From the NCBI RefSeq assembly GCF_001653335.1, contig NZ_CP015079.1:930001-994000 (forward strand): a stretch of 64,000 bases of DNA, given 5' to 3'. This stretch comes from Nocardioides dokdonensis FR1436 (GTDB lineage Bacteria; Actinomycetota; Actinomycetes; Propionibacteriales; Nocardioidaceae). Positions 1-64,000 of this stretch are shown one piece after another (positions within the stretch are counted from its first letter, which is position 1; the number at the start of each line of letters is the position of its first letter). The notes beneath the pieces were generated by a model, which was given only the letters and a program-made list of their open reading frames with translations, made no database searches and was not told the origin of the DNA. A program made the translations under genes and the position numbers.

Positions 1-1255
1 ACATCGCCTCGATGTCGTCGGAGCCGGCCGGGCCGACCGCGCCACCGCCCTCGGAGTTGTCGCCGTCGTAGACGAAGCGCACGTAGTTGGGCGAGCCGAC
101 CATGTCGAAGTTGAGGTAGAGGGCGATCTCGTCGATCTCCTCCTGGCTCAGCTCACCGACGTAGTGCTCGGACCCGAGCAGGCCGAGCTCCTCTGCTCCC
201 CACCAGGCGAAGCGCACCTGGTTCTCGAGCTTGCCCTTGCCCTTGTTGCCCTTGCCCTTCTTGCCCTTCTGCTTGTTCTTCTTGTCGAACTTGGCGAGCT
301 TGACCGCGGTCTCGAGGATGCTGGCCGAGCCGGAGCCGTTGTCGTTGATGCCCGGGCCCTCGGTGACGCTGTCGAGGTGCGAGCCGGCCATCACGACGTT
401 GTCCGGGTCGCCGCCTCGGGTCTCGGCGATGACGTTGTAGGTGTCGCGGAGCTCGGAGGTGGTGTCGGCGGTCATCGTGACCTCGGTGCCGGCCGGGTCG
501 ATCAGGTCCTGACCCACGGCGAAGGAGCTGCCGAAGACCGGGATCTCGTAGCCGGGCGCTCCCAGGGTGCCGACGAAGGAGTCGGTGCGCCCCTCGACGC
601 CGGAGTTGAAGACGATGACGCCGGCGGCGCCCGCCTCCTCGGCGTTGGACGCCTTCTGGCCGAACGCGCAGGTGCCGCGCTGGACCAGCGCGATCGAGCC
701 CGCGGGGAAGGAAGCGAAGTCCTCGGCCTCGCAGCCGCTGGTGCTGGAGCCGTTCACGGTGCCGTCGGTGTCGACGGGGACGACCTCGGCGGTCACGTCA
801 CCGGAACCCGAGTAGGTCATGGACGAGAAGTCGTCCGGCGAGGCGTACGTCGTCGCGTCGGGGGCGGTCTGGGCGAGCGTGGCCGGCGAGTTCTCCTCGT
901 AGAAGGCGAACTCGAAGGTCTGCACCTCCGGCTTGTAGCCGGCCTTCTTCAGCGTCTTCACCACGTAGTCGCGGCTGGCGGCGTAGCCCGGGGTGCCCGA
1001 GGCACGGTTGCCGTCGTTCGCGTCGGCGATCTGCTGGAGCGCGTCGAGCCGCTCGCCGATGGCGCCCGGCTTGACCCGCTTGGTCAGCTGCTTGGACAGG
1101 TCGAAGCCCTTGGCCTTGCCGCGCTCGGCGGTGGTGGCGGCGGCGTCGGGGGCGGCGTCGTCAGCGCTGGCGTTGACCCCGCCGGCGACGAGGGCGACGG
1201 CGGTGGTGGCGGCCAGTGCCGAGACGGCGGCACGGGAGAGTGATCCGAGATGCAC
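1..1255 (-). CDS. Secreted M28 family aminopeptidase with PA domain (C-terminus cut by window edge)
   Basis: Probable secreted zinc aminopeptidase. The GTG start at 1255 follows a GGAGG ribosome site about 6 nt upstream and opens a signal-peptide-like N-terminus with a hydrophobic Ala/Val stretch near residues 8-25. A PA (protease-associated) domain sits around residues 150-240 (GSIALVQRGTCAFGQKA). The M28 core follows, with zinc-ligand motifs GSHLDS (His near 293), GINDNGSGS and AEELGLLGS (Glu-Glu). This order fits the Streptomyces-type secreted aminopeptidase/PA family. A Lys/Gly-rich insert (about 18 residues, near 321-340, built from 6-9 nt repeats) interrupts the catalytic domain. The 3' end lies outside the window, so its length and the last zinc ligand cannot be judged. 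Confidence 0.9.
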   Translation of the reverse strand, partial: MHLGSLSRAAVSALAATTAVALVAGGVNASADDAAPDAAATTAERGKAKGFDLSKQLTKRVKPGAIGERLDALQQIADANDGNRASGTPGYAASRDYVVKTLKKAGYKPEVQTFEFAFYEENSPATLAQTAPDATTYASPDDFSSMTYSGSGDVTAEVVPVDTDGTVNGSSTSGCEAEDFASFPAGSIALVQRGTCAFGQKASNAEEAGAAGVIVFNSGVEGRTDSFVGTLGAPGYEIPVFGSSFAVGQDLIDPAGTEVTMTADTTSELRDTYNVIAETRGGDPDNVVMAGSHLDSVTEGPGINDNGSGSASILETAVKLAKFDKKNKQKGKKGKGNKGKGKLENQVRFAWWGAEELGLLGSEHYVGELSQEEIDEIALYLNFDMVGSPNYVRFVYDGDNSEGGGAVGPAGSDDIEAM

Positions 1256-1332
1256 GTGTTCCTCCGAGGAGTCGGCCCGGCGTCCGGCTGATCCGGAGCG
1301 GGCGCGTCAGGTGGGCGTCACCCTAAACACGA

Positions 1333-1348
1333 TGTGACCTGGGCCACA
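1333..1348. promoter_or_regulatory. Possible CRP/GlxR-type box
   Basis: TGTGA-N6-CCACA lies about 78 nt upstream of the M28 peptidase start and differs from the CRP-family consensus TGTGA-N6-TCACA at one base. A short inverted repeat (GGTCGG/CCGACC, about 1356-1372) follows. This is a motif match only; no regulator is encoded nearby. Confidence 0.25.
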
Positions 1349-1378
1349 AGGGGTGGTCGGCAAATACCGACCGCACGG

Positions 1379-1978
1379 TCAGTCGTTCGTGGCGCGGGTC
1401 CGGCGGCGCCACGGCGGCGGCTGGCCCTGCAGGAACCACTGCATCTTGCGAGTCACCCACGGCAGGGCGAGATAGGTCATCACCGGGGTCATCACCAGCA
1501 CCGTGACCAGCACCCGCAACGCCAGCACCAGGTCGCCGACGTAGGCGCCCGCGCCCCAGTTGGCCACCAGGCTGAGGGGGTAGAAGACGAGGAAGATCGT
1601 CACCGCCTGCTTCCACCGCGGCGGGGGTGCCGGGTTGACCCGCAGGTCGCGCACGTCGCGGTTCGTGGGCTCGTCGAACCACCCCTCGATGCCCGTACGC
1701 CGCTCCACCCGCGAGTCGCGCACGCCCAGGCCGGTGGCCGCGTCGCGCCACCACTGCCGCTGGGGCGAGCCCTCCCAGTGGGCGAGCGCCTCGGCGTCGT
1801 CGAAGCGGTAGAGCATGTGCCACGTCTCGGAGTCGGCCTCCGGTCGCACCCAGCCGGCCCCCAGGAAGCCGGGGAACTGCTGGGCCAGCGACGTGCCCGC
1901 CTGGAGCCAGCTCACCATCTCGGCCTCCCGGCCGGGGTCGAGGTGCCGGGTGATGGACACGGTGACGGGGTTGCTCAT
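1379..1978 (-). CDS. Antibiotic-biosynthesis-monooxygenase-like (ABM) domain membrane protein, 199 aa
   Basis: The N-terminal ~100 residues form an ABM/dimeric alpha-beta barrel domain (VTVSITRHLDPGREAEM, WHMLYRFDDAEALAHWEGS). The C-terminal half has two membrane segments (about residues 128-150 and 155-180) and a basic tail. This 'ABM plus two transmembrane helices' architecture is common in actinobacteria, where the function is uncharacterised. The ATG at 1978 is chosen because the domain begins at once; upstream sequence in the same frame is low-complexity. It is divergent from the ECF sigma gene at 2088, with a 109-nt shared promoter region. The substrate is unknown. Confidence 0.8.
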   Translation of the reverse strand: MSNPVTVSITRHLDPGREAEMVSWLQAGTSLAQQFPGFLGAGWVRPEADSETWHMLYRFDDAEALAHWEGSPQRQWWRDAATGLGVRDSRVERRTGIEGWFDEPTNRDVRDLRVNPAPPPRWKQAVTIFLVFYPLSLVANWGAGAYVGDLVLALRVLVTVLVMTPVMTYLALPWVTRKMQWFLQGQPPPWRRRTRATND

Positions 1979-2075
1979 ACCCAGGATCGTCGCGGGCGAC
2001 GGGGGCGCGTGCCAAGCCGACGCCGGAGCGCACGGTCGACGCGACCGGGACGAGGTGCGACCGGACGGGGTGCGA

Positions 2076-2081
2076 CAGGAT
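2076..2081 (+). promoter_or_regulatory. Candidate -10 box (CAGGAT) for the ECF sigma operon
   Basis: CAGGAT lies 6 nt before the ATG at 2088, a spacing typical of leaderless actinobacterial transcripts. The first base departs from TANNNT, so this is weaker than the other examples in the window. Confidence 0.3.
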
Positions 2082-2087
2082 GGGGTG

Positions 2088-2714
2088 ATGGTTCCCAGCA
2101 CCGACCCCGGCGGGATGGAACCGCCGCTCCCGCCGGGTTCCGAGGACATGACCCCCCTCGCCGAGCCCGTGACAGGTGCGCGCCCCGACGCCCGGGCGCG
2201 GGCGTTCGCGACCTGGGTGGAGCCGGAGGTCGAGGTGCTGCTGCGGGTGGCGCACACCCTGACCGGGTCGTGGAGCGACGCCGACGACGTCGTCCAGGAC
2301 ACCCTGGTGCGGGCCTGGCGTGCAGCGGACCGCTTCGACGGCCGGCACCCCCGCGCCTGGCTGCTGACCATCCTGCGCCGCACCCACCTCAACAGCCTGC
2401 GCCGCACCCGGCCGGACCTGGTCGGCGACGACCGGCTGGCCCAGCAGCGCCCGGCCTTCGGGGCCGCCACCGGCGCCTCACCGGAGCAGATCGTCGACGA
2501 GCAGGGCTTCGACGTCGACGTCGCGGAGGCGCTGGCCGGGCTGAGCGACCCGTTCCGCCGGGCGGTGCTGCTCGTGGACGTCGACCACCTGACCTACGCC
2601 GAGGCCGCCGCGGCCCTCGACGTGCCGATCGGCACCGTCGTCTCCCGCGTCAGCCGCGGCCGTGCCCGGCTGCGGGCCGCCCTGGCGCACCGCCGCCCGA
2701 GAGGAGACGTCTGA
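2088..2714 (+). CDS. ECF (group 4) RNA polymerase sigma factor, 208 aa
   Basis: Has sigma-70 region 2 (LLRVAHTLTGSWSDADDVVQDTLVRAWRAADRFDG, shown here in part: DADDVVQDTLVRAWR) and region 4 (SDPFRRAVLLVDVDHLTYAE, then helix-turn-helix ALDVPIGTVVSRVSRGRARL). The 'PFRRAVLLVDV' form of region 4 is typical of actinobacterial SigR/SigH-like ECF factors. The start at 2088 is supported by CAGGAT 6 nt upstream; ATGs at 2115 and 2148 are alternatives. The stop overlaps the start of the next gene (TGATG), which encodes a zinc anti-sigma, so the pair is a sigma/anti-sigma module, probably redox-responsive. The target regulon cannot be told from the sequence. Confidence 0.92.
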   Translation: MVPSTDPGGMEPPLPPGSEDMTPLAEPVTGARPDARARAFATWVEPEVEVLLRVAHTLTGSWSDADDVVQDTLVRAWRAADRFDGRHPRAWLLTILRRTHLNSLRRTRPDLVGDDRLAQQRPAFGAATGASPEQIVDEQGFDVDVAEALAGLSDPFRRAVLLVDVDHLTYAEAAAALDVPIGTVVSRVSRGRARLRAALAHRRPRGDV

Positions 2715-3001
2715 TGCGCGGACCCGTGTCGATGAGCCGGTCGATGATCGAGTGCTGGTGGTCGGGCCGGGTGCTCGACCGCTACCTCGAGGAGCAGCCG
2801 GCCGTCCCGCTGGCCTCCGACGAGCGCGAGCGCCTGCAGCGGCACCTCGCGGTGTGCGACCGCTGCGCCACCTCGGCCACCGAGCGGCGACGGGTGCACT
2901 CGGCGCTCGACCGGCTCGGCGAGCGCCGCTCCCCTCCCCCCGCCTCGCTGCAGAAGGCCCGCGAGCTCGTGCAGGACCTGACCGACGGAGACCCCTCGTG
3001 A
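2714..3001 (+). CDS. Zinc-binding anti-sigma factor (ZAS family), 95 aa
   Basis: Short cytoplasmic protein with the H-x3-C-x2-C signature HLAVCDRC (about residues 45-52), the hallmark of RsrA/ZAS anti-sigma factors that release their sigma partner on thiol oxidation. It has no transmembrane segment. The ATG overlaps the sigma stop by one base, and its own stop overlaps the next gene's GTG (GTGA), so sigma, anti-sigma and reductase should be co-translated. The sigma partner is inferred from position. Confidence 0.85.
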   Translation: MRGPVSMSRSMIECWWSGRVLDRYLEEQPAVPLASDERERLQRHLAVCDRCATSATERRRVHSALDRLGERRSPPPASLQKARELVQDLTDGDPS

Positions 3002-4542
3002 CCACCAGCACCAGCACCACCACCGACGCCCCGGACCAGAGCGGCGCACCGGCCGCCGACGGACGCCGCTCCGACCCGCTGACCAGCCCCGACGGGCGGC
3101 CCTGGGACCTGCTCGTCATCGGCGGCGGCACCGCGGGGCTGGTGGCCGCCCACACCGCCGCAGGCTTCGGCGCCCACGTCCTGCTGGTCGAGCGGCACCG
3201 CACTGGTGGCGACTGTCTGTGGACCGGTTGCGTCCCGAGCAAGGCGCTGCTCGCCGCCGCGCACGCCGCCGCGGCACCCCGCCACGCCGCCCGGCTCGGG
3301 GTGCACCTGGGCGCGGCGGAGGTGGACTTCACGGCGGTGATGGCCCACGTGCACGACACCATCGCGCGCATCGAGCCGGTCGACTCCCCCGAGCGGCTGC
3401 GGTCGGCCGGTGTGAGCGTCGCCCACGGCACCGCGGTGCTCACCGGCCCGCAGAGCGCGGTCGTCGACGGCGAGCCGGTGCGGTTCGCCCAGGCGCTGCT
3501 GGCCACCGGGTCCTCCCCGGTCGTGCCGGGGATCCCCGGGCTCGCGGAGTCCGCACCCCTGACCTCGGACACCGTCTGGGACCTCACCGAGCTGCCCGGG
3601 CGGCTGCTGGTGCTCGGCGGCGGGCCGATCGGCTGCGAGCTGGGCCAGGCGTTCGCGCGCCTGGGCAGCGACGTGACGATCGTCGAGGCCGGCCCGCGCA
3701 TCCTGGGCCCGGAGGACGAGCACGCGGCGAGCCTGGTGGCCGCCGCCCTGCGCACCGACGGCGTGACCCTGTGCGAGGACGTGTCGGTCGAGCGCGTCGA
3801 GGGCAGCGCCGGCGACCTGACCGTGCACCTCTCCGACGGCAGCTCGGTGGCCACCGACCGGGTGCTGGTCGCCATCGGCCGCGCCCCCGGCACCCGTGAC
3901 CTCGGACTCGACGCGGCCGGCGTCGACCTCACCGAGCGGGGCCACGTGGTCGTCGACGACGCGCTGCGCACCGCGAACCCGCGCATCTGGGCGGCCGGCG
4001 ACCTGACCGGCCACCCGGCCTTCACCCACGTGGCGGGCATGCACGGCAGCCTGGCCGCCTCCAACGCCGTGCTGGGCCTGCGCCGCAAGGTGCGCCTCGA
4101 CACCATCCCCCGCGTCACCTACACCCAGCCCGAGGTGGCCTCCTTCGGCCTGGGCACCGAGACCGATCGGGAGTCCCACACCGTGCACCGGGTCGACCAC
4201 GGCGAGGTGGACCGGGCGATCGCCGAGGCCGACACCGACGGCGAGGTCGCCGTGGTGCTCGACGCCAAGGGCCGCCTCGTCGGCGCCCGCGCCGTGGGGC
4301 CCCGGGCCGGCGAGGTGCTCGCCGAGCTGACGCTCGCAGCCCAGGCCGGGCTCAGCCTGCGCACCGTCGCCGGCACCATCCACCCCTACCCGGCGTGGAC
4401 CGACGCCGTCTCCAAGGCCGCGGTCGCCCGCACCCGGGAGGAGCTGGCCGCGCCCGTTCCGGCCGCCGCCACCCGCACCCTGTCGCGCGCTCGGCGCCGC
4501 TGGGCCCAGCACCGGGCGTCCGTGGTGGCCGGCCGGTCCTGA
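2998..4542 (+). CDS. Mercuric-reductase-like pyridine nucleotide-disulfide oxidoreductase, 514 aa
   Basis: Class I flavoprotein disulfide reductase. FAD motif G42-x-G44-x2-G47 follows a ~35-residue polar N-terminal extension. The redox-active pair is C73/C78 (GGDCLWTGCVPSKA). An NAD(P)H-binding motif LGGGPIGCELGQAF lies mid-protein, the second FAD motif is WAAGDLTG, and the C-terminal interface His is in IHPYPAWTDA, with Asp where lipoamide dehydrogenases carry Glu. The GGDCLWTGC form is typical of MerA-like enzymes without the N-terminal heavy-metal domain, so true mercury reduction is doubtful (no merB/merT nearby). Cotranscription with a redox-type anti-sigma suggests a thiol-stress role. 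It ends 19 nt from the convergent TVP38 gene. Confidence 0.9.
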   Translation: MTTSTSTTTDAPDQSGAPAADGRRSDPLTSPDGRPWDLLVIGGGTAGLVAAHTAAGFGAHVLLVERHRTGGDCLWTGCVPSKALLAAAHAAAAPRHAARLGVHLGAAEVDFTAVMAHVHDTIARIEPVDSPERLRSAGVSVAHGTAVLTGPQSAVVDGEPVRFAQALLATGSSPVVPGIPGLAESAPLTSDTVWDLTELPGRLLVLGGGPIGCELGQAFARLGSDVTIVEAGPRILGPEDEHAASLVAAALRTDGVTLCEDVSVERVEGSAGDLTVHLSDGSSVATDRVLVAIGRAPGTRDLGLDAAGVDLTERGHVVVDDALRTANPRIWAAGDLTGHPAFTHVAGMHGSLAASNAVLGLRRKVRLDTIPRVTYTQPEVASFGLGTETDRESHTVHRVDHGEVDRAIAEADTDGEVAVVLDAKGRLVGARAVGPRAGEVLAELTLAAQAGLSLRTVAGTIHPYPAWTDAVSKAAVARTREELAAPVPAAATRTLSRARRRWAQHRASVVAGRS

Positions 4543-4561
4543 CGGCGGTCAGGCCGAGTAG

Positions 4562-5242
4562 TCAGGCGGGGGTGGGCGCGGACGCCGAGCCGCCGCGCCC
4601 GCCGATGCGCCGCTGGCGCCACACGCCCAGCACCGTGAGCAGCACCAGCGCGACGACCGCCAGCACGAAGGGCAGCGACCCGGGCTCGGCGCCGAAGGCG
4701 CCGACCGCCACGTAGACCGCCGAGCCGGGGACGATGCCCAGCACCGTCGCGACGGCGTACGAGCGGGCGCGGACCGACGTCAGCCCGAAGGCGTAGTTGG
4801 CGGTGCTGAAGGGCACCAGCGGGATCAGCCGCGCCAGCAGCACGGTCGCGAACCCGTTGTCCCGGACCCGGGAGTCGAGGCTGGCGAAGCGGTGCCCGGT
4901 CAGGCCGCGCACCGCGTCGCGGCCCAGCAGCCGGCTGACGAAGAAGGCCGCGAGCGCTCCCAGCACCGCGGCGCCGAGCACGGCGGCCAGACCGGTGCCG
5001 AAACCCAGCAGCACGCCGCCGAGGATGGTCATCACCGCCGTGGGACCGGCGGGCAGCAGGCTGATCGCGGCGTACGTCGCCATGAAGGCCGGCACCGCCC
5101 AGGTGCCGAGGCCGTCGAGGGTCGAGCGCAGCTCGCCCTGGCTGGGCAGGCCCACGCTGAGCTGCAGCACCACCGCGGTGACGACGAGGCCCAGGAGCAC
5201 TCCCGCCTTGAGCAGCACACTGCGGCTGATCCGAGTCTTCAT
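4562..5242 (-). CDS. TVP38/TMEM64 (DedA-superfamily) membrane protein, 226 aa
   Basis: Polytopic membrane protein with the SNARE-associated/VTT domain: a proline/glycine re-entrant motif (LLPAGPTAVMTILGGVLLGFG), the conserved FVSRLLGRDAVR segment and FATVLLARLIPLVPFSTANYAFGLT. The family is related to DedA lipid translocases. The ATG at 5242 has GGAGGAG 8 nt upstream and overlaps the ABC ATPase stop (ATGA), making this the last gene of the ynj-like operon. The N-terminus is basic with one clear hydrophobic helix before the domain. The substrate is unknown; operon context suggests a phospholipid or precursor. Confidence 0.9.
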   Translation of the reverse strand: MKTRISRSVLLKAGVLLGLVVTAVVLQLSVGLPSQGELRSTLDGLGTWAVPAFMATYAAISLLPAGPTAVMTILGGVLLGFGTGLAAVLGAAVLGALAAFFVSRLLGRDAVRGLTGHRFASLDSRVRDNGFATVLLARLIPLVPFSTANYAFGLTSVRARSYAVATVLGIVPGSAVYVAVGAFGAEPGSLPFVLAVVALVLLTVLGVWRQRRIGGRGGSASAPTPA

Positions 5243-6351
5243 CGCTCTCCTCCGAGCACGTGGCAACGGTCCGGGGGCAGCACCAGGCGGGTGCTGGTCC
5301 CGGGGACGACGGGTGAGCCGACGGGCAGGTGCGCCCGCAGGGCGGTGCCGTCGGCCAGCGCCGCCTCGACGACGAGGTGGGTACCGGCGAAGCGGACCTC
5401 CTTGACCGCGACCTGCACGTCGTTGGCCGCCGCCACCGGCCCGACGGCACCGCCGGCGAGCTGCAGCGACTCGGGGCGCACCACGAGCACGCCCGGACCT
5501 GCCGGGGTGCCGGTGGGCACGCTCACGGTGCCGTCGACGCTCCAGAACCTGCCGTCCGCGACCCTGCCGGCGATCTCGTTGACCGGCCCGAAGTAGCGAG
5601 CCGTGGCCAGCGTCGCGGGGCGGGTGTAGACCTCCTCGGGCGTGCCGCCGCCCACGACCCGACCCCGGTCGAGGAGCACGACCCGGTCGGCGACGTCGAC
5701 GGCCTCCTCCCGGTCGTGGGTGACGAAGAGCGTGGTCACGCCCAGCTCGTCGTGGAGGCGCCGCACCAGGGTGCGCATCTCGACGCGCAGCTCGGGGTCG
5801 AGCTGGCTGAACGGCTCGTCGAGCAGCAGCACGCGCGGGCGGCGCAGCAGTGCCCGGGCCAGGGCCACCCGCTGCTCCTGACCGCCGGAGAGCTCGTGCG
5901 GGCGGCGGGGGCCCAGACCCTCGAGGCGCACCCGCTGCACCATGTCGGCGACCTCGGCGCGCTCCCGCGAGCGCGGGACTCCGGCCATCCGCAGGCCGAA
6001 GCCGATGTTGCGGGCGACGTCGAGGTGCGGGAAGAGCAGCGGCTTCTGCAGCACCAGCCCGACCGGTCGCTGCTCGGGCGGGCTCTCGAGCACGGAGCGG
6101 TCGTCGACGGTGACGGTGCCCGCGTCCGGGTGCTGGAGCCCCGCCAGCACCCCGAGCGTGGTGCTCTTGCCGCAGCCCGAGGGGCCCAGCAGCGCGGTGA
6201 AGCTGCCCGGCTCGAGGTCGAGGTCGAGGTGGTCGACGGCGGTGGTGGCGCCGAAGCGGACCACCAGGTCGCGCACCCGCACCCGGGCCGCGGGGCCGGA
6301 GGCGGCCTCGGGGGTGTCCTGGGGGCGGGGCTGAGCCCGGCGCTCACGCAC
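5239..6351 (-). CDS. ABC transporter ATP-binding protein (YnjD-like), 370 aa
   Basis: ATPase with Walker A GPSGCGKST, Q-loop, signature LSGGQEQRVALARALL, Walker B VLLLDEPFSQLD and switch His (FVTHDREEA). The C-terminal ~120 residues form a TOBE-like regulatory domain, as in Fbp/Pot/Mal-type importers. The GTG start at 6351 overlaps the upstream permease by 8 nt. Its place directly after two permeases and a binding protein resembling YnjB makes it the YnjD counterpart. E. coli YnjD is shorter, so the TOBE extension is a difference. It acts at the cytoplasmic face of the importer. Confidence 0.93.
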   Translation of the reverse strand: MRERRAQPRPQDTPEAASGPAARVRVRDLVVRFGATTAVDHLDLDLEPGSFTALLGPSGCGKSTTLGVLAGLQHPDAGTVTVDDRSVLESPPEQRPVGLVLQKPLLFPHLDVARNIGFGLRMAGVPRSRERAEVADMVQRVRLEGLGPRRPHELSGGQEQRVALARALLRRPRVLLLDEPFSQLDPELRVEMRTLVRRLHDELGVTTLFVTHDREEAVDVADRVVLLDRGRVVGGGTPEEVYTRPATLATARYFGPVNEIAGRVADGRFWSVDGTVSVPTGTPAGPGVLVVRPESLQLAGGAVGPVAAANDVQVAVKEVRFAGTHLVVEAALADGTALRAHLPVGSPVVPGTSTRLVLPPDRCHVLGGER

Positions 6352-7213
6352 GGGAGACCCCCATCCAGGCGACGTCGCGGCCGGCCACCCTGGTCAGCGC
6401 CAGCACCAGCAGCACCGGCGGGAGCACCACGAGCAGCCCGAGCGCGGCCGCGGCCGTGCGGTCGGAGGACTCGATGGCCGAGAAGAGCAGCAGCGGCAGG
6501 GTCGTGACCCGGCCCCCGCCGACGAGGAGGGTCAGCACGTACTCGCTCCAGGAGATGAGGAAGCTCAGCAGGAAGGCGGTCACCAGGGCCGGGCGCAGCA
6601 GCGGCAGCGTCACGTGGACCAGGGTCTGCACCGGCCCGGCGCCGAGCACCCGGGCGGCCTTCTCGTGGTCGACGTCGAGGTCGGCGTGCGCGGCCGCCAG
6701 GAGGCTGGCGGCGTACGGCACCGTGGGCACGAGCTGCACCAGCACTACGCCCGTGATCGTGTCGGAGAGCCCGTAGCGCACGAAGAAGACCTGCAGCCCC
6801 AGGGTGACCGCGAGCGGCGGGACGATGATCGGCGCCAGCAGGAGGAACTGCACGGCCCGGCGCCCGCGGAAGCGGTGCAGTCCCAGCGCCCGACCCGCCG
6901 GCAGCCCGACCAGGCAGGCCAGGGTGGCGACGCTGGTGGAGACCAGCACCGAGGTGCCGAGCGCGCCGAGGACCCCGTCGCTGGTCAGCAGCCGCAGGCC
7001 CCGGGTGCTGAGATCGGGCGGCAGCAGGTCGGGGTAGCGCCAGGCGCCGGCCACGGCCCACAGCACCACGGGGACCATCGGCAGCAGCGTGACGACGACG
7101 ACCACGGTGACCGCGGCCCCCCGCCACGGGCTGCGGCGGCGTGCGGCGCGCGCTGCGAGCCCCGGTCCGGTGCCGGCGGGCGGGGGCGCGGGCGCGCGCT
7201 CGAGCAGGCTCAC
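6344..7213 (-). CDS. ABC transporter permease (second half of a YnjC-type permease), 289 aa
   Basis: Binding-protein-dependent transport inner-membrane component with about six transmembrane helices and an EAA loop (AARVLGAGPVQTLVHVTLPLLRPAL). The GTG start at 7213 overlaps the preceding permease stop (GTGA). In E. coli the YnjC permease is one fused polypeptide with two such domains; here the halves are separate genes. It has a proline/alanine-rich cytoplasmic N-terminus of ~30 residues. Partner of the permease at 7210-8112. Confidence 0.9.
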   Translation of the reverse strand: MSLLERAPAPPPAGTGPGLAARAARRRSPWRGAAVTVVVVVTLLPMVPVVLWAVAGAWRYPDLLPPDLSTRGLRLLTSDGVLGALGTSVLVSTSVATLACLVGLPAGRALGLHRFRGRRAVQFLLLAPIIVPPLAVTLGLQVFFVRYGLSDTITGVVLVQLVPTVPYAASLLAAAHADLDVDHEKAARVLGAGPVQTLVHVTLPLLRPALVTAFLLSFLISWSEYVLTLLVGGGRVTTLPLLLFSAIESSDRTAAAALGLLVVLPPVLLVLALTRVAGRDVAWMGVSRA

Positions 7214-8112
7214 AGCGCCCTCCTGGTGAGGCCGCCGACGAGACGCAGGTAGGCCAGCGCCGCCAGGGTGGTCAGGGCGGCGATGAGCACCGCGAGCGCC
7301 ATCGCCTCGGGCCGCGAGGTCAGGTCGATGTCGCGGTAGCGCTGGAACGCCTCCACCGACAGGGTCGCCGGATAGGGCCGCCCCAGCAACCGGGGCACCT
7401 CGTAGGAGGCGGTGACGAAGGCCAGCACGAGCACCGACGCCGCGGCGACCGGCGGGGCGAGCGACGGCAGGGTGACCTCGCGCAGCCGCTGCCAGCGCGA
7501 CGCACCCAGGGTTGAGGCGACGTCCTCCAGGTCCCCGACCCGGCGACTCAGGGCCGCCAGCGCCACGACCGCGACGAAGGGCGTCTCCTTCCACGTGTAC
7601 TCCGCGATGATCCCCCAGCCGAACGCGTCCTGGGTCAGGGCGGGGACGTCCTGGACCGAGTCGACCAGGCCGAGCGTGTACGCCGCGCGCGAGACCAGCC
7701 CCGACGGGGAGAGCAGCAGCCCGATGGCCAGCGCCCCGACCAGGTGCGGCACGGCCAGCGTGGCGTGGAACAGCGCCGCCAGCCGGCGACGCCCGCCCAG
7801 GCGACGCACCAGCAGGGCGAGGGCGGTGCCGAGGACGGCCGCGGCTGCGGTGGAGATGAGGGAGACCCGGGCGGTCAGCAGCAGCGAGGCACGCACCGAC
7901 GGGTCGGCGACGACGCGGCGGTAGGCGTCGAGGGACCACTCGGACTCACCCACGACGGGGGCGAAGCCGAGGCTCTGCAGGACGGCCTGGAGGACGCCGC
8001 CGACCACGAAGACGGCGACGACGAGCAGGGCCGGGGCCAGCAGCAGCGCGATCCTCAGCCGCGGCCCGGGACGCCGGCGAGGTCGCGGGTGCCGGTGGTC
8101 GACGCGGCTCAT
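7210..8112 (-). CDS. ABC transporter permease (first half of a YnjC-type permease), 300 aa
   Basis: Inner-membrane permease with about six transmembrane helices. Its EAA-type loop (VASTLGASRWQRLREVTLPSLAPPV) docks the ATPase. The N-terminus is strongly basic. The ATG at 8112 overlaps the binding-protein stop (ATGA). Together with the next gene it should form a heterodimeric channel. Gene order binding protein, permease, permease, ATPase is that of an importer. Confidence 0.9.
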   Translation of the reverse strand: MSRVDHRHPRPRRRPGPRLRIALLLAPALLVVAVFVVGGVLQAVLQSLGFAPVVGESEWSLDAYRRVVADPSVRASLLLTARVSLISTAAAAVLGTALALLVRRLGGRRRLAALFHATLAVPHLVGALAIGLLLSPSGLVSRAAYTLGLVDSVQDVPALTQDAFGWGIIAEYTWKETPFVAVVALAALSRRVGDLEDVASTLGASRWQRLREVTLPSLAPPVAAASVLVLAFVTASYEVPRLLGRPYPATLSVEAFQRYRDIDLTSRPEAMALAVLIAALTTLAALAYLRLVGGLTRRAL

Positions 8113-9359
8113 CCGGCGCTCCGCAGGACCTCGGACTTCCAGTCGTCCTCGATCCGGGCCAGGGTCGCGCTGTCGAGCTCGGGCAGCGCGTCGGCGGTGA
8201 GCTCCGCGGGGGTCAGCACCGAGGGGCCGGCGTCGACCGAGGCGAACTGCTCGGCGAGGGCGGGGTCCACGGTGTCGAGGTCGACGACCGGGAAGATGCC
8301 GGTCGCCTCGAAGAGCCCGAGCTGGACCTCGGGGTCCTGGAGCACGTCGGCCAGCACCATGGCGCCGGCCCGGTCCTCGGCGTTGGCGGGCACGCCGAGG
8401 AAGCTGACGTTGGAGATGTTGCCGACCGAGAGCACCGTCTCGCGGGTGGACCCGGGGAAGACGCCGTCCTCGACGAGGCTGCCGACCGCTCCGGGGCCGT
8501 AGGTGAGGAAGGCGCTGATCTCGCCGTCGGCGTACAGCTTCTCGACCTCCTCCTGGCTGACCGGGTAGGTCTCGCCGTCGCGCCAGAAGCTGCCCGAGGC
8601 GTCCAGCAGCCGGGTGAACGTCTCGTCGCGGGCCCGCTCGTAGTCCTCGTCGCTGAGCCCGCCGCCCTCGGCGGCGGCCCTCACGGCCTCGGCGCCGAGG
8701 GTGTCGTAGAGGAAGGTGCGCACCGCCATCGAGCCGGTGAAGTCCGGCGGGGCGGGGTAGGTGAAGCGACCGGGGTCGCTCGCCGACCAGGCCAGCAGCG
8801 ACTCGACGGAGGCGACGTCGGCCTCGTCGAGCACCGCGCTGTCGTAGACGAGCGCCGAGCTGGCCTGCTGCCAGGCGGCCTCGCAGCCCTCCACCGGGAC
8901 GCCGAAGTCGGTGGCCACGGCGGGGTCCTCGAGGTCGACGTACTGCGCGTTGGGCAGGTCGGCGGCCCAGCCGCAGGCCCAGAGGTCGGCCTGCACGCCG
9001 GTGGCGAAGTTCTCGCCGTTGACCCAGATCGCGTCGACCGAGCCGCCGGTGGTGCGCCCGGCCTGCTGCTCGCCGAGCACCTTGTTGACCGCCTCGGCGG
9101 TGTCGGTGATCTTGACCTGGTTGAGCGTGACCCCGAGGGCGGCCAGCCGGTCGGCGACCTCGCCGTTGACGAACTCGTTGAGCCGCTGGTCGCCGCCGTA
9201 CATGTACCAGTCGACGCTCTGGCCCTCGGCCTCGGCGAGGACGGCGTCCCAGTCGGAGGTGTCGACCGCGACCGCCTCGGCCCCCGGGTCGCTGCCGCAG
9301 GCGCTCGCGACCAGGGCGGTGGCGGCGAGCAGGGCTGTCACGCGGGCGGGGCGGTTCAC
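8109..9359 (-). CDS. YnjB-like ABC transporter substrate-binding lipoprotein, 416 aa
   Basis: Signal peptide with lipobox ASAC at about residue 21, so a lipid-anchored binding protein on the outer face of the membrane. The body has family-specific blocks of YnjB/COG4134 proteins: AGRTTGGSVDAIWVNGENF, then TYPAPPDFTGS. These match my memory of E. coli YnjB (GGSVDLLWVNGENF, TYPRPPDFTG). The GTG at 9359 overlaps the CDP-alcohol phosphatidyltransferase stop (GTGA). The substrate of YnjBCD systems is not established; the lipid-synthesis neighbour hints at a phospholipid-related ligand, but that is inference. Confidence 0.88.
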   Translation of the reverse strand: MNRPARVTALLAATALVASACGSDPGAEAVAVDTSDWDAVLAEAEGQSVDWYMYGGDQRLNEFVNGEVADRLAALGVTLNQVKITDTAEAVNKVLGEQQAGRTTGGSVDAIWVNGENFATGVQADLWACGWAADLPNAQYVDLEDPAVATDFGVPVEGCEAAWQQASSALVYDSAVLDEADVASVESLLAWSASDPGRFTYPAPPDFTGSMAVRTFLYDTLGAEAVRAAAEGGGLSDEDYERARDETFTRLLDASGSFWRDGETYPVSQEEVEKLYADGEISAFLTYGPGAVGSLVEDGVFPGSTRETVLSVGNISNVSFLGVPANAEDRAGAMVLADVLQDPEVQLGLFEATGIFPVVDLDTVDPALAEQFASVDAGPSVLTPAELTADALPELDSATLARIEDDWKSEVLRSAG

Positions 9360-10039
9360 GAGGTCTCCTCGGAGCGGGGGCGGTCGGGGGTGGTTCGGAG
9401 CGGGCCCTGAGGCCGGATGTCCTGCGGCCCGAGGTCCTGCCCGCGGGTGCCCAGGCGCTGGATCCCCAGGCCGACGCGCTGCAGCGCGGTCAGGGCGACC
9501 ATCGCGGCGAAGACCCAGGCCACCGTGGCGGCGTGCTCGGGGACCAGGCAGAACACCGCGTAGGCCACCACCGTCTCGGTGCCCTCGGCCAGACCGCCCA
9601 CGAAGAGGACCGAGCGTCCGTCGCCCCGGTCGCCGCGCTTCTCCAGCAGCGGGGAGAGGGTGAGGAACGCGGTGCCGGAGAGGTAGTAGGCCAGCAGCAG
9701 CACCGCGCAGGCGAGCCGCGCCTCGGGCACCGCCACGGCCACGGCCACCACGAAGCCGCCGTAGATGCTGAAGTCGGCGACCAGGTCGAGGTAGCCGCCG
9801 AGGTCGGTGGCGCCGTGGCGGCGCGCCAACGGGCCGTCCAGCCCGTCCAGGAGCCGGTTGGCCAGCCACAGCACCAGCGCGAGCCCCCAGTGGGAGGTGG
9901 CCACCGCGACGCAGGCGGCGACCCCGACCAGCCAGCCCACGCCGGTGACGGCCAGGGGCCGGACGCCGACCCGGTCCAGGCCGGCCGCGGCCGCGTCGAG
10001 ACCCGGTCCGAGAGCGCGGCGCACAGGGGCGTCGAGCAC
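9356..10039 (-). CDS. CDP-alcohol phosphatidyltransferase family protein (YnjF-like), 227 aa
   Basis: Integral membrane enzyme of the family that exchanges CMP on CDP-diacylglycerol or a CDP-alcohol for another alcohol. The full catalytic signature D-x2-D-G-x2-A-R-x7-G-x3-D-x3-D is present: D65, D68, G69, A72, R73, G81, D85, D89. About six membrane helices follow, then a polar C-terminal tail of ~30 residues. The GTG at 10039 is chosen because GAGGAGG lies 8 nt upstream. It is the first gene of a six-gene operon; E. coli ynjF, beside ynjBCD, belongs to the same family. The alcohol acceptor is unknown. Confidence 0.88.
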   Translation of the reverse strand: MLDAPVRRALGPGLDAAAAGLDRVGVRPLAVTGVGWLVGVAACVAVATSHWGLALVLWLANRLLDGLDGPLARRHGATDLGGYLDLVADFSIYGGFVVAVAVAVPEARLACAVLLLAYYLSGTAFLTLSPLLEKRGDRGDGRSVLFVGGLAEGTETVVAYAVFCLVPEHAATVAWVFAAMVALTALQRVGLGIQRLGTRGQDLGPQDIRPQGPLRTTPDRPRSEETS

Positions 10040-10232
10040 GGCGGGGTCCTCCTCCTCGGTGGGGGCAGCGGCAACGGTGCGGGGGTGGGGATCGGGGGGT
10101 TCTGCGCCGGTAACCCGCCGAGGCCGCCGGATGCATCCCGCACGCCACCCGGACCTCGCCGGGCCCAGCATGGCGCAGGGGCACGGCGACGCACACCCCT
10201 CCGGGTCTTGGCCGGTAGGACAGGGTGGAGCG

Positions 10233-11744
10233 GTGGTCGAGCAGCAGCACACCCCTCCCGGCGGTGGCCGCACCCCCGGCGGGGTCGCCGACCTCACACC
10301 GTGGCCGGTCGACGCCGGCCCGGACCCCCGACGCTGGCGGATCTTCGCGGTCTCGCTGGTGGTGGGGTTCATGGCGCTGCTCGACGTCACGATCGTCAAC
10401 GTCGCGATCCCCTCGATCCAGGCGGGCCTCGACACCACCACCGGCACCGTGCAGTGGGTGGTCTCCGGCTACGCCCTCACCTTCGGGCTGGTGCTGGTCA
10501 CCGGCGGACGCCTGGGCGACGCCTACGGCCGACGACGCCTGATGCTGGTCGGCCTGGCGCTCTTCGTGCTGACCAGTGCGGCGGTGGGGCTGGCCCCGAC
10601 CGCCGGACTGGTGATCCTCGCCCGGCTGCTGCAGGGGGCGGCGGCGGGGCTGCTCACGCCGCAGAACTCCGGACTGATCCAGGACCTCTTCAGCGGAGCC
10701 GAACGCGGTCGCGCCTTCGGCATCTTCGGGCTGGTGGTCTCGATCTCGGCGGCGCTCGGCCCGGTCCTGGGCGGCGCGATCATCAGCCTGGTCGGCGAGG
10801 AGTCGGGGTGGCGCTGGATCTTCCTGGTCAACATCCCGATCGGCCTGGCCGCACTGGTGGCCGTCGCACGCCTGGTGCCGCACTCCGTGCCCCGCACGCG
10901 CGGCGAGGCGCGACCGCGGCTCGACCCGGTCGGCTCGCTGCTCCTGGGCGGCGGGGTGCTGTGCCTGCTCTACCCGCTGGTCAGCGTCGAGGGTGGGCAG
11001 TACCTGTGGCTGGTGCTGCTCGGCGCCGCCCCGCCGCTCTTCGTCGCCTTCGTCCGCTGGGAGCGTCGCGTCGTACGCCGCGGGGGTGCGCCGCTGCTCG
11101 ACGTGACGCTGCTGCGGCGCACGCCCGGCTTCGCCAACGGCATCGCCGTCGGGACGCTCTACTTCACCGGCTTCACCGGGCTGGTGCTGGTGCTCTCGAT
11201 CCACCTGCAGACCGAGCTGGGCCTGGCGCCGTTCACCACCGGGTTGCTGCTGACCGGCTTCGCGGCCGGGTCCGCGGTCTCCGCACCGCTCGCGGGGCGC
11301 GTGGTGTCCTCGGTCGGACGGCCGCTGACCGTCGGCGCGCTGGTCACGATCATCACCGCCATCGCCGTGATGACGGTGCTGGTGCCGGGTCGCGAGGCCG
11401 GCACGCTGTGGATGGTGCTGCCGCCGCTGCTGTTCCTGGGCGGACTGGGTGGTGGCGCCGTGATCTCACCGAACTTCACCCTGACCCTCGCCGACGTGCC
11501 GACCCGGATGGGCGGCGCCGCCGGAGGCGCCCTGCAGACCGGCCAGCGCATCGGCTCGGCGATCGGCTCGGCGCTCGGCGTCACCGTCTACACGCTGGTG
11601 CTGGGCGCCATCGGGCCGGCCGCCGGGTTGCGGGCGACGTTCCTGACCGCGGCCACGATGCTCGCCCTCGCGCTGGTGGCGGCGGTGGTGGCGCTGCGGG
11701 CGGAGCGGGACGAGCGCGACGAGAGGGCCGCGCGCGGGGTGTGA
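10233..11744 (+). CDS. MFS transporter, DHA2 (14-helix drug exporter) family, 503 aa
   Basis: Proton-coupled multidrug efflux-type permease. Motif A is GGRLGDAYGRRR, motif D1 is FMALLDVTIVNVAIPSIQ, and the LGPVLGGAI motif C of antiporters is present, with 14 hydrophobic segments. The GTG at 10233 is the best start, with purine-rich AGGACAGGGTGGAG just upstream; the first ~35 residues are polar. It is divergent from the ynj-like operon, with ~190 nt between them. Substrate not predictable; a terminal charged tail (ERDERDERAARGV) is unremarkable. Confidence 0.9.
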   Translation: MVEQQHTPPGGGRTPGGVADLTPWPVDAGPDPRRWRIFAVSLVVGFMALLDVTIVNVAIPSIQAGLDTTTGTVQWVVSGYALTFGLVLVTGGRLGDAYGRRRLMLVGLALFVLTSAAVGLAPTAGLVILARLLQGAAAGLLTPQNSGLIQDLFSGAERGRAFGIFGLVVSISAALGPVLGGAIISLVGEESGWRWIFLVNIPIGLAALVAVARLVPHSVPRTRGEARPRLDPVGSLLLGGGVLCLLYPLVSVEGGQYLWLVLLGAAPPLFVAFVRWERRVVRRGGAPLLDVTLLRRTPGFANGIAVGTLYFTGFTGLVLVLSIHLQTELGLAPFTTGLLLTGFAAGSAVSAPLAGRVVSSVGRPLTVGALVTIITAIAVMTVLVPGREAGTLWMVLPPLLFLGGLGGGAVISPNFTLTLADVPTRMGGAAGGALQTGQRIGSAIGSALGVTVYTLVLGAIGPAAGLRATFLTAATMLALALVAAVVALRAERDERDERAARGV

Positions 11745-11783
11745 TCCCCGCGCCCGGCCCTCTGGTGGGACAGGTGTCTCAGG

Positions 11784-12479
11784 TCAGGCGCCGAGCTCCT
11801 CGAGCATCCGGCGCGCCAGCGGCCCGGAGGACGCCGGGTTCTGGCCGGTGAACAGGGAGCGGTCGACGACGATGTTCTCGCCCCACGCCTCGCCCTCCTG
11901 GAAGTCCGCGCCCAGCGCGACGAGGCGGTCCTGGAGCAGCCACGGCGCGCCGTCGGCGAGCCCGGCCTGGGTCTCCTCCTCGTTGGTGAAGCCGGTCATC
12001 TTGTAGCCCGAGAACGGCGAGCCGTCCGGGCCCTCGGTCGCCAGCAGCGCGGCGGGCGCGTGACAGACGATGCCGAGCGGCTTGCCCGACTCCAGCGTCT
12101 GCACCAGCAGGCGGGCCGAGTCGGCGTCGCCGGACAGGTCCTCCATCGGGCCGTGCCCGCCGGGGTAGAACACGGCGTCGTAGGCGGTGGGGTCGACGAG
12201 GTCGAGAGACTCGGGCGCGCGGAGCTGCTCGATGCCGTCGATGGCCTCACGCAGCGCGTCGGCGTTCTCCTGGCCACCGTTGGCCTCGGGGGCCAGGCTG
12301 CCCTCGTCGACGACCGGCTGCACACCGCCGGGGGTGGCCACGACGACCTGGTGCCCGGCCTCGGTGAAGGCGCGGTAGGGAGCGACGAGCTCCTCGGCCC
12401 AGTAGCCGGTGGGGTGCTGGGTGCCGTCCTTGAGGGTCCAGGCGCGGGCGCCGGTGACGACGAAGAGGATCTTGCTCAT
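11784..12479 (-). CDS. DJ-1/PfpI superfamily protein (Hsp31/YajL-like class I amidotransferase fold), 231 aa
   Basis: The nucleophile Cys lies in GIVCHAPAALL and the acidic partner in GYWAEELVAPY near residue 30, with the PGGHGPMEDL loop of the Hsp31-like branch. Members are described as glyoxalase III, deglycase or chaperone; which applies here is not shown. The ATG at 12479 has AAGGAG 9 nt upstream. It appears to be a single-gene unit between the convergent MFS gene and the sigma operon. Confidence 0.9.
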   Translation of the reverse strand: MSKILFVVTGARAWTLKDGTQHPTGYWAEELVAPYRAFTEAGHQVVVATPGGVQPVVDEGSLAPEANGGQENADALREAIDGIEQLRAPESLDLVDPTAYDAVFYPGGHGPMEDLSGDADSARLLVQTLESGKPLGIVCHAPAALLATEGPDGSPFSGYKMTGFTNEEETQAGLADGAPWLLQDRLVALGADFQEGEAWGENIVVDRSLFTGQNPASSGPLARRMLEELGA

Positions 12480-12573
12480 GGGGATTGCTCCTTCGATCAG
12501 CTGAAGTTGCGTACCCCGTCCCAACCCCGCCCCCGGCCGGCCCATTCCGACCGCAGGGGTGAGACCCGGACCC

Positions 12574-13653
12574 TCAGGGACGCTGCGAGCAGCCCAGCCC
12601 GCCGGAGTAGCGGGGCGGGACCTCTCCCCGCGCGGCGGTGCGGGCGTACTGGAAGACCACCTCGGGGTACGCACCCTGCCGGTTGACCTCGCCGCGCAGC
12701 AGGGGCCAGTCCCTCGCGGTGGCCAGCACCGCCGAGGCGCGCTCGACTCGTCGCGGGTCGCCTTCCTGCAGGGCCTCGTCCAGCTCGTCGAGCCACTGGC
12801 AGGTGATGCTGCCGGCCACGTCGACGGCCAGCCCGTAGGGCGAGTTCTCCTGCGAGTCGATGGTCGGCCTCCCGCTCGGCGACACCGGCAGGTCAGGGCC
12901 CACGGCGGCCGCGATCCCGTCGAGCATCTCCTCGATCCGGGCGGTCCGCTCCTCGGTGGTGACGTAGTCGTCGGGCAGGGCTCGCTCGAAGACGGCCTCG
13001 CTGACCAGCCGCAGCCGGCCGAGGAGCTCTCGGTAGTCGGCCTCGCCCATCCCGGCGGCACGGACCTCGAGCCACCGACCGCCCTCGACCTCGCGGATGA
13101 CCGTGTGGTCGTCGCCGGAGTAGGACCACAGCTGCGCGCCGAGGCCGAGGACCTCGATCGGCTCGCCCGCTGCCGGCGGGTCGACGATGCGCCGGCGGTC
13201 CTCGACGTAAGAGGCGTAGGTGGCGGCGGGGTACCAGCTGATCTCCAGCGAACGGCCTCCCGCCGCCTCGTAGGCGATGCTGCCCCCGGGGTCGGCGCGG
13301 CCCACGTGGGACACCTCCCAGCCGGCCTCGTCGAGGAGCACCAGGCCCCCCTGCCCCTCCTCCTGCGCCCGGGTGCTCGCCGGGCCGGGGTCCGACGACG
13401 GGTCGCCGGGACCGGCCGACCACCAGGCCACCGCGCCGGCGAGCACCGCGACGGCCGCCGCGGCGGCGAGCGGCGCCGCCCAGCGGGGCCGCTGCGGCTG
13501 CAGCGTGGCGGGCGTGAGGGGTGCCTGTGCTCCACCCAGGGCGATGATCTCCTCGAGGAGGTCGGCTCGTCCCGCACGGACCGGGAGGTCGGCGACCGCC
13601 CGGTCGCTGATCGGTCGCTCGCAGGTCGGCTGGTGCTGTCCGGTGCTGCTCAT
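12574..13653 (-). CDS. Membrane-anchored protein cotranscribed with ECF sigma factor (putative anti-sigma, CU044_5270-like), 359 aa
   Basis: Cytoplasmic N-terminus of ~50 residues, one transmembrane helix (WAAPLAAAAAVAVLAGAVAWW, about residues 57-77) and a ~280-residue extracytoplasmic domain with no catalytic motif I recognise. The architecture and position suggest a membrane anti-sigma or signal sensor. No H-x3-C-x2-C zinc motif is present. The ATG at 13653 overlaps the sigma stop (ATGA), so the two are translationally coupled. The regulatory role is inferred from context. Confidence 0.7.
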   Translation of the reverse strand: MSSTGQHQPTCERPISDRAVADLPVRAGRADLLEEIIALGGAQAPLTPATLQPQRPRWAAPLAAAAAVAVLAGAVAWWSAGPGDPSSDPGPASTRAQEEGQGGLVLLDEAGWEVSHVGRADPGGSIAYEAAGGRSLEISWYPAATYASYVEDRRRIVDPPAAGEPIEVLGLGAQLWSYSGDDHTVIREVEGGRWLEVRAAGMGEADYRELLGRLRLVSEAVFERALPDDYVTTEERTARIEEMLDGIAAAVGPDLPVSPSGRPTIDSQENSPYGLAVDVAGSITCQWLDELDEALQEGDPRRVERASAVLATARDWPLLRGEVNRQGAYPEVVFQYARTAARGEVPPRYSGGLGCSQRP

Positions 13654-14234
13654 CGGCTCTGCTCCTCGCGGACGAAGTGGGGGTTGCTGCCAGGGAGATG
13701 TCCGGCCGGGCTGGACGCGCTGCCGTCGGGCGCAGCGGCACCGAGGAGGGCGCGCAGCCGGGCTCGGGCGCGGGAGAGCCGGGGACGCACCACGACCGTG
13801 GTCACCCCCAGCACGTCGGCGATCTCGCGGGGTTCCAGCCCCTCCCACAGGTGCAGGCGCAGCACCTCCTGGTCACGCCCGGAGAGCCGGCCCATCGCCG
13901 CGCTCACGTCGGCGCGCACCACGACGTGCTCGCTGCCGTCCGGCTCCCAGCCACGGAGGTCCTCACGCAGCCGGCGCCCCAGCGCCGAGCGCCGCCCGTC
14001 CCCGCGGCGCTGGTTGGCCAGCACCCGCCGCGCGACCCCGTAGAGCCACGGCCGGGCGTCGGGCGGGCCCGGCAGGTGTGCGCGACGACGCCACGCCACC
14101 AGGAACGTCTCGGCGGCCACGTCGGCGGCATCCTCCGCGCGGTCGACGCGGCGCAGCGCGAACCCGAGCACGGCGTCGAAGTGGTCCGCGTACAGCGCCC
14201 GGAAGTGGGCCTCGTGGTCGAGGGTGTCGCTCAT
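13650..14234 (-). CDS. ECF RNA polymerase sigma factor, 194 aa
   Basis: Region 2 motif (FDAVLGFALRRVDRAEDAADVAAETFLVAWRR, in part AEDAADVAAETFLVAWRR) and region 4 helix-turn-helix (GLEPREIADVLGVTTVVVRPRLSRARARL). The 'AETFLVAWRR' form is common in actinobacterial ECF families encoded beside a single-pass membrane protein. The ATG at 14234 starts right before conserved residues. It precedes the membrane protein at 12574-13653 in one operon. Stimulus unknown. Confidence 0.9.
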   Translation of the reverse strand: MSDTLDHEAHFRALYADHFDAVLGFALRRVDRAEDAADVAAETFLVAWRRRAHLPGPPDARPWLYGVARRVLANQRRGDGRRSALGRRLREDLRGWEPDGSEHVVVRADVSAAMGRLSGRDQEVLRLHLWEGLEPREIADVLGVTTVVVRPRLSRARARLRALLGAAAPDGSASSPAGHLPGSNPHFVREEQSR

Positions 14235-14278
14235 GCCTGACTCATGTCCGGCCCGACCACGATCGTTGCAGCCTCAGG

Positions 14279-15709
14279 TCACAGGATCGCGCCGGGCTCG
14301 TACGCCGCCGCGGCCGGGTGCTGCTCGGCGAGCGCGGCCACACGGCGTACGACGGCCTGGGTCTGGGCGACCGCGGCACCGGTGAAGGCGATCGGCTCGG
14401 CGACCAGGCCGGCGAGCTGCTCCTCGGTGAGGCCGAGGCGCTCGTCGGCGGCGAGCTTGGCGAAGACGTCGTTCTCGGCCTGGCCCTGGCGCATCGCCAG
14501 CGCCGTGCCGACCGCCGCCTCCTTGATGGCCTCGTGGGCGCTCTCGCGGCCCACGCCGTTGCGCACCGCGGCCATCAGCACCTTGGTGGTGGCCAGGAAG
14601 GGCAGGTAGCGGTCCAGCTCGCGCTGGATGACCGCGGGGAAGGCGCCGAACTCGTCGAGCACGGTGAGGAAGGTCTGGAAGAGCCCGTCGACGGCGAAGA
14701 ACGCGTCGGGCAGCGCGACCCGGCGCACCACCGAGCAGGACACGTCGCCCTCGTTCCACTGGTCTCCGGCGAGCTCGCCGACCATGGACAGGTAGCCGCG
14801 GGTGACCACGGCGAGACCGTTGACCCGCTCGCAGGAGCGGGTGTTCATCTTGTGCGGCATCGCCGAGGAGCCGACCTGGCCCTCCTTGAACCCCTCGGTG
14901 ACGATCTCGTTGCCGGCCATCAGCCGGATCGTGGTCGCGAGGTTGGAGGGCCCGGCGGTGAGCTGGACGAGCGCGGAGAGGACGTCGAAGTCGAGGCTGC
15001 GCGGGTAGACCTGGCCGACGCTGGTCAGCACCCGCTCGAAGCCGAGGTGGGCCGCGACCCGCTGCTCGAGGTCGACCAGCCTGGACTCATCGCCGTCGAG
15101 CAGGTCGAGCATGTCCTGCGCGGTGCCCATCGGACCCTTGATGCCACGCAGCGGGTAGCGGCCGAGCAGGTCCTCGACCCGCTCCAGGCTGATCAGCATC
15201 TCGTCGGCCACCGTGGCGAAGCGCTTGCCCAGCGTGGTCGCCTGCGCGGCGACGTTGTGGGACCGACCCGCCATCACGGTGGTCTCGTGCTCGGCGGCCA
15301 GGCGACCGAGCCGGGTCAGCGTCGCCACGGCGCGGTCACGGAGCAGCTCGAGGGACTGCTTGACCTGCAGCTGCTCGACGTTCTCGGTCAGGTCGCGGCT
15401 CGTCATGCCCTTGTGGATGTGCTCGTGCCCCGCCAGCGCGGAGAACTCCTCGATGCGCGCCTTCACGTCGTGGCGGGTGATCCGCTCCCGCGCGGCGATC
15501 GAGGCCAGGTCGACGCCCTCGACGCCCCGGGCCACGACCTGCTCGTAGGCCTCGACCACGCCGTCGGGCACGGTGATGCCGAGGTCGCGCTGGGCCTTGA
15601 GCACCGCCACCCACAGCTCGCGCTCGAGCACGATCTTGTGCTCGGGCGACCAGATCTGGGCCAGGTCGGCGGCGGCGTAGCGGGTGGCAAGGACGTTCGG
15701 GACGGTCAC
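14279..15709 (-). CDS. purB: Adenylosuccinate lyase, 476 aa
   Basis: Fumarase/aspartase-superfamily enzyme that splits SAICAR and adenylosuccinate, releasing fumarate in purine synthesis. It has the superfamily signature GSSAMPHKMN, the TSRDLTENVEQLQ region and AGRSHNVAAQATTLGKR. The length matches the actinobacterial form. The GTG at 15709 gives the conserved N-terminus VTVPNVLATRYA. Last gene of a purA-purD-purB run, 63 nt after purD. Confidence 0.97.
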   Translation of the reverse strand: MTVPNVLATRYAAADLAQIWSPEHKIVLERELWVAVLKAQRDLGITVPDGVVEAYEQVVARGVEGVDLASIAARERITRHDVKARIEEFSALAGHEHIHKGMTSRDLTENVEQLQVKQSLELLRDRAVATLTRLGRLAAEHETTVMAGRSHNVAAQATTLGKRFATVADEMLISLERVEDLLGRYPLRGIKGPMGTAQDMLDLLDGDESRLVDLEQRVAAHLGFERVLTSVGQVYPRSLDFDVLSALVQLTAGPSNLATTIRLMAGNEIVTEGFKEGQVGSSAMPHKMNTRSCERVNGLAVVTRGYLSMVGELAGDQWNEGDVSCSVVRRVALPDAFFAVDGLFQTFLTVLDEFGAFPAVIQRELDRYLPFLATTKVLMAAVRNGVGRESAHEAIKEAAVGTALAMRQGQAENDVFAKLAADERLGLTEEQLAGLVAEPIAFTGAAVAQTQAVVRRVAALAEQHPAAAAYEPGAIL

Positions 15710-15772
15710 GCCCCCATTCTCACCGATGCTGCCTGGCGGCACTCACTCGCCATCGACGGCGGACCGCGGAGC

Positions 15773-17059
15773 TCAGGCTTCGTCGGCGGCCCGGGCCGCG
15801 ATGTCGGTGCGGTGCTGCGCGCCGTCGAAGGAGATCTCCGCGACGCCCTCGTACGCCGCTGCGCGGGCCTCGGCGAGCGAGTCGCCGCTGCCGACCACGG
15901 CGAGCACCCGGCCGCCGGCGGTGACGACGTCGCCGTCGCGCACCGCGGTCCCGGCGTGGATGACGTGCACGTCGCGCAGCGCCTCGGCGGCCTCGAGGCC
16001 GGTGATGACGTCACCGCTGGAGGAGGTCTCGGGGTAGCCGGCGCTGGCCAGCACCACGCCGACGGCCGCGCCCGGGCGCCACGCCGGGGCCGGGACGTCG
16101 GCCAGCGTCCCGGTGGCCGACCCGAGCAGCAGCGGGGAGAGCGGCGAGTCGAGCAGGGCCAGCAGCGGCTGGGTCTCGGGGTCGCCGAAGCGGGCGTTGA
16201 ACTCCACCACCCGCAGGCCGCGCGAGGTCAGCGCCAGGCCGGCGTACAGCAGGCCGGTGAAGGGGGTGCCGCGGCGGGCCATCTCCTCGACGGTGGGGCG
16301 CAGCACGGTGGCGAGCACCTCGTCGACCAGGCCCTCCGGGGCCCAGGGCAGCGGGGTGTAGGCACCCATCCCGCCGGTGTTGGGACCCTCGTCACCGTCG
16401 CGGATCCGCTTGAAGTCCTGGGCCGGCTGCATCGGGTGCACGACGGGACCGTGCGTCTCGTCCCAGCCGCAGATCGCGAAGAGCGACACCTCGGGCCCGT
16501 CGAGGTACTCCTCGATCAGGACCCGCTCGCAGCCCGCGGCGTGGGCCACGGCCTCGTCGCGGTCCTCGGTCACCACGACGCCCTTGCCGGCGGCGAGACC
16601 GTCGTCCTTCACGACGTACGGCGCGCCGTGCAGGTCGAGCGCCGCGGCGACCTCGTCGGCGGTGCGGCAGCTGGTGGCGGCAGCGGTCGGCACGCCGGCG
16701 GCGGCCATCACGTCCTTGGCGAACGCCTTGGAGCCCTCGATCCGGGCGGCGGCGGCCGACGGTCCGAAGACCGCGATCCCGCGCCCGCGCACCACGTCGG
16801 CGACCCCGGCCACCAGGGGCGCCTCGGGGCCCACGACGACGAGGTCGGCGCCGAGGCGCTGGGCGAGGTCGGCGACCGCGGCACCGTCCATCGGGTCGAC
16901 GTCGTGCAGCGCGGCGACCGCGGCGGTGCCGGGGTTGCCCGGCGCGCAGTGCACCGCGGCGACCCCCGCGTCGTGGGCCAGCGCCCGCGACAGCGCGTGC
17001 TCACGCCCACCGGTGCCGATGACGAGAACGGTCAGGGGGCCGTGCGGCGGGGTGCTCAC
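15773..17059 (-). CDS. purD: Phosphoribosylamine-glycine ligase (GAR synthetase), 428 aa
   Basis: ATP-grasp enzyme that joins glycine to phosphoribosylamine, step 2 of purine synthesis. N-terminal VLVIGTGGREHALSRAL, ATP-grasp segment GSKAFAKDVMAAAGVPTA, and the catalytic block TGGMGAYTPLP...VVEFNARFGDPETQ. Usual length. The GTG at 17059 places the nucleotide loop close to the N-terminus. It starts 14 nt after purA ends, so the two are surely cotranscribed. Confidence 0.97.
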   Translation of the reverse strand: MSTPPHGPLTVLVIGTGGREHALSRALAHDAGVAAVHCAPGNPGTAAVAALHDVDPMDGAAVADLAQRLGADLVVVGPEAPLVAGVADVVRGRGIAVFGPSAAAARIEGSKAFAKDVMAAAGVPTAAATSCRTADEVAAALDLHGAPYVVKDDGLAAGKGVVVTEDRDEAVAHAAGCERVLIEEYLDGPEVSLFAICGWDETHGPVVHPMQPAQDFKRIRDGDEGPNTGGMGAYTPLPWAPEGLVDEVLATVLRPTVEEMARRGTPFTGLLYAGLALTSRGLRVVEFNARFGDPETQPLLALLDSPLSPLLLGSATGTLADVPAPAWRPGAAVGVVLASAGYPETSSSGDVITGLEAAEALRDVHVIHAGTAVRDGDVVTAGGRVLAVVGSGDSLAEARAAAYEGVAEISFDGAQHRTDIAARAADEA

Positions 17060-17073
17060 GGGTGCTGATGTTC

Positions 17074-18357
17074 TCAGATCAGGGGGTGGACGACCACGGT
17101 GGCCTCACGATCCGGACCGACCCCGACCGCCGAGATCCGCGAGCCGGACAGCTCCTCGACCCGCTCCACGTAGGCCCGGGCGTTCGCCGGCAGGTCGTCG
17201 AGGGTGCGCGCCCCGGTGATGTCCTCGCTCCAGCCGGGCAGGTGCTCGAAGATGGGCTTCGCGTGGTGGAAGTCGGTCTGGTTGACCGGCATCTCGTCGT
17301 GGCGCACGCCGCCGACGTCGTAGGCGACGCAGACCGGGATGGTCTCCAGGCCGGTGAGCACGTCGAGCTTGGTGAGCACGAAGTCGGTGACGCCGTTGAC
17401 GCGCGCGGCGTAGCGGGCGATGACGGCGTCGTACCAGCCGCAGCGGCGCGGACGACCGGTCGTGGTGCCGAACTCGGCACCGACGTTGCGCAGGTGCTCG
17501 CCGGACTCGTCGAAGAGCTCGGTGGGGAACGGGCCCTCGCCGACGCGGGTGGTGTAGGCCTTCACGATGCCGATGACCTGGTCCATCCGCATCGGGGGGA
17601 TGCCCGAGCCGGTGCAGGCGCCGCCGGCGGTGGCCGAGGACGAGGTGACGAACGGGTAGGTGCCGTGGTCGACGTCGAGCAGCGTGGCCTGGCCGGCCTC
17701 GAGCAGCACGGTCTCGCCGCGGTCGAGCGCCTGGTTGAGCAGCAGGCCGGTGTCGGCGACCATCGGCCGCAGCCGGTCGACGTACTGCAGCAGCTCCTCG
17801 AGCGTCTCGTCGACCGAGGGGGCACGACGGTTGTAGATCTTGGTGAGGACCTGGCCCTTGAGCTCCAGGGCGCCCTCGATCTTCTGGCGCAGGATCTTCT
17901 CGTCGAAGATGTCCTGGACCCGGATGCCGATGCGGTTCATCTTGTCGGCGTACGTCGGCCCGATGCCGCGACCGGTGGTGCCGAGACGGCGCGAGCCGAG
18001 GAACCGTTCGGTGACCTTGTCGACGGTGCGGTTGTAGTCGGCGATCACGTGCGCGCTGGCGCTGACGACCAGCCTGCTGGTGTCCACGCCGCGGGCCTCG
18101 AGGCCCTCGATCTCGTGGAACAGCACGTTGAGGTCGACGACGACGCCGTTGCCGATCACCGGGGTGCAGCCGGGGGTCAGGATGCCGCTGGGCAGCAGGT
18201 GCAGCGCGTACTTCTGGTCCCCGACGACGACGGTGTGACCGGCGTTGTTGCCGCCGTTGAACTTCACGACGTAGTCGACCCGGGAGCCGAGCAGGTCGGT
18301 GGCCTTGCCCTTCCCCTCGTCACCCCACTGGGCTCCGATGATGGCGATCGCGGGCAT
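17074..18357 (-). CDS. purA: Adenylosuccinate synthetase, 427 aa
   Basis: Catalyses IMP plus aspartate plus GTP to adenylosuccinate. The GTP-binding opening [18 protein letters not shown] begins at residue 5, followed by [12 protein letters not shown] and [13 protein letters not shown]. Standard length. The ATG at 18357 is preferred to an in-frame GTG at 18369 because GGAGAG sits at proper distance from the ATG. First gene of the purA-purD-purB run. Confidence 0.98.
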
Positions 18358-18496
18358 CGGCTCGCTCACTCTCCACGCTGGCTGCGCTCTGACAAAGGAA
18401 GAACCCCGGCACAAGTGCACCGGGGCCTCTTGCGGCGCCACGCTACCAAAACGCCAGGGCGGGACCCTTTTCGCGCCAACGGCACGACCCGAGGGT

Positions 18497-18502
18497 TAAG
18501 GT
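18497..18502 (+). promoter_or_regulatory. -10 box TAAGGT of the lipid kinase gene
   Basis: TAAGGT ends 8 nt before the ATG at 18511 with no Shine-Dalgarno between, consistent with a leaderless transcript. Confidence 0.5.
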
Positions 18503-18510
18503 CCTGAGCG

Positions 18511-19437
18511 ATGGAACCCTTGCTCGTGATCAAGAACAGCGACGCGGGCACCGCGGACGAGGAGACCCTCGAGCGGGGTCTGGCCGTCCTGCGTACCCGC
18601 GCCTCGGTCGAGGTGGCCGGCACCGCCGACCCCGGTGAGCTCAACGGGGTGCTGCACCGCGCCGGGTCGAGACGCATCGTCGTCGCCGGCGGCGACGGCA
18701 GCCTGCACGCCGTCGTGTCGGCGCTGCACCGGCGCAACGAGCTCGCCGGGCGCACCCTGGCGCTGCTGCCGCTCGGCACCGGCAACGACTTCGCCCGCGG
18801 CAACGACATCCCCCTCGACATCGAGGAGGCCGCGCGGCTGATCCTCAGCGGGGAGCCGCGCCCGGTCGACCTGATCCTCGACGAGGTCGGCGCCGTGGTC
18901 GTCAACAGCGTGCACGTCGGCGCCGGCGCGCAGGCCAGCCGCCGCGGCTCGGCGTGGAAGGAGCGCCTCGGCGCCATCGGCTACAAGAAGGCCAACCTCG
19001 GAAAGCTCGGCTACCCCGTCGGCGCCTTGCTGGCTGCCTTCCGGCCGCCCTTCGTGCGCCTGCACGTGGAGGTCGACGGCGAGAGCGTCGTCAGCTTCGA
19101 CCAGCCGGTGCTGATGGTCGCGGTGGGCAACGGGCCCCAGGTGGGCGGCGGGACCGAGCTCGTGCCGGGCGCCGACCCCGAGAACCGTCGCCTCGACGTG
19201 ATGATCTCCTGCGCCATCGGGCCGCTGGCCCGCTTCGGCTACGTCGCCGGCCTGGTGCGGGGGCGCCACCCCGAGCGCGACGACGTGATCACGCTGCGCG
19301 GCACCGAGGTGTCGGTCTCGGGCGAGGAGTTCTGGTGCGCGGCCGACGGCGAGATCTACGGCCCCGAGCGGCGACGCACCTGGCGCCTGGAGCCGGCGGC
19401 GTACTCGATGGTCCTGCCGCGCCAACGGCCCTCCTGA
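18511..19437 (+). CDS. Diacylglycerol/sphingosine kinase-family (YegS/DgkB-like) lipid kinase, 308 aa
   Basis: DAGK catalytic domain with the nucleotide-binding VVAGGDGSLHAVV and the LPLGTGNDFARGNDIPL motif. It should phosphorylate a lipid alcohol such as diacylglycerol at the inner membrane face. The C-terminal beta-rich half has GNGPQVGGGTELVPGADPENRRLDVM, typical of the family. The ATG at 18511 lies 8 nt after a -10 box. Divergent from purA and convergent with the regulator gene 12 nt downstream. Confidence 0.92.
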   Translation: MEPLLVIKNSDAGTADEETLERGLAVLRTRASVEVAGTADPGELNGVLHRAGSRRIVVAGGDGSLHAVVSALHRRNELAGRTLALLPLGTGNDFARGNDIPLDIEEAARLILSGEPRPVDLILDEVGAVVVNSVHVGAGAQASRRGSAWKERLGAIGYKKANLGKLGYPVGALLAAFRPPFVRLHVEVDGESVVSFDQPVLMVAVGNGPQVGGGTELVPGADPENRRLDVMISCAIGPLARFGYVAGLVRGRHPERDDVITLRGTEVSVSGEEFWCAADGEIYGPERRRTWRLEPAAYSMVLPRQRPS

Positions 19438-19449
19438 GACGTCGGCGAC

Positions 19450-20442
19450 TCAGAGCCACCCGCGGCGCGCCGCCTCCACCCCGGCCTGGAAGCGCGAGTC
19501 GGCGCCGAGGTCGCTCATCAGCTCCGCGACCCGGCGGCGCACGGTCCGCAGGCTGACCCCGAGCCGGCGCGCGATCTGCTCGTCCTGGGCCCCGGTGGCC
19601 AGCTGGTCGAGCAGGAAGTCGCGCATGTCCGGCCTGGTGTCGCGCGCACCCTCCAGGTCCAGGGGCGCGGCCCGGTCCCACATCGACTCGAACCACAGGA
19701 TCATCGCGTCGACCCAGCCGCGCTGCCGCATCAGGGAGCGCGGCTCGTCGAACATGCCGAGCGGCTCCGGCAGGATCACGTGGCTGGTGCCGATGATGAA
19801 CATCCGCGTCGGCAGGTCGGGCAGCAGCCGGATCTCCTCGCCCACCTCGCTGCGCAGCCGCAGCGTGTCCGGGACCTCGGACATGGCCCGGACGGGGTAG
19901 ATCGCCCGGGACCGGCGCCCGGTGCGCACCGCCTCCCCCACGATCTGGGCCATCGCGTCCTCCCGCGGCTTGCGGAACTGGTCGGGGCGCAGCCACAGCA
20001 GGTCACCCCGGCTCTCCCGGATCATCGAGGTCAGCAGCTCCACCGGTTGGCCGCCGGAGCTGATCTCGCCGTCGATCTGCTGGAGGTTGTGCACCGCGCC
20101 CGGGGCCGGGCGCGCGCTGCTCGCGGTCAGGTGGGGGATGGCGTCCGCGACCGCCGTCAGCTGGGCGTGTGTCGCGGCCGCGCTCGCCGCACTCGCGGCC
20201 ACCAGCCGGGTCACGGCCTCGGCGGGCGAGACCACGAAGAGGCGGGGCCCCTCGACGGTGACGATGCCGTGCTCCACCAGCGGGGCGAGGTCCTTGAGGA
20301 GCTCGTCGGGCGTCTGCAGCAGTGCCGCGGCCACCGAGACCAGCTCCCGGCCCGACTGCCCCAGCACGCGGTAGTAGGCACGATTGGCGTTGCGCGAGAA
20401 GCCGAGTGCGGAGATCACCGATGACGAGCTCGGGTGCACCAT
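19450..20442 (-). CDS. LuxR-type helix-turn-helix regulator with TrmB-like N-terminus, 330 aa
   Basis: An N-terminal winged-helix-like segment (SALGFSRNANRAYYRVL ... LKDLAPLVEHGIVTVEG) resembles TrmB/sugar-type regulators. A central ligand-binding-like region precedes a C-terminal LuxR helix-turn-helix (GAQDEQIARRLGVSLRTVRRRVAEL). This three-part layout is frequent in Streptomyces and Nocardioides regulators of unknown signal. The ATG at 20442 lies 6 nt after TACGGT (20454-20449), suggesting a leaderless transcript; GTGs at 20445 and 20439 are alternatives. Target genes unknown. Confidence 0.85.
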   Translation of the reverse strand: MVHPSSSSVISALGFSRNANRAYYRVLGQSGRELVSVAAALLQTPDELLKDLAPLVEHGIVTVEGPRLFVVSPAEAVTRLVAASAASAAATHAQLTAVADAIPHLTASSARPAPGAVHNLQQIDGEISSGGQPVELLTSMIRESRGDLLWLRPDQFRKPREDAMAQIVGEAVRTGRRSRAIYPVRAMSEVPDTLRLRSEVGEEIRLLPDLPTRMFIIGTSHVILPEPLGMFDEPRSLMRQRGWVDAMILWFESMWDRAAPLDLEGARDTRPDMRDFLLDQLATGAQDEQIARRLGVSLRTVRRRVAELMSDLGADSRFQAGVEAARRGWL

Positions 20443-20448
20443 CACTCC

Positions 20449-20454
20449 ACCGTA
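20449..20454 (-). promoter_or_regulatory. -10 box TACGGT of the LuxR-type regulator
   Basis: Read on the minus strand, TACGGT is followed by 6 nt and then ATG at 20442. The rest of the 254-nt divergent gap to lysS holds a weak ACCTG/CAGGT inverted repeat near 20483-20505 and nothing else that I recognise. Confidence 0.5.
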
Positions 20455-20696
20455 CTGGCAACTTGGTGCCACCGACAGTTTTACCTGGCCTGGCAGGCAC
20501 AGGTCAGGTGAAGATCAGCCCAGCGGTACCCCGCCGTCCTCGGTCGGGGGTGGAGCAGCGTGACATCGGGGGATGGCGCGGCTCCCACCACCGTGCAGGA
20601 GGCGCCGGAGTCGCCACAGGGGACGACTCCGGCGCACTCCTCGCCCTCCGGTAGCGTTGACGTGCCCACCCCCTCCACGCAGGAGCTCCACACCCC

Positions 20697-22427
20697 ATGG
20701 CACGAGGCGTCGACGCACGCGGTACCGACCGGCCCGACCCGACCGACTGGGTGACCCGCGCAGCCGACGACGCGATCCGCCACGCGGGCGGCGAGGACGC
20801 CGTGCGCGCCGAGGGCCGCACCATCACCTGCGCCTCCGGCGCCAGCCCGTCGGGGCCGGTGCACCTGGGCAACCTGCGCGAGTTCCTGACCGTGCACTTC
20901 GTGGCCGAGGAGATCGGTCGACGCGGCCTCCCGGTGCGCCACCTGCACAGCTGGGACGACTACGACCGGTTCCGCAAGGTGCCTGCCGGCGTCGACCCGT
21001 CCTGGGCCGACCACATCGGTCGTCCCCTCTCCGCGGTCCCCGACCCGTGGGAGTGCCACAGGTCGTGGGCCGAGCACTTCAAGGAGCCCCTGGTCACCTC
21101 GTTGCGCGCGCTGGGCGTGGAGATGGAGGAGGTCTCCCAGACCGAGGCCTACCGTCGCGGCGACTACGTCGAGCAGGTGCTGCAGGCCGTCGAGCACCGC
21201 GACCGCATCGAGAGCGTGCTGGCGCGCTACCGCACCAAGGCCGCCCCGGTCGCGGAGTCCGAGCAGGAGGCCGCCGCGCTCGCCGAGTCGGTGACCGGCG
21301 ACGAGGAGCCGGCCGGCGCCGGCGACCTGGCCCGCTTCCCCTACAAGCCCTACTGCCGCCAGTGCGGCCGCGACACCACCACCGCGACCGCCTACGACGA
21401 CGACAGCACCGACCTGGCCTACTCCTGCACCTCGTGCGGGTTCGAGGGCACCACCAACCTGCGCACCGACCACGAGGGCAAGCTCGTGTGGAAGGTCGAC
21501 TGGCCGATGCGCTGGTCGGTCGAGGGCGTCGACTTCGAGCCGGGCGGCGTCGACCACGCCAGCCCCGGGTCGTCGTACACCGTCGGCAAGGAGGTCGTGA
21601 AGGCCGTGTACGGCGCCCGCGCGCCGTCCTTCGTCGGCTACTCGTTCGTGGGCGCCGGCGGCCAGGTGAAGATGTCGTCCTCACGCGGCGGCGTGCCCAC
21701 CGCGGCAGACGCGCTGCAGATCCTCGAGGCGCCGGTGCTGCGCTGGCTCTACGTGCGCCGCCAGCCCAAGCAGGCCTTCAACGTCGACTTCGGGCCCGAG
21801 GTCGTGCGGCTCTACGACGAGTGGGACTCCCTGACCCGCAAGGCCGCCGACCCGGCCAAGCGGGACGCCCAGGTGCTGTCGTGGGAGCGTGCCTCCTCGA
21901 CGGCGGCCGCCGGCACCCTGGCCACCCCGGCCGTGGTGGTGCCGTTCCGGCTGCTCTCGTCGGTGGCCGACGTGACCGCGGGCAGCGCCGACATGGTGAG
22001 CCGCATCGTCGGCGACGTGGGCCACGAGCACGCGTCGGTGGCCGACCTGGAGCCGCGCCTGAGTCGCGCGATGACGTGGATGTCGGAGTACGTGCCCGAG
22101 TCCGAGCGCACCGTCGTGCGCCGCGGGCCCGACGCGGCCCGCCTGGCTGCGCTGAGCGAGGACGAGGAGCTCTGGCTGGCCCAGCTGCTGGACCGGATGC
22201 CGGACCACCTCGAGCTCGAGGCGACCACGTCGTTGATCTACGGCGTGCCCAAGCTGGCCCGGGGGCTCGGCCTCGACGACGCTCCCACCGACGAGGTGAA
22301 GGCCGACCAGAAGGCGTTCTTCCGGCTGCTCTACGAGCTGCTCGTGGACGCGGAGCGGGGTCCGCGCCTGCCGACGCTGTTCCTCGCGCTGGGCGCCGAG
22401 AAGGTGCGCAGGCTCCTCACGCCCTGA
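20697..22427 (+). CDS. lysS: Lysyl-tRNA synthetase, class I (archaeal type), 576 aa
   Basis: Charges tRNA-Lys. It belongs to the Rossmann-fold class I form rather than the usual bacterial class II enzyme. HIGH-like motif PSGPVHLGN (about residues 50-58) and KMSKS-like KMSSS (K325). A Cys-rich insert YCRQCGRDTT...YSCTSCG forms a probable zinc ribbon around residues 221-246. The ATG at 20697 has AGGAG 11 nt upstream, and TAGCGT at 20651 is a possible -10. Class I LysRS is known in archaea, spirochetes, alphaproteobacteria and some actinobacteria; whether a class II copy exists elsewhere cannot be seen. Confidence 0.94.
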   Translation: MARGVDARGTDRPDPTDWVTRAADDAIRHAGGEDAVRAEGRTITCASGASPSGPVHLGNLREFLTVHFVAEEIGRRGLPVRHLHSWDDYDRFRKVPAGVDPSWADHIGRPLSAVPDPWECHRSWAEHFKEPLVTSLRALGVEMEEVSQTEAYRRGDYVEQVLQAVEHRDRIESVLARYRTKAAPVAESEQEAAALAESVTGDEEPAGAGDLARFPYKPYCRQCGRDTTTATAYDDDSTDLAYSCTSCGFEGTTNLRTDHEGKLVWKVDWPMRWSVEGVDFEPGGVDHASPGSSYTVGKEVVKAVYGARAPSFVGYSFVGAGGQVKMSSSRGGVPTAADALQILEAPVLRWLYVRRQPKQAFNVDFGPEVVRLYDEWDSLTRKAADPAKRDAQVLSWERASSTAAAGTLATPAVVVPFRLLSSVADVTAGSADMVSRIVGDVGHEHASVADLEPRLSRAMTWMSEYVPESERTVVRRGPDAARLAALSEDEELWLAQLLDRMPDHLELEATTSLIYGVPKLARGLGLDDAPTDEVKADQKAFFRLLYELLVDAERGPRLPTLFLALGAEKVRRLLTP

Positions 22428-22448
22428 CGCACGCCCTGACGCACGGCT

Positions 22449-22488
22449 GGTCGAGCAGCGACGAGCCCTCGGCCCTCGCTGCTCGACC
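22449..22488. terminator. Bidirectional hairpin between lysS and DUF3151 gene
   Basis: A perfect 13-bp stem, GGTCGAGCAGCGA with TCGCTGCTCGACC, around a 14-nt loop, 21 nt after the lysS stop and 13 nt before the convergent gene's stop. No U-tract, as usual in high-GC actinobacteria. Confidence 0.7.
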
Positions 22489-22501
22489 GCTGGTCAGTGG
22501 G

Positions 22502-22924
22502 TCAGGAGTCCTTGACGAGCTCGTCGTACGCCGTGGGGCTGGAGTCGCGCAGGAAGTCGCGGCACCGCTCCCACTCGTCGGTCTCACCGATGGTGCGGGC
22601 CGAGAGCGCCAGCAGCGCCAGGCACATCAGGAAGCCGCGGTTGGGCTCGTGCTCCCACGGCACCGGGCCGTGACCCTTCCAGCCGTTGCGGCGCAGCATG
22701 TCGAGGCTGCGGTGGTAGCCGACGCGTGCGTAGGCGTAGACCGTGATCGCGTCCTCCTGCGCCTCCGCCGCGGCGCCGGCGAGTGCGGCCCAGGCGAAGG
22801 GCGAGGCCGGGTGCGCCCGCGCCACCTCGTGGCGGTCCTCACCGGCTGCCAGCAGCGCCTGCGTGGGGTCCTCGGGGAGATGGGTGGCCGGGGGGCCGGC
22901 CATCAGGTCGTGTCCGATGCTCAT
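22502..22924 (-). CDS. DUF3151 family protein, 140 aa
   Basis: Matches the actinobacteria-specific DUF3151 family, with the core GYHRSLDMLRRNGWKGHGPV (residues ~69-88) and EPNRGFLMCLALLAL. No catalytic motif, signal peptide or membrane segment. The family is often found beside fba, as here, but no function is established. The ATG at 22924 is the only sensible start. Convergent with lysS. Confidence 0.88.
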   Translation of the reverse strand: MSIGHDLMAGPPATHLPEDPTQALLAAGEDRHEVARAHPASPFAWAALAGAAAEAQEDAITVYAYARVGYHRSLDMLRRNGWKGHGPVPWEHEPNRGFLMCLALLALSARTIGETDEWERCRDFLRDSSPTAYDELVKDS

Positions 22925-22991
22925 GCCTGCATGGTGCCACCCCGGACCCACCGGGCCGCCCCGGGCCTCGGCCCGGCACCGCCCACGGCGC

Positions 22992-23113
22992 GAGTCGGCC
23001 CGGATGTCGCGCCGACCCGGCGCAGATGTCGCGCCGACCCGGCCCGTACCTGCGTGCCTCACCGAGGTCAGGGAACTTTGGGCCGACTCACCAGGAGATC
23101 TGCGCCGACTCGC
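22992..23113. repeat. Dispersed intergenic repeat, site A
   Basis: Between DUF3151 and fba. It holds one perfect copy of a 22-nt unit at 23014-23035, identical to units in the tandem array at 54233-54342, flanked by degenerate copies. An 18-nt block at 23071-23088 is identical in reverse orientation at 33689-33706. Recurring pieces are GACCCGG, AGATGTCGCGCC and GGGAACTTTGGGCCGACT. Confidence 0.8.
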
Positions 23114-23138
23114 GCTCGGGGTGGGCGGCGCGGGGCGG

Positions 23139-24170
23139 TCAGCCCAGGGAGCGGCCGGAGGAGCGCAGGTTCTCGCAGGCCTCGAGGACACGGGCGGCCA
23201 TGCCGGCCTCGGCGGCCTTGCCCCACGCCCGGGGGTCGTACTGCTTCTTGTTGCCGACCTCGCCATCGACCTTCAGCACGCCGTCGTAGTTGCGCAGCAT
23301 GTGCTCGGCGACCGGGCGGGTGAAGGCGTACTGGGTGTCGGTGTCGACGTTCATCTTCACGACGCCGTAGTCGAGCGCCTCGGCGATCTCCTCGGGGCTG
23401 GAGCCCGAGCCGCCGTGGAAGACGAGGTGGAAGGGCTTCGACCCGGCCTCGAGGCCGAACTCGCTGACGACGGCCTCCTGGGCGTCCTTGAGCACGCTCG
23501 GACGCAGCTTGACGTTGCCGGGCTTGTAGACGCCGTGCACGTTGCCGAAGGTCAGCGCGGTCATGTAGTAGCCGCGCTCGCCGTGCCCGAGGGCCTTCGC
23601 GGTGGCGATGGCGTCCTCGCGGGTGGAGTAGAGCTTGTCGTTGATGGCGTTCTCGACGCCGTCCTCCTCGCCGCCGACCACGCCGACCTCGATCTCGAGG
23701 ATGATCTTGGCCTCGATGCACTTCTCGAGGAGCTCGGAGGCGATGGAGAGGTTCTCGTCCAGCGCCACGGCCGAGCCGTCCCACATGTGCGACTGGAACA
23801 GCGGCGCCTCGCCGCGCTGGACCCGCTCGCGCGAGATCTCCAGCAGCGGGCGCACGAAGCCGTCGAGCTTGTCCTGCGGGCAGTGGTCGGTGTGCAGCGC
23901 GACGTTGACCGGGTAGGCCTTCGCCACCTCGGCGGCGTACGCGGCGAAGGCGACCGAGCCGGTGACCATGTTCTTCACGCTCGGGCCGGAGAGGTACTCC
24001 GCGCCGCCCGTGGAGACCTGGATGATGCCGTCGGAGCCGGCGTCGGCGAAGCCCTTGAGGGCAGCGTTGAGCGTCTGCGACGACGACACGTTGATGGCGG
24101 GGAAGGCGTAGCCGCCAGCCTTGGCGGCGTCCAGCATCTCGGCGTACTTCTCGGGCGTTGCGATGGGCAC
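23139..24170 (-). CDS. fba: Fructose-bisphosphate aldolase, class II, 343 aa
   Basis: Zinc-dependent aldolase of glycolysis and gluconeogenesis. Zinc and substrate motifs: VALHTDHCPQD (His pair), LEIEVGVVGGEEDGV, LTFGNVHGVYKPG and FHGGSGSSPEEI, all class II type. The GTG at 24170 is chosen because AGGAG lies 6 nt upstream and it gives the usual N-terminus VPIATPEKYAEM. A longer in-frame GTG at 24188 would add six residues. The DUF3151 neighbour is conserved. Confidence 0.96.
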   Translation of the reverse strand: MPIATPEKYAEMLDAAKAGGYAFPAINVSSSQTLNAALKGFADAGSDGIIQVSTGGAEYLSGPSVKNMVTGSVAFAAYAAEVAKAYPVNVALHTDHCPQDKLDGFVRPLLEISRERVQRGEAPLFQSHMWDGSAVALDENLSIASELLEKCIEAKIILEIEVGVVGGEEDGVENAINDKLYSTREDAIATAKALGHGERGYYMTALTFGNVHGVYKPGNVKLRPSVLKDAQEAVVSEFGLEAGSKPFHLVFHGGSGSSPEEIAEALDYGVVKMNVDTDTQYAFTRPVAEHMLRNYDGVLKVDGEVGNKKQYDPRAWGKAAEAGMAARVLEACENLRSSGRSLG

Positions 24171-24278
24171 TGCGGGCTCCTGGGTCACGACGTGGGTGGG
24201 CCCACCACCCTAGTCCAGCCCGGCCGGGGGTGGGCCGGGCCCGACGCCGGGGTGGGACCCGGCCCGGGTCGGGCGGCG

Positions 24279-24284
24279 TAGCGT
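24279..24284 (+). promoter_or_regulatory. -10 box TAGCGT of the DUF2867 gene
   Basis: TAGCGT ends 7 nt before the ATG at 24292, with no ribosome-binding sequence; probable leaderless mRNA. Confidence 0.45.
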
Positions 24285-24291
24285 GCGCCGG

Positions 24292-24783
24292 ATGGAGCGC
24301 CGTACGACGTTGACCACGACCACCCGCGCGAGCCGCCTGCCCCTGGACGCCGAGCACGCCTGGGACCTGGTGGCGTCGGCGCGCAGCCTGCCGCAGTGGT
24401 ACGTCGACGCCGCCCCCTTCGTCTTCCGCGGCGCCGTCGACCGGGTGCTCATGGGTCGTGGCCGCCGCTGGCCGGTCCCCGGCCGGGCCGTCCTGCAGCC
24501 GGGTGACACCGCGGGCTTCTGGCGGGTCCTCGAGGCCGGCCCGCACGGGTCCGGCCACCGGCTGCTGCTCGAGGCCGCCGTGCGCGCACCCGGCCTGGTG
24601 CTGCTGCGCACCGACGTGGAGGCGGAGGGCCCGGGTGCGTGCCGGGTCGCCCAGACGGTCTCGTTCACCCCCGACGGGCTGCTCGGGCGGGCCTACCTGC
24701 TCACCGACCTGCCGGCCCGCGAGGCCCTGCTCGAGTGGGTGCACCGCCGCGTGGTGCGCGACCTCGAGCGCGCCGTCGCCTGA
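24292..24783 (+). CDS. DUF2867/SRPBCC-like protein, 163 aa
   Basis: A single-domain protein resembling DUF2867 or SRPBCC lipid-binding folds: ASRLPLDAEHAWDLVAS, LLLEAAVRAPGLVLLRT, AYLLTDLPAREALLEWVH. No signal peptide. Ligand and role unknown. The ATG at 24292 is preferred over a GTG at 24283 because of the -10 spacing. It stands alone, divergent from fba with ~120 nt between. Confidence 0.65.
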   Translation: MERRTTLTTTTRASRLPLDAEHAWDLVASARSLPQWYVDAAPFVFRGAVDRVLMGRGRRWPVPGRAVLQPGDTAGFWRVLEAGPHGSGHRLLLEAAVRAPGLVLLRTDVEAEGPGACRVAQTVSFTPDGLLGRAYLLTDLPAREALLEWVHRRVVRDLERAVA

Positions 24784-24829
24784 TGCCGCCCCGCCCGGGC
24801 ACGATCAGGTCGGTCGAGCGACGTCTCGT

Positions 24830-24853
24830 CGGCCGATGACAACCGATCGGCCG
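24830..24853. promoter_or_regulatory. Inverted repeat upstream of the SigE-type operon
   Basis: CGGCCGAT and ATCGGCCG, a perfect 8-bp inverted repeat with an 8-nt spacer, 20 nt upstream of the ATG at 24873 and just upstream of a possible -10 (TAGACA). It could be an operator; the binding protein is unknown. Confidence 0.4.
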
Positions 24854-24872
24854 CGAGATCCGTAGACAGGAC

Positions 24873-25799
24873 ATGGACGAGCAGACGAACCCCCAGCCGG
24901 GCACCCCGCACGAGATCGGCCGTCGCATCGACGCCTCCTTCGGCGAGGGGCCCTCGGGCGCCCCGGTCGACGATGTCCTCAGGCAGGGGCGCAGCGCACT
25001 GCGTCGACGCCGGGTCGCGACCTGGGGCGGCGCCGCCGCCGTCCTCGCTGTCGTGGGTGTGGGCGCCGCGGTCGCCGGCACCTCCCTGGGCGGCGGGTCC
25101 GGTGACGACCTCGTGGCCGACGGGCCGCGCAGCAGCGCGTCGTCCCCACCCAGCACGGAGCCCAGCACGGAGCCCAGCGACGAGCCCGACGTACCGACCT
25201 TCTCCAGCGACGCGCCCGCCTCGTGGTCGGCGGGTCAGCTGGCGGGCTACGTCGACGGCGAGGTCGTCGTGCGTGAGGGGCTGAGGGTGACCGAGGTCGC
25301 CGAGGACCCGCTCGCGCTGGAGCCCGCGGTGCGCTCGACCGCGCTCGCGCTGGAGGAGACCGACGGCAAGCGCTCGTGGCGCTACCTGTTGTGGGACGAC
25401 GGCCGGACCCCCCGCTTCGCGCAGGAGAGCTCGACGGTGCCGGCCTGGAGCTTCGCGGAGTGGCTCGACGCCTACGCCGTCGACACCGTGGAGGCTCTCG
25501 GGCGCGACCTGGTCCGGTTCGGGGCCGGGCAGACCCTCGAGCCCGCCGACGGGGTGCGGATCGTGGAGCAGCGCCCCGACCCCCAGCTGCCCGAGCCGTT
25601 CGCCCCCGCCTCGTCGCGCACCGCGGTGGCGAAGGTCGAGCGCGACGGCGTCACCTGGTTCGTGCTGGCCCGCGAGCTCGAGGGCGAGCGCGACTACGTC
25701 GCCACCCCCCGCTCCGAGAAGACCGGCGACGACCTCGACTCGTTCCTCCAGCTGGCCACCGAGCGCTACTCCGGCCAGGGCGGCGCAGGGGTGAAGTGA
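24873..25799 (+). CDS. Single-pass membrane protein cotranscribed with SigE-family sigma factor, 308 aa
   Basis: Cytoplasmic N-terminus of ~50 residues ending in a basic stop (ALRRRRVATW), one transmembrane helix (about residues 52-72), a Ser/Pro/Glu-rich linker with repeated STEPSTEPSDEP, and a ~190-residue extracytoplasmic domain of unknown fold. Its stop overlaps the sigma factor's GTG start, so it probably modulates that sigma factor (anti-sigma or sensor). Homology is not recognised; the role is inferred from position. Confidence 0.7.
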   Translation: MDEQTNPQPGTPHEIGRRIDASFGEGPSGAPVDDVLRQGRSALRRRRVATWGGAAAVLAVVGVGAAVAGTSLGGGSGDDLVADGPRSSASSPPSTEPSTEPSDEPDVPTFSSDAPASWSAGQLAGYVDGEVVVREGLRVTEVAEDPLALEPAVRSTALALEETDGKRSWRYLLWDDGRTPRFAQESSTVPAWSFAEWLDAYAVDTVEALGRDLVRFGAGQTLEPADGVRIVEQRPDPQLPEPFAPASSRTAVAKVERDGVTWFVLARELEGERDYVATPRSEKTGDDLDSFLQLATERYSGQGGAGVK

Positions 25800-26290
25800 C
25801 CCGCGACAGCGACTTCAGCGACTTCGTCGCCGCCCGGCGCACCCACCTGCGCCGGGTGGCCTACGCCTGCTGCGGTGACTGGCACCGCGCCGAGGACCTC
25901 GTGCAGACCGCGCTGGTCAAGCTGTACGTCGCGTGGCCGCGGCTGCACCGCGACGGGCGCGAGGAGGCCTACGTCCGCCAGATCATCGTGCGCGCGGACA
26001 TCGACGAGCGCCGCCGGCCGTGGCGCCGCGAGCTGCCGTCGCCGCACGCCACCGACGGCAGCCTCGACGCCGCCGCACCCGCTGCGCTCGACCTCGGCGA
26101 GCGCAGCGCCCTCTTCGAGGCCCTCCAGGAGCTGCCGGGCCAGCAGCGCAAGGTCGTGGTGCTGCGGCACTGGCTGGGGCTCTCGGTCGCCGAGACGGCC
26201 GCTGAGCTCGGCATCGGCGAGGGCACGGTCAAGAGCCACTCCTCCCGCGGGCTCGCCGCCCTCCAGCGCACCCTCACACCCCCGGACTGA
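25796..26290 (+). CDS. SigE-family (short ECF) RNA polymerase sigma factor, 164 aa
   Basis: Short ECF factor: region 2 (RRVAYACCGDWHRAEDLVQTALVKLYVAWPRL, in part AEDLVQTALVKLYVAWPRL) and region 4 (QQRKVVVLRHWLGLSVAETA, SEL-type helix-turn-helix GIGEGTVKSHSSRGLAAL). Size and sequence fit the actinobacterial 'sigma-70, sigma-E family'. The GTG at 25796 overlaps the upstream stop (GTGA); GGGGTGAA precedes it. Here the membrane partner comes first in the operon, the reverse of the other two sigma operons in the window. Confidence 0.92.
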   Translation: MTRDSDFSDFVAARRTHLRRVAYACCGDWHRAEDLVQTALVKLYVAWPRLHRDGREEAYVRQIIVRADIDERRRPWRRELPSPHATDGSLDAAAPAALDLGERSALFEALQELPGQQRKVVVLRHWLGLSVAETAAELGIGEGTVKSHSSRGLAALQRTLTPPD

Positions 26291-26360
26291 CCGACCCGAC
26301 GGTGATCTAGGGTTCTCCGCGCGCCGGGACCCGGCGTCCCCACGTCGTGAAAGGCTCCAC

Positions 26361-27119
26361 GTGCTCCACCCCGCCCGCGCGCTCGTCGCCGCGCTGTCGC
26401 TGTCCCTCCTGGTCCTGGCCCCGGCGCCGGCCTCCTCCGCCGGCGCCGCCGAGGAGCCCGCGGCCGCGCCCGACCCGATGGCAGGCGCCCCGGCCCCCGG
26501 CACCTGCTACCAGCTGACCCACGCCGAGCTGATGGCGGACTCCACGCCGGCCGAGCCGGTCGAGTGCAGCACCCGGCACACCGCGCAGGTCCTCGACGTG
26601 GGCACGCTGCCCGACGAGGTCGACTGGAGCAGCTCGGACGCGCGCGTGACCCGGGCCATGGCCAAGCACTGCGGACCCGCGTTCGCCGAGGTCGTCAAGG
26701 ACGACCCGCTGCTGCGGGCCCGGACGGTCGTCCAGCTCGCGTACTTCCTCCCCGACACCGCCGACCGGGAGGCCGGTGCCCGCTGGTTCCGCTGCGACGT
26801 GTCGCTGCTGGCCGGCTCCAGGATGCTGCCGCTGCCCGAGGAGCTGCCCCGGGTGCGCCGGGCTTCCAGCATCGACGACAGCGTGGGGCGCTGCGTCACC
26901 AAGAAGCTCGCCTACACCTCGTGCGCGAAGCGGCACCGCTACACCCACGCCAGCGCCTTCAAGCTCATCCGGGTCAAGCCCCGGACCGCGCAGCGGCAGC
27001 TGGGCGAGGCCGCCGCCCGCGAGTGCCCGCGTCGCACCTCGACCAAGAGGTGGGTGTGGTCCGCGACCCGCCTCAAGAAGTGGCACGAGCGCGTGGTGGT
27101 CTGCTACGAGCGCGGGTGA
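26361..27119 (+). CDS. Secreted septum-formation-domain protein, 252 aa
   Basis: Signal peptide (residues ~1-27, ending ASSAGA) followed by two copies of a Cys-pair module typical of Septum_form domains: GTCYQLTHAE...VECSTRHTAQVLDVG and, near the C-terminus, RCVTKKLAYTSCAKRHRYTHASAF. Domain-family members are secreted or membrane proteins of unclear role, some linked to division. The GTG at 26361 has AAAGG 6 nt upstream; TAGGGT at about 26308 is a possible -10. Even cysteine spacing suggests disulfides. Confidence 0.7.
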   Translation: MLHPARALVAALSLSLLVLAPAPASSAGAAEEPAAAPDPMAGAPAPGTCYQLTHAELMADSTPAEPVECSTRHTAQVLDVGTLPDEVDWSSSDARVTRAMAKHCGPAFAEVVKDDPLLRARTVVQLAYFLPDTADREAGARWFRCDVSLLAGSRMLPLPEELPRVRRASSIDDSVGRCVTKKLAYTSCAKRHRYTHASAFKLIRVKPRTAQRQLGEAAARECPRRTSTKRWVWSATRLKKWHERVVVCYERG

Positions 27120-27213
27120 GGCCACCGCGCCCCGGGGGTCGGCCCGCGTGACCCGGGCGGCAAAGCCGCGTTGAGAGGGACACCAGCCCCGACCCCGCCC
27201 AGGAGATCCGACG

Positions 27214-29418
27214 ATGACCCGTCGCCCCCGCCCTGTCCGCTCGAGCAGCCCCGGACGCCGTCGTGTCGCCGGTCTCGCCACGCTCGCGGCCCTCGCCGTC
27301 GCGGCGCCGATGGCCGCGACCGTGGGCGCCACCAGCGCCGTCGCGGCGCCGAGCGCCCCCTCGGTCTTCGCCCCGCAGCTCGTGCTGGTCGACACCCCCG
27401 ACCGCTCCGACCGCCTGCGCCTGCAGAAGCTCGGCCTCGACCTGACCGAGCACGCCGGCCGCGACTACATCGAGGTGCTGCTGCACTCGACCGCCGACCG
27501 CGACGTGCTGCGCGAGCACGGGTTCACCTACGACGTGCGCATCGCGAACCTCGTCGAGCGGGGGGTGGAGATCGCCGAGCTCAACGAGGCGTACGCCGCC
27601 TCCGTCGACGTCTCCCCGCTCCCCTCGGGCCGCGACACCTACCGCACGCTGGCCGACTACGACGCCGACATGACCGCGCTCGCCGGGAAGTACCCCGGCC
27701 ACGTGCGGATGTTCGACCTGGCCAACCCCACCCTCGACGGCAACACCGTGCATGCCGTCGAGATCGGTGCCGACGTGGACCGCAAGGCCTCCGGCAAGCC
27801 GACCTTCCTGCTGATGGGCCTGCACCACGCCCGCGAGTGGCCCTCGGGCGAGCTGGCCATGGAGTTCGCCACCGACCTGGCCACGAGCTTCGGCAAGGAC
27901 AAGCAGATCACCCGGATGCTGAAGAAGGCCCGAGTCCTGGTAGTCCCGGTCGTCAACCCCGACGGCTTCGACCTCTCGCGCACCGACGGCGAGTACGTCG
28001 ACCTGCGCGCCCTCAACGGCGCCGACCCGCTCGGCGGCACCGGCTCGGTCCTGGCCACCCCCGGGCAGGCCTACAAGCGCAAGAACTGCCGCGTGATCGA
28101 CGGCCAGGACATCCCCGACGGCTCCTGCCGCGCCACCCTGACCAGCCCCGGCGGGTTCGGCCTCGGCGTCGACCTGAACCGCAACTACGGCGGTTTCTGG
28201 GGCGGGCCCGGCGCAGCCGGCCCGGTGCCGCCCCCGGGCGAGGTCGAGGCCGGCGTGCTCGACCCGACCTACCGCGGCGCGTCGGCGTTCTCCGAGCCCG
28301 AGACCCAGAACATCCAGACCCTGGTGCGCGAGCGCCAGGTGACGATGATGATCTCCAACCACACCTTCTCCAACCTCGTCCTGCGCCCCAACGGCGTCGC
28401 GCCGACCACCATCGGCCCCGACGGCGACCCGGTCGGGAACGCGCCGGACGAGAAGGCCCTCAAGGCGCTCGGCGCCGAGATGACGAAGCAGAACGGCTAC
28501 ACGAACCAGAACAGCTGGCAGCTCTACGACACCACCGGCACCACCGAGGACTGGTCGTACAACGCCACCGCCGGGTTCGGCTACACCTTCGAGATCGGCC
28601 CCAACGAGTTCCACCCGCCGTTCCCCGAGGTCGTCGACGAGTACCTCGGCGCCGGTGACTACCAGGGCCGCGGCAACCGCGCGGCGTACCTGATCGCCCT
28701 GCAGCACGCCATCGACACCAGCCAGCACGGTGTGCTCAAGGGCAAGGCCCCGAAGGGTGCGGTGCTGCGCCTGAGCAAGCAGTTCGAGTCCCCCACCTGG
28801 GAGAGCTCGTTCGACGACTTCCTCGACTCCTCCATCACGGTGGGCAGGAAGGGCCGCTTCTCGTGGGTGGTCAACCCCTCCACCCGCCCGCTGATGGAGT
28901 CGCGCGTGATCGACAGGCTCGCCGACGAGCCGTTCGCCGGCGAGACCTTCGAGGGCGGACCGACCGAGCCCGTCATCGGCAGCGTCGACCACGAGTACGT
29001 CGCCACCCGGGACTCCGCCGTGCTGCGGGTCAACCTGGACTGGCCGACCCCCGACGACTTCGACCTCACGGTCTACCGCAAGGACGCCTCCGGCGAGCTG
29101 GTCGAGGTCGGTTCCTCGGGCAACGCCCCCGGCGCCAAGGAGGAGGTGCAGGTCCCGGACGCCCCGGCCGGCACCTACGTCATCCGGGTGCTCAACTACG
29201 CCTCGGTGAGCCCGACGTACACCGTCGAGGTCGGCCAGTTCAAGGCCACGCAGGCCCAGACCGAGGGCGGTCGGGAGAGCTACACGCTCACCTGCGAGAC
29301 GAAGGGCAGGACCACCGGGGCCGCGTCGGCCAAGCCGAAGTCCGGCTCGGCAGCCAAGAAGATCTTCATCGACCGCGGCCAGGTCAAGAAGATGAACCTG
29401 AAGCGACTCTGCCGCTGA
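27214..29418 (+). CDS. Secreted M14 zinc carboxypeptidase with C-terminal domain, 734 aa
   Basis: Sec signal peptide (about residues 1-45), a propeptide-like region to ~130, then the M14 domain. Zinc ligands lie in HHARE (H205 and E208) and a His in SNHTFSNLVLRPNG; the catalytic Glu lies in TFEIGPNEFHPPF. Two Cys in the CRVIDGQDIPDGSC block may pair. Residues ~560-700 form a beta-rich pre-peptidase-like domain (LRVNLDWPTPDDFDLTVYRKD ... GTYVIRVLNY). The ATG at 27214 has GGAG 8 nt upstream. Secreted protein scavenging is the likely role. Confidence 0.92.
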   Translation: MTRRPRPVRSSSPGRRRVAGLATLAALAVAAPMAATVGATSAVAAPSAPSVFAPQLVLVDTPDRSDRLRLQKLGLDLTEHAGRDYIEVLLHSTADRDVLREHGFTYDVRIANLVERGVEIAELNEAYAASVDVSPLPSGRDTYRTLADYDADMTALAGKYPGHVRMFDLANPTLDGNTVHAVEIGADVDRKASGKPTFLLMGLHHAREWPSGELAMEFATDLATSFGKDKQITRMLKKARVLVVPVVNPDGFDLSRTDGEYVDLRALNGADPLGGTGSVLATPGQAYKRKNCRVIDGQDIPDGSCRATLTSPGGFGLGVDLNRNYGGFWGGPGAAGPVPPPGEVEAGVLDPTYRGASAFSEPETQNIQTLVRERQVTMMISNHTFSNLVLRPNGVAPTTIGPDGDPVGNAPDEKALKALGAEMTKQNGYTNQNSWQLYDTTGTTEDWSYNATAGFGYTFEIGPNEFHPPFPEVVDEYLGAGDYQGRGNRAAYLIALQHAIDTSQHGVLKGKAPKGAVLRLSKQFESPTWESSFDDFLDSSITVGRKGRFSWVVNPSTRPLMESRVIDRLADEPFAGETFEGGPTEPVIGSVDHEYVATRDSAVLRVNLDWPTPDDFDLTVYRKDASGELVEVGSSGNAPGAKEEVQVPDAPAGTYVIRVLNYASVSPTYTVEVGQFKATQAQTEGGRESYTLTCETKGRTTGAASAKPKSGSAAKKIFIDRGQVKKMNLKRLCR

Positions 29419-29436
29419 CCCAGCGCTGAGCACCAC

Positions 29437-29472
29437 TGAGCCGGTCCCCGCGCACCTGCGGGGGCCGGCTCA
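29437..29472. terminator. Bidirectional terminator hairpin
   Basis: Two 15-nt arms (TGAGCCGGTCCCCGC and its near-complement, one G:T pair) around a 6-nt loop, between the convergent carboxypeptidase and methyltransferase genes. It overlaps the last codon of the latter. Confidence 0.75.
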
Positions 29473-30189
29473 GCCGCGCCAGGCCCGTTCGTCGCCGAGG
29501 TCGGCGTGGTCGCGCACCCACGAGTGCATCGCGATCGCCGCGGCCGCCGAGGCGTTGATGGAGCGGGTGGAGCCGAACTGCGCGATCGAGAACGTCGCGT
29601 CGCAGGCCTCCCGGGCCCCCTCCGAGAGGCCGGGGCCCTCCTGGCCCAGCAGGAAGCAGACCCGCCGGGGCACCGGTCCGGCCTCCAGCGGCCGCGAGCC
29701 GGGCAGGTTGTCGATGCCGTGCAGCTCCACCGGGCCGTCCGGCAGCGCGTGCAGGTACGCCGCCAGCGCCGGCACGTCGGCGTGGTGGCGCACGTGCTGG
29801 TAGCGGTCGGTCACCATCGCCCCGCGCCGGTTCCAGCGCCGGTTGCCGACGATGTGCACCTCGGCGGCGAGGAAGGCGTTGGCGGTGCGGACCACGGTGC
29901 CGATGTTGAAGTCGTGCTGCCAGTTCTCGATCGCGACGTGGAACTCGTGGCGGCGGGTGTCGAGGTCGGCGCGGATCGCCTCGAGGCTCCAGTAGCGGTA
30001 GCGGTCGACCACGTTGCGCCGGTCGCCGCCCGCGAGCAGCTCGGGATCCCAGTGCGCGCCCTCGGGCCAGGCACCCTCCCACGGGCCGACGCCGACCTCG
30101 GCCGGGCCGTGGGGCATGGGGTCGTACGGCGCGCGGCGTACCTGGTCGTCGGGCTGCTCGTCGGGCTGCTCGGGAGGCGGTGTGGACAC
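29470..30189 (-). CDS. TrmH/SpoU-family RNA 2'-O-methyltransferase, 239 aa
   Basis: SPOUT methyltransferase with motif 1 (DFNIGTVVRTANAFLAAEVHIVG), motif 2 (VCFLLGQEGPGLSEGAREA) and motif 3 (FSIAQFGSTRSINASAAAAIAMHSW), which form the knotted SAM site. Substrate RNA (tRNA or rRNA) is not deducible. The first ~55 residues are acidic and disordered. The GTG at 30189 sits 6 nt after TACCGT, so the transcript is probably leaderless. It is divergent from DedA, with -10 boxes only 15 bp apart. Confidence 0.9.
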   Translation of the reverse strand: MSTPPPEQPDEQPDDQVRRAPYDPMPHGPAEVGVGPWEGAWPEGAHWDPELLAGGDRRNVVDRYRYWSLEAIRADLDTRRHEFHVAIENWQHDFNIGTVVRTANAFLAAEVHIVGNRRWNRRGAMVTDRYQHVRHHADVPALAAYLHALPDGPVELHGIDNLPGSRPLEAGPVPRRVCFLLGQEGPGLSEGAREACDATFSIAQFGSTRSINASAAAAIAMHSWVRDHADLGDERAWRG

Positions 30190-30195
30190 GGGCGC

Positions 30196-30222
30196 ACGGT
30201 AGTCGGAGGCGCCCGATAGGCT
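30196..30222. promoter_or_regulatory. Back-to-back -10 boxes for trmH-like and dedA-like genes
   Basis: On the minus strand TACCGT (30201-30196) is 6 nt from GTG at 30189. On the plus strand TAGGCT (30217-30222) is 6 nt from GTG at 30229. The two boxes are 15 bp apart, so each polymerase footprint must cover the other promoter; mutually exclusive transcription is likely. Confidence 0.55.
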
Positions 30223-30228
30223 CCCACC

Positions 30229-30888
30229 GTGCCGGGTATCGAGCTGCTGCTGTTCGGTATCGAGTGGCTCGACCTCGAGTGGTGGCTGGGCCACCTGGGC
30301 GAGACCCTCTTCTGGATCGGGCTGCTGGTCGTCTTCATCGAGTGCGGGCTGCTGTTCCCGTTCCTGCCCGGCGACACGCTGCTCTTCAGCCTCGGGCTGT
30401 TCATCGCCACCGGGCAGATCGACCTCTTCCCCGGCGGGGTGCTGGCCGAGCTGGTGATCTCGATGCTGCTGCTCGTCGCGGCCGCCTTCGGTGGCAACGT
30501 GGTCGGCTACGAGATAGGCCGGCGGATCGGCCCGCCGCTCTACCAGCGCAACGGCCGGTTCATCAAGCGCAAGCACTTCGACCAGACCCACGACTTCTTC
30601 GACCGGCACGGCTCGATCGCGCTCGTGCTGGGTCGGTTCGTGGCCTTCGTGCGCACCTTCATCACCGTCGTCGCCGGCGCGACCGGGATGCCGCGCCGGA
30701 CGTTCTGGCTGTGGAGCTTCATCGGCGCCGTGCTGTGGGTCGTGGCGATCACCCTGCTGGGCTACTTCCTCGGCGGCATCCCCTGGCTGGGCGACAACCT
30801 CGACTTCGCGCTGCTGCTGATCCTCGCCGTCTTCGCGGTGCCGCTCATCCTCGAGTGGCGTCGCGAGTCGCGCGCGACTCGACCATGA
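30229..30888 (+). CDS. DedA family membrane protein, 219 aa
   Basis: VTT/DedA domain with an acidic membrane residue in FIECGLLFPFLPGDTLLFSLG, GGNVVGYEIGRRIGPPLY, and the Arg motif LGRFVAFVRTFITVVAGATGMPRRTF. DedA proteins include phospholipid and undecaprenyl-phosphate flippases that recycle the cell-wall carrier. The GTG at 30229 follows a -10 box by 6 nt. The last 44 nt overlap the convergent DUF368 gene, whose family also contains polyprenyl-phosphate transporters. Confidence 0.93.
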   Translation: MPGIELLLFGIEWLDLEWWLGHLGETLFWIGLLVVFIECGLLFPFLPGDTLLFSLGLFIATGQIDLFPGGVLAELVISMLLLVAAAFGGNVVGYEIGRRIGPPLYQRNGRFIKRKHFDQTHDFFDRHGSIALVLGRFVAFVRTFITVVAGATGMPRRTFWLWSFIGAVLWVVAITLLGYFLGGIPWLGDNLDFALLLILAVFAVPLILEWRRESRATRP

Positions 30889-31834
30889 TCAGCAGCACCA
30901 CCACCGCCGCGCCGAGCAGCGCCAGCAACAGGGGACCCGCCACCGGGTCGTAGGGCGCCAGCAGCGCCCCCGGCCCGTGGGCCTCGCCGTCGGAGGTCGT
31001 GCCGGGCGTCGACTGCCAGGGCCACAGCGCCCGCAGCGAGCCGAGCATCAGGGCCACCATCACCAGCAGGGTCGTGCGCCGGCGGTGGTCGAGCAGGTAG
31101 TTCAGGAGCTGCACGAACGAGGCCAGGCCCAGCGTCGCGCCGATCGCGAAGACGCCCAGGTAGACCAGGTCACGATCGTGGATGGCGTCGAGGGTGACGG
31201 TGTAGAGCCCGATCGTGAGCAGGAAGAACGACCCGGACACTCCCGGCACCACGAGGGCGCAGATGGCCACCGCGGCCGCGCCCATCACCAGCAGCAGCGG
31301 CGGGTCCGCCTCGGCGCCGCCGCCGGCCAGGCCGACGACCCAGAAGGTCAGCGCCGCCACGACCGCGACCAGCAGCGCCTCGACCCAGACCGGCCGGTGA
31401 CCGGGCGGCAGCATCCGCAGCGGCACCACGATCGAGATCGCGACCAGGCCGAAGAACAGCCCGCGCGCCAGCTCGGGGTGGTCGGTGACGAAGGAGCCCA
31501 TCACGCCCGCGATGCTCAGCACCGCGGTGATCATCCCGAGCAGCACCGGGACGATGAGGAACCAGTCGGTGCGCCGCAGCTCGGCCCGCGCGGACGCGAG
31601 CCGGTCCGGGCCGGTGACCAGGCGGCGTACGGCGGAGACGACGTGGTGGGCGGAGTCGATGAGCTGGTCGTAGACGCCCGTGACGAGCGCGACGGTGCCG
31701 CCGGAGACCCCCGGCACCAGCTCGGCGGTGCCGATGAGGAAGCCGCGGGCGAGGTCGAAGGGGAGCTGGCCGCGCGAGCGGCGGGTGGCCAACGCGCTCG
31801 ACCCGAGATCGGCCTCGGCGCCCGTCTCAGCCAC
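30845..31834 (-). CDS. DUF368 (PopT-type) membrane protein, 329 aa
   Basis: Polytopic protein with paired inverted-repeat motifs: GTAELVPGVSGGTVALVTG near the N-terminus and ALVVPGVSGSFFLLTIGLY near residue 190, the mark of DUF368. Members have been reported as undecaprenyl-phosphate transporters. About eight to nine helices. The GTG at 31834 overlaps pyrE by 8 nt, so it is translationally coupled to pyrE. Its 3' end overlaps the DedA gene by 44 nt. Confidence 0.9.
   Translation of the reverse strand: MAETGAEADLGSSALATRRSRGQLPFDLARGFLIGTAELVPGVSGGTVALVTGVYDQLIDSAHHVVSAVRRLVTGPDRLASARAELRRTDWFLIVPVLLGMITAVLSIAGVMGSFVTDHPELARGLFFGLVAISIVVPLRMLPPGHRPVWVEALLVAVVAALTFWVVGLAGGGAEADPPLLLVMGAAAVAICALVVPGVSGSFFLLTIGLYTVTLDAIHDRDLVYLGVFAIGATLGLASFVQLLNYLLDHRRRTTLLVMVALMLGSLRALWPWQSTPGTTSDGEAHGPGALLAPYDPVAGPLLLALLGAAVVVLLIMVESRATRDATRG
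30864..30881. terminator. Palindrome inside the dedA/DUF368 overlap
   Basis: CGAGTCGCG/CGCGACTCG, an 18-bp perfect palindrome inside both coding ends. It may act as a short bidirectional terminator or transcript-stability hairpin; it also explains why both proteins end in ESRATR-like residues. Confidence 0.35.
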
Positions 31835-32399
31835 GGACGGCGTCCAGCTCGGCCTTGGTCAGGACCGGGCGCACCTCGAGGCCGACGTCGGCCAGCGGGT
31901 TCTCGCCCGCAGGGCTGCGGTCGATGGCGCACACGACGACCTCGACGACCGCCCCGGCCTCGCGCAGCGCCCGGGTGGCGTCGCGCACCGCGCCGCCGGT
32001 GGTGATGACGTCCTCGATCAGGGTGACCCGGCGCCCGGCCACGTCGGGGCCCTCGGCCAGCTTGCAGGTGCCGTACTCCTTGGCCGCCTTGCGCACGAAC
32101 AGCGCCGGCCGGCCGGTCAGGCTCGAGACCATGGTCGCGATCGGGACGCCGCCGAGCTCGAGACCGCCGAGCAGCTCGGTGTCCTCGGGCAGCAGGTCGA
32201 GCATCCGACGCGCCACGCGGGTCAGCAGCGCCGGGTCGGACTCGAACAGGTACTTGTCGAAGTACTCCGAGGCCACCTGGCCCGAGCGCAGCGTGAAGGT
32301 GCCCGTGAGGCGGCACAGCGCGTCGATGTCGGCGGCCAGGCTCGGGTCGGCCGTGGGGGCGGGTGCGGGGTCGTGGGTCGCGTCGATCACGCGGGCCAT
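31827..32399 (-). CDS. pyrE: Orotate phosphoribosyltransferase, 190 aa
   Basis: Forms OMP from orotate and PRPP in pyrimidine synthesis. The PRPP-binding motif is VTLIEDVITTGGAVRDA; the flexible-loop region is LFVRKAAKEYGTCKLAEG and the orotate site includes SGQVASEYFDKY. Length is typical. The ATG at 32399 lies 35 nt from the divergent aminotransferase start. No clear Shine-Dalgarno. Not in a larger pyr operon here. Confidence 0.95.
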   Translation of the reverse strand: MARVIDATHDPAPAPTADPSLAADIDALCRLTGTFTLRSGQVASEYFDKYLFESDPALLTRVARRMLDLLPEDTELLGGLELGGVPIATMVSSLTGRPALFVRKAAKEYGTCKLAEGPDVAGRRVTLIEDVITTGGAVRDATRALREAGAVVEVVVCAIDRSPAGENPLADVGLEVRPVLTKAELDAVRG

Positions 32400-32422
32400 T
32401 CAACCCGACCTGGCCTCGTGGC

Positions 32423-32428
32423 TACGGT
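32423..32428 (+). promoter_or_regulatory. -10 box TACGGT of the aminotransferase gene
   Basis: TACGGT ends 6 nt before the ATG at 32435, consistent with a leaderless transcript. The 35-nt divergent gap to pyrE leaves no room for separate -35 regions. Confidence 0.5.
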
Positions 32429-32434
32429 GGGGCC

Positions 32435-33637
32435 ATGGCTGCACCCGGCTCCTCCCCCGCGACCCGGCCCCCGGGCGGTGCGCCCGCGCACCGCCTCGAC
32501 GGCATCCCCCCGACGATCTTCACGCAGATGTCGGCGCTGGCCGTGCGCACCGGCGCGGTGAACCTGGGCCAGGGCTTCCCCGACGTCGACGGGCCCGCCA
32601 GCGCGCTGGCCCGGGCGGCGCGGGCGCTCGAGGAGGGCGCGAACCAGTACGCGCCCGGCATCGGCGTACCGGCGCTGCGGCGGGCGGTCGCCGAGCACCA
32701 GCGTCGCCACTACGGCATCGACCTCGACCCCGACACCCAGGTCTGCGTCACCACCGGCGCCACCGAGGGCATCGCCGCCGCCCTGCTCGGCCTGGTCGAC
32801 CCCGGCGACGAGGTCGTCGTCCTCGAGCCGTACTACGACTCCTACGTCGCGATGATCCAGGTGGCCGGCGGCGTACGCCGCCCGGTCACCCTGCGCGCGC
32901 CCGACTTCCGCCTTGACGTGGCCGAGCTCCGGGCGGCGGTCACGCCGCGGACCCGCTTCGTGCTGCTGAACTCCCCGCACAACCCGACCGGCACCGTGCT
33001 GGGCGCCGCGGAGCTGCAGGCGGTCGCCGACGTGGCGATCGAGCACGACCTGGTCGTGATCACCGACGAGGTCTACGAGCACCTGGTCTTCGACGACCAC
33101 GTGCACCGCCCGATCAGCACCCTGCCGGGGATGGCCGAGCGCACGCTGTCGCTCTCCTCGGTCGGCAAGTCGTGGTCGTTCACCGGCTGGAAGGTCGGCT
33201 GGGCCACCGGGCCGGCGTACCTCGTCGAGGCGGTGCTGAACGCCAAGCAGTGGCTCACCTTCACCTCCGGCTCACCGCTGCAGCCGGCGGTCGCGCACGC
33301 GCTCGACGCCGAGGCCGGCTTCCCCCTCCAGCTGGCCCGCGACCTCCAGGCGCGCCGCGACCTGCTCTGCGAGGGGCTGGCCGCGGCCGGGCTGCCGGCC
33401 CGGGTGCCCGAAGGCACCTACTTCACCAGCGTCGACGTCGCCCACCTCGGCTGGGCCGACTCCACCGCCTTCTGCCGGGCGCTGCCCGAGCGGGCCGGGG
33501 TGGTCGCGATCCCGCTGCGCGGCTTCTACCCCGACTCCGACGCCGGGAAGCACCTGGTGCGCTTCGCCTTCTGCAAGACCGTGCCGGTCATCGAGGACGG
33601 CCTGGCCCGCCTGGTCCGCGCCGACCTCACCGCCTGA
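32435..33637 (+). CDS. Class I/II PLP-dependent aminotransferase (DapC-like), 400 aa
   Basis: Fold-type I aminotransferase. PLP lysine K245 lies in LSSVGKSWSFTGWKVGWATG; other marks are NLGQGFPDVDGP, NSPHNPTGTVL and ITDEVYEHLVFDDH. Sequence style follows the actinobacterial N-succinyldiaminopimelate aminotransferase DapC (M. tuberculosis Rv0858c type), which acts in lysine and peptidoglycan precursor synthesis; kynurenine/methionine aminotransferases are close relatives, so the substrate is not certain. The ATG at 32435 follows its -10 box by 6 nt. The stop TGA abuts a dispersed repeat. Confidence 0.88.
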   Translation: MAAPGSSPATRPPGGAPAHRLDGIPPTIFTQMSALAVRTGAVNLGQGFPDVDGPASALARAARALEEGANQYAPGIGVPALRRAVAEHQRRHYGIDLDPDTQVCVTTGATEGIAAALLGLVDPGDEVVVLEPYYDSYVAMIQVAGGVRRPVTLRAPDFRLDVAELRAAVTPRTRFVLLNSPHNPTGTVLGAAELQAVADVAIEHDLVVITDEVYEHLVFDDHVHRPISTLPGMAERTLSLSSVGKSWSFTGWKVGWATGPAYLVEAVLNAKQWLTFTSGSPLQPAVAHALDAEAGFPLQLARDLQARRDLLCEGLAAAGLPARVPEGTYFTSVDVAHLGWADSTAFCRALPERAGVVAIPLRGFYPDSDAGKHLVRFAFCKTVPVIEDGLARLVRADLTA

Positions 33638-33750
33638 CCCGCCGACCCGGCCCACATATCCCGCTGACCCGGCCCATATATCGCGCCCAGTCGGCCCAAA
33701 GTTCCCCCGGCACATCCAGGCCGGGTCGGCGCGATATCTGGGCCGGGTCG
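33638..33750. repeat. Dispersed intergenic repeat, site B
   Basis: Fills the whole gap between the convergent aminotransferase and membrane-protein genes. It contains four degenerate copies of the 22-nt unit (variants with CACATATC, ATATATCGCG and ATATCTGGGCC) in both orientations. It shares an exact 18-nt block (33689-33706, reverse orientation) with site A. Confidence 0.75.
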
Positions 33751-34902
33751 TCAGGGGCGCCAGGTGCGGACAGCCGGTCGCAGCAGCAGGAAGAACGCAG
33801 CCGCGACAGCCCCGAGCGGGATCATCATGAGGACCCCGGCAAGCGGGGCCGTCGCGAAGCCGCTCACCGCGAACATGAAGAAGATGCCGGTGGCGGCTCC
33901 GGCGGAGACGGTCAGCGTCACGCGCGCCCACGCCACGCCGCGGAAGGCCAGGACGGCGAGCACAGACGCGACGAGGCTCCAGACCACCGACACAGCGGTC
34001 AGGAAGTAGATCCCCTGGGTGAGCGCACTCCAGCCGACCTCATCGACATCCGCCTGCAGATCCGGCTGCTGCGCCAACATCTCGCTGAAGTCCGACTGCG
34101 ACGTCACCGCGAGGGAGAGCGTCAACATCAGCAGCGCCAGCGAGACCAGGGCGCTCATGGCCCAGGTGAGCGCACAGGCCCACACCAGCTGGGCGGGGCG
34201 GCGCTGGCGGCGGGTGGCGTGCGTGCCGGGGGGCGGGGCGCCCTGCTGGCGCGCGGCCTCCGGACTGCCGAACCCGGGGTACGCCGCCGGGCCGGGCTGG
34301 TCGTGCGGTGCCTGCTGGCCGTGGGGGGGCGGGCCCTGCGGGGCCGGCGGCGCCCACGGCGCGGACGACCCGACCGGCTGGTGCTCCCGGTCGGTGGACG
34401 GTGTCGTCGCAGCGGCCGACGCCTTGGGCTCCCGCGCGCGCAGCGTGCCGTCGGGGTTGAAGCGCTCGGGCAGCGGCTTGCCGGCGAACCAGGCGCGGGC
34501 CGGCTGCAGCCACAGCATCACGATCGCGGCGGCGACCAGCGCCCCCATGAACCCACCGGTGAAGGCGCCGGTGACGAAGAGCGGCACGGCGAGCACCGAG
34601 AGCAGCACCCGGGAGGCGCGCGAGCGCTGGAGCACCTGGATGCCCAGGATCGCGGCGGCGGTCGCGGCGGCCGCGGCGATCATCGCCAGCACCCGCAGCA
34701 TCTCGATGACGCCGTTCACCGAGAGCCCCAGCCCGTCGGCCGGGGGGTCCGCGAGCAGCGACTCGACCCGCTCCCGGGTCTCGAGCGAGCCGGTCGAGGC
34801 GACCTGGTCGAAGGCGGACACGACGACGAAGACCGAGCCGAGGATGATCAGCCAGGCCGCGACGGTCACCTGCCGGGGGCGGGCGGGAGCCTTGTCTGAC
34901 AT
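33751..34902 (-). CDS. Multi-pass membrane protein with Pro/Gln-rich linker, 383 aa
   Basis: About eight hydrophobic segments in two groups: residues ~12-145 and ~240-375. They are separated by a low-complexity Pro/Gln/Ala linker (WAPPAPQGPPPHGQQAPHDQ) of about 80 residues that is probably cytoplasmic. No enzymatic motif is recognised. The ATG at 34902 has GGTGGAATGGAG upstream. The 3' end borders a dispersed repeat; the gene is divergent from the DoxX-like gene. Function unknown. Confidence 0.75.
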   Translation of the reverse strand: MSDKAPARPRQVTVAAWLIILGSVFVVVSAFDQVASTGSLETRERVESLLADPPADGLGLSVNGVIEMLRVLAMIAAAAATAAAILGIQVLQRSRASRVLLSVLAVPLFVTGAFTGGFMGALVAAAIVMLWLQPARAWFAGKPLPERFNPDGTLRAREPKASAAATTPSTDREHQPVGSSAPWAPPAPQGPPPHGQQAPHDQPGPAAYPGFGSPEAARQQGAPPPGTHATRRQRRPAQLVWACALTWAMSALVSLALLMLTLSLAVTSQSDFSEMLAQQPDLQADVDEVGWSALTQGIYFLTAVSVVWSLVASVLAVLAFRGVAWARVTLTVSAGAATGIFFMFAVSGFATAPLAGVLMMIPLGAVAAAFFLLLRPAVRTWRP

Positions 34903-34980
34903 GGCTCCATTCCACCAGACGCCGGGTGACCCGTCGGCGGCGGTCAGACGCGGGCCACGCGCCACCGCTCGCGCCCGCCC

Positions 34981-34986
34981 TACCCT
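34981..34986 (+). promoter_or_regulatory. -10 box TACCCT of the DoxX-like gene
   Basis: TACCCT ends 6 nt before the ATG at 34993 and directly abuts an in-frame GTG (34987). The spacing favours the ATG and a leaderless transcript. Confidence 0.45.
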
Positions 34987-34992
34987 GTGGTC

Positions 34993-35400
34993 ATGTCCTC
35001 CCACCTGCGCACCGTCGCACGCCTCCTGCTCGGCACGGCGATGGTCGGCGCCGGGGTGCTGCACCTGACCACCCAGCGCGCGGAGTTCCAGGCGCAGGTC
35101 CCCGGCTGGTTCCCCCTCGACGACGACCTCACGGTCCTCGGCTCCGGCGTCGTCGAGATCAGCCTCGGCGCAGCCTTCGTGGCGCTGCCGGGGCGCAAGC
35201 GGCTCGTCGGCGGGCTGCTCGCGGTGTTCTTCGTGGCGATCTTCCCCGGCAACGTCGGGCAGTACGTCGAGGGCACGGACGCGTTCGGGCTCACCAGCGA
35301 CCGGGCCCGGCTGGTCCGGCTGTTCTTCCAGCCCGTGCTGGTGCTCTGGGCGCTGTTCGGCGGGGGCTGGCTGGGCCGGGGCCGAGACCGCGAGGTCTGA
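34993..35400 (+). CDS. DoxX-like small membrane protein, 135 aa
   Basis: Four predicted helices with DoxX-family features: RLLLGTAMVGAGVLHLTT, VVEISLGAAFVALPGRKR, FFVAIFPGNVGQYVEG. The family is linked loosely to redox/thiol stress in mycobacteria, but no activity can be assigned here. Convergent with clpB, 15 nt away. Confidence 0.8.
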   Translation: MSSHLRTVARLLLGTAMVGAGVLHLTTQRAEFQAQVPGWFPLDDDLTVLGSGVVEISLGAAFVALPGRKRLVGGLLAVFFVAIFPGNVGQYVEGTDAFGLTSDRARLVRLFFQPVLVLWALFGGGWLGRGRDREV

Positions 35401-35415
35401 CCCCGACCCGTCACC

Positions 35416-38007
35416 TCAGGCCGTCAGCACCAGGCCGTCGTCACCGAGGTCGACGCGGACGGTCTCCCCGTCGGTGACCTCGCCGCCGATCAGCAGCCGC
35501 GCGAGCGGGTCGCCGATGGCGGTCTGGATCAGGCGCCGCAGCGGCCGGGCGCCGTACGCCGGGTCGTAGCCGGTGTCGGCGAGCCAGGCGCGAGCCGCCT
35601 CGCTGACCTCGATCGTGATCCGGCGCCCCGCCAGCCGCTTCTCCAGCAGCGCGAGCTGCAGGTCGACGATGTGGGTGAGCGCGTCGCGGCTCAGCGCCTC
35701 GAACTGCACGATCTCGTCGAGCCGGTTGAGGAACTCGGGCTTGAAGGACGAGCGCACCACCGCGAGCACCGAGGCGCGCTTGGTCTCGGCGTCGAGGTCG
35801 GGGTCGACGAGGTACTGCGAGCCCAGGTTGCTCGTCAGCACCAGCAGCGTGTTGCGGAAGTCGACGGTGCGGCCCTGCCCATCGGTGAGGCGTCCGTCGT
35901 CGAGGACCTGCAGCAGGATGTCGAAGACCTCCGGGTGCGCCTTCTCGACCTCGTCGAGCAGCACCACCGAGTAGGGCCGGCGACGCACGGCCTCGGTCAG
36001 CTGGCCGCCCTCGTCGTAGCCGACGTAGCCCGGAGGCGCACCGACCAGCCGCGAGACCGAGTGCTTCTCGGAGTACTCGCTCATGTCGATGCGCACCATC
36101 GCGCGCTCGTCGTCGAAGAGGAAGTCGGCCAGCGACCGCGCCAGCTCGGTCTTGCCGGTGCCGGTGGGGCCCAGGAACAGGAAGGAGCCGGTGGGCCGGT
36201 TCGGGTCGGCGATGCCCGCCCGCGAGCGGCGTACGGCGTCGGCGACGGCACCGACCGCCTCGTGCTGGCCGATCAGCCGCTGGCCGATCACCTGCTCCAT
36301 CTCCAGCAGCTTGGCGGTCTCGCCCTGGAGCATCCGCCCGGTGGGGATGCCGGTCCAGGCCTCGACGACGTCGGCGATCTGCTCGGGGCCGACCTCCTCG
36401 CCGACCAGCGGCTCGACGCCGACCTGGCTGCTCTCGGCAGCGGCCGCGGCCTCGATCTGCTTCTCGAGGTCGGGGATCCGGCCGTACAGGATCTCGCTGG
36501 CCCGGCCCAGGTCGCCGTCGCGCTGGAGGCGCTCGGCCTCGCTGCGCAGCGTGTCGAGCTGGCGGCGCAGCTCGCCCTCGCCCTCCAGCGAGGTCTTCTC
36601 GGCCTCCCAGCGGGCCTCGAGCCCGCGCAGCCCCTCCTCGGAGTCGGCCAGCTCGCCGCGCAGCGCGGCCAGCCGCTCGACCGAGGCGGCGTCGCTCTCC
36701 TTGGCGAGCGCGAACTCCTCCATCTTGAGGCGGTCCACGTGGCGGCGCAGCTGGTCGATCTCCTCGGGTGAGGACTCGATCTCCATCCGCAGCCGCGAGG
36801 ACGCCTCGTCGATGAGGTCGATCGCCTTGTCGGGCAGCTGACGCCCGGAGATGTAGCGGTCCGAGAGCGTGGCCGCGGCCACCAGCGCGGCGTCGGTGAT
36901 CCGCACCCCGTGGTGCGCCTCGTACTTCTCCTGGATGCCGCGCAGGATCTGGATGGTGTCCTCGACGCTGGGCTCGCCGACGAAGACCTGCTGGAAGCGG
37001 CGCTCCAGGGCGGGGTCCTTCTCGATCCGCTCGCGGTACTCGTCGAGGGTGGTGGCGCCGATCATGTGCAGCTCACCGCGCGCCAGCATCGGCTTGAGCA
37101 TGTTGCCGGCATCCATCGCGGAGTCGCCGCCGGCGCCCGCACCGACGACGGTGTGCAGCTCGTCGATGAAGGTGATCACCTGGCCGCCGGCGTCCTTGAT
37201 CTCCTCGAGCACGGCCTTGAGGCGCTCCTCGAACTCGCCGCGGTACTTCGCGCCGGCCACCATCGCGGCCAGGTCGAGCGAGAGCACCCGGCGGCCCTTG
37301 AGCGAGTCCGGCACGTCGCCGGCCACGACCCGCTGGGCCAACCCCTCGACGACGGCGGTCTTGCCGACGCCGGGCTCACCGATCAGGACCGGGTTGTTCT
37401 TCGTGCGCCGGCTCAGCACCTGCACGACCCGGCGGATCTCGGCGTCGCGGCCGATGACCGGGTCGAGGCGGCCCTCCTCGGCGGCGGCGGTCAGGTCGAG
37501 GGAGTACTTCTCGAGCGACTCGTACGTCGACTCCGCGTCCTGGCTGGTGACGCGCCGGTTGCCGCGCACGGCGGTCAGCCCCTCGCGCAGACCGGCCTCG
37601 GTCAGCCCGGCGTCGGCGAGCACGTTCTGGGCGCTGGACGCGGTGCCTGCCATCGCGATCAGCAGGTGCTCGGTGGCGACGTACTCGTCCTTCATCGACG
37701 TGGCGAGGTCGAGCGCGGCCGCGAGCAAGCGGGTCAACGCGGATGAGGCGGCGGGCTGCTGGACGGTCGCACCGCTGGCGCGGGGCAGCGCCTCGAGCGC
37801 CGCGCCGGCGCCCGCGACGAGCTGCTGGACGTCGATGCCGGCCTTGGTGACCAGGCTGCGGGCGATCCCGTCCTCCTGGCCGAGCAGGGCGACGAGCAGG
37901 TGGACGGGCTCGGTGTGGCTGTGGCCGGAGGTGGTGGCGAGGCGCTGGGCGGTCTCGATGGCCTCACGGCTGCGGGTGGTGAACTTCTCGGCCCCGAACT
38001 GGCTCAC
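35416..38007 (-). CDS. clpB: ATP-dependent disaggregase ClpB, 863 aa
   Basis: Hsp100 chaperone that rescues aggregated protein with DnaK. Clp N-domain (about residues 1-145), first AAA+ module (Walker A GEPGVGKT), coiled-coil M-domain (about 400-520, with [18 protein letters not shown]), second AAA+ module ([14 protein letters not shown]) and a C-terminal domain. The GTG at 38007 has GAGGAG 7 nt upstream and gives the standard N-terminus. A HAIR operator lies 101 nt upstream, so it belongs to the HspR regulon with dnaK. Confidence 0.97.
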
Positions 38008-38107
38008 GATGGGTCTCCTCTGGGCAGCGGTGGAACTGGGGAAGAAGTGCGACGGCACGGGCACGGACCCGCTGATTGTCGCTCTCATGGGTGACAACGC
38101 GCCAGAA

Positions 38108-38128
38108 GTTGAGTCTGTTCCGCTCAAC
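38108..38128. promoter_or_regulatory. HAIR element (HspR operator) upstream of clpB
   Basis: GTTGAGT-N7-GCTCAAC against the HspR consensus CTTGAGT-N7-ACTCAAG, with exact 7-nt spacing and intact TTGAG/CTCAA cores. HspR itself is encoded at 39798-40238. Confidence 0.85.
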
Positions 38129-38238
38129 TCTGATGAGATGGTTCTTTAACGAAAACCGTCCCCGGCCACGCCGCTCCGCCCTACGGTGGACGGCGGAGCA
38201 GGACCCACCTGGGGAGGAGGGGTCCGGGAGGGGATCCG

Positions 38239-39753
38239 GTGACAACCTGGGCCGGCGCGCCTGGCGCCAGCACGACCGCCAGCACGACTGCCAGCACGAC
38301 CGCCAGCACCACCACACGCACAGGCGCCCGCGCGGCGCCGCGCGTCGTGATCGTCGACGACACCGACGACCTGCGCGAGCTGCTGCGGATGGTCCTCACC
38401 CGGGGCGGGTACGACGTCGTCGGCGAGGCCGGCCACGGGCGGCAGGGCATCGAGGTGGTGCGGGAGACGCGGCCCGACCTGGTGCTGCTGGACCTGTCGA
38501 TGCCCGGGATGGACGGCCTCGAGGCGCTGCCCTCGATCCGGCGCAGCGTGCCGGACGCCACGGTCGTGGTGCTCTCCAGCTTCGGCGCCCCGCAGATGTC
38601 CGAGCGGGCGCTGGCGATCGGCGCCCACGGCTACGTGCAGAAGGGCGCCTCGCTCGAGTCGATCCTCACCTACGTCGACACCCTGACCTCCCGCGGTCCC
38701 GGCCCCCGCGCGCGCACTGCGCCTCCCGCACCGCCGTCACCGGGAGCGGCCACGACGATCTCGTGGTGGCAGGCGCTCAGTGCCGCACCGATGGGCATCG
38801 TCGAGCTGGCGGACGAGCCGCTGTTCCGCATCGTCTTCGCCAACCCCGCCGCGCAGCGGCTGCTGGGCGGCACCTCCAGGACCGGCACGCCGCTGGGCTT
38901 CGCGTCCGCCCCGCTGGCGAGCCTGGTGGCCTACCACCGCCTCGATGACGATGCGACGTTCGAGGTCGAGCTCGACGGCGCCTCGGTGCGGGCGACGATG
39001 CGGCGTACGGGGTCGTCGCTGCTGGTGTTCCTCGACTCCGCCCGCGACGACGTGGGGATGCTGCGCCGCGCGATCGCGACGACGGCCCAGGAGGTCCGCG
39101 GACCGGTCGCGGTGATCTGCGGGATCGCCGAGGCCCACGAGTGGGACGACGACGACCTGGGGCCGGAGGCCCGCTCCCGGCTGATGACCTCCGTGGCCCG
39201 ACAGGCCCGGGTCCTCGACACGATGACCGCCGACCTGGTCACCGCCGCCCAGGTCCAGGCCGGCACGCTGCGTGCGGAGCTGCGCCCGGTCCGGGTGGAT
39301 GCGCTGGTCGCCTCCGTGGTCGACGACCGGCACCGGGGCGACGCCGACCCGCCCGTGGAGGTGCGCGTCGACGACGGGCGAGCGGTGCGAGCCGACCCGT
39401 CCAGGCTGCGGCAGATGGTCGGCAACCTGCTGACCAACGCGCTGAGGTACGGCCGCGCACCCTTCCTGGTGCACGTGCGCGGCGACGGCGACCGGGTCTG
39501 CATCGACGTGGTCGACCACGGGCCGGGGGTGGACGAGGCGGTCCGGTCACACCTCTTCGGCGAGTTCACCCGCGCCGCGGGGGCGGTCACCACCGGCACC
39601 GGGCTGGGGCTGTACGTCGTCCGCGCCCTCGCCGAGGCGCAGGACGGCTCGGTCTCCTACGAGCCGGGCCGCTACGGCGGCTCGGTGTTCACGATCTCCC
39701 TGGCAGCGGTCCCGGCGCCACCACCCCGCGACCCGGCGCAGATGTCGCACTGA
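38239..39753 (+). CDS. Hybrid response regulator - degenerate histidine kinase, 504 aa
   Basis: Receiver domain first (about residues 35-150): acidic pocket VIVDDTDD, phospho-acceptor D85 in LVLLDLSMPG, and Lys in GYVQKGAS. A PAS-like segment follows (~175-260), then a HisKA-like helix pair and an intact HATPase domain (N-box NLLTNALRYG, G1 DHGPGVDEA, G2 GTGLGLYVV). The H-box reads AQEVRGPVAVI: the autophosphorylated His is Gln (Q284). The N-terminus carries four STTA repeats. The last residues DPAQMSH and the stop come from a dispersed repeat. The GTG at 38239 has GGGAGGGG upstream. Confidence 0.85.
   Translation: MTTWAGAPGASTTASTTASTTASTTTRTGARAAPRVVIVDDTDDLRELLRMVLTRGGYDVVGEAGHGRQGIEVVRETRPDLVLLDLSMPGMDGLEALPSIRRSVPDATVVVLSSFGAPQMSERALAIGAHGYVQKGASLESILTYVDTLTSRGPGPRARTAPPAPPSPGAATTISWWQALSAAPMGIVELADEPLFRIVFANPAAQRLLGGTSRTGTPLGFASAPLASLVAYHRLDDDATFEVELDGASVRATMRRTGSSLLVFLDSARDDVGMLRRAIATTAQEVRGPVAVICGIAEAHEWDDDDLGPEARSRLMTSVARQARVLDTMTADLVTAAQVQAGTLRAELRPVRVDALVASVVDDRHRGDADPPVEVRVDDGRAVRADPSRLRQMVGNLLTNALRYGRAPFLVHVRGDGDRVCIDVVDHGPGVDEAVRSHLFGEFTRAAGAVTTGTGLGLYVVRALAEAQDGSVSYEPGRYGGSVFTISLAAVPAPPPRDPAQMSH
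38266..38313 (+). repeat. Four tandem 12-nt repeats in the N-terminal coding region
   Basis: GCCAGCACGACC repeated four times with small changes, encoding (Ser-Thr-Thr-Ala)4 just before the receiver domain. In-frame units of this kind can vary in number between strains. Confidence 0.8.
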
Positions 39754-39800
39754 CCCGGCGCACAGGTACGCCGGGTCGGATGGATGTTCGGGCCGGGTCA
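39730..39800. repeat. Dispersed intergenic repeat, site C
   Basis: Matches 19 of 22 positions of the repeat unit at 39730-39748, then GACCCGGCGCACAGGTACGC and an inverted copy up to 39798. The kinase stop (39751-39753) and the hspR stop (39798-39800) are both TGACCCGG-type sequences of the repeat, so it forms the ends of both convergent genes. Confidence 0.75.
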
Positions 39801-40238
39801 GCGCCCGCGGCGCCACACGACCAGGGAGCCGGAGGCATCGGGGGCGCGCAGCACCGGGAGCTTGTTGGGCGCCAGCTCGCCGCGGCGTACGGCGACGGCC
39901 TGGCGCAGCGCGGCCCGGGTCGCCTCGAGCTCGGCCACCAGCTCCTCGTTGCGCACCGACAGCGCCAGCACCTGGTTCTCGAGGTCGAGGATGCGGCGCA
40001 CGCCCTCGATCCCGATCCCGGCGCCGGAGAGCGCGGCGATCTCGCGCAGCTTCTCGATGTCGCGCGTGGAGTAGCGGCGCCCGCCGCCCCCGGTGCGCCC
40101 GGGCGTGATCAGGCCCAGGCGCTCCCAGGTGCGCAGCGTCTGCGGGTGCAGCCCGGTGAGCTCGGCGGCCACCGAGATGACGAAGACGGCGGCGTCGGGG
40201 TGGGCGTCACCGAAGGGGTTGCCCGACCGCCCGACCAT
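39798..40238 (-). CDS. hspR: HspR, MerR-family heat-shock repressor, 146 aa
   Basis: MerR-type helix-turn-helix (FVISVAAELTGLHPQTLRTWERLGL, in part AAELTGLHPQTLRTWERLG), wing motif GRRYSTRDIEKLREI and a coiled-coil dimer helix. It represses the dnaK operon and clpB through HAIR sequences, usually with DnaK as co-repressor. The ATG at 40238 overlaps the dnaJ stop by one base, the standard last position of the actinobacterial dnaK operon. The basic C-terminus VVWRRGR is usual for HspR. Confidence 0.96.
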   Translation of the reverse strand: MVGRSGNPFGDAHPDAAVFVISVAAELTGLHPQTLRTWERLGLITPGRTGGGGRRYSTRDIEKLREIAALSGAGIGIEGVRRILDLENQVLALSVRNEELVAELEATRAALRQAVAVRRGELAPNKLPVLRAPDASGSLVVWRRGR

Positions 40239-41440
40239 CAGGCACCGGCCTGCTCGAAGAGGTTCGCACGCAGCGGCTTGGCGGCCGTCGCGGCGCGGTA
40301 GGCCTCGACCGCGGCCCGGGTCTCGGCATCGAGGACGGCCGGCACCTGGACCTCGACGGTGGCCAGCAGGTCACCGTGCGAGCCGTCGGCCTTCCTGGCA
40401 CCCTTCCCGCGCACCCGGAAGGTGCGACCGTTCGGGGTGCCCGCCGGCAGCCGCAGCGTCACCGGCGACCCGCCCAGGGTCGGGATCCGCACCTCGGCAC
40501 CGAGGGCCAGCTCGTCGAAGGAGACGGGCACGTCGATGGTCAGGTTGTCGTCCTTGCGCCCGAAGACACGGTGCGGCGAGACCCTCACGCTGACGAACAG
40601 GTCGCCGGCCGGGCCGCCGTTCTCGCCCGGGGCGCCCTTGCCGCGCACCCGGATCCGTTGGCCGTCCTTGACCCCGGCGGGGATGCGGGCCTGGATGGTG
40701 CGCGCCGAGCTGCCGCGACCGGTGCCACGGCAGGTGGGGCACGGCTCGTCGTAGACGAGCTGGCGTCCACCACAGGCCGGGCACGTCTCGTTGACGGAGA
40801 ACGAGCCGCCCATCGACGCGACGACGAAGCCGGCGCCCTCGCAGGTGGTGCAGATGTGCGGCTTGGTGCCGGGCTTGCCGCCCGAGCCCGCGCAGGTCTC
40901 GCAGGCCGACTCCGAGGAGAGGCGCAGCGAGATGGTGACGCCGTCCATGGCGTCGGTGAAGCTGATGGTCGCCGAGGTCTCGACGTCGTTGCCCTGGGTG
41001 GGCCGCGGCCGCGTCGTACGCCGCCGTCCGCCGCCGGCGCCGCCCCCGAAGAGGTCGCCGAACATGTCGCCGACGCCGCCACCGGCCCCGCCGCTGTCCC
41101 GCAGCAGGTCCTCCAGGTTGATGCCCTGCTGGCCGCCGTGCTGGCCGCCGCCGAACCCGCCACCGAAGCCGCCGCCCGCGCCGCCGGAGGCGTAGAGGCG
41201 GCGCATCTCGTCGTACTTGGCGCGCTTGGGCTTGTCGCCGATGACGTCGTAGGCCTCGGCGACCTTCTTGAAGGTGTCGTGCTTGGCGGTGTCGCCGGGG
41301 TTGGAGTCGGGGTGGTTGGCCCGGGCGAGGCGGCGGTAGGCCTTCTTGATCTCCTCGGCCGAGGCGTCCTTCTTGACGCCGAGCACGGCGTAGAAGTCCT
41401 TCTGCGCCCAGTCGGCTCGAAAGCCGTCGTTGTCGCTCAC
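40238..41440 (-). CDS. dnaJ: Chaperone DnaJ (Hsp40), 400 aa
   Basis: Co-chaperone that stimulates DnaK. J-domain at residues ~14-80 with the HPD motif (ARANHPDSNPGD), Gly/Phe-rich linker, four zinc motifs (CETCAGSG, CTTCEGAG, CPACGG, CPTCRGTG) and the two C-terminal substrate domains. The GTG at 41440 has GGAGG 7 nt upstream. It resembles the DnaJ1 form encoded in actinobacterial dnaK operons. A strong hairpin separates it from grpE. Confidence 0.97.
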   Translation of the reverse strand: MSDNDGFRADWAQKDFYAVLGVKKDASAEEIKKAYRRLARANHPDSNPGDTAKHDTFKKVAEAYDVIGDKPKRAKYDEMRRLYASGGAGGGFGGGFGGGQHGGQQGINLEDLLRDSGGAGGGVGDMFGDLFGGGAGGGRRRTTRPRPTQGNDVETSATISFTDAMDGVTISLRLSSESACETCAGSGGKPGTKPHICTTCEGAGFVVASMGGSFSVNETCPACGGRQLVYDEPCPTCRGTGRGSSARTIQARIPAGVKDGQRIRVRGKGAPGENGGPAGDLFVSVRVSPHRVFGRKDDNLTIDVPVSFDELALGAEVRIPTLGGSPVTLRLPAGTPNGRTFRVRGKGARKADGSHGDLLATVEVQVPAVLDAETRAAVEAYRAATAAKPLRANLFEQAGA

Positions 41441-41511
41441 GCGGGGACCTCCTCGCTCGTGTGGCTCGTGGCCGGGACGGGTCGTGTGGGTGGGGCTGGG
41501 TGGAGCCGGGG

Positions 41512-41543
41512 CGTCGCGGGCCGGCCGGAGCCGGCCCGCGACG
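41512..41543 (-). promoter_or_regulatory. Intra-operon hairpin between grpE and dnaJ
   Basis: A 14-bp perfect stem (arms 41512-41525 and 41530-41543) closed by a 4-nt loop that in the mRNA reads UCCG between C and G, i.e. a UNCG-type tetraloop. It starts 8 nt after the grpE stop and has no U-tract, so partial termination or mRNA processing/stabilisation is more likely than full termination. Confidence 0.65.
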
Positions 41544-41550
41544 GGTGCTG

Positions 41551-42224
41551 CTAGGAGACGTCCTCGTCGGCGTCGCCGGTGGGCTCGCCGCCGTCGGCAC
41601 TCGCGGGGCCGTCGGCGGGGTCGACCACCAGGACCTGCGCGGCGCGCACCACCCGGTCACCGATGCGGTAGCCGGCCTTGGCGATCACCTTGCAGGTCGT
41701 GACGCTCACCTCGGGATCCTCCCCGATGTGGGAGAGCGCCTCGTGGAAGCGGGGGTCGAAGGCGTCGCCGGGCGCGCCGTAGCGGATCAGCCCGGCCTTG
41801 CCCACGGTGTGCTCGAGCTGCTCGGCGACGGCCTTGAACCCGCCGTCGAGCGCCGCCCCCGTCTTGTCGGCGGAGTCCCGCGCCCGGTCGATGGTGTCGA
41901 GGACCTCGGTGATCGGGGCGAGCGCGGCGTACGTCGCGTTCTCCTTGATCAGCTCGCGGTCCCGCTCGACGCGGCGCTTGTAGTTGACGAACTCGGCCTG
42001 CAGGCGCTGGAGGTCCAGGGTGCGCTCCTCCAGGGCGATGCGGGCCAGCGTGAGCTCGTCGTCCGCCGCGTCGACCTCCGACCGCGGGGCCTCGGGGTCG
42101 GTGCCGACGGACGGCTCCCCGCCCGACGCACCCTCCTCGACCTCGGTGTCCTCGGTCATCTCGGCGGCCTCCGCGGGGAAGGACCCCTCCGGCGGCGGGA
42201 TGTTCTGGTCGTCGCGGGGCTCGG

Positions 42225-42228
<4 letters not shown>
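41551..42228 (-). CDS. grpE: Nucleotide exchange factor GrpE, 225 aa
   Basis: Releases ADP from DnaK. A long acidic, disordered N-terminus (~80 residues) precedes the coiled coil ([20 protein letters not shown]) and the beta domain ([31 protein letters not shown]). The GTG at 42228 overlaps the dnaK stop (GTGA). Second gene of the dnaK-grpE-dnaJ-hspR operon. Confidence 0.96.
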
Positions 42229-44090
<1,862 letters not shown>

Positions 44091-44171
44091 GGTTGTTACC
44101 TCCAACTAGGACGGATCAGGGAAAGTAGGTGAGCGACCATCGTGCGTCGCTGCCCGCAGTCTGACAAATTT

Positions 44172-44192
44172 CTTGAGCGGGTTCAACTCAAC
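44172..44192. promoter_or_regulatory. HAIR element (HspR operator) upstream of dnaK
   Basis: CTTGAGC-N7-ACTCAAC, two mismatches to the consensus CTTGAGT-N7-ACTCAAG, about 82 nt upstream of the dnaK start. On the minus strand the half-site lies where a -35 (TTGAGT) with a downstream ATTTGT -10 could be placed, so HspR would block polymerase. Confidence 0.9.
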
Positions 44193-44251
44193 TTTGCTCA
44201 CTAGGCTCAATGCAATAGCGGGTCGGTTCATTCCCGTGCTTGGGTGCGACC

Positions 44252-44770
44252 ATGAGCAGACTGGTCCTGCGTCCCCTCCGCCTCGACGACGAGGCCGTCG
44301 CCCGTCTCGCCCACGAGGAGCTGGCCGGTGTCTTCGGCTTCCTGATCTTCGCCCGCGAGGGCGAGCCCTGGGCCGCCTACCTCGACCGGATCGAGGGGCA
44401 CCGGCGCGGCGTCGGGCTCGATGAGGGGATGGTCGCCAGCACCTTCCTGGTCGCCGAGGTCGACGGCGAGGTCGTCGGGCGCGCCTCGGTGCGCCACGAG
44501 CTCAACGCCTTCCTGGCCACCTGGGGCGGTCACATCGGGTACGGCGTGCGGCCGGCGTACCGGCGCCGGGGCCACGCCACCGCGATGCTGCGCGGCTGCC
44601 TGGAGGTGTGCCGCGACCTGGGCATCGAGCAGGCGCTGGTGACCTGCGACGTCGACAACGTCGCCTCCGCGGGGGTCATCGAGGCCTGCGGCGGGGTCTT
44701 CGAGGACGTCGCCCCCGCCGGGGAGTCGGTCGCGGCGAAGAAGCGCTACTGGGTGCCGACCGGGCTCTGA
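44252..44770 (+). CDS. GNAT family N-acetyltransferase, 172 aa
   Basis: Acetyl-CoA-binding GNAT fold; the pyrophosphate loop is GVRPAYRRRGHATAMLRG (Q/RxxGxG/A type), followed by TCDVDNVASAGVIEACGG. This is close to the YjgM/RimJ-like uncharacterised group; substrate unknown. The ATG at 44252 is preferred over an upstream TTG at 44240. Divergent from dnaK. Confidence 0.85.
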   Translation: MSRLVLRPLRLDDEAVARLAHEELAGVFGFLIFAREGEPWAAYLDRIEGHRRGVGLDEGMVASTFLVAEVDGEVVGRASVRHELNAFLATWGGHIGYGVRPAYRRRGHATAMLRGCLEVCRDLGIEQALVTCDVDNVASAGVIEACGGVFEDVAPAGESVAAKKRYWVPTGL

Positions 44771-44792
44771 GTGCACCCGTCGCCCGCTGTGG

Positions 44793-52873: not shown

Positions 52874-54172
52874 TCACCCCTCGCCGCGGGCGGCGCGCAC
52901 CGCACGCTCGGCAACGGCGTGCTCGTCGGTGCGCGCGTCGTAGGACCAGAAGTCGCGCAGCCACAGCGCGGTCGCGCCGACCCCGACCACGCAGGCGACC
53001 CCGCCGCTGGTGATCGAGCCCCGCACCGACCACAGGTCGGCGGTGATCCCGGCCCGGACCTGGCCACCGAGCGGGCCCAGCGAGTAGGACAGCATCTCGA
53101 TGCCGGCCAGGCGCCCCCGCATCCCCTCGGGGATGGTCTGGCTCCACACGATCCCGCGGAAGACCCCCGAGACCATGTCGGCGGCGCCGGAGAGCGCGAA
53201 GAAGGCCGCGACCAGCCAGAACGACGGCATCAGCCCGGCCAGCGCGATGCACACGCCGTACGCCGCCGCCGCGAGCACGATCGCCCGGCCGTGGTGGTGC
53301 ACCCGCCCGGTCCACCCCGACAGCGCGGTCGCCACCAGCGCCCCGACCGTCTCGGCCGAGTAGAGCAGCCCGAGCAGCTCGGGGGCCTCGAAGACCGTCT
53401 CGGCCAGCGCGGGGAAGAGCACCACCGGCATCGCCAGCAGCATCGCGGCGATGTCGACGAGGTAGGTGCCGAGCAGGTCGCGGCGACCCATCGCGTAGCG
53501 CATCCCCTGGGCGATGCCGGCGAGGCTGGGCGCGGTGGTCTCCTCGCGGTGCGGGTAGGAGGTCATCGCGAGGTACATCAGCGTGGCCACCGCCAGTCCG
53601 ACGACGTCGACCACGAAGCACCAGCCCAGTCCCACGAAGGCGATCAGCAGGCCACCGAGCGCGGGCCCGACCAGCACCCCGATCTCCATGCCCAGGCTGG
53701 TCAGCGCCTGCGCGGCGGGGATCTCGTCGTGGCGCACCGTGCGCGGCATCAGCGCCTCGCGGGAGGGGCGCTGCATCGACGAGGAGGAGGCCAGCACCGC
53801 GGCGAGGACGAAGACCAGCCACAGGTGCGGGTCCGGGCCGAAGGCACCGAAGGCGTTGGCAGCGAGCACCGCGGTCGCGACCGCCTGGGCCACGCCCGTG
53901 CCGACCAGCAGCCTCTTGCGGTCGACGTGGTCGGCCAGGGCGCCGCCGTACAGCGCGAAGACGACCAGCGGCACCAGCTCGACGAGGCCGACCGCGCCGA
54001 CCGCGAAGTTGGACCCGGTGACCCGGTAGACCTGGAACGGGATGGCGACGTAGGTGACCATCGCGCCGAAGTAGAAGACCGTCCCGGCCACGAACAGCAG
54101 CCGGAAGTCGCGCGAGGTCTGCAGCGGGGCCAGGTCGATGCGCAGCCCCCGCAGCCGCTCAGCCCAAGTCAT
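52874..54172 (-). CDS. MFS transporter (EntS-like), 432 aa
   Basis: Twelve hydrophobic helices in two halves: FYFGAMVTYVAIPFQVYRVTGS, LYGGALADHVDRKRLLVGTG (motif A, DHVDRKR), MQRPSREALMPRTV, and FRGIVWSQTIPEGMRGRLAG in the second half. It belongs to the EntS/MFS_3 exporters. Substrate unknown. The ATG at 54172 is immediately upstream of the family N-terminus. The upstream gap holds a 22-nt tandem repeat array. Confidence 0.9.
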   Translation of the reverse strand: MTWAERLRGLRIDLAPLQTSRDFRLLFVAGTVFYFGAMVTYVAIPFQVYRVTGSNFAVGAVGLVELVPLVVFALYGGALADHVDRKRLLVGTGVAQAVATAVLAANAFGAFGPDPHLWLVFVLAAVLASSSSMQRPSREALMPRTVRHDEIPAAQALTSLGMEIGVLVGPALGGLLIAFVGLGWCFVVDVVGLAVATLMYLAMTSYPHREETTAPSLAGIAQGMRYAMGRRDLLGTYLVDIAAMLLAMPVVLFPALAETVFEAPELLGLLYSAETVGALVATALSGWTGRVHHHGRAIVLAAAAYGVCIALAGLMPSFWLVAAFFALSGAADMVSGVFRGIVWSQTIPEGMRGRLAGIEMLSYSLGPLGGQVRAGITADLWSVRGSITSGGVACVVGVGATALWLRDFWSYDARTDEHAVAERAVRAARGEG

Positions 54173-54232
54173 GGTCGATCACCGATCCAGGTTTCCAGCC
54201 GCCCGACCCGCACGCGACCTATTTGCCGGGTG

Positions 54233-54342
54233 GGCGCGACATCTGCGCCGGGTCGGCGCGACATCTGGGCCGGGTCGGCGCGACATCTGCGCCGGGTCAG
54301 CGCGACATCTGCGCCGGGTCGGCGCGACATCTGGGCCGGGTC
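54233..54342. repeat. Tandem array of five 22-nt units (dispersed repeat, site D)
   Basis: Five near-perfect units at 54233, 54255, 54277, 54299 and 54321. The parts are GCGCGACATCTG, then C or G, then GCCGGGTC. The P450 stop (54341-54343) is built from the last unit. The unit also occurs, inverted, at sites A and C. It fills most of the gap between the P450 and MFS genes. Confidence 0.9.
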
Positions 54343-55768
54343 AGCGGCGGGCGACGTGGATGCGGGCGCCGTCGCGGGGCACCGAGGTGATGTTGCGGAC
54401 CTTCGGCCCATCGGCGACCGGGGTGGTGACGTCGTGGACGCGCAGCACCTCGCGCAGCACCGCGACCCCCTCCATCTGGGCGAAGCCGGCGCCGATGCAG
54501 CGGCGTACGCCGCCGCCGAACGGGATCCAGGTGTTGGTCGGCGGGTGCTGGCCCAGGAACCGCTCGGGACGGAAGGCGTCGGGGTCCGGGTGGTGCTCGG
54601 AGCGCTGGTGGGCCACGATGATCGAGGGGCCCACGGTCGTGCCGCGGGGCAGGTCGAGCCCGCCGATGGTGGCGGGGCGCACCAGCGTGCGCACCACCAT
54701 CGGGATGACCGGGTGCAGCCGCATCGACTCCTTCATCACCGCCTCGAGCCACGCGTCGTCCTCGGGGGTGGTGCCGTCGGCGGCCTCCTGGCTTCGGCGC
54801 AGCAGCGCCGGGTCGCGGCCCAGCTCGTAGAGCGCCCAGGAGAGCGAGGTCGCGGTCGTCTCGTGCCCGGCCAGCAGCAGGGTGACGAGCTGGTCGCGCA
54901 GCTCGGTGTCGGTGAGCCGGTCGGACTCGTCGGTGCTGCCGGCACCGTGGCGGATCAGCCGGGAGAGCACGTCGCTGCGCTCCGCGAGGTCCGGCGCCGC
55001 ACGCCGCTCGCGGATCTCGGCGTAGATCAGCCGGTCGAGCTCGGCCTGGTTCTGCACGGTGCGGCGCCACGGCCCGAAGCGCTGCAGCGCCGGGTAGCCC
55101 CAGCCGAGCAGCACCGCGGGACTGATGTCGACCGTCGCGTTGACCCGCGGTCGCATCGCGGCCAGGCGCCGCTCGTCGGTGACCCCGAAGACCACGCGCA
55201 GGATGACCTCGAGGGTCAGCACGTTCATCCGGTCCAGGGCCCGCAGGGTGACCCCGTCCGGCCAGTGCGCCGCCTCGTCGGCGGCGAGGTCGGTGACCAG
55301 CGAGCGGTACTCGCGCAGCGCGGCCCCGTTGAAGGCCGGCATCAGCAGCTTGCGGGCCCGCTGGTGCTCGGCGCCGTCCTGGAGCAGCAGCGAGTGCTCC
55401 CCCATCACCGGCCCCAGGATCGCGTTGCCCTTGCCGGCGTGGAACACCGCCGGGTCGGCGGCGAAGATCTCCTTGGTGTGCTCGGGACGCGTGAAGAACA
55501 CCAGCGGTCGGCCCCCCGGGACCAGCCGCACGGTGAAGACGTCGCCGTAGGTGCGGTGCAGGTAGGGGTGGAACCAGTGCCGGAACCGCATCAGCGCCGC
55601 GCTCTGCACCAGCACCGGCCACCGCGGCCCCGGCGGCAGCCCGTCGAGGTCGACCGGCGGCAGGTCCGCGCTGCCCACCGAGGCCCCGCTCATCCGGCGG
55701 AACCGCTCCTGGGTCAGGTCACCTGTCTCGGGCAGTGCGTCGAGCTCGGCGATCTGAGAAGTGGCCAT
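54341..55768 (-). CDS. Cytochrome P450, 475 aa
   Basis: Heme-thiolate monooxygenase. The I-helix oxygen motif is LLLAGHETTATS, the K-helix is KESMRLHP, the PERF-type region is FRPERFLG, and the heme loop is FGGGVRRCIGAGFA with ligand C424. The length and style resemble CYP110/CYP102-like or mycobacterial bacterial P450s; the CYP family cannot be fixed by eye. The ATG at 55768 follows TAGTAT by 5 nt. Needs ferredoxin and reductase not encoded nearby. Neighbours suggest lipophilic substrates. Confidence 0.94.
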   Translation of the reverse strand: MATSQIAELDALPETGDLTQERFRRMSGASVGSADLPPVDLDGLPPGPRWPVLVQSAALMRFRHWFHPYLHRTYGDVFTVRLVPGGRPLVFFTRPEHTKEIFAADPAVFHAGKGNAILGPVMGEHSLLLQDGAEHQRARKLLMPAFNGAALREYRSLVTDLAADEAAHWPDGVTLRALDRMNVLTLEVILRVVFGVTDERRLAAMRPRVNATVDISPAVLLGWGYPALQRFGPWRRTVQNQAELDRLIYAEIRERRAAPDLAERSDVLSRLIRHGAGSTDESDRLTDTELRDQLVTLLLAGHETTATSLSWALYELGRDPALLRRSQEAADGTTPEDDAWLEAVMKESMRLHPVIPMVVRTLVRPATIGGLDLPRGTTVGPSIIVAHQRSEHHPDPDAFRPERFLGQHPPTNTWIPFGGGVRRCIGAGFAQMEGVAVLREVLRVHDVTTPVADGPKVRNITSVPRDGARIHVARR

Positions 55769-55773
55769 GTCAC

Positions 55774-55779
55774 ATACTA
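55774..55779 (-). promoter_or_regulatory. -10 box TAGTAT of the P450 gene
   Basis: On the minus strand TAGTAT (55779-55774) is 5 nt from ATG 55768; leaderless transcript is likely. Confidence 0.5.
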
Positions 55780-55807
55780 GGAGTACGCGACCCCGTCTTG
55801 TCGAGGC

Positions 55808-56782
55808 TCAGCCGGCAGCCGTCCCTGGCACCAGGTGCCGGGTGAGGAAGTGGACCTGGTGCGCCAGCACGGCGTCGAAGTGCGCCTTGCCCGGCCACAC
55901 GTCGAAGTGGTCGCCCGGGTAGTGCCGGACCTCGGCGCGCCCCTTGACCGCCGCCTTGGCCGCCGCGTGCGGCGGCGCCAACCGGTCGAAGTCCTCGATC
56001 TGCACCAGCAGCGGGCAGGTGACCTCCGCGGCCCGCTTGCCGGGCCGGTGGCCGCCCAGCTCGAGGGCGACCGCGGCGTCGACCTCGTTGCGGAACGACG
56101 GCCCGGCCAGCGCCAGGTAGTCGTCCTTGCAGCCCGCCAGGGTCAAGGCGCCCTGCTGACCGGGCTCGGCGACGACCGGCACCATGACCGGGCCCCGGCG
56201 GGAGGCCAGCAGCCTGCTGCGCACCCCGTCGACGGTCGAGCGGCCCAGGGTCAGCGCCGAGTGGTGGCGCAGCGCCAGTCGGCCGGCCGCGGCGCCGTCG
56301 ACGAGCGGGGTCAGCGAGACCACCGCAGCGACGTCGTCGCGTCCCGCGGCGACCGCCAGCACGTGCCCGCCGGCGAGCGAGACGCCCCAGAGCACGAGGC
56401 GGCGCCCGTCGACGCCCGGCAGGCCGGCCGCGGCCTGCGCGGCGGCGCGGTAGTCCTCGAGCTGGTCGGCCACCGAGACCCGCTGGCGGGTCCGGCCGCC
56501 GGAGAGACCGAAGCCGCGGTAGTCGAAGGCGAGCACGTCGAGACCGGCCGCGGCCAGGCCGTCGGCGAAGGGCAGCAGCCCGGAGTCGACGGTCCCGGCC
56601 AGGCCGTGGGCCATCACCACGACCGGACGCCCGGCCGCGCCCGCGAGCCCGTCGTGGGCGGCCGGCACGTGGGTGGCCACGCACTCCTCGCCCCCGGAGG
56701 CGAAGCGCACCTCGCGGTGCCCGGGGGAAGCGGTGGTGTCCGGGGCCGCCGAGGCGGTGGTGACGGTGGTGGTGTCGGTCAT
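55808..56782 (-). CDS. Alpha/beta hydrolase, 324 aa
   Basis: Serine hydrolase fold: oxyanion HG motif VVVMAHGLAGT, FDYRGFGLSGG, nucleophile elbow GVSLAGG, and acid/His candidates in IEDFDRLAPP and GDHFDVW. Likely an esterase or lactonase. A Thr-rich N-terminal 20 residues precede the domain. The ATG at 56782 overlaps the TetR stop (ATGA), so it is the last gene of the monooxygenase-TetR-hydrolase operon; a hydrolase acting on esters made by a Baeyer-Villiger-type reaction would fit. Confidence 0.88.
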   Translation of the reverse strand: MTDTTTVTTASAAPDTTASPGHREVRFASGGEECVATHVPAAHDGLAGAAGRPVVVMAHGLAGTVDSGLLPFADGLAAAGLDVLAFDYRGFGLSGGRTRQRVSVADQLEDYRAAAQAAAGLPGVDGRRLVLWGVSLAGGHVLAVAAGRDDVAAVVSLTPLVDGAAAGRLALRHHSALTLGRSTVDGVRSRLLASRRGPVMVPVVAEPGQQGALTLAGCKDDYLALAGPSFRNEVDAAVALELGGHRPGKRAAEVTCPLLVQIEDFDRLAPPHAAAKAAVKGRAEVRHYPGDHFDVWPGKAHFDAVLAHQVHFLTRHLVPGTAAG

Positions 56783-57387
56783 GACGTCCTCCCATAGATG
56801 GTGCGCAGCCACACCGTGACCACGCCCTCGACCAGCTCCTCGCGCCCGAGCGGCCCGCCGACGGCGATCCGCTCCAGCATCCGGTCGTTGAGCTCGAGCA
56901 GCACGGTGGCCAGCGTGGCGGCGGGTACGCCGCCCGGGGCACGGCCGGCGGCCCGCTCCTCGTCGATCATCGCGGCCACGACCGGCACGAAGGACTCCCG
57001 GTCGGAGTCCCACAGCTCGCGCACCGCGGGGCTGGTGGCGCGCGCCTCGAGCGTGGCGCGGCACAGGTGCTCGTGCTTGTCCCAGCTGGCGAAGACGCCG
57101 CGGATGGTGGCCTCGATCCGCTCCTGCGGCGTGCCTGCGGCGGTGAGGTGCGCCGCGGCGGCCGAGGTGTCGTCGTACATCTGGCCCATCAGCGCCGCGA
57201 CCGCCGACGCCTTGTTCTCGAAGTAGAAGTAGAAGGCGGAGCGGGTCACCCCGGCCCGCCGCGAGATCTCGGCGATGTTGATGGCCTCGAGCGAGGAGTC
57301 CTGCAGCAGTCCGTCCAGCGCGGTGAGCAGGGCGGCGCGGCGCTGGTCGCCGCGCGGGGTGCTCTGCGCGGTGTCGACGTCGGTCAC
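56779..57387 (-). CDS. TetR-family repressor (EthR-like), 202 aa
   Basis: N-terminal helix-turn-helix INIAEISRRAGVTRSAFYFYFENKASAV, in part ISRRAGVTRSAFYFYF; the all-helical ligand domain has C-terminal features like EthR (RATSPAVRELWDSDRESF, LLELNDRMLERIAVG, TIYGRTS). EthR controls the monooxygenase EthA in mycobacteria; here the regulator and a flavin monooxygenase share an operon. The GTG at 57387 overlaps the monooxygenase stop (GTGA). Autoregulation through the palindrome at 58791 is likely. Confidence 0.9.
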   Translation of the reverse strand: MTDVDTAQSTPRGDQRRAALLTALDGLLQDSSLEAINIAEISRRAGVTRSAFYFYFENKASAVAALMGQMYDDTSAAAAHLTAAGTPQERIEATIRGVFASWDKHEHLCRATLEARATSPAVRELWDSDRESFVPVVAAMIDEERAAGRAPGGVPAATLATVLLELNDRMLERIAVGGPLGREELVEGVVTVWLRTIYGRTS

Positions 57388-58739
57388 CGGGTGCCCGCGA
57401 GCAGACCGCCGCCGAGGCGCTCGGCACGCTTGACCCCTGCCGGGATCTCCTTGGTGCGCAGGTCGTGCTCGTAGAGGAAGTAGTCGAGCTGCTGGGTGTG
57501 CCGCGGCCGGTCGAGCACGTGCCCGGTGTACTTCTGCTGGTCGGCGTCGATGACCTGCTCCCGGCTCGCGGCGTCGGGCAGGCGGTAGCGACCCACGGCG
57601 TAGGCACCGAGCAGGCGCGCCTGGGACTCGACGAACGGGAAGAGCGTCGGGGTGGCCTGGGCGAAGCCCATGAAGACCACGTCGTCGCGCTCGGGCAGGA
57701 ACATCCGCTTGAAGAGGCGGATCTGGTTGTCGGGCGCGCTGATGACCGCGGGGTCGAAGAAGGGGAAGGTGATGTTGTAGCCGGTCGCGTAGACGATGAT
57801 GTCGAACTCGCCGGACGTGCCGTCCTCGAAGTGCACCGTGGAGCCGTCGAGCAGCGAGACGTTCGGCTTGGGCGTGACGTCGCCGGAGCCCAGCCGCAGC
57901 GGCAGCTCGACCGACTGCGTCGGGTGCGCCTCCCCGAACTTGTGGTTGGGCTTGGGCAGGCCGTACAGCTCGGGGTTGGAGCCGGCCATGAACTGCATCT
58001 TCTGCAGCATCTTGCGCTGCCAGGCCAGCGGCAGGTACGGCGTGGTCACGTAGTACTTGTCGGCCGGCACGCCGCCGGTGTACTTCGGCACGATCCAGGC
58101 GCTCGAGCGGGTCGAGAGCGTGACCTCGTTCTGCAGGCTGCGGCTCGAGAGCTCGACGGTGATGTCGGCGGCGCTGTTGCCCAGGCCGACCACGAGGATC
58201 CGCTTGCCGCTGAAGTCCAGCGGGTCGCGGGGGTCGATGTAGTGGTGGGAGTGGATCTCGGTGCCGGTGAACTCACCGGGGAAGTCGGCGATGCGCGGGT
58301 CCCAGTGGTGGCCGTTGGCGACCACGAGCAGGTCGACGTGGCGCTCCTGGCCGGACTGCAGCCGCAGGTCCCAGCCACCGCCCGCGGCGGGGGCGGCGTG
58401 CTCGACGCCGTTGCGGAACTCGATGTGCTCGCGCAGGCCGAACGTGTCGGCGTAGGAGTCGAGGTAGTCCTTGACCTGCGTGTGGTGGGGGAAGTCGGGG
58501 TAGTGCTCGGGCATCGGGAAGTCCTTGAAGGACAGCCGGTGCTTGGAGGTGTCGATGTGCAACGAGCGGTAGGCGCTGCTGTGCCCGTTGGGGTTGGCGA
58601 AGGCCCAGTTGCCGCCGACGCGGTCGGAGGACTCGTAGCAGGTGTAGGGGACGCCGTAGTCGCCGAGCATCTTGCCGGCGGTCAACCCGCTGATGCCGGC
58701 GCCGATGACGGCGGTGGTCGGCGGGGTCGGATCGGGCAC
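57384..58739 (-). CDS. FAD/NADPH-dependent monooxygenase (FMO/Baeyer-Villiger-like), 451 aa
   Basis: FAD motif GAGISGLTAG at residue ~14, the FMO fingerprint FTGTEIHSHHY (F-x-G-x3-H-x3-Y), NADPH motif GLGNSAADI and the ATGY motif near the C-terminal third. It oxygenates ketones, sulfides or amines; the fingerprint differs slightly from strict Baeyer-Villiger enzymes. The GTG at 58739 has AGGAG 7 nt upstream. First gene of the operon with an EthR-like TetR and a hydrolase. Confidence 0.92.
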   Translation of the reverse strand: MPDPTPPTTAVIGAGISGLTAGKMLGDYGVPYTCYESSDRVGGNWAFANPNGHSSAYRSLHIDTSKHRLSFKDFPMPEHYPDFPHHTQVKDYLDSYADTFGLREHIEFRNGVEHAAPAAGGGWDLRLQSGQERHVDLLVVANGHHWDPRIADFPGEFTGTEIHSHHYIDPRDPLDFSGKRILVVGLGNSAADITVELSSRSLQNEVTLSTRSSAWIVPKYTGGVPADKYYVTTPYLPLAWQRKMLQKMQFMAGSNPELYGLPKPNHKFGEAHPTQSVELPLRLGSGDVTPKPNVSLLDGSTVHFEDGTSGEFDIIVYATGYNITFPFFDPAVISAPDNQIRLFKRMFLPERDDVVFMGFAQATPTLFPFVESQARLLGAYAVGRYRLPDAASREQVIDADQQKYTGHVLDRPRHTQQLDYFLYEHDLRTKEIPAGVKRAERLGGGLLAGTR

Positions 58740-58790
58740 GAGGTCTCCTGGGGCAGCGGGGGTGTGACGTGGAGCACGCTAGATCGCCAA

Positions 58791-58804
58791 TTGACGCGCG
58801 TCAA
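58791..58804. promoter_or_regulatory. Palindromic operator candidate for the TetR regulator
   Basis: TTGACGCGCGTCAA, a perfect 14-bp palindrome in the 92-nt divergent region between the monooxygenase operon and the M1 peptidase gene. It lies 52 nt from the monooxygenase start and 28 nt from the peptidase start, placing it to control both. Confidence 0.6.
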
Positions 58805-58819
58805 CTGTGCCCGGGCGCC

Positions 58820-58825
58820 TACGCT
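58820..58825 (+). promoter_or_regulatory. -10 box TACGCT of the M1 peptidase gene
   Basis: TACGCT ends 6 nt before the GTG at 58832; leaderless transcript is likely. A possible TetR operator lies 16 nt upstream. Confidence 0.5.
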
Positions 58826-58831
58826 TGCCCG

Positions 58832-60226
58832 GTGCCCACCCCCTTGCGCCCCGCTGCGCGCCTGGCCCCCGCCCTCGTCGCCCTCGTGCTCGGCGCCACG
58901 CTGCTGCCGGCGGCCCCCGCCGCGGCCCGCCCCGCCGGCGACACGCTCTTCCCGCAGCAGGGCAACAGCGGCTACCAGGTGCGCAGCTACGACGTCGCGA
59001 TGGACTACCAGCCGCTGACCAACCGCGCCGACGCCACGGTGCAGGTGCGCGCGAGCGCCCGGCGCACCCTCGACTCCTTCCACCTCGACTTCTCCGGGCC
59101 GCGCGTCACCGAGGTGCTGGTGGACGGCGTCGCGGCGCGGCACCGGCGTACCGGCGCCCACGAGCTGGTCGTCACCCCCGACGAGCCGGTGCGCCGCGGT
59201 CGGTTCACGGTGTCGGTCTCCTGGAGGGGCGTGCCGCCCGAGCACACCGACGCCGACGGCAGCACCGAGGGCTGGGTGCGCACCGCCGACGGCGCGATCG
59301 CGCTGGGCGAGCCCGTGGGCGCGATGACCTGGCTGCCCTCCAACAACACCCCGGGCGACAAGGCCCGCTTCCACTACGAGATCACGGTGCCGACCGGCTA
59401 CGAGGTCGTGGCGAACGGCGACCTCGTGGGCCGCGAGGAGACCGCGGCGTCGACCACCTGGGAGTGGGACGCCCGCGACCCGATGGCCACCTACCTCGCG
59501 ATGGTCGCGATCGGGCAGTTCGACGTGCACGAGTCGGAGACCACCTCGATCGACGGCCGGACCCTGCCGATCTGGTCCTTCACCGACGTCACCACCGGGG
59601 ACGCCGCGAAGGCCCGGGCGGCCCTGCCCGAGATCATCGCCTTCGGCGAGCGTCTCTACGGGCCCTACCCCTTCACCTCCGCCGGCCTCGTCGTCGACGA
59701 CGCCCGGGTCGGCTACGCGCTCGAGACCCAGACCCGGGCCTTCTACCCGCCGGGCGCGGCGACCACGTCGACGGTGGTGCACGAGGTCGCCCACCAGTGG
59801 GTCGGCAACGCGGTCACCCTCACCGACTGGCACGACATCTGGCTCGCCGAGGGGTTCGCGGCCTACACCGAGTGGCTCTACGACGCCGAGCACGGCGGCC
59901 CCCGACCCGGCGAGCGGTTCCAGGCGCTCTACGACCGACCCGCCTCCGACGACCTGTGGAGCCCCGCCCCTACCCGGTTCACCGACCCCGCCGACCTGTT
60001 CGGCCAGCCGGTCTACGTCCGCGGCGCGATGACCCTGCACGCGCTGCGCCGCGAGGTCGGCGACCGCGACTTCTTCGCCGTCCTGCGGGCCTGGACCACG
60101 CGGCACCACGACGCCAACGTGCGCACCGCCGACCTCGTGCGACTCGCCGAGCGGGTCTCGGGCGAGGAGCTCAGCGGGCTATTCCGCGACTGGTTGGTGC
60201 ATGACGGCAAGCCGCGGGGCTACTGA
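58832..60226 (+). CDS. Secreted M1-family metallopeptidase, 464 aa
   Basis: Signal peptide (about residues 1-30, AAPAAARP), N-terminal beta-domain, then gluzincin active site VVHEVAHQWVGN (HExxH, H317) and third ligand Glu in LAEGFAAYTEW. The GAMEN-like exopeptidase signature is altered: GYALETQTRAF stands in its place, and aminopeptidase activity may differ. It is shorter than classic PepN (no large C-terminal domain). The GTG at 58832 follows its -10 box by 6 nt. Secreted nutrient scavenging is likely. Confidence 0.92.
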   Translation: MPTPLRPAARLAPALVALVLGATLLPAAPAAARPAGDTLFPQQGNSGYQVRSYDVAMDYQPLTNRADATVQVRASARRTLDSFHLDFSGPRVTEVLVDGVAARHRRTGAHELVVTPDEPVRRGRFTVSVSWRGVPPEHTDADGSTEGWVRTADGAIALGEPVGAMTWLPSNNTPGDKARFHYEITVPTGYEVVANGDLVGREETAASTTWEWDARDPMATYLAMVAIGQFDVHESETTSIDGRTLPIWSFTDVTTGDAAKARAALPEIIAFGERLYGPYPFTSAGLVVDDARVGYALETQTRAFYPPGAATTSTVVHEVAHQWVGNAVTLTDWHDIWLAEGFAAYTEWLYDAEHGGPRPGERFQALYDRPASDDLWSPAPTRFTDPADLFGQPVYVRGAMTLHALRREVGDRDFFAVLRAWTTRHHDANVRTADLVRLAERVSGEELSGLFRDWLVHDGKPRGY

Positions 60227-60241
60227 GCGGCCGGGGCGGCA

Positions 60242-61414
60242 CTACTGGGGGACGCCGGCGCGGTAGACGTCGCGCACCAGCGGCACCCCGGGCCGGTAGG
60301 CCAGGTGCACGTGGCTGGGCGCGTCCAGCACCACCAGGTCGGCCCGTCGGCCCGCCACGAGCGCCCCGACGTCCTCGCGGGCCAGGGCCCGGGCCCCGCC
60401 CAGGGTCACCGCGCGCACCGCCTCGGCGGGCGTCATCCCCATCTCGCGGACCGCGAGCGCGACGCAGAACGGGATCGAGCTGGTGAAGCACGAACCGGGG
60501 TTGCAGTCGGAGGCGAGCGCGACCTGCACGCCGGCGTCGAGCAGGGCGCGGGCGTCGGGGTAGGGCTGGCGGGTGGAGAACTCCACGCCCGGCAGCAGCG
60601 TGGCGATGGTGCCGCTGTCGCGCAGCGCGTCGACGTCGGCGGCGTCGAGGTGGGTGCAGTGGTCGACCGCGACCAGCCCCAGCTCGCAGGCCAGCTGCAC
60701 CCCCGGGCCGGGACCGAGCTGGTTGGCGTGCAGGCGACCACGCAGGCCCACGGCGGCGCCGGCCTCGAGGACGGCCCGGGCCTGGTCGGCGTCGAAGGCG
60801 CCGCGCTCGCAGAACGCGTCGATCCAGCGGGCGTGCGGCGCGGCGGCCTCGAGCATCGGGCCGGTGACCAGCGCGACGTACGCCGCCGGGTCACCCGCGT
60901 GCTCGGGGGGCACGACGTGGGCGCCGAGGAAGGTGGTCTCCTCGGTGAGCCGGCGGGCCACGGCGAGCGAGCGGGCCTCGTCGTGGACGCTGAGTCCGTA
61001 GCCGCTCTTGATCTCGACGGTGGTGGTGCCCTGGCGGCGCATCTCCGCGACGAGCCCAGCGGCGTGCGCCAGCAGCTGCTCGTCGCTGGCGGCCCGGGTG
61101 GCGGCCACCGTGGTGCGGATGCCGCCGGCGGAGTAGCTCTCGCCGGCCATCCGGGCCGCGAACTCGGCCGAGCGGTCGCCGGCGAAGACCAGGTGGCTGT
61201 GGCTGTCGACGAAGCCGGGCAGCACCGCCCGCCCGCCGAGGTCGACCGCGGCGTCGGCGGCGGGTGCGTCGGCGGCCGCACCGACCCAGGCGACGTGGTG
61301 GCCCTCGATCACCACCGCGGCGTCGTGGACCAGCCCGAGCACACCGCCCTGCTCGAGGCGGGCGGGGTCGTTGGTGCTCAGCTCGGCGATGCCGGTCAGC
61401 AGGAGCGAGGCCAT
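60242..61414 (-). CDS. hutI: Imidazolonepropionase, 390 aa
   Basis: Third step of histidine degradation: imidazolonepropionate to formiminoglutamate. Amidohydrolase fold: metal motif [31 protein letters not shown] and the final Asp in ASDCNPGS. Length is typical. The ATG at 61414 overlaps the hutF stop (TGATG). Last gene of the visible hut cluster. Confidence 0.96.
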
Positions 61415-62808
61415 CAGGAGTCCTTCCAGAGCCGGTCGATGACGGTGGCGAGATCGCGCCCGATCTCGGGCAGCCGGTCGCGGGTGTGCACGAGGCGACC
61501 GTCCACGACGACCTGCGTGACGTCGGCACCGGTGGCAGCGAACACCGCGGTGTGCTCGTCGGCGCCGGTGCCGGCGGTGCGGGGGCCGACGGTGTCGAGG
61601 GTGACCAGGTCGGCGCGGGCACCGACCCGGAGGGCTCCGGCGTCGGCGAACCCGAGCGCGTCGTGGCGCAGCCCCGCCTCCAGCAGCTCGGCGCCCGCCC
61701 AGTGCCCGCGACGCCGGCTGACCAGCCGCTCGTCGAGCTCGACCGCCCGCATCTCCTCGAAGAGGTCAACCACGGCGTGGCTGTCCGAGCCCAGCGTCAG
61801 CGCGCTGCCGGCCTCGTGGAGCGCCCGGGCCGGTCCGACGCCGTCGCCGAGGTCGCGCTCGGTGGTCGGGCAGAAGCACGCGCGGGTGCGGCTGGTGCCG
61901 AGGGCGCGCACGTCGGCGGCGTCGAGGTGGGTCGCGTGCACGGCGGAGGTCGCCGGGCCCAGCACCCCCGCCTCGGCCAGCACCTGCGTGGGCGAGGCGT
62001 CGTACGCCGCTCGGCAGGCGTCGTTCTCGGCGACCTGCTCGCTGAGGTGCACGTGCAGCGGCCGCCCGCGGGCCGCCTCGACGACCGTCGGGAGCTGGTC
62101 GCGGGGCACGGCGCGCACCGAGTGCACGGCCGCGCCGACGACGACGTGGTCGTCGGCGCCGGTGGCGGCGTCGAGGGCCTCGACCCGCTGGGCCCACCGA
62201 TCGGCGTCCCCGTCGGTGTAGCGGACCTGGGCTCCCTCGACCGGGGCACCGAACCCGGAGGAGAGGTAGCAGGTGTCGAGCAGCGCGATCCGCAGCCCGG
62301 CACGGCGCGCGGCCTCGACCAGCACCAGGCCGGTCTCGTTGGGCTCGGCGTAGGCCCGGCCGTCCGGGGCGTGGTGCAGGTAGTGGAACTCCCCGACCGT
62401 CGTGATCCCGACGGCCACCATTTCGCGGTAGAGCGCCGTGGCCAGGTCGAGGTGGTCGTCGGGGTCCAGCCGACCGGCCAGGTCGTACATCTGCTCGCGC
62501 CAGGTCCAGAACGTCCCGCCCCCGCGCTGGGTGCGCCCCCGCAGCGCCCGGTGGAAGGCGTGGCTGTGCTGGTTGGCCAGGCCGGGGAGGGTGAGGCCGG
62601 GGACCCGCGCGGTTTCCCCGGGTACCCGGGGAAACCGTAGGCGAGAGGGTGTTGCAGCACCCGAACCCCTACGGGATCCCCCCAACGCCTCGACCCTGGT
62701 GAACCGGCCCGCCTCGATCTCGACCAGGACGTCGTCCACGACCCGGTCCTCGACCCAGGCGCGCTCGAGCAGGTACGACGACACCGGCCCACTCACCGGC
62801 CCACTCAC
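61414..62808 (-). CDS. hutF: Formimidoylglutamate deiminase, 464 aa, with in-frame palindromic repeat
   Basis: Converts formiminoglutamate to N-formylglutamate plus ammonia. Amidohydrolase motifs: [13 protein letters not shown] (metal H-x-H), [15 protein letters not shown] and GSDSHAVV. The start is one of four in-frame GTGs; GTG 62808 is chosen because it overlaps the upstream stop (GTGA). Between the N-terminal strand (RFTRVE) and the VPGLTLPG motif it carries about 27 residues, where about a dozen are usual. This part is encoded by a palindromic repeat (residues ~44-67), also present between genes at 46717. Function is probably kept since all catalytic motifs are downstream. Confidence 0.93.
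62610..62680. repeat. Palindromic repeat inside the hutF coding sequence
   Basis: A 28-bp perfect palindrome (62610-62637, identical to palindrome A at 46717-46744), a 9-nt spacer and a B-like core (62647-62662, one change), followed by a decayed third part. The reading frame stays open throughout, encoding about 24 residues of Arg/Gly/Pro-rich sequence ([19 protein letters not shown]). Confidence 0.9.
62785..62808 (-). repeat. Tandem 12-nt repeats at the hutF start
   Basis: Two copies of GTGAGTGGGCCG followed by GTG make three evenly spaced in-frame GTG codons (62808, 62796, 62784), so the exact start is ambiguous by up to 8 residues. Confidence 0.7.
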
Positions 62809-64000
62809 CGGCACAGCCGCTCGAGGGTGTCGGCGAGGGCGTCGACGCCGACCAGGCAGTCGGGCACCGTCGCCGACTCGGCCGGGGAGTGCGAGACGCC
62901 GGAGGGGTTGCGCACGAACAGCATCACCGTGGGGATGCCCGCGGTCGAGAGGACGCCGGCGTCGTGGCCGGCCTGGGTGGGCAGCACCGGCCAGTCGCCG
63001 ACAGCGTGGTCGCCGGCGACGTGGCGGGCCAGGGCGGGGTCGAAGGTCACCAGCCCGGACACGGACTCCGCGACCACCCGCACCGCGGTGCCGTCAGTCT
63101 CGGCGCGCTGCTGGGCCCGGCGCTCCACGGCGGCGACGAGCTCGGAGAGCGCGGCCTCGTCCTCGCAGCGGGCGTCGAGCCAGCCGGTGACCCGCGAGGG
63201 CACGGCGTTGGTGCCGTTCGGCTCGACCTCGATCCGGCCGAACGTGGCGCGGGCCCCGGTGAGACGGGCCTGCTCGTCGGCCGCCAGCGCCGTCATCGCG
63301 TAGGTGAGCATCGGGTCGGCGCGGTCCTCCATCCGCGTGGTGCCGGCGTGGTCGGCCGTGCCGGTCATCTCGAACCGGTAGCGCCCGTGCGGCCAGATCC
63401 CGCTCGCCACCCCGATCGCGTGGCCCAGGTCGACCAGCGCCCGGCCCTGCTCGACGTGCAGCTCCACGAACGTGGTCACCCCGGCCAGCAGGTCGCGGGC
63501 GTCGCCGGCGCCCGGGTCGAGCCCGGGCAGGTCCACCGCGGCCAGCGCGTCGGGCAGCGCCACCCCGTCCCGGTCGCGCAGCTCGCGCGCGTGCTCCCAG
63601 GTGGTGGCCCCGGTCAGCAGCCGTGAACCCAGGCAGGCCAGCCCGAAGCGCGAGCCCTCCTCCTCGACGAACACCGAGACCCCGATCGGGCGCGAGGGCA
63701 CCACCCCGCGCTCGCGCATCCGGTCCACCGCCGCGAGCGCGGAGACCACGCCGAGGGGGCCGTCGTACGCGCCGCCGTCGAGGACGGAGTCGAGGTGCGA
63801 GCCGGTCAGCAGCCGCTCGTCAGGCCGGGTCGCGTGCTCCTCGCCCCACCAGCCCACGAGGTTGCCCAGGCCGTCGCCCTCGAGGCGCAGCCCCCGGGCG
63901 GTGCAGGCCTCGACGAACCACGACCGCAGCTCGCTCTCGGCCGTGCGGAACGGCTGGCGGAAGTAGCCGCCGCTCTGCGCCGAGCGTCCCACCGGGCTGA
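62805..64000 (-). CDS. Allantoate-amidohydrolase-family (M20) hydrolase in the hut operon (N-terminus cut)
   Basis: Dinuclear-zinc amidohydrolase related to AllC, N-carbamoyl-amino-acid hydrolase. Metal ligands: GSHLDSV, GAYDGPLG (Asp), VEEEGSRFG, LHVEQG and the late His in TQAGHDAGVLS. The start is beyond the window (frame stays open to 64000). Its stop overlaps hutF's GTG. In actinobacterial hut clusters this family sits where HutG (N-formylglutamate hydrolase) is expected, so it probably deformylates N-formylglutamate; that activity is inferred. Confidence 0.85.
   Translation of the reverse strand, partial: SPVGRSAQSGGYFRQPFRTAESELRSWFVEACTARGLRLEGDGLGNLVGWWGEEHATRPDERLLTGSHLDSVLDGGAYDGPLGVVSALAAVDRMRERGVVPSRPIGVSVFVEEEGSRFGLACLGSRLLTGATTWEHARELRDRDGVALPDALAAVDLPGLDPGAGDARDLLAGVTTFVELHVEQGRALVDLGHAIGVASGIWPHGRYRFEMTGTADHAGTTRMEDRADPMLTYAMTALAADEQARLTGARATFGRIEVEPNGTNAVPSRVTGWLDARCEDEAALSELVAAVERRAQQRAETDGTAVRVVAESVSGLVTFDPALARHVAGDHAVGDWPVLPTQAGHDAGVLSTAGIPTVMLFVRNPSGVSHSPAESATVPDCLVGVDALADTLERLCR

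Follow-up and report, generated by a model that had tools for sequence, protein, structure and literature searches.

A dispersed double-hairpin repeat within hutF of Nocardioides dokdonensis and the predicted AbiEi-Vsr gene bracketed by its copies

Introduction

The REP/REPIN-RAYT systems of bacteria, according to the accessible sections of PMC2817692, consist of short palindromes dispersed mostly outside genes and a low-copy gene situated between two inverted copies, and one genome may hold several such gene-repeat families. The repeat described here, from Nocardioides dokdonensis FR1436 and its relatives, resembles those systems in all of these features and differs from them in several respects. 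First, the partner protein is predicted to combine AbiEi-type and Vsr-type folds and is not a Y1 HuH (IS200/IS605-like) transposase. Secondly, the unit is a double hairpin whose axes are 31 nt apart. Third, the central hairpin begins with GTAG, the tag tested, in just 2 of 39 aligned copies. Lastly, the repeat occupies in-frame sites in hutF and pabB recurrently.

The Rickettsia palindromic elements, described in the consulted parts of PMC10969869 and PMC3733652 as in-frame palindromic repeats in protein genes, are the nearest parallel for the in-frame insertion and were compared by description. The present repeat differs from them in that most of its copies are intergenic and in that it has a partner gene.

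Vsr enzymes and homing endonucleases cut DNA. The C-terminal domain of the partner protein is predicted to share the fold of the Vsr-fold homing endonucleases (EDxHD, I-Bth0305I). Unlike in those enzymes, the domain is joined here to an AbiEi-type domain, giving a putative nuclease, and the gene is bracketed by inverted hairpins that also have dispersed non-autonomous copies. The predicted N-terminal fold resembles that of the AbiEi antitoxins of type IV toxin-antitoxin systems, which bind inverted repeats according to the available portion of PMC7319586. The partner differs from these antitoxins in carrying a nuclease-type domain and in being encoded alone between the elements.

This study was concerned with a window of 64,000 nucleotides from the N. 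dokdonensis genome and with the copies of one of its palindromes in other Nocardioides genomes.

Results and Discussion

The hairpin element in the window and in the source genome

The hutF gene (formimidoylglutamate deiminase; Amidohydro_1) lies at 61414 to 62814 on the minus strand and remains open through the insert. The 28-bp palindrome CGGTTTCCCCGGGTACCCGGGGAAACCG is found within this frame at window positions 62610-62637 and forms the outer hairpin of the in-frame element, with a stem of 11-12 bp and a loop of 4 nt. It is followed by a central hairpin (62637-62672) with a 16-bp layout, in which 11 of 16 pairs form in the hutF copy, and by a partial third arm (62673-62689) that looks like a single central-hairpin arm with the linker. 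A sequence-only reading of the window had noted the same palindrome in hutF and between genes at 46717, each with 9-nt spacing to a second palindrome. Both palindromes are exact and the spacing is real, with the central hairpin as the second palindrome. The twin at 46717-46744 belongs to a full intergenic element (46717-46806) with outer, central and outer hairpins, its variant second outer copy lying at 46780-46805 and 62 nt separating the outer copies. The orthologous place is empty in one of the two nearest relatives (G013) and occupied in the other (G062).

The 26-bp core of the palindrome matched three places in the window at up to 3 mismatches (0 in 100 shuffles) and 16 places in the complete 4,376,707-base genome (reversed-pattern control, 0), so the palindrome, whose presence elsewhere in the genome mattered to the idea of a mobile element, is there. 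The central hairpin pattern matched 11 places (its control, 0). When the outer and central patterns were combined, 13 loci of the hutF-type family were recognized in N. dokdonensis (G000). Three of these (976718, 1100983 and 1965473) have the full outer-central-outer form, their outer copies again separated by 62 nt; a lone outer hairpin is present at 69000, and the remainder are double hairpins. The geometry of the element is an outer 11-bp stem and a central 16-bp stem with axes 31 nt apart, a spacing that recurs across species and that we take to be about three helical turns. Two of the 13 loci are in frame, one in hutF (992611) and one in a pabB-like Chorismate_bind gene (1100983), and both are translated in the same frame (...ATPxRLRxPRVPGET...).

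No Rfam family matched the 64-kb window above its gathering score, and a known RNA family for the repeat was set aside within the window on that basis. As a separate observation, the window contains direct repeats whose period is 22 nt (CGCGACATCTGxGCCGGGTCGG-like), at 22991-23043, 33643-33773, 39729-39803 and 54191-54366.

Spread across the genus and genomic placement

A covariance model was built from 39 repeat copies, in which 87.5% of stem cells are paired, compared with at most 54% when the stems are slid, and in which both sides have changed at 25 of 27 pairs. Matches at E<=1e-4 were found in 193 of 215 Nocardioides genomes. At most 25 stretches were scored per genome. In G000, the model gives at least 28 matches, compared with the 13 loci above, because a single copy can match in either orientation and members of other families are matched as well. 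G062 also has a double-hairpin family whose sequence (AGTTTCATCGGCCGACCGATGAAGCT type) is quite unlike that of the present one and whose axes are likewise 31 nt apart (L234, G062:C105:45001-65000, positions 4747-4839).

Fifty-five high-scoring loci from many genomes were placed relative to genes. By tblastn, eight were within hutF (5) or pabB (3), a count in which hutF is favoured because the repeat model (R2) was trained partly on hutF inserts, and 47 were elsewhere; two loci at which a doubtful called frame spans a copy (L237 and L268) were excluded from the in-frame count. Thus, most copies are intergenic and the repeat is REP-like rather than gene-invading in the manner of Rickettsia. The likeness to Rickettsia palindromic elements proposed in the sequence-only reading therefore survives for the in-frame insertion and not for the gene-invading habit. 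With a simple gene caller, the 47 loci fell between convergent genes (18) or tandem genes (28), none fell between divergent genes and one was unplaced.

Absence from divergent intergenic regions (0 of the 46 placed copies) would be expected if the hairpins were selected transcription terminators or mRNA-stability hairpins and the hutF copy a chance capture. We regard this explanation as highly improbable. Selection on RNA pairing is unsupported, as G-U cells are not above A-C cells in the stems of dispersed copies (57 and 49 of 2808 cells; difference not significant). The hutF mRNA strand gave a similar result (G-U 10 and A-C 19 of 459 cells; difference not significant). Thus, the like counts point to DNA rather than RNA palindromes, and selection on the stems at the RNA level was rejected, G-U not being in excess. 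In addition, a terminator inside hutF or pabB would presumably be harmful, and the nuclease gene described below would be left unexplained.

In-frame copies in hutF

HutF of N. dokdonensis is 85% identical to that of G013 and 86% identical to that of G062. The segment before 'PGL' has 32 residues in the window HutF and 15 in both relatives. The repeat is in frame within hutF, the frame is open and the insert is part of the encoded protein sequence, as the sequence-only reading had described; its figure of about 24 residues agrees with the approximately 25 residues that the element encodes but not with the net gain, which is 17 residues relative to the two relatives. That the insert is ordinary HutF sequence, a possibility raised at the same time, was rejected because the nearest relatives are without it and because inserts track the repeats of their own genome. 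In the predicted HutF model, residues 47-65 have pLDDT values below 50 and form a loop between strands 37-43 and 69-77.

An in-frame element is present at the same site in 25 of 77 distinct HutFs, a proportion that is not a genus frequency because the 30 genomes sampled for HutF were picked mainly for having repeats. The insert label was assigned by segment length and hairpin layout. Two decayed inserts (L071 and L192) were scored as insert-bearing, and 23 of 77 remain without them; two long segments without the hairpin layout (L132 and L193) were scored as having no insert. Ten HutF rows whose C-terminal parts were identical to another row were dropped, anchors failed in some rows, and L068 (G123) and L213 are absent from the HutF tree. 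No stop codons were found in the 25 insert segments. Pairing in the hutF-insert stems is maintained, with changes on both sides at 21 of 27 pairs and 82% of cells paired, compared with at most 51% when slid. The interpretation given in the sequence-only reading was incomplete in this respect, since the insert is not species-specific and the same hutF site holds species-specific versions in many species.

A second in-frame site in pabB

A search of 29 genomes gave pabB orthologues in 27, and with those of G000 and G141 added the set comprised 29 sequences. An in-frame element is present in 13 of these 29, in the linker before the chorismate-binding domain, again a proportion that is not a genus frequency because the searched genomes were picked mainly for having repeats. 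The elements are found there in both orientations. The insert is absent from pabB of G013.

Resemblance of inserts to the repeats of their own genome

Each hutF insert was compared with further repeat copies drawn from the same set of genomes (20 in all, with 1 to 11 copies from each); copies L030 and L053 were excluded from the similarity tests. Over 62 nt, 14 of 18 inserts ranked the dispersed copies of their own genome first, as did 13 of 18 when only the central hairpin was used. The mean best identity was 51.4 of 62, compared with 39.6 when permuted, and none of 20000 permutations, which ignore phylogeny, was as high. Among the exceptions, the inserts of G147 and G194 resemble the hutF insert of a sister species, that of G060 belongs to a repeat family common to G147 and G188, and that of G183 was unmatched. 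For pabB, 7 of 12 testable inserts ranked the copies of their own genome first among 41 genomes; the exceptions were those of G060, G137, G008 and G010, and that of G062, for which its own copies came second to those of its relative G000.

In addition, the copies at two orthologous sites differ in step. In G062, the copies at the end of an aldo/keto reductase gene (L228, 4194-4286) and at pabB (L225, 2945-3037) have AAATTT at the tip of the central hairpin, and the G000 copies at both orthologous sites have TTGCAA there, with conserved flanks. This swap of tips at two sites hints at concerted change.

A single ancient in-frame insertion into hutF, overwritten by gene conversion in each genome and not followed by repeated insertion, is a serious possibility, to which we give somewhat less than an even chance. 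It fits the 14 species in which the hutF segment is exactly 96 nt and aligns gap-free, with the outer axis scoring best at one shared column in all 14 and the central axis in 10 of 14 (within the top three in the rest). It also fits L138, which was scored as having no insert and retains VSPADRRNP, a remnant-like sequence resembling the start of the G060 insert, and the clustering of the insert label on the HutF tree (12 changes compared with 21.3 in shuffles). However, the insert state requires at least 12 changes on that tree, 8 of them forced by strongly supported branches, the element of N. speluncae (L111) is in the opposite orientation, and pabB holds both orientations. From the own-genome resemblance, these tree changes and the N. 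speluncae orientation, it follows that the same hutF spot has been refilled or overwritten, and lost. Repeated insertion and gene conversion may both act at hutF. The single-insertion explanation bears on the history of hutF and not on the two-part system considered below.

Identity of the partner gene

In six genomes (G000, G062, G200, G160, G050 and G194), oppositely oriented copies of the element were found approximately 1.1-1.3 kb apart, and the genes enclosed by these pairs are homologues of one protein, with 41-84% identity to the G000 copy. A homologue also adjoins a copy in G123 (L048). The G000 unit is at 901584-902884 and is present in G062 and missing in G013. The decisive feature, a gene bracketed by the same element that occurs in hutF, lies beyond the window. 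One further inverted pair, in G170 (L377, G170:C1:338700-341400), has copies 730 bp apart that enclose an unrelated 169-aa gene, and may represent element ends carrying other cargo.

The G000 protein has 324 aa, and members of the family have approximately 320 residues. NCBIfam provided no useful name. The N-terminal part matches AbiEi_4, above the cut-off in 2 of 5 proteins, and the PADLOC AbiEi models score in all five proteins scanned. In the predicted structure (pLDDT 85.5), residues 12-203 align to AbiEi (6y8q, Z 11.3) and residues 208-321 to the homing endonuclease I-Bth0305I (3r3p; Z 11.0, rmsd 2.7, 97 residues); the model also aligns to Vsr (1cw0, Z 9.6). The other entries in the structural lists (nucleotidyltransferases, general nucleases and some unrelated proteins) contained no closer family. 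On this predicted model, the partner is an AbiEi-type N-terminal DNA-binding part followed by a C-terminal fold of the Vsr/EDxHD homing-nuclease type. Within the genus, 192 of 215 genomes have a match to the family at E<=1e-30, with 1-6 per genome; across the order, 261 of 391 genomes, representing 30 of 40 genera, have one at E<=1e-40.

Association of the repeat with the AbiEi-Vsr gene

The association was examined at the best-scoring 30 AbiEi-Vsr loci, one per genome, which are not a random draw. An element was found within 175 bp on both sides of the gene at 20 of 30 loci, which is too close for the unit to contain a second gene, and on at least one side at 27 of 30. Nineteen of the 20 pairs are inverted, with the outer hairpins pointing outward. 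Control hutF loci had an element on both sides at 0 of 55 and on at least one side at 1 of 55. When the seven loci that had suggested the idea were removed, both sides were occupied at 13 of 23 loci, all inverted, and at least one side at 20 of 23. A further 20 loci examined at looser thresholds had elements on both sides at 14; among them, the gene has no neighbouring scored element in G009 and G205, and the only one scored in G099 is distant.

A second approach did not assume the sequence of the element. Of 78 distinct loci, 70 have an inverted repeat with a score of at least 18 across the gene (63 of 71 once the seven idea-suggesting loci are removed), compared with 0 of 58 hutF controls and 1 of 1000 random windows; a clear inverted repeat is lacking at the other 8. 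These counts include 14 loci from three other genera of the family, of which 13 have an inverted repeat and only 4 scored for the exact double-hairpin layout on both sides.

The flanking copies also match the dispersed ones. After the gene-flanking copies L004, L015, L104 and L105 were removed from the dispersed set, dispersed copies in 12 of 13 genomes ranked the gene-flanking copies of their own genome first among 35, and none of 20000 permutations, in which phylogeny is ignored, was as good. Likewise, 9 of 12 hutF inserts ranked the gene-flanking copies of their own genome first. AbiEi-Vsr paralogues within one genome have different flanking repeat families. The pairing of gene and repeat is illustrated by G013, which is missing both the first unit and the family-1 palindromes (0 found) and has both the second unit and the repeat family of that unit; the idea that G013 is repeat-free was rejected, as it has its own repeat family.

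Across the genus, 22 of 215 genomes are repeat-less and 23 of 215 are gene-less at E<=1e-30, with two of the former and three of the latter deduced from gaps in the result lists. The gene is missing in 12 of the 22 repeat-less genomes and in 11 of the 193 others (Fisher 3.5e-8, a value that ignores phylogeny and assembly quality). Eleven genomes (for example, G020, G086 and G125) have repeats and no AbiEi-Vsr match at E<=1e-30; thus, the gene is not needed for the repeats to persist. Ten repeat-less genomes have an AbiEi-Vsr match, six of them weak (E 1e-32 to 1e-42).

A regulatory explanation would make the AbiEi-type protein a regulator or antitoxin-like autoregulator and the palindromes its sites, spread by ordinary recombination. 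AbiEi antitoxins autoregulate through inverted repeats in their own promoter, in the available part of PMC7319586, and the gene-flanking and dispersed copies match each other. Nevertheless, we consider this explanation quite unlikely, given that the gene has inverted copies on both of its sides, that the simple gene caller placed no copy between divergent genes, and that in-frame copies in hutF and pabB would be poor operators.

Mobilisation by RAYT or IS200 proteins was rejected for want of Y1_Tnp (PF01797), which matched one of 215 genus genomes (G148) and none of the G000 sequence; controls matched in 5 of 14 named genomes. The one match (L214, G148:C78:12861-13172) is in a fragmented assembly that is 86% complete with 5% contamination. 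The elements could instead be MITEs moved by an unidentified conventional transposase, with the AbiEi-Vsr gene as cargo or as a hitch-hiking defence gene. A gene between inverted ends does look like a small transposon, the PADLOC scores would suit a defence gene, and the L377 pair surrounds a different gene. We nonetheless judge this unlikely, as the ends enclose members of one gene family in one species after another and the repeat families differ, and the Y1 class, which is the class searched, is nearly absent.

A proposed two-part system

We think it probable that the hutF palindrome is a copy of a mobile, non-autonomous double-hairpin repeat that depends on the AbiEi-Vsr gene bracketed by its relatives. 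The geometry and abundance of the repeat, the inverted pairing around the gene, the match of flanking to dispersed copies and the recurrent in-frame occupancy of hutF and pabB are the observations on which this reading draws; from them we infer that the AbiEi-Vsr protein copies or moves the repeats. We read the whole as a two-part system of REP-RAYT-like organisation with an unrelated, nuclease-type protein.

The system might operate as follows. A genome would hold one or a few AbiEi-Vsr units, each with its own repeat family, and the repeats of a species would as a result look alike and turn over together. The AbiEi part would recognise the palindromes of its own family, the nuclease part would nick or cut these sites, and the repeat would then be copied onto other copies or into new sites through repair or template switching. 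Recognition, cutting and copying by repair would thus yield both concerted turnover and new insertions. In-frame copies would persist only in flexible loops of a protein that can accommodate them.

There is perhaps an even chance that the system represents a new class of selfish DNA, in which an AbiEi-Vsr nuclease copies palindromes ('cut and copy', not transposase-driven) under a convergent REP-RAYT-like organisation, and which has spread through Nocardioides and its relatives, repeatedly re-occupying in-frame sites in hutF and pabB and being translated there. It is taken as a new kind because the partner protein is unrelated to RAYT; on a stricter view, it could be a variant of the REP-RAYT kind. 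Searches of open-licence PMC papers yielded nothing on palindrome-flanked AbiEi, DUF559 or Vsr genes or on such repeats in Nocardioides.

If the proposal is true, the puzzle posed by REP-RAYT systems, that of tiny palindromes persisting by means of a low-copy gene, would have been solved a second time and independently, here with an antitoxin-like DNA-binding domain fused to a homing-nuclease fold. The proposal may explain the role of some actinobacterial AbiEi-like genes. In addition, a repeat that re-enters the same two protein genes in frame in many species allows tests, in free-living bacteria, of how palindromes turn into protein sequence.

Lastly, one G000 copy (L017, G000:C1:1924150-1925340) adjoins a stretch that is missing at the matching place in G062, where the unaligned portion is 169 nt compared with approximately 1283 nt in G000. 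Thus, repeat copies may mark the breakpoints of deletions or insertions.
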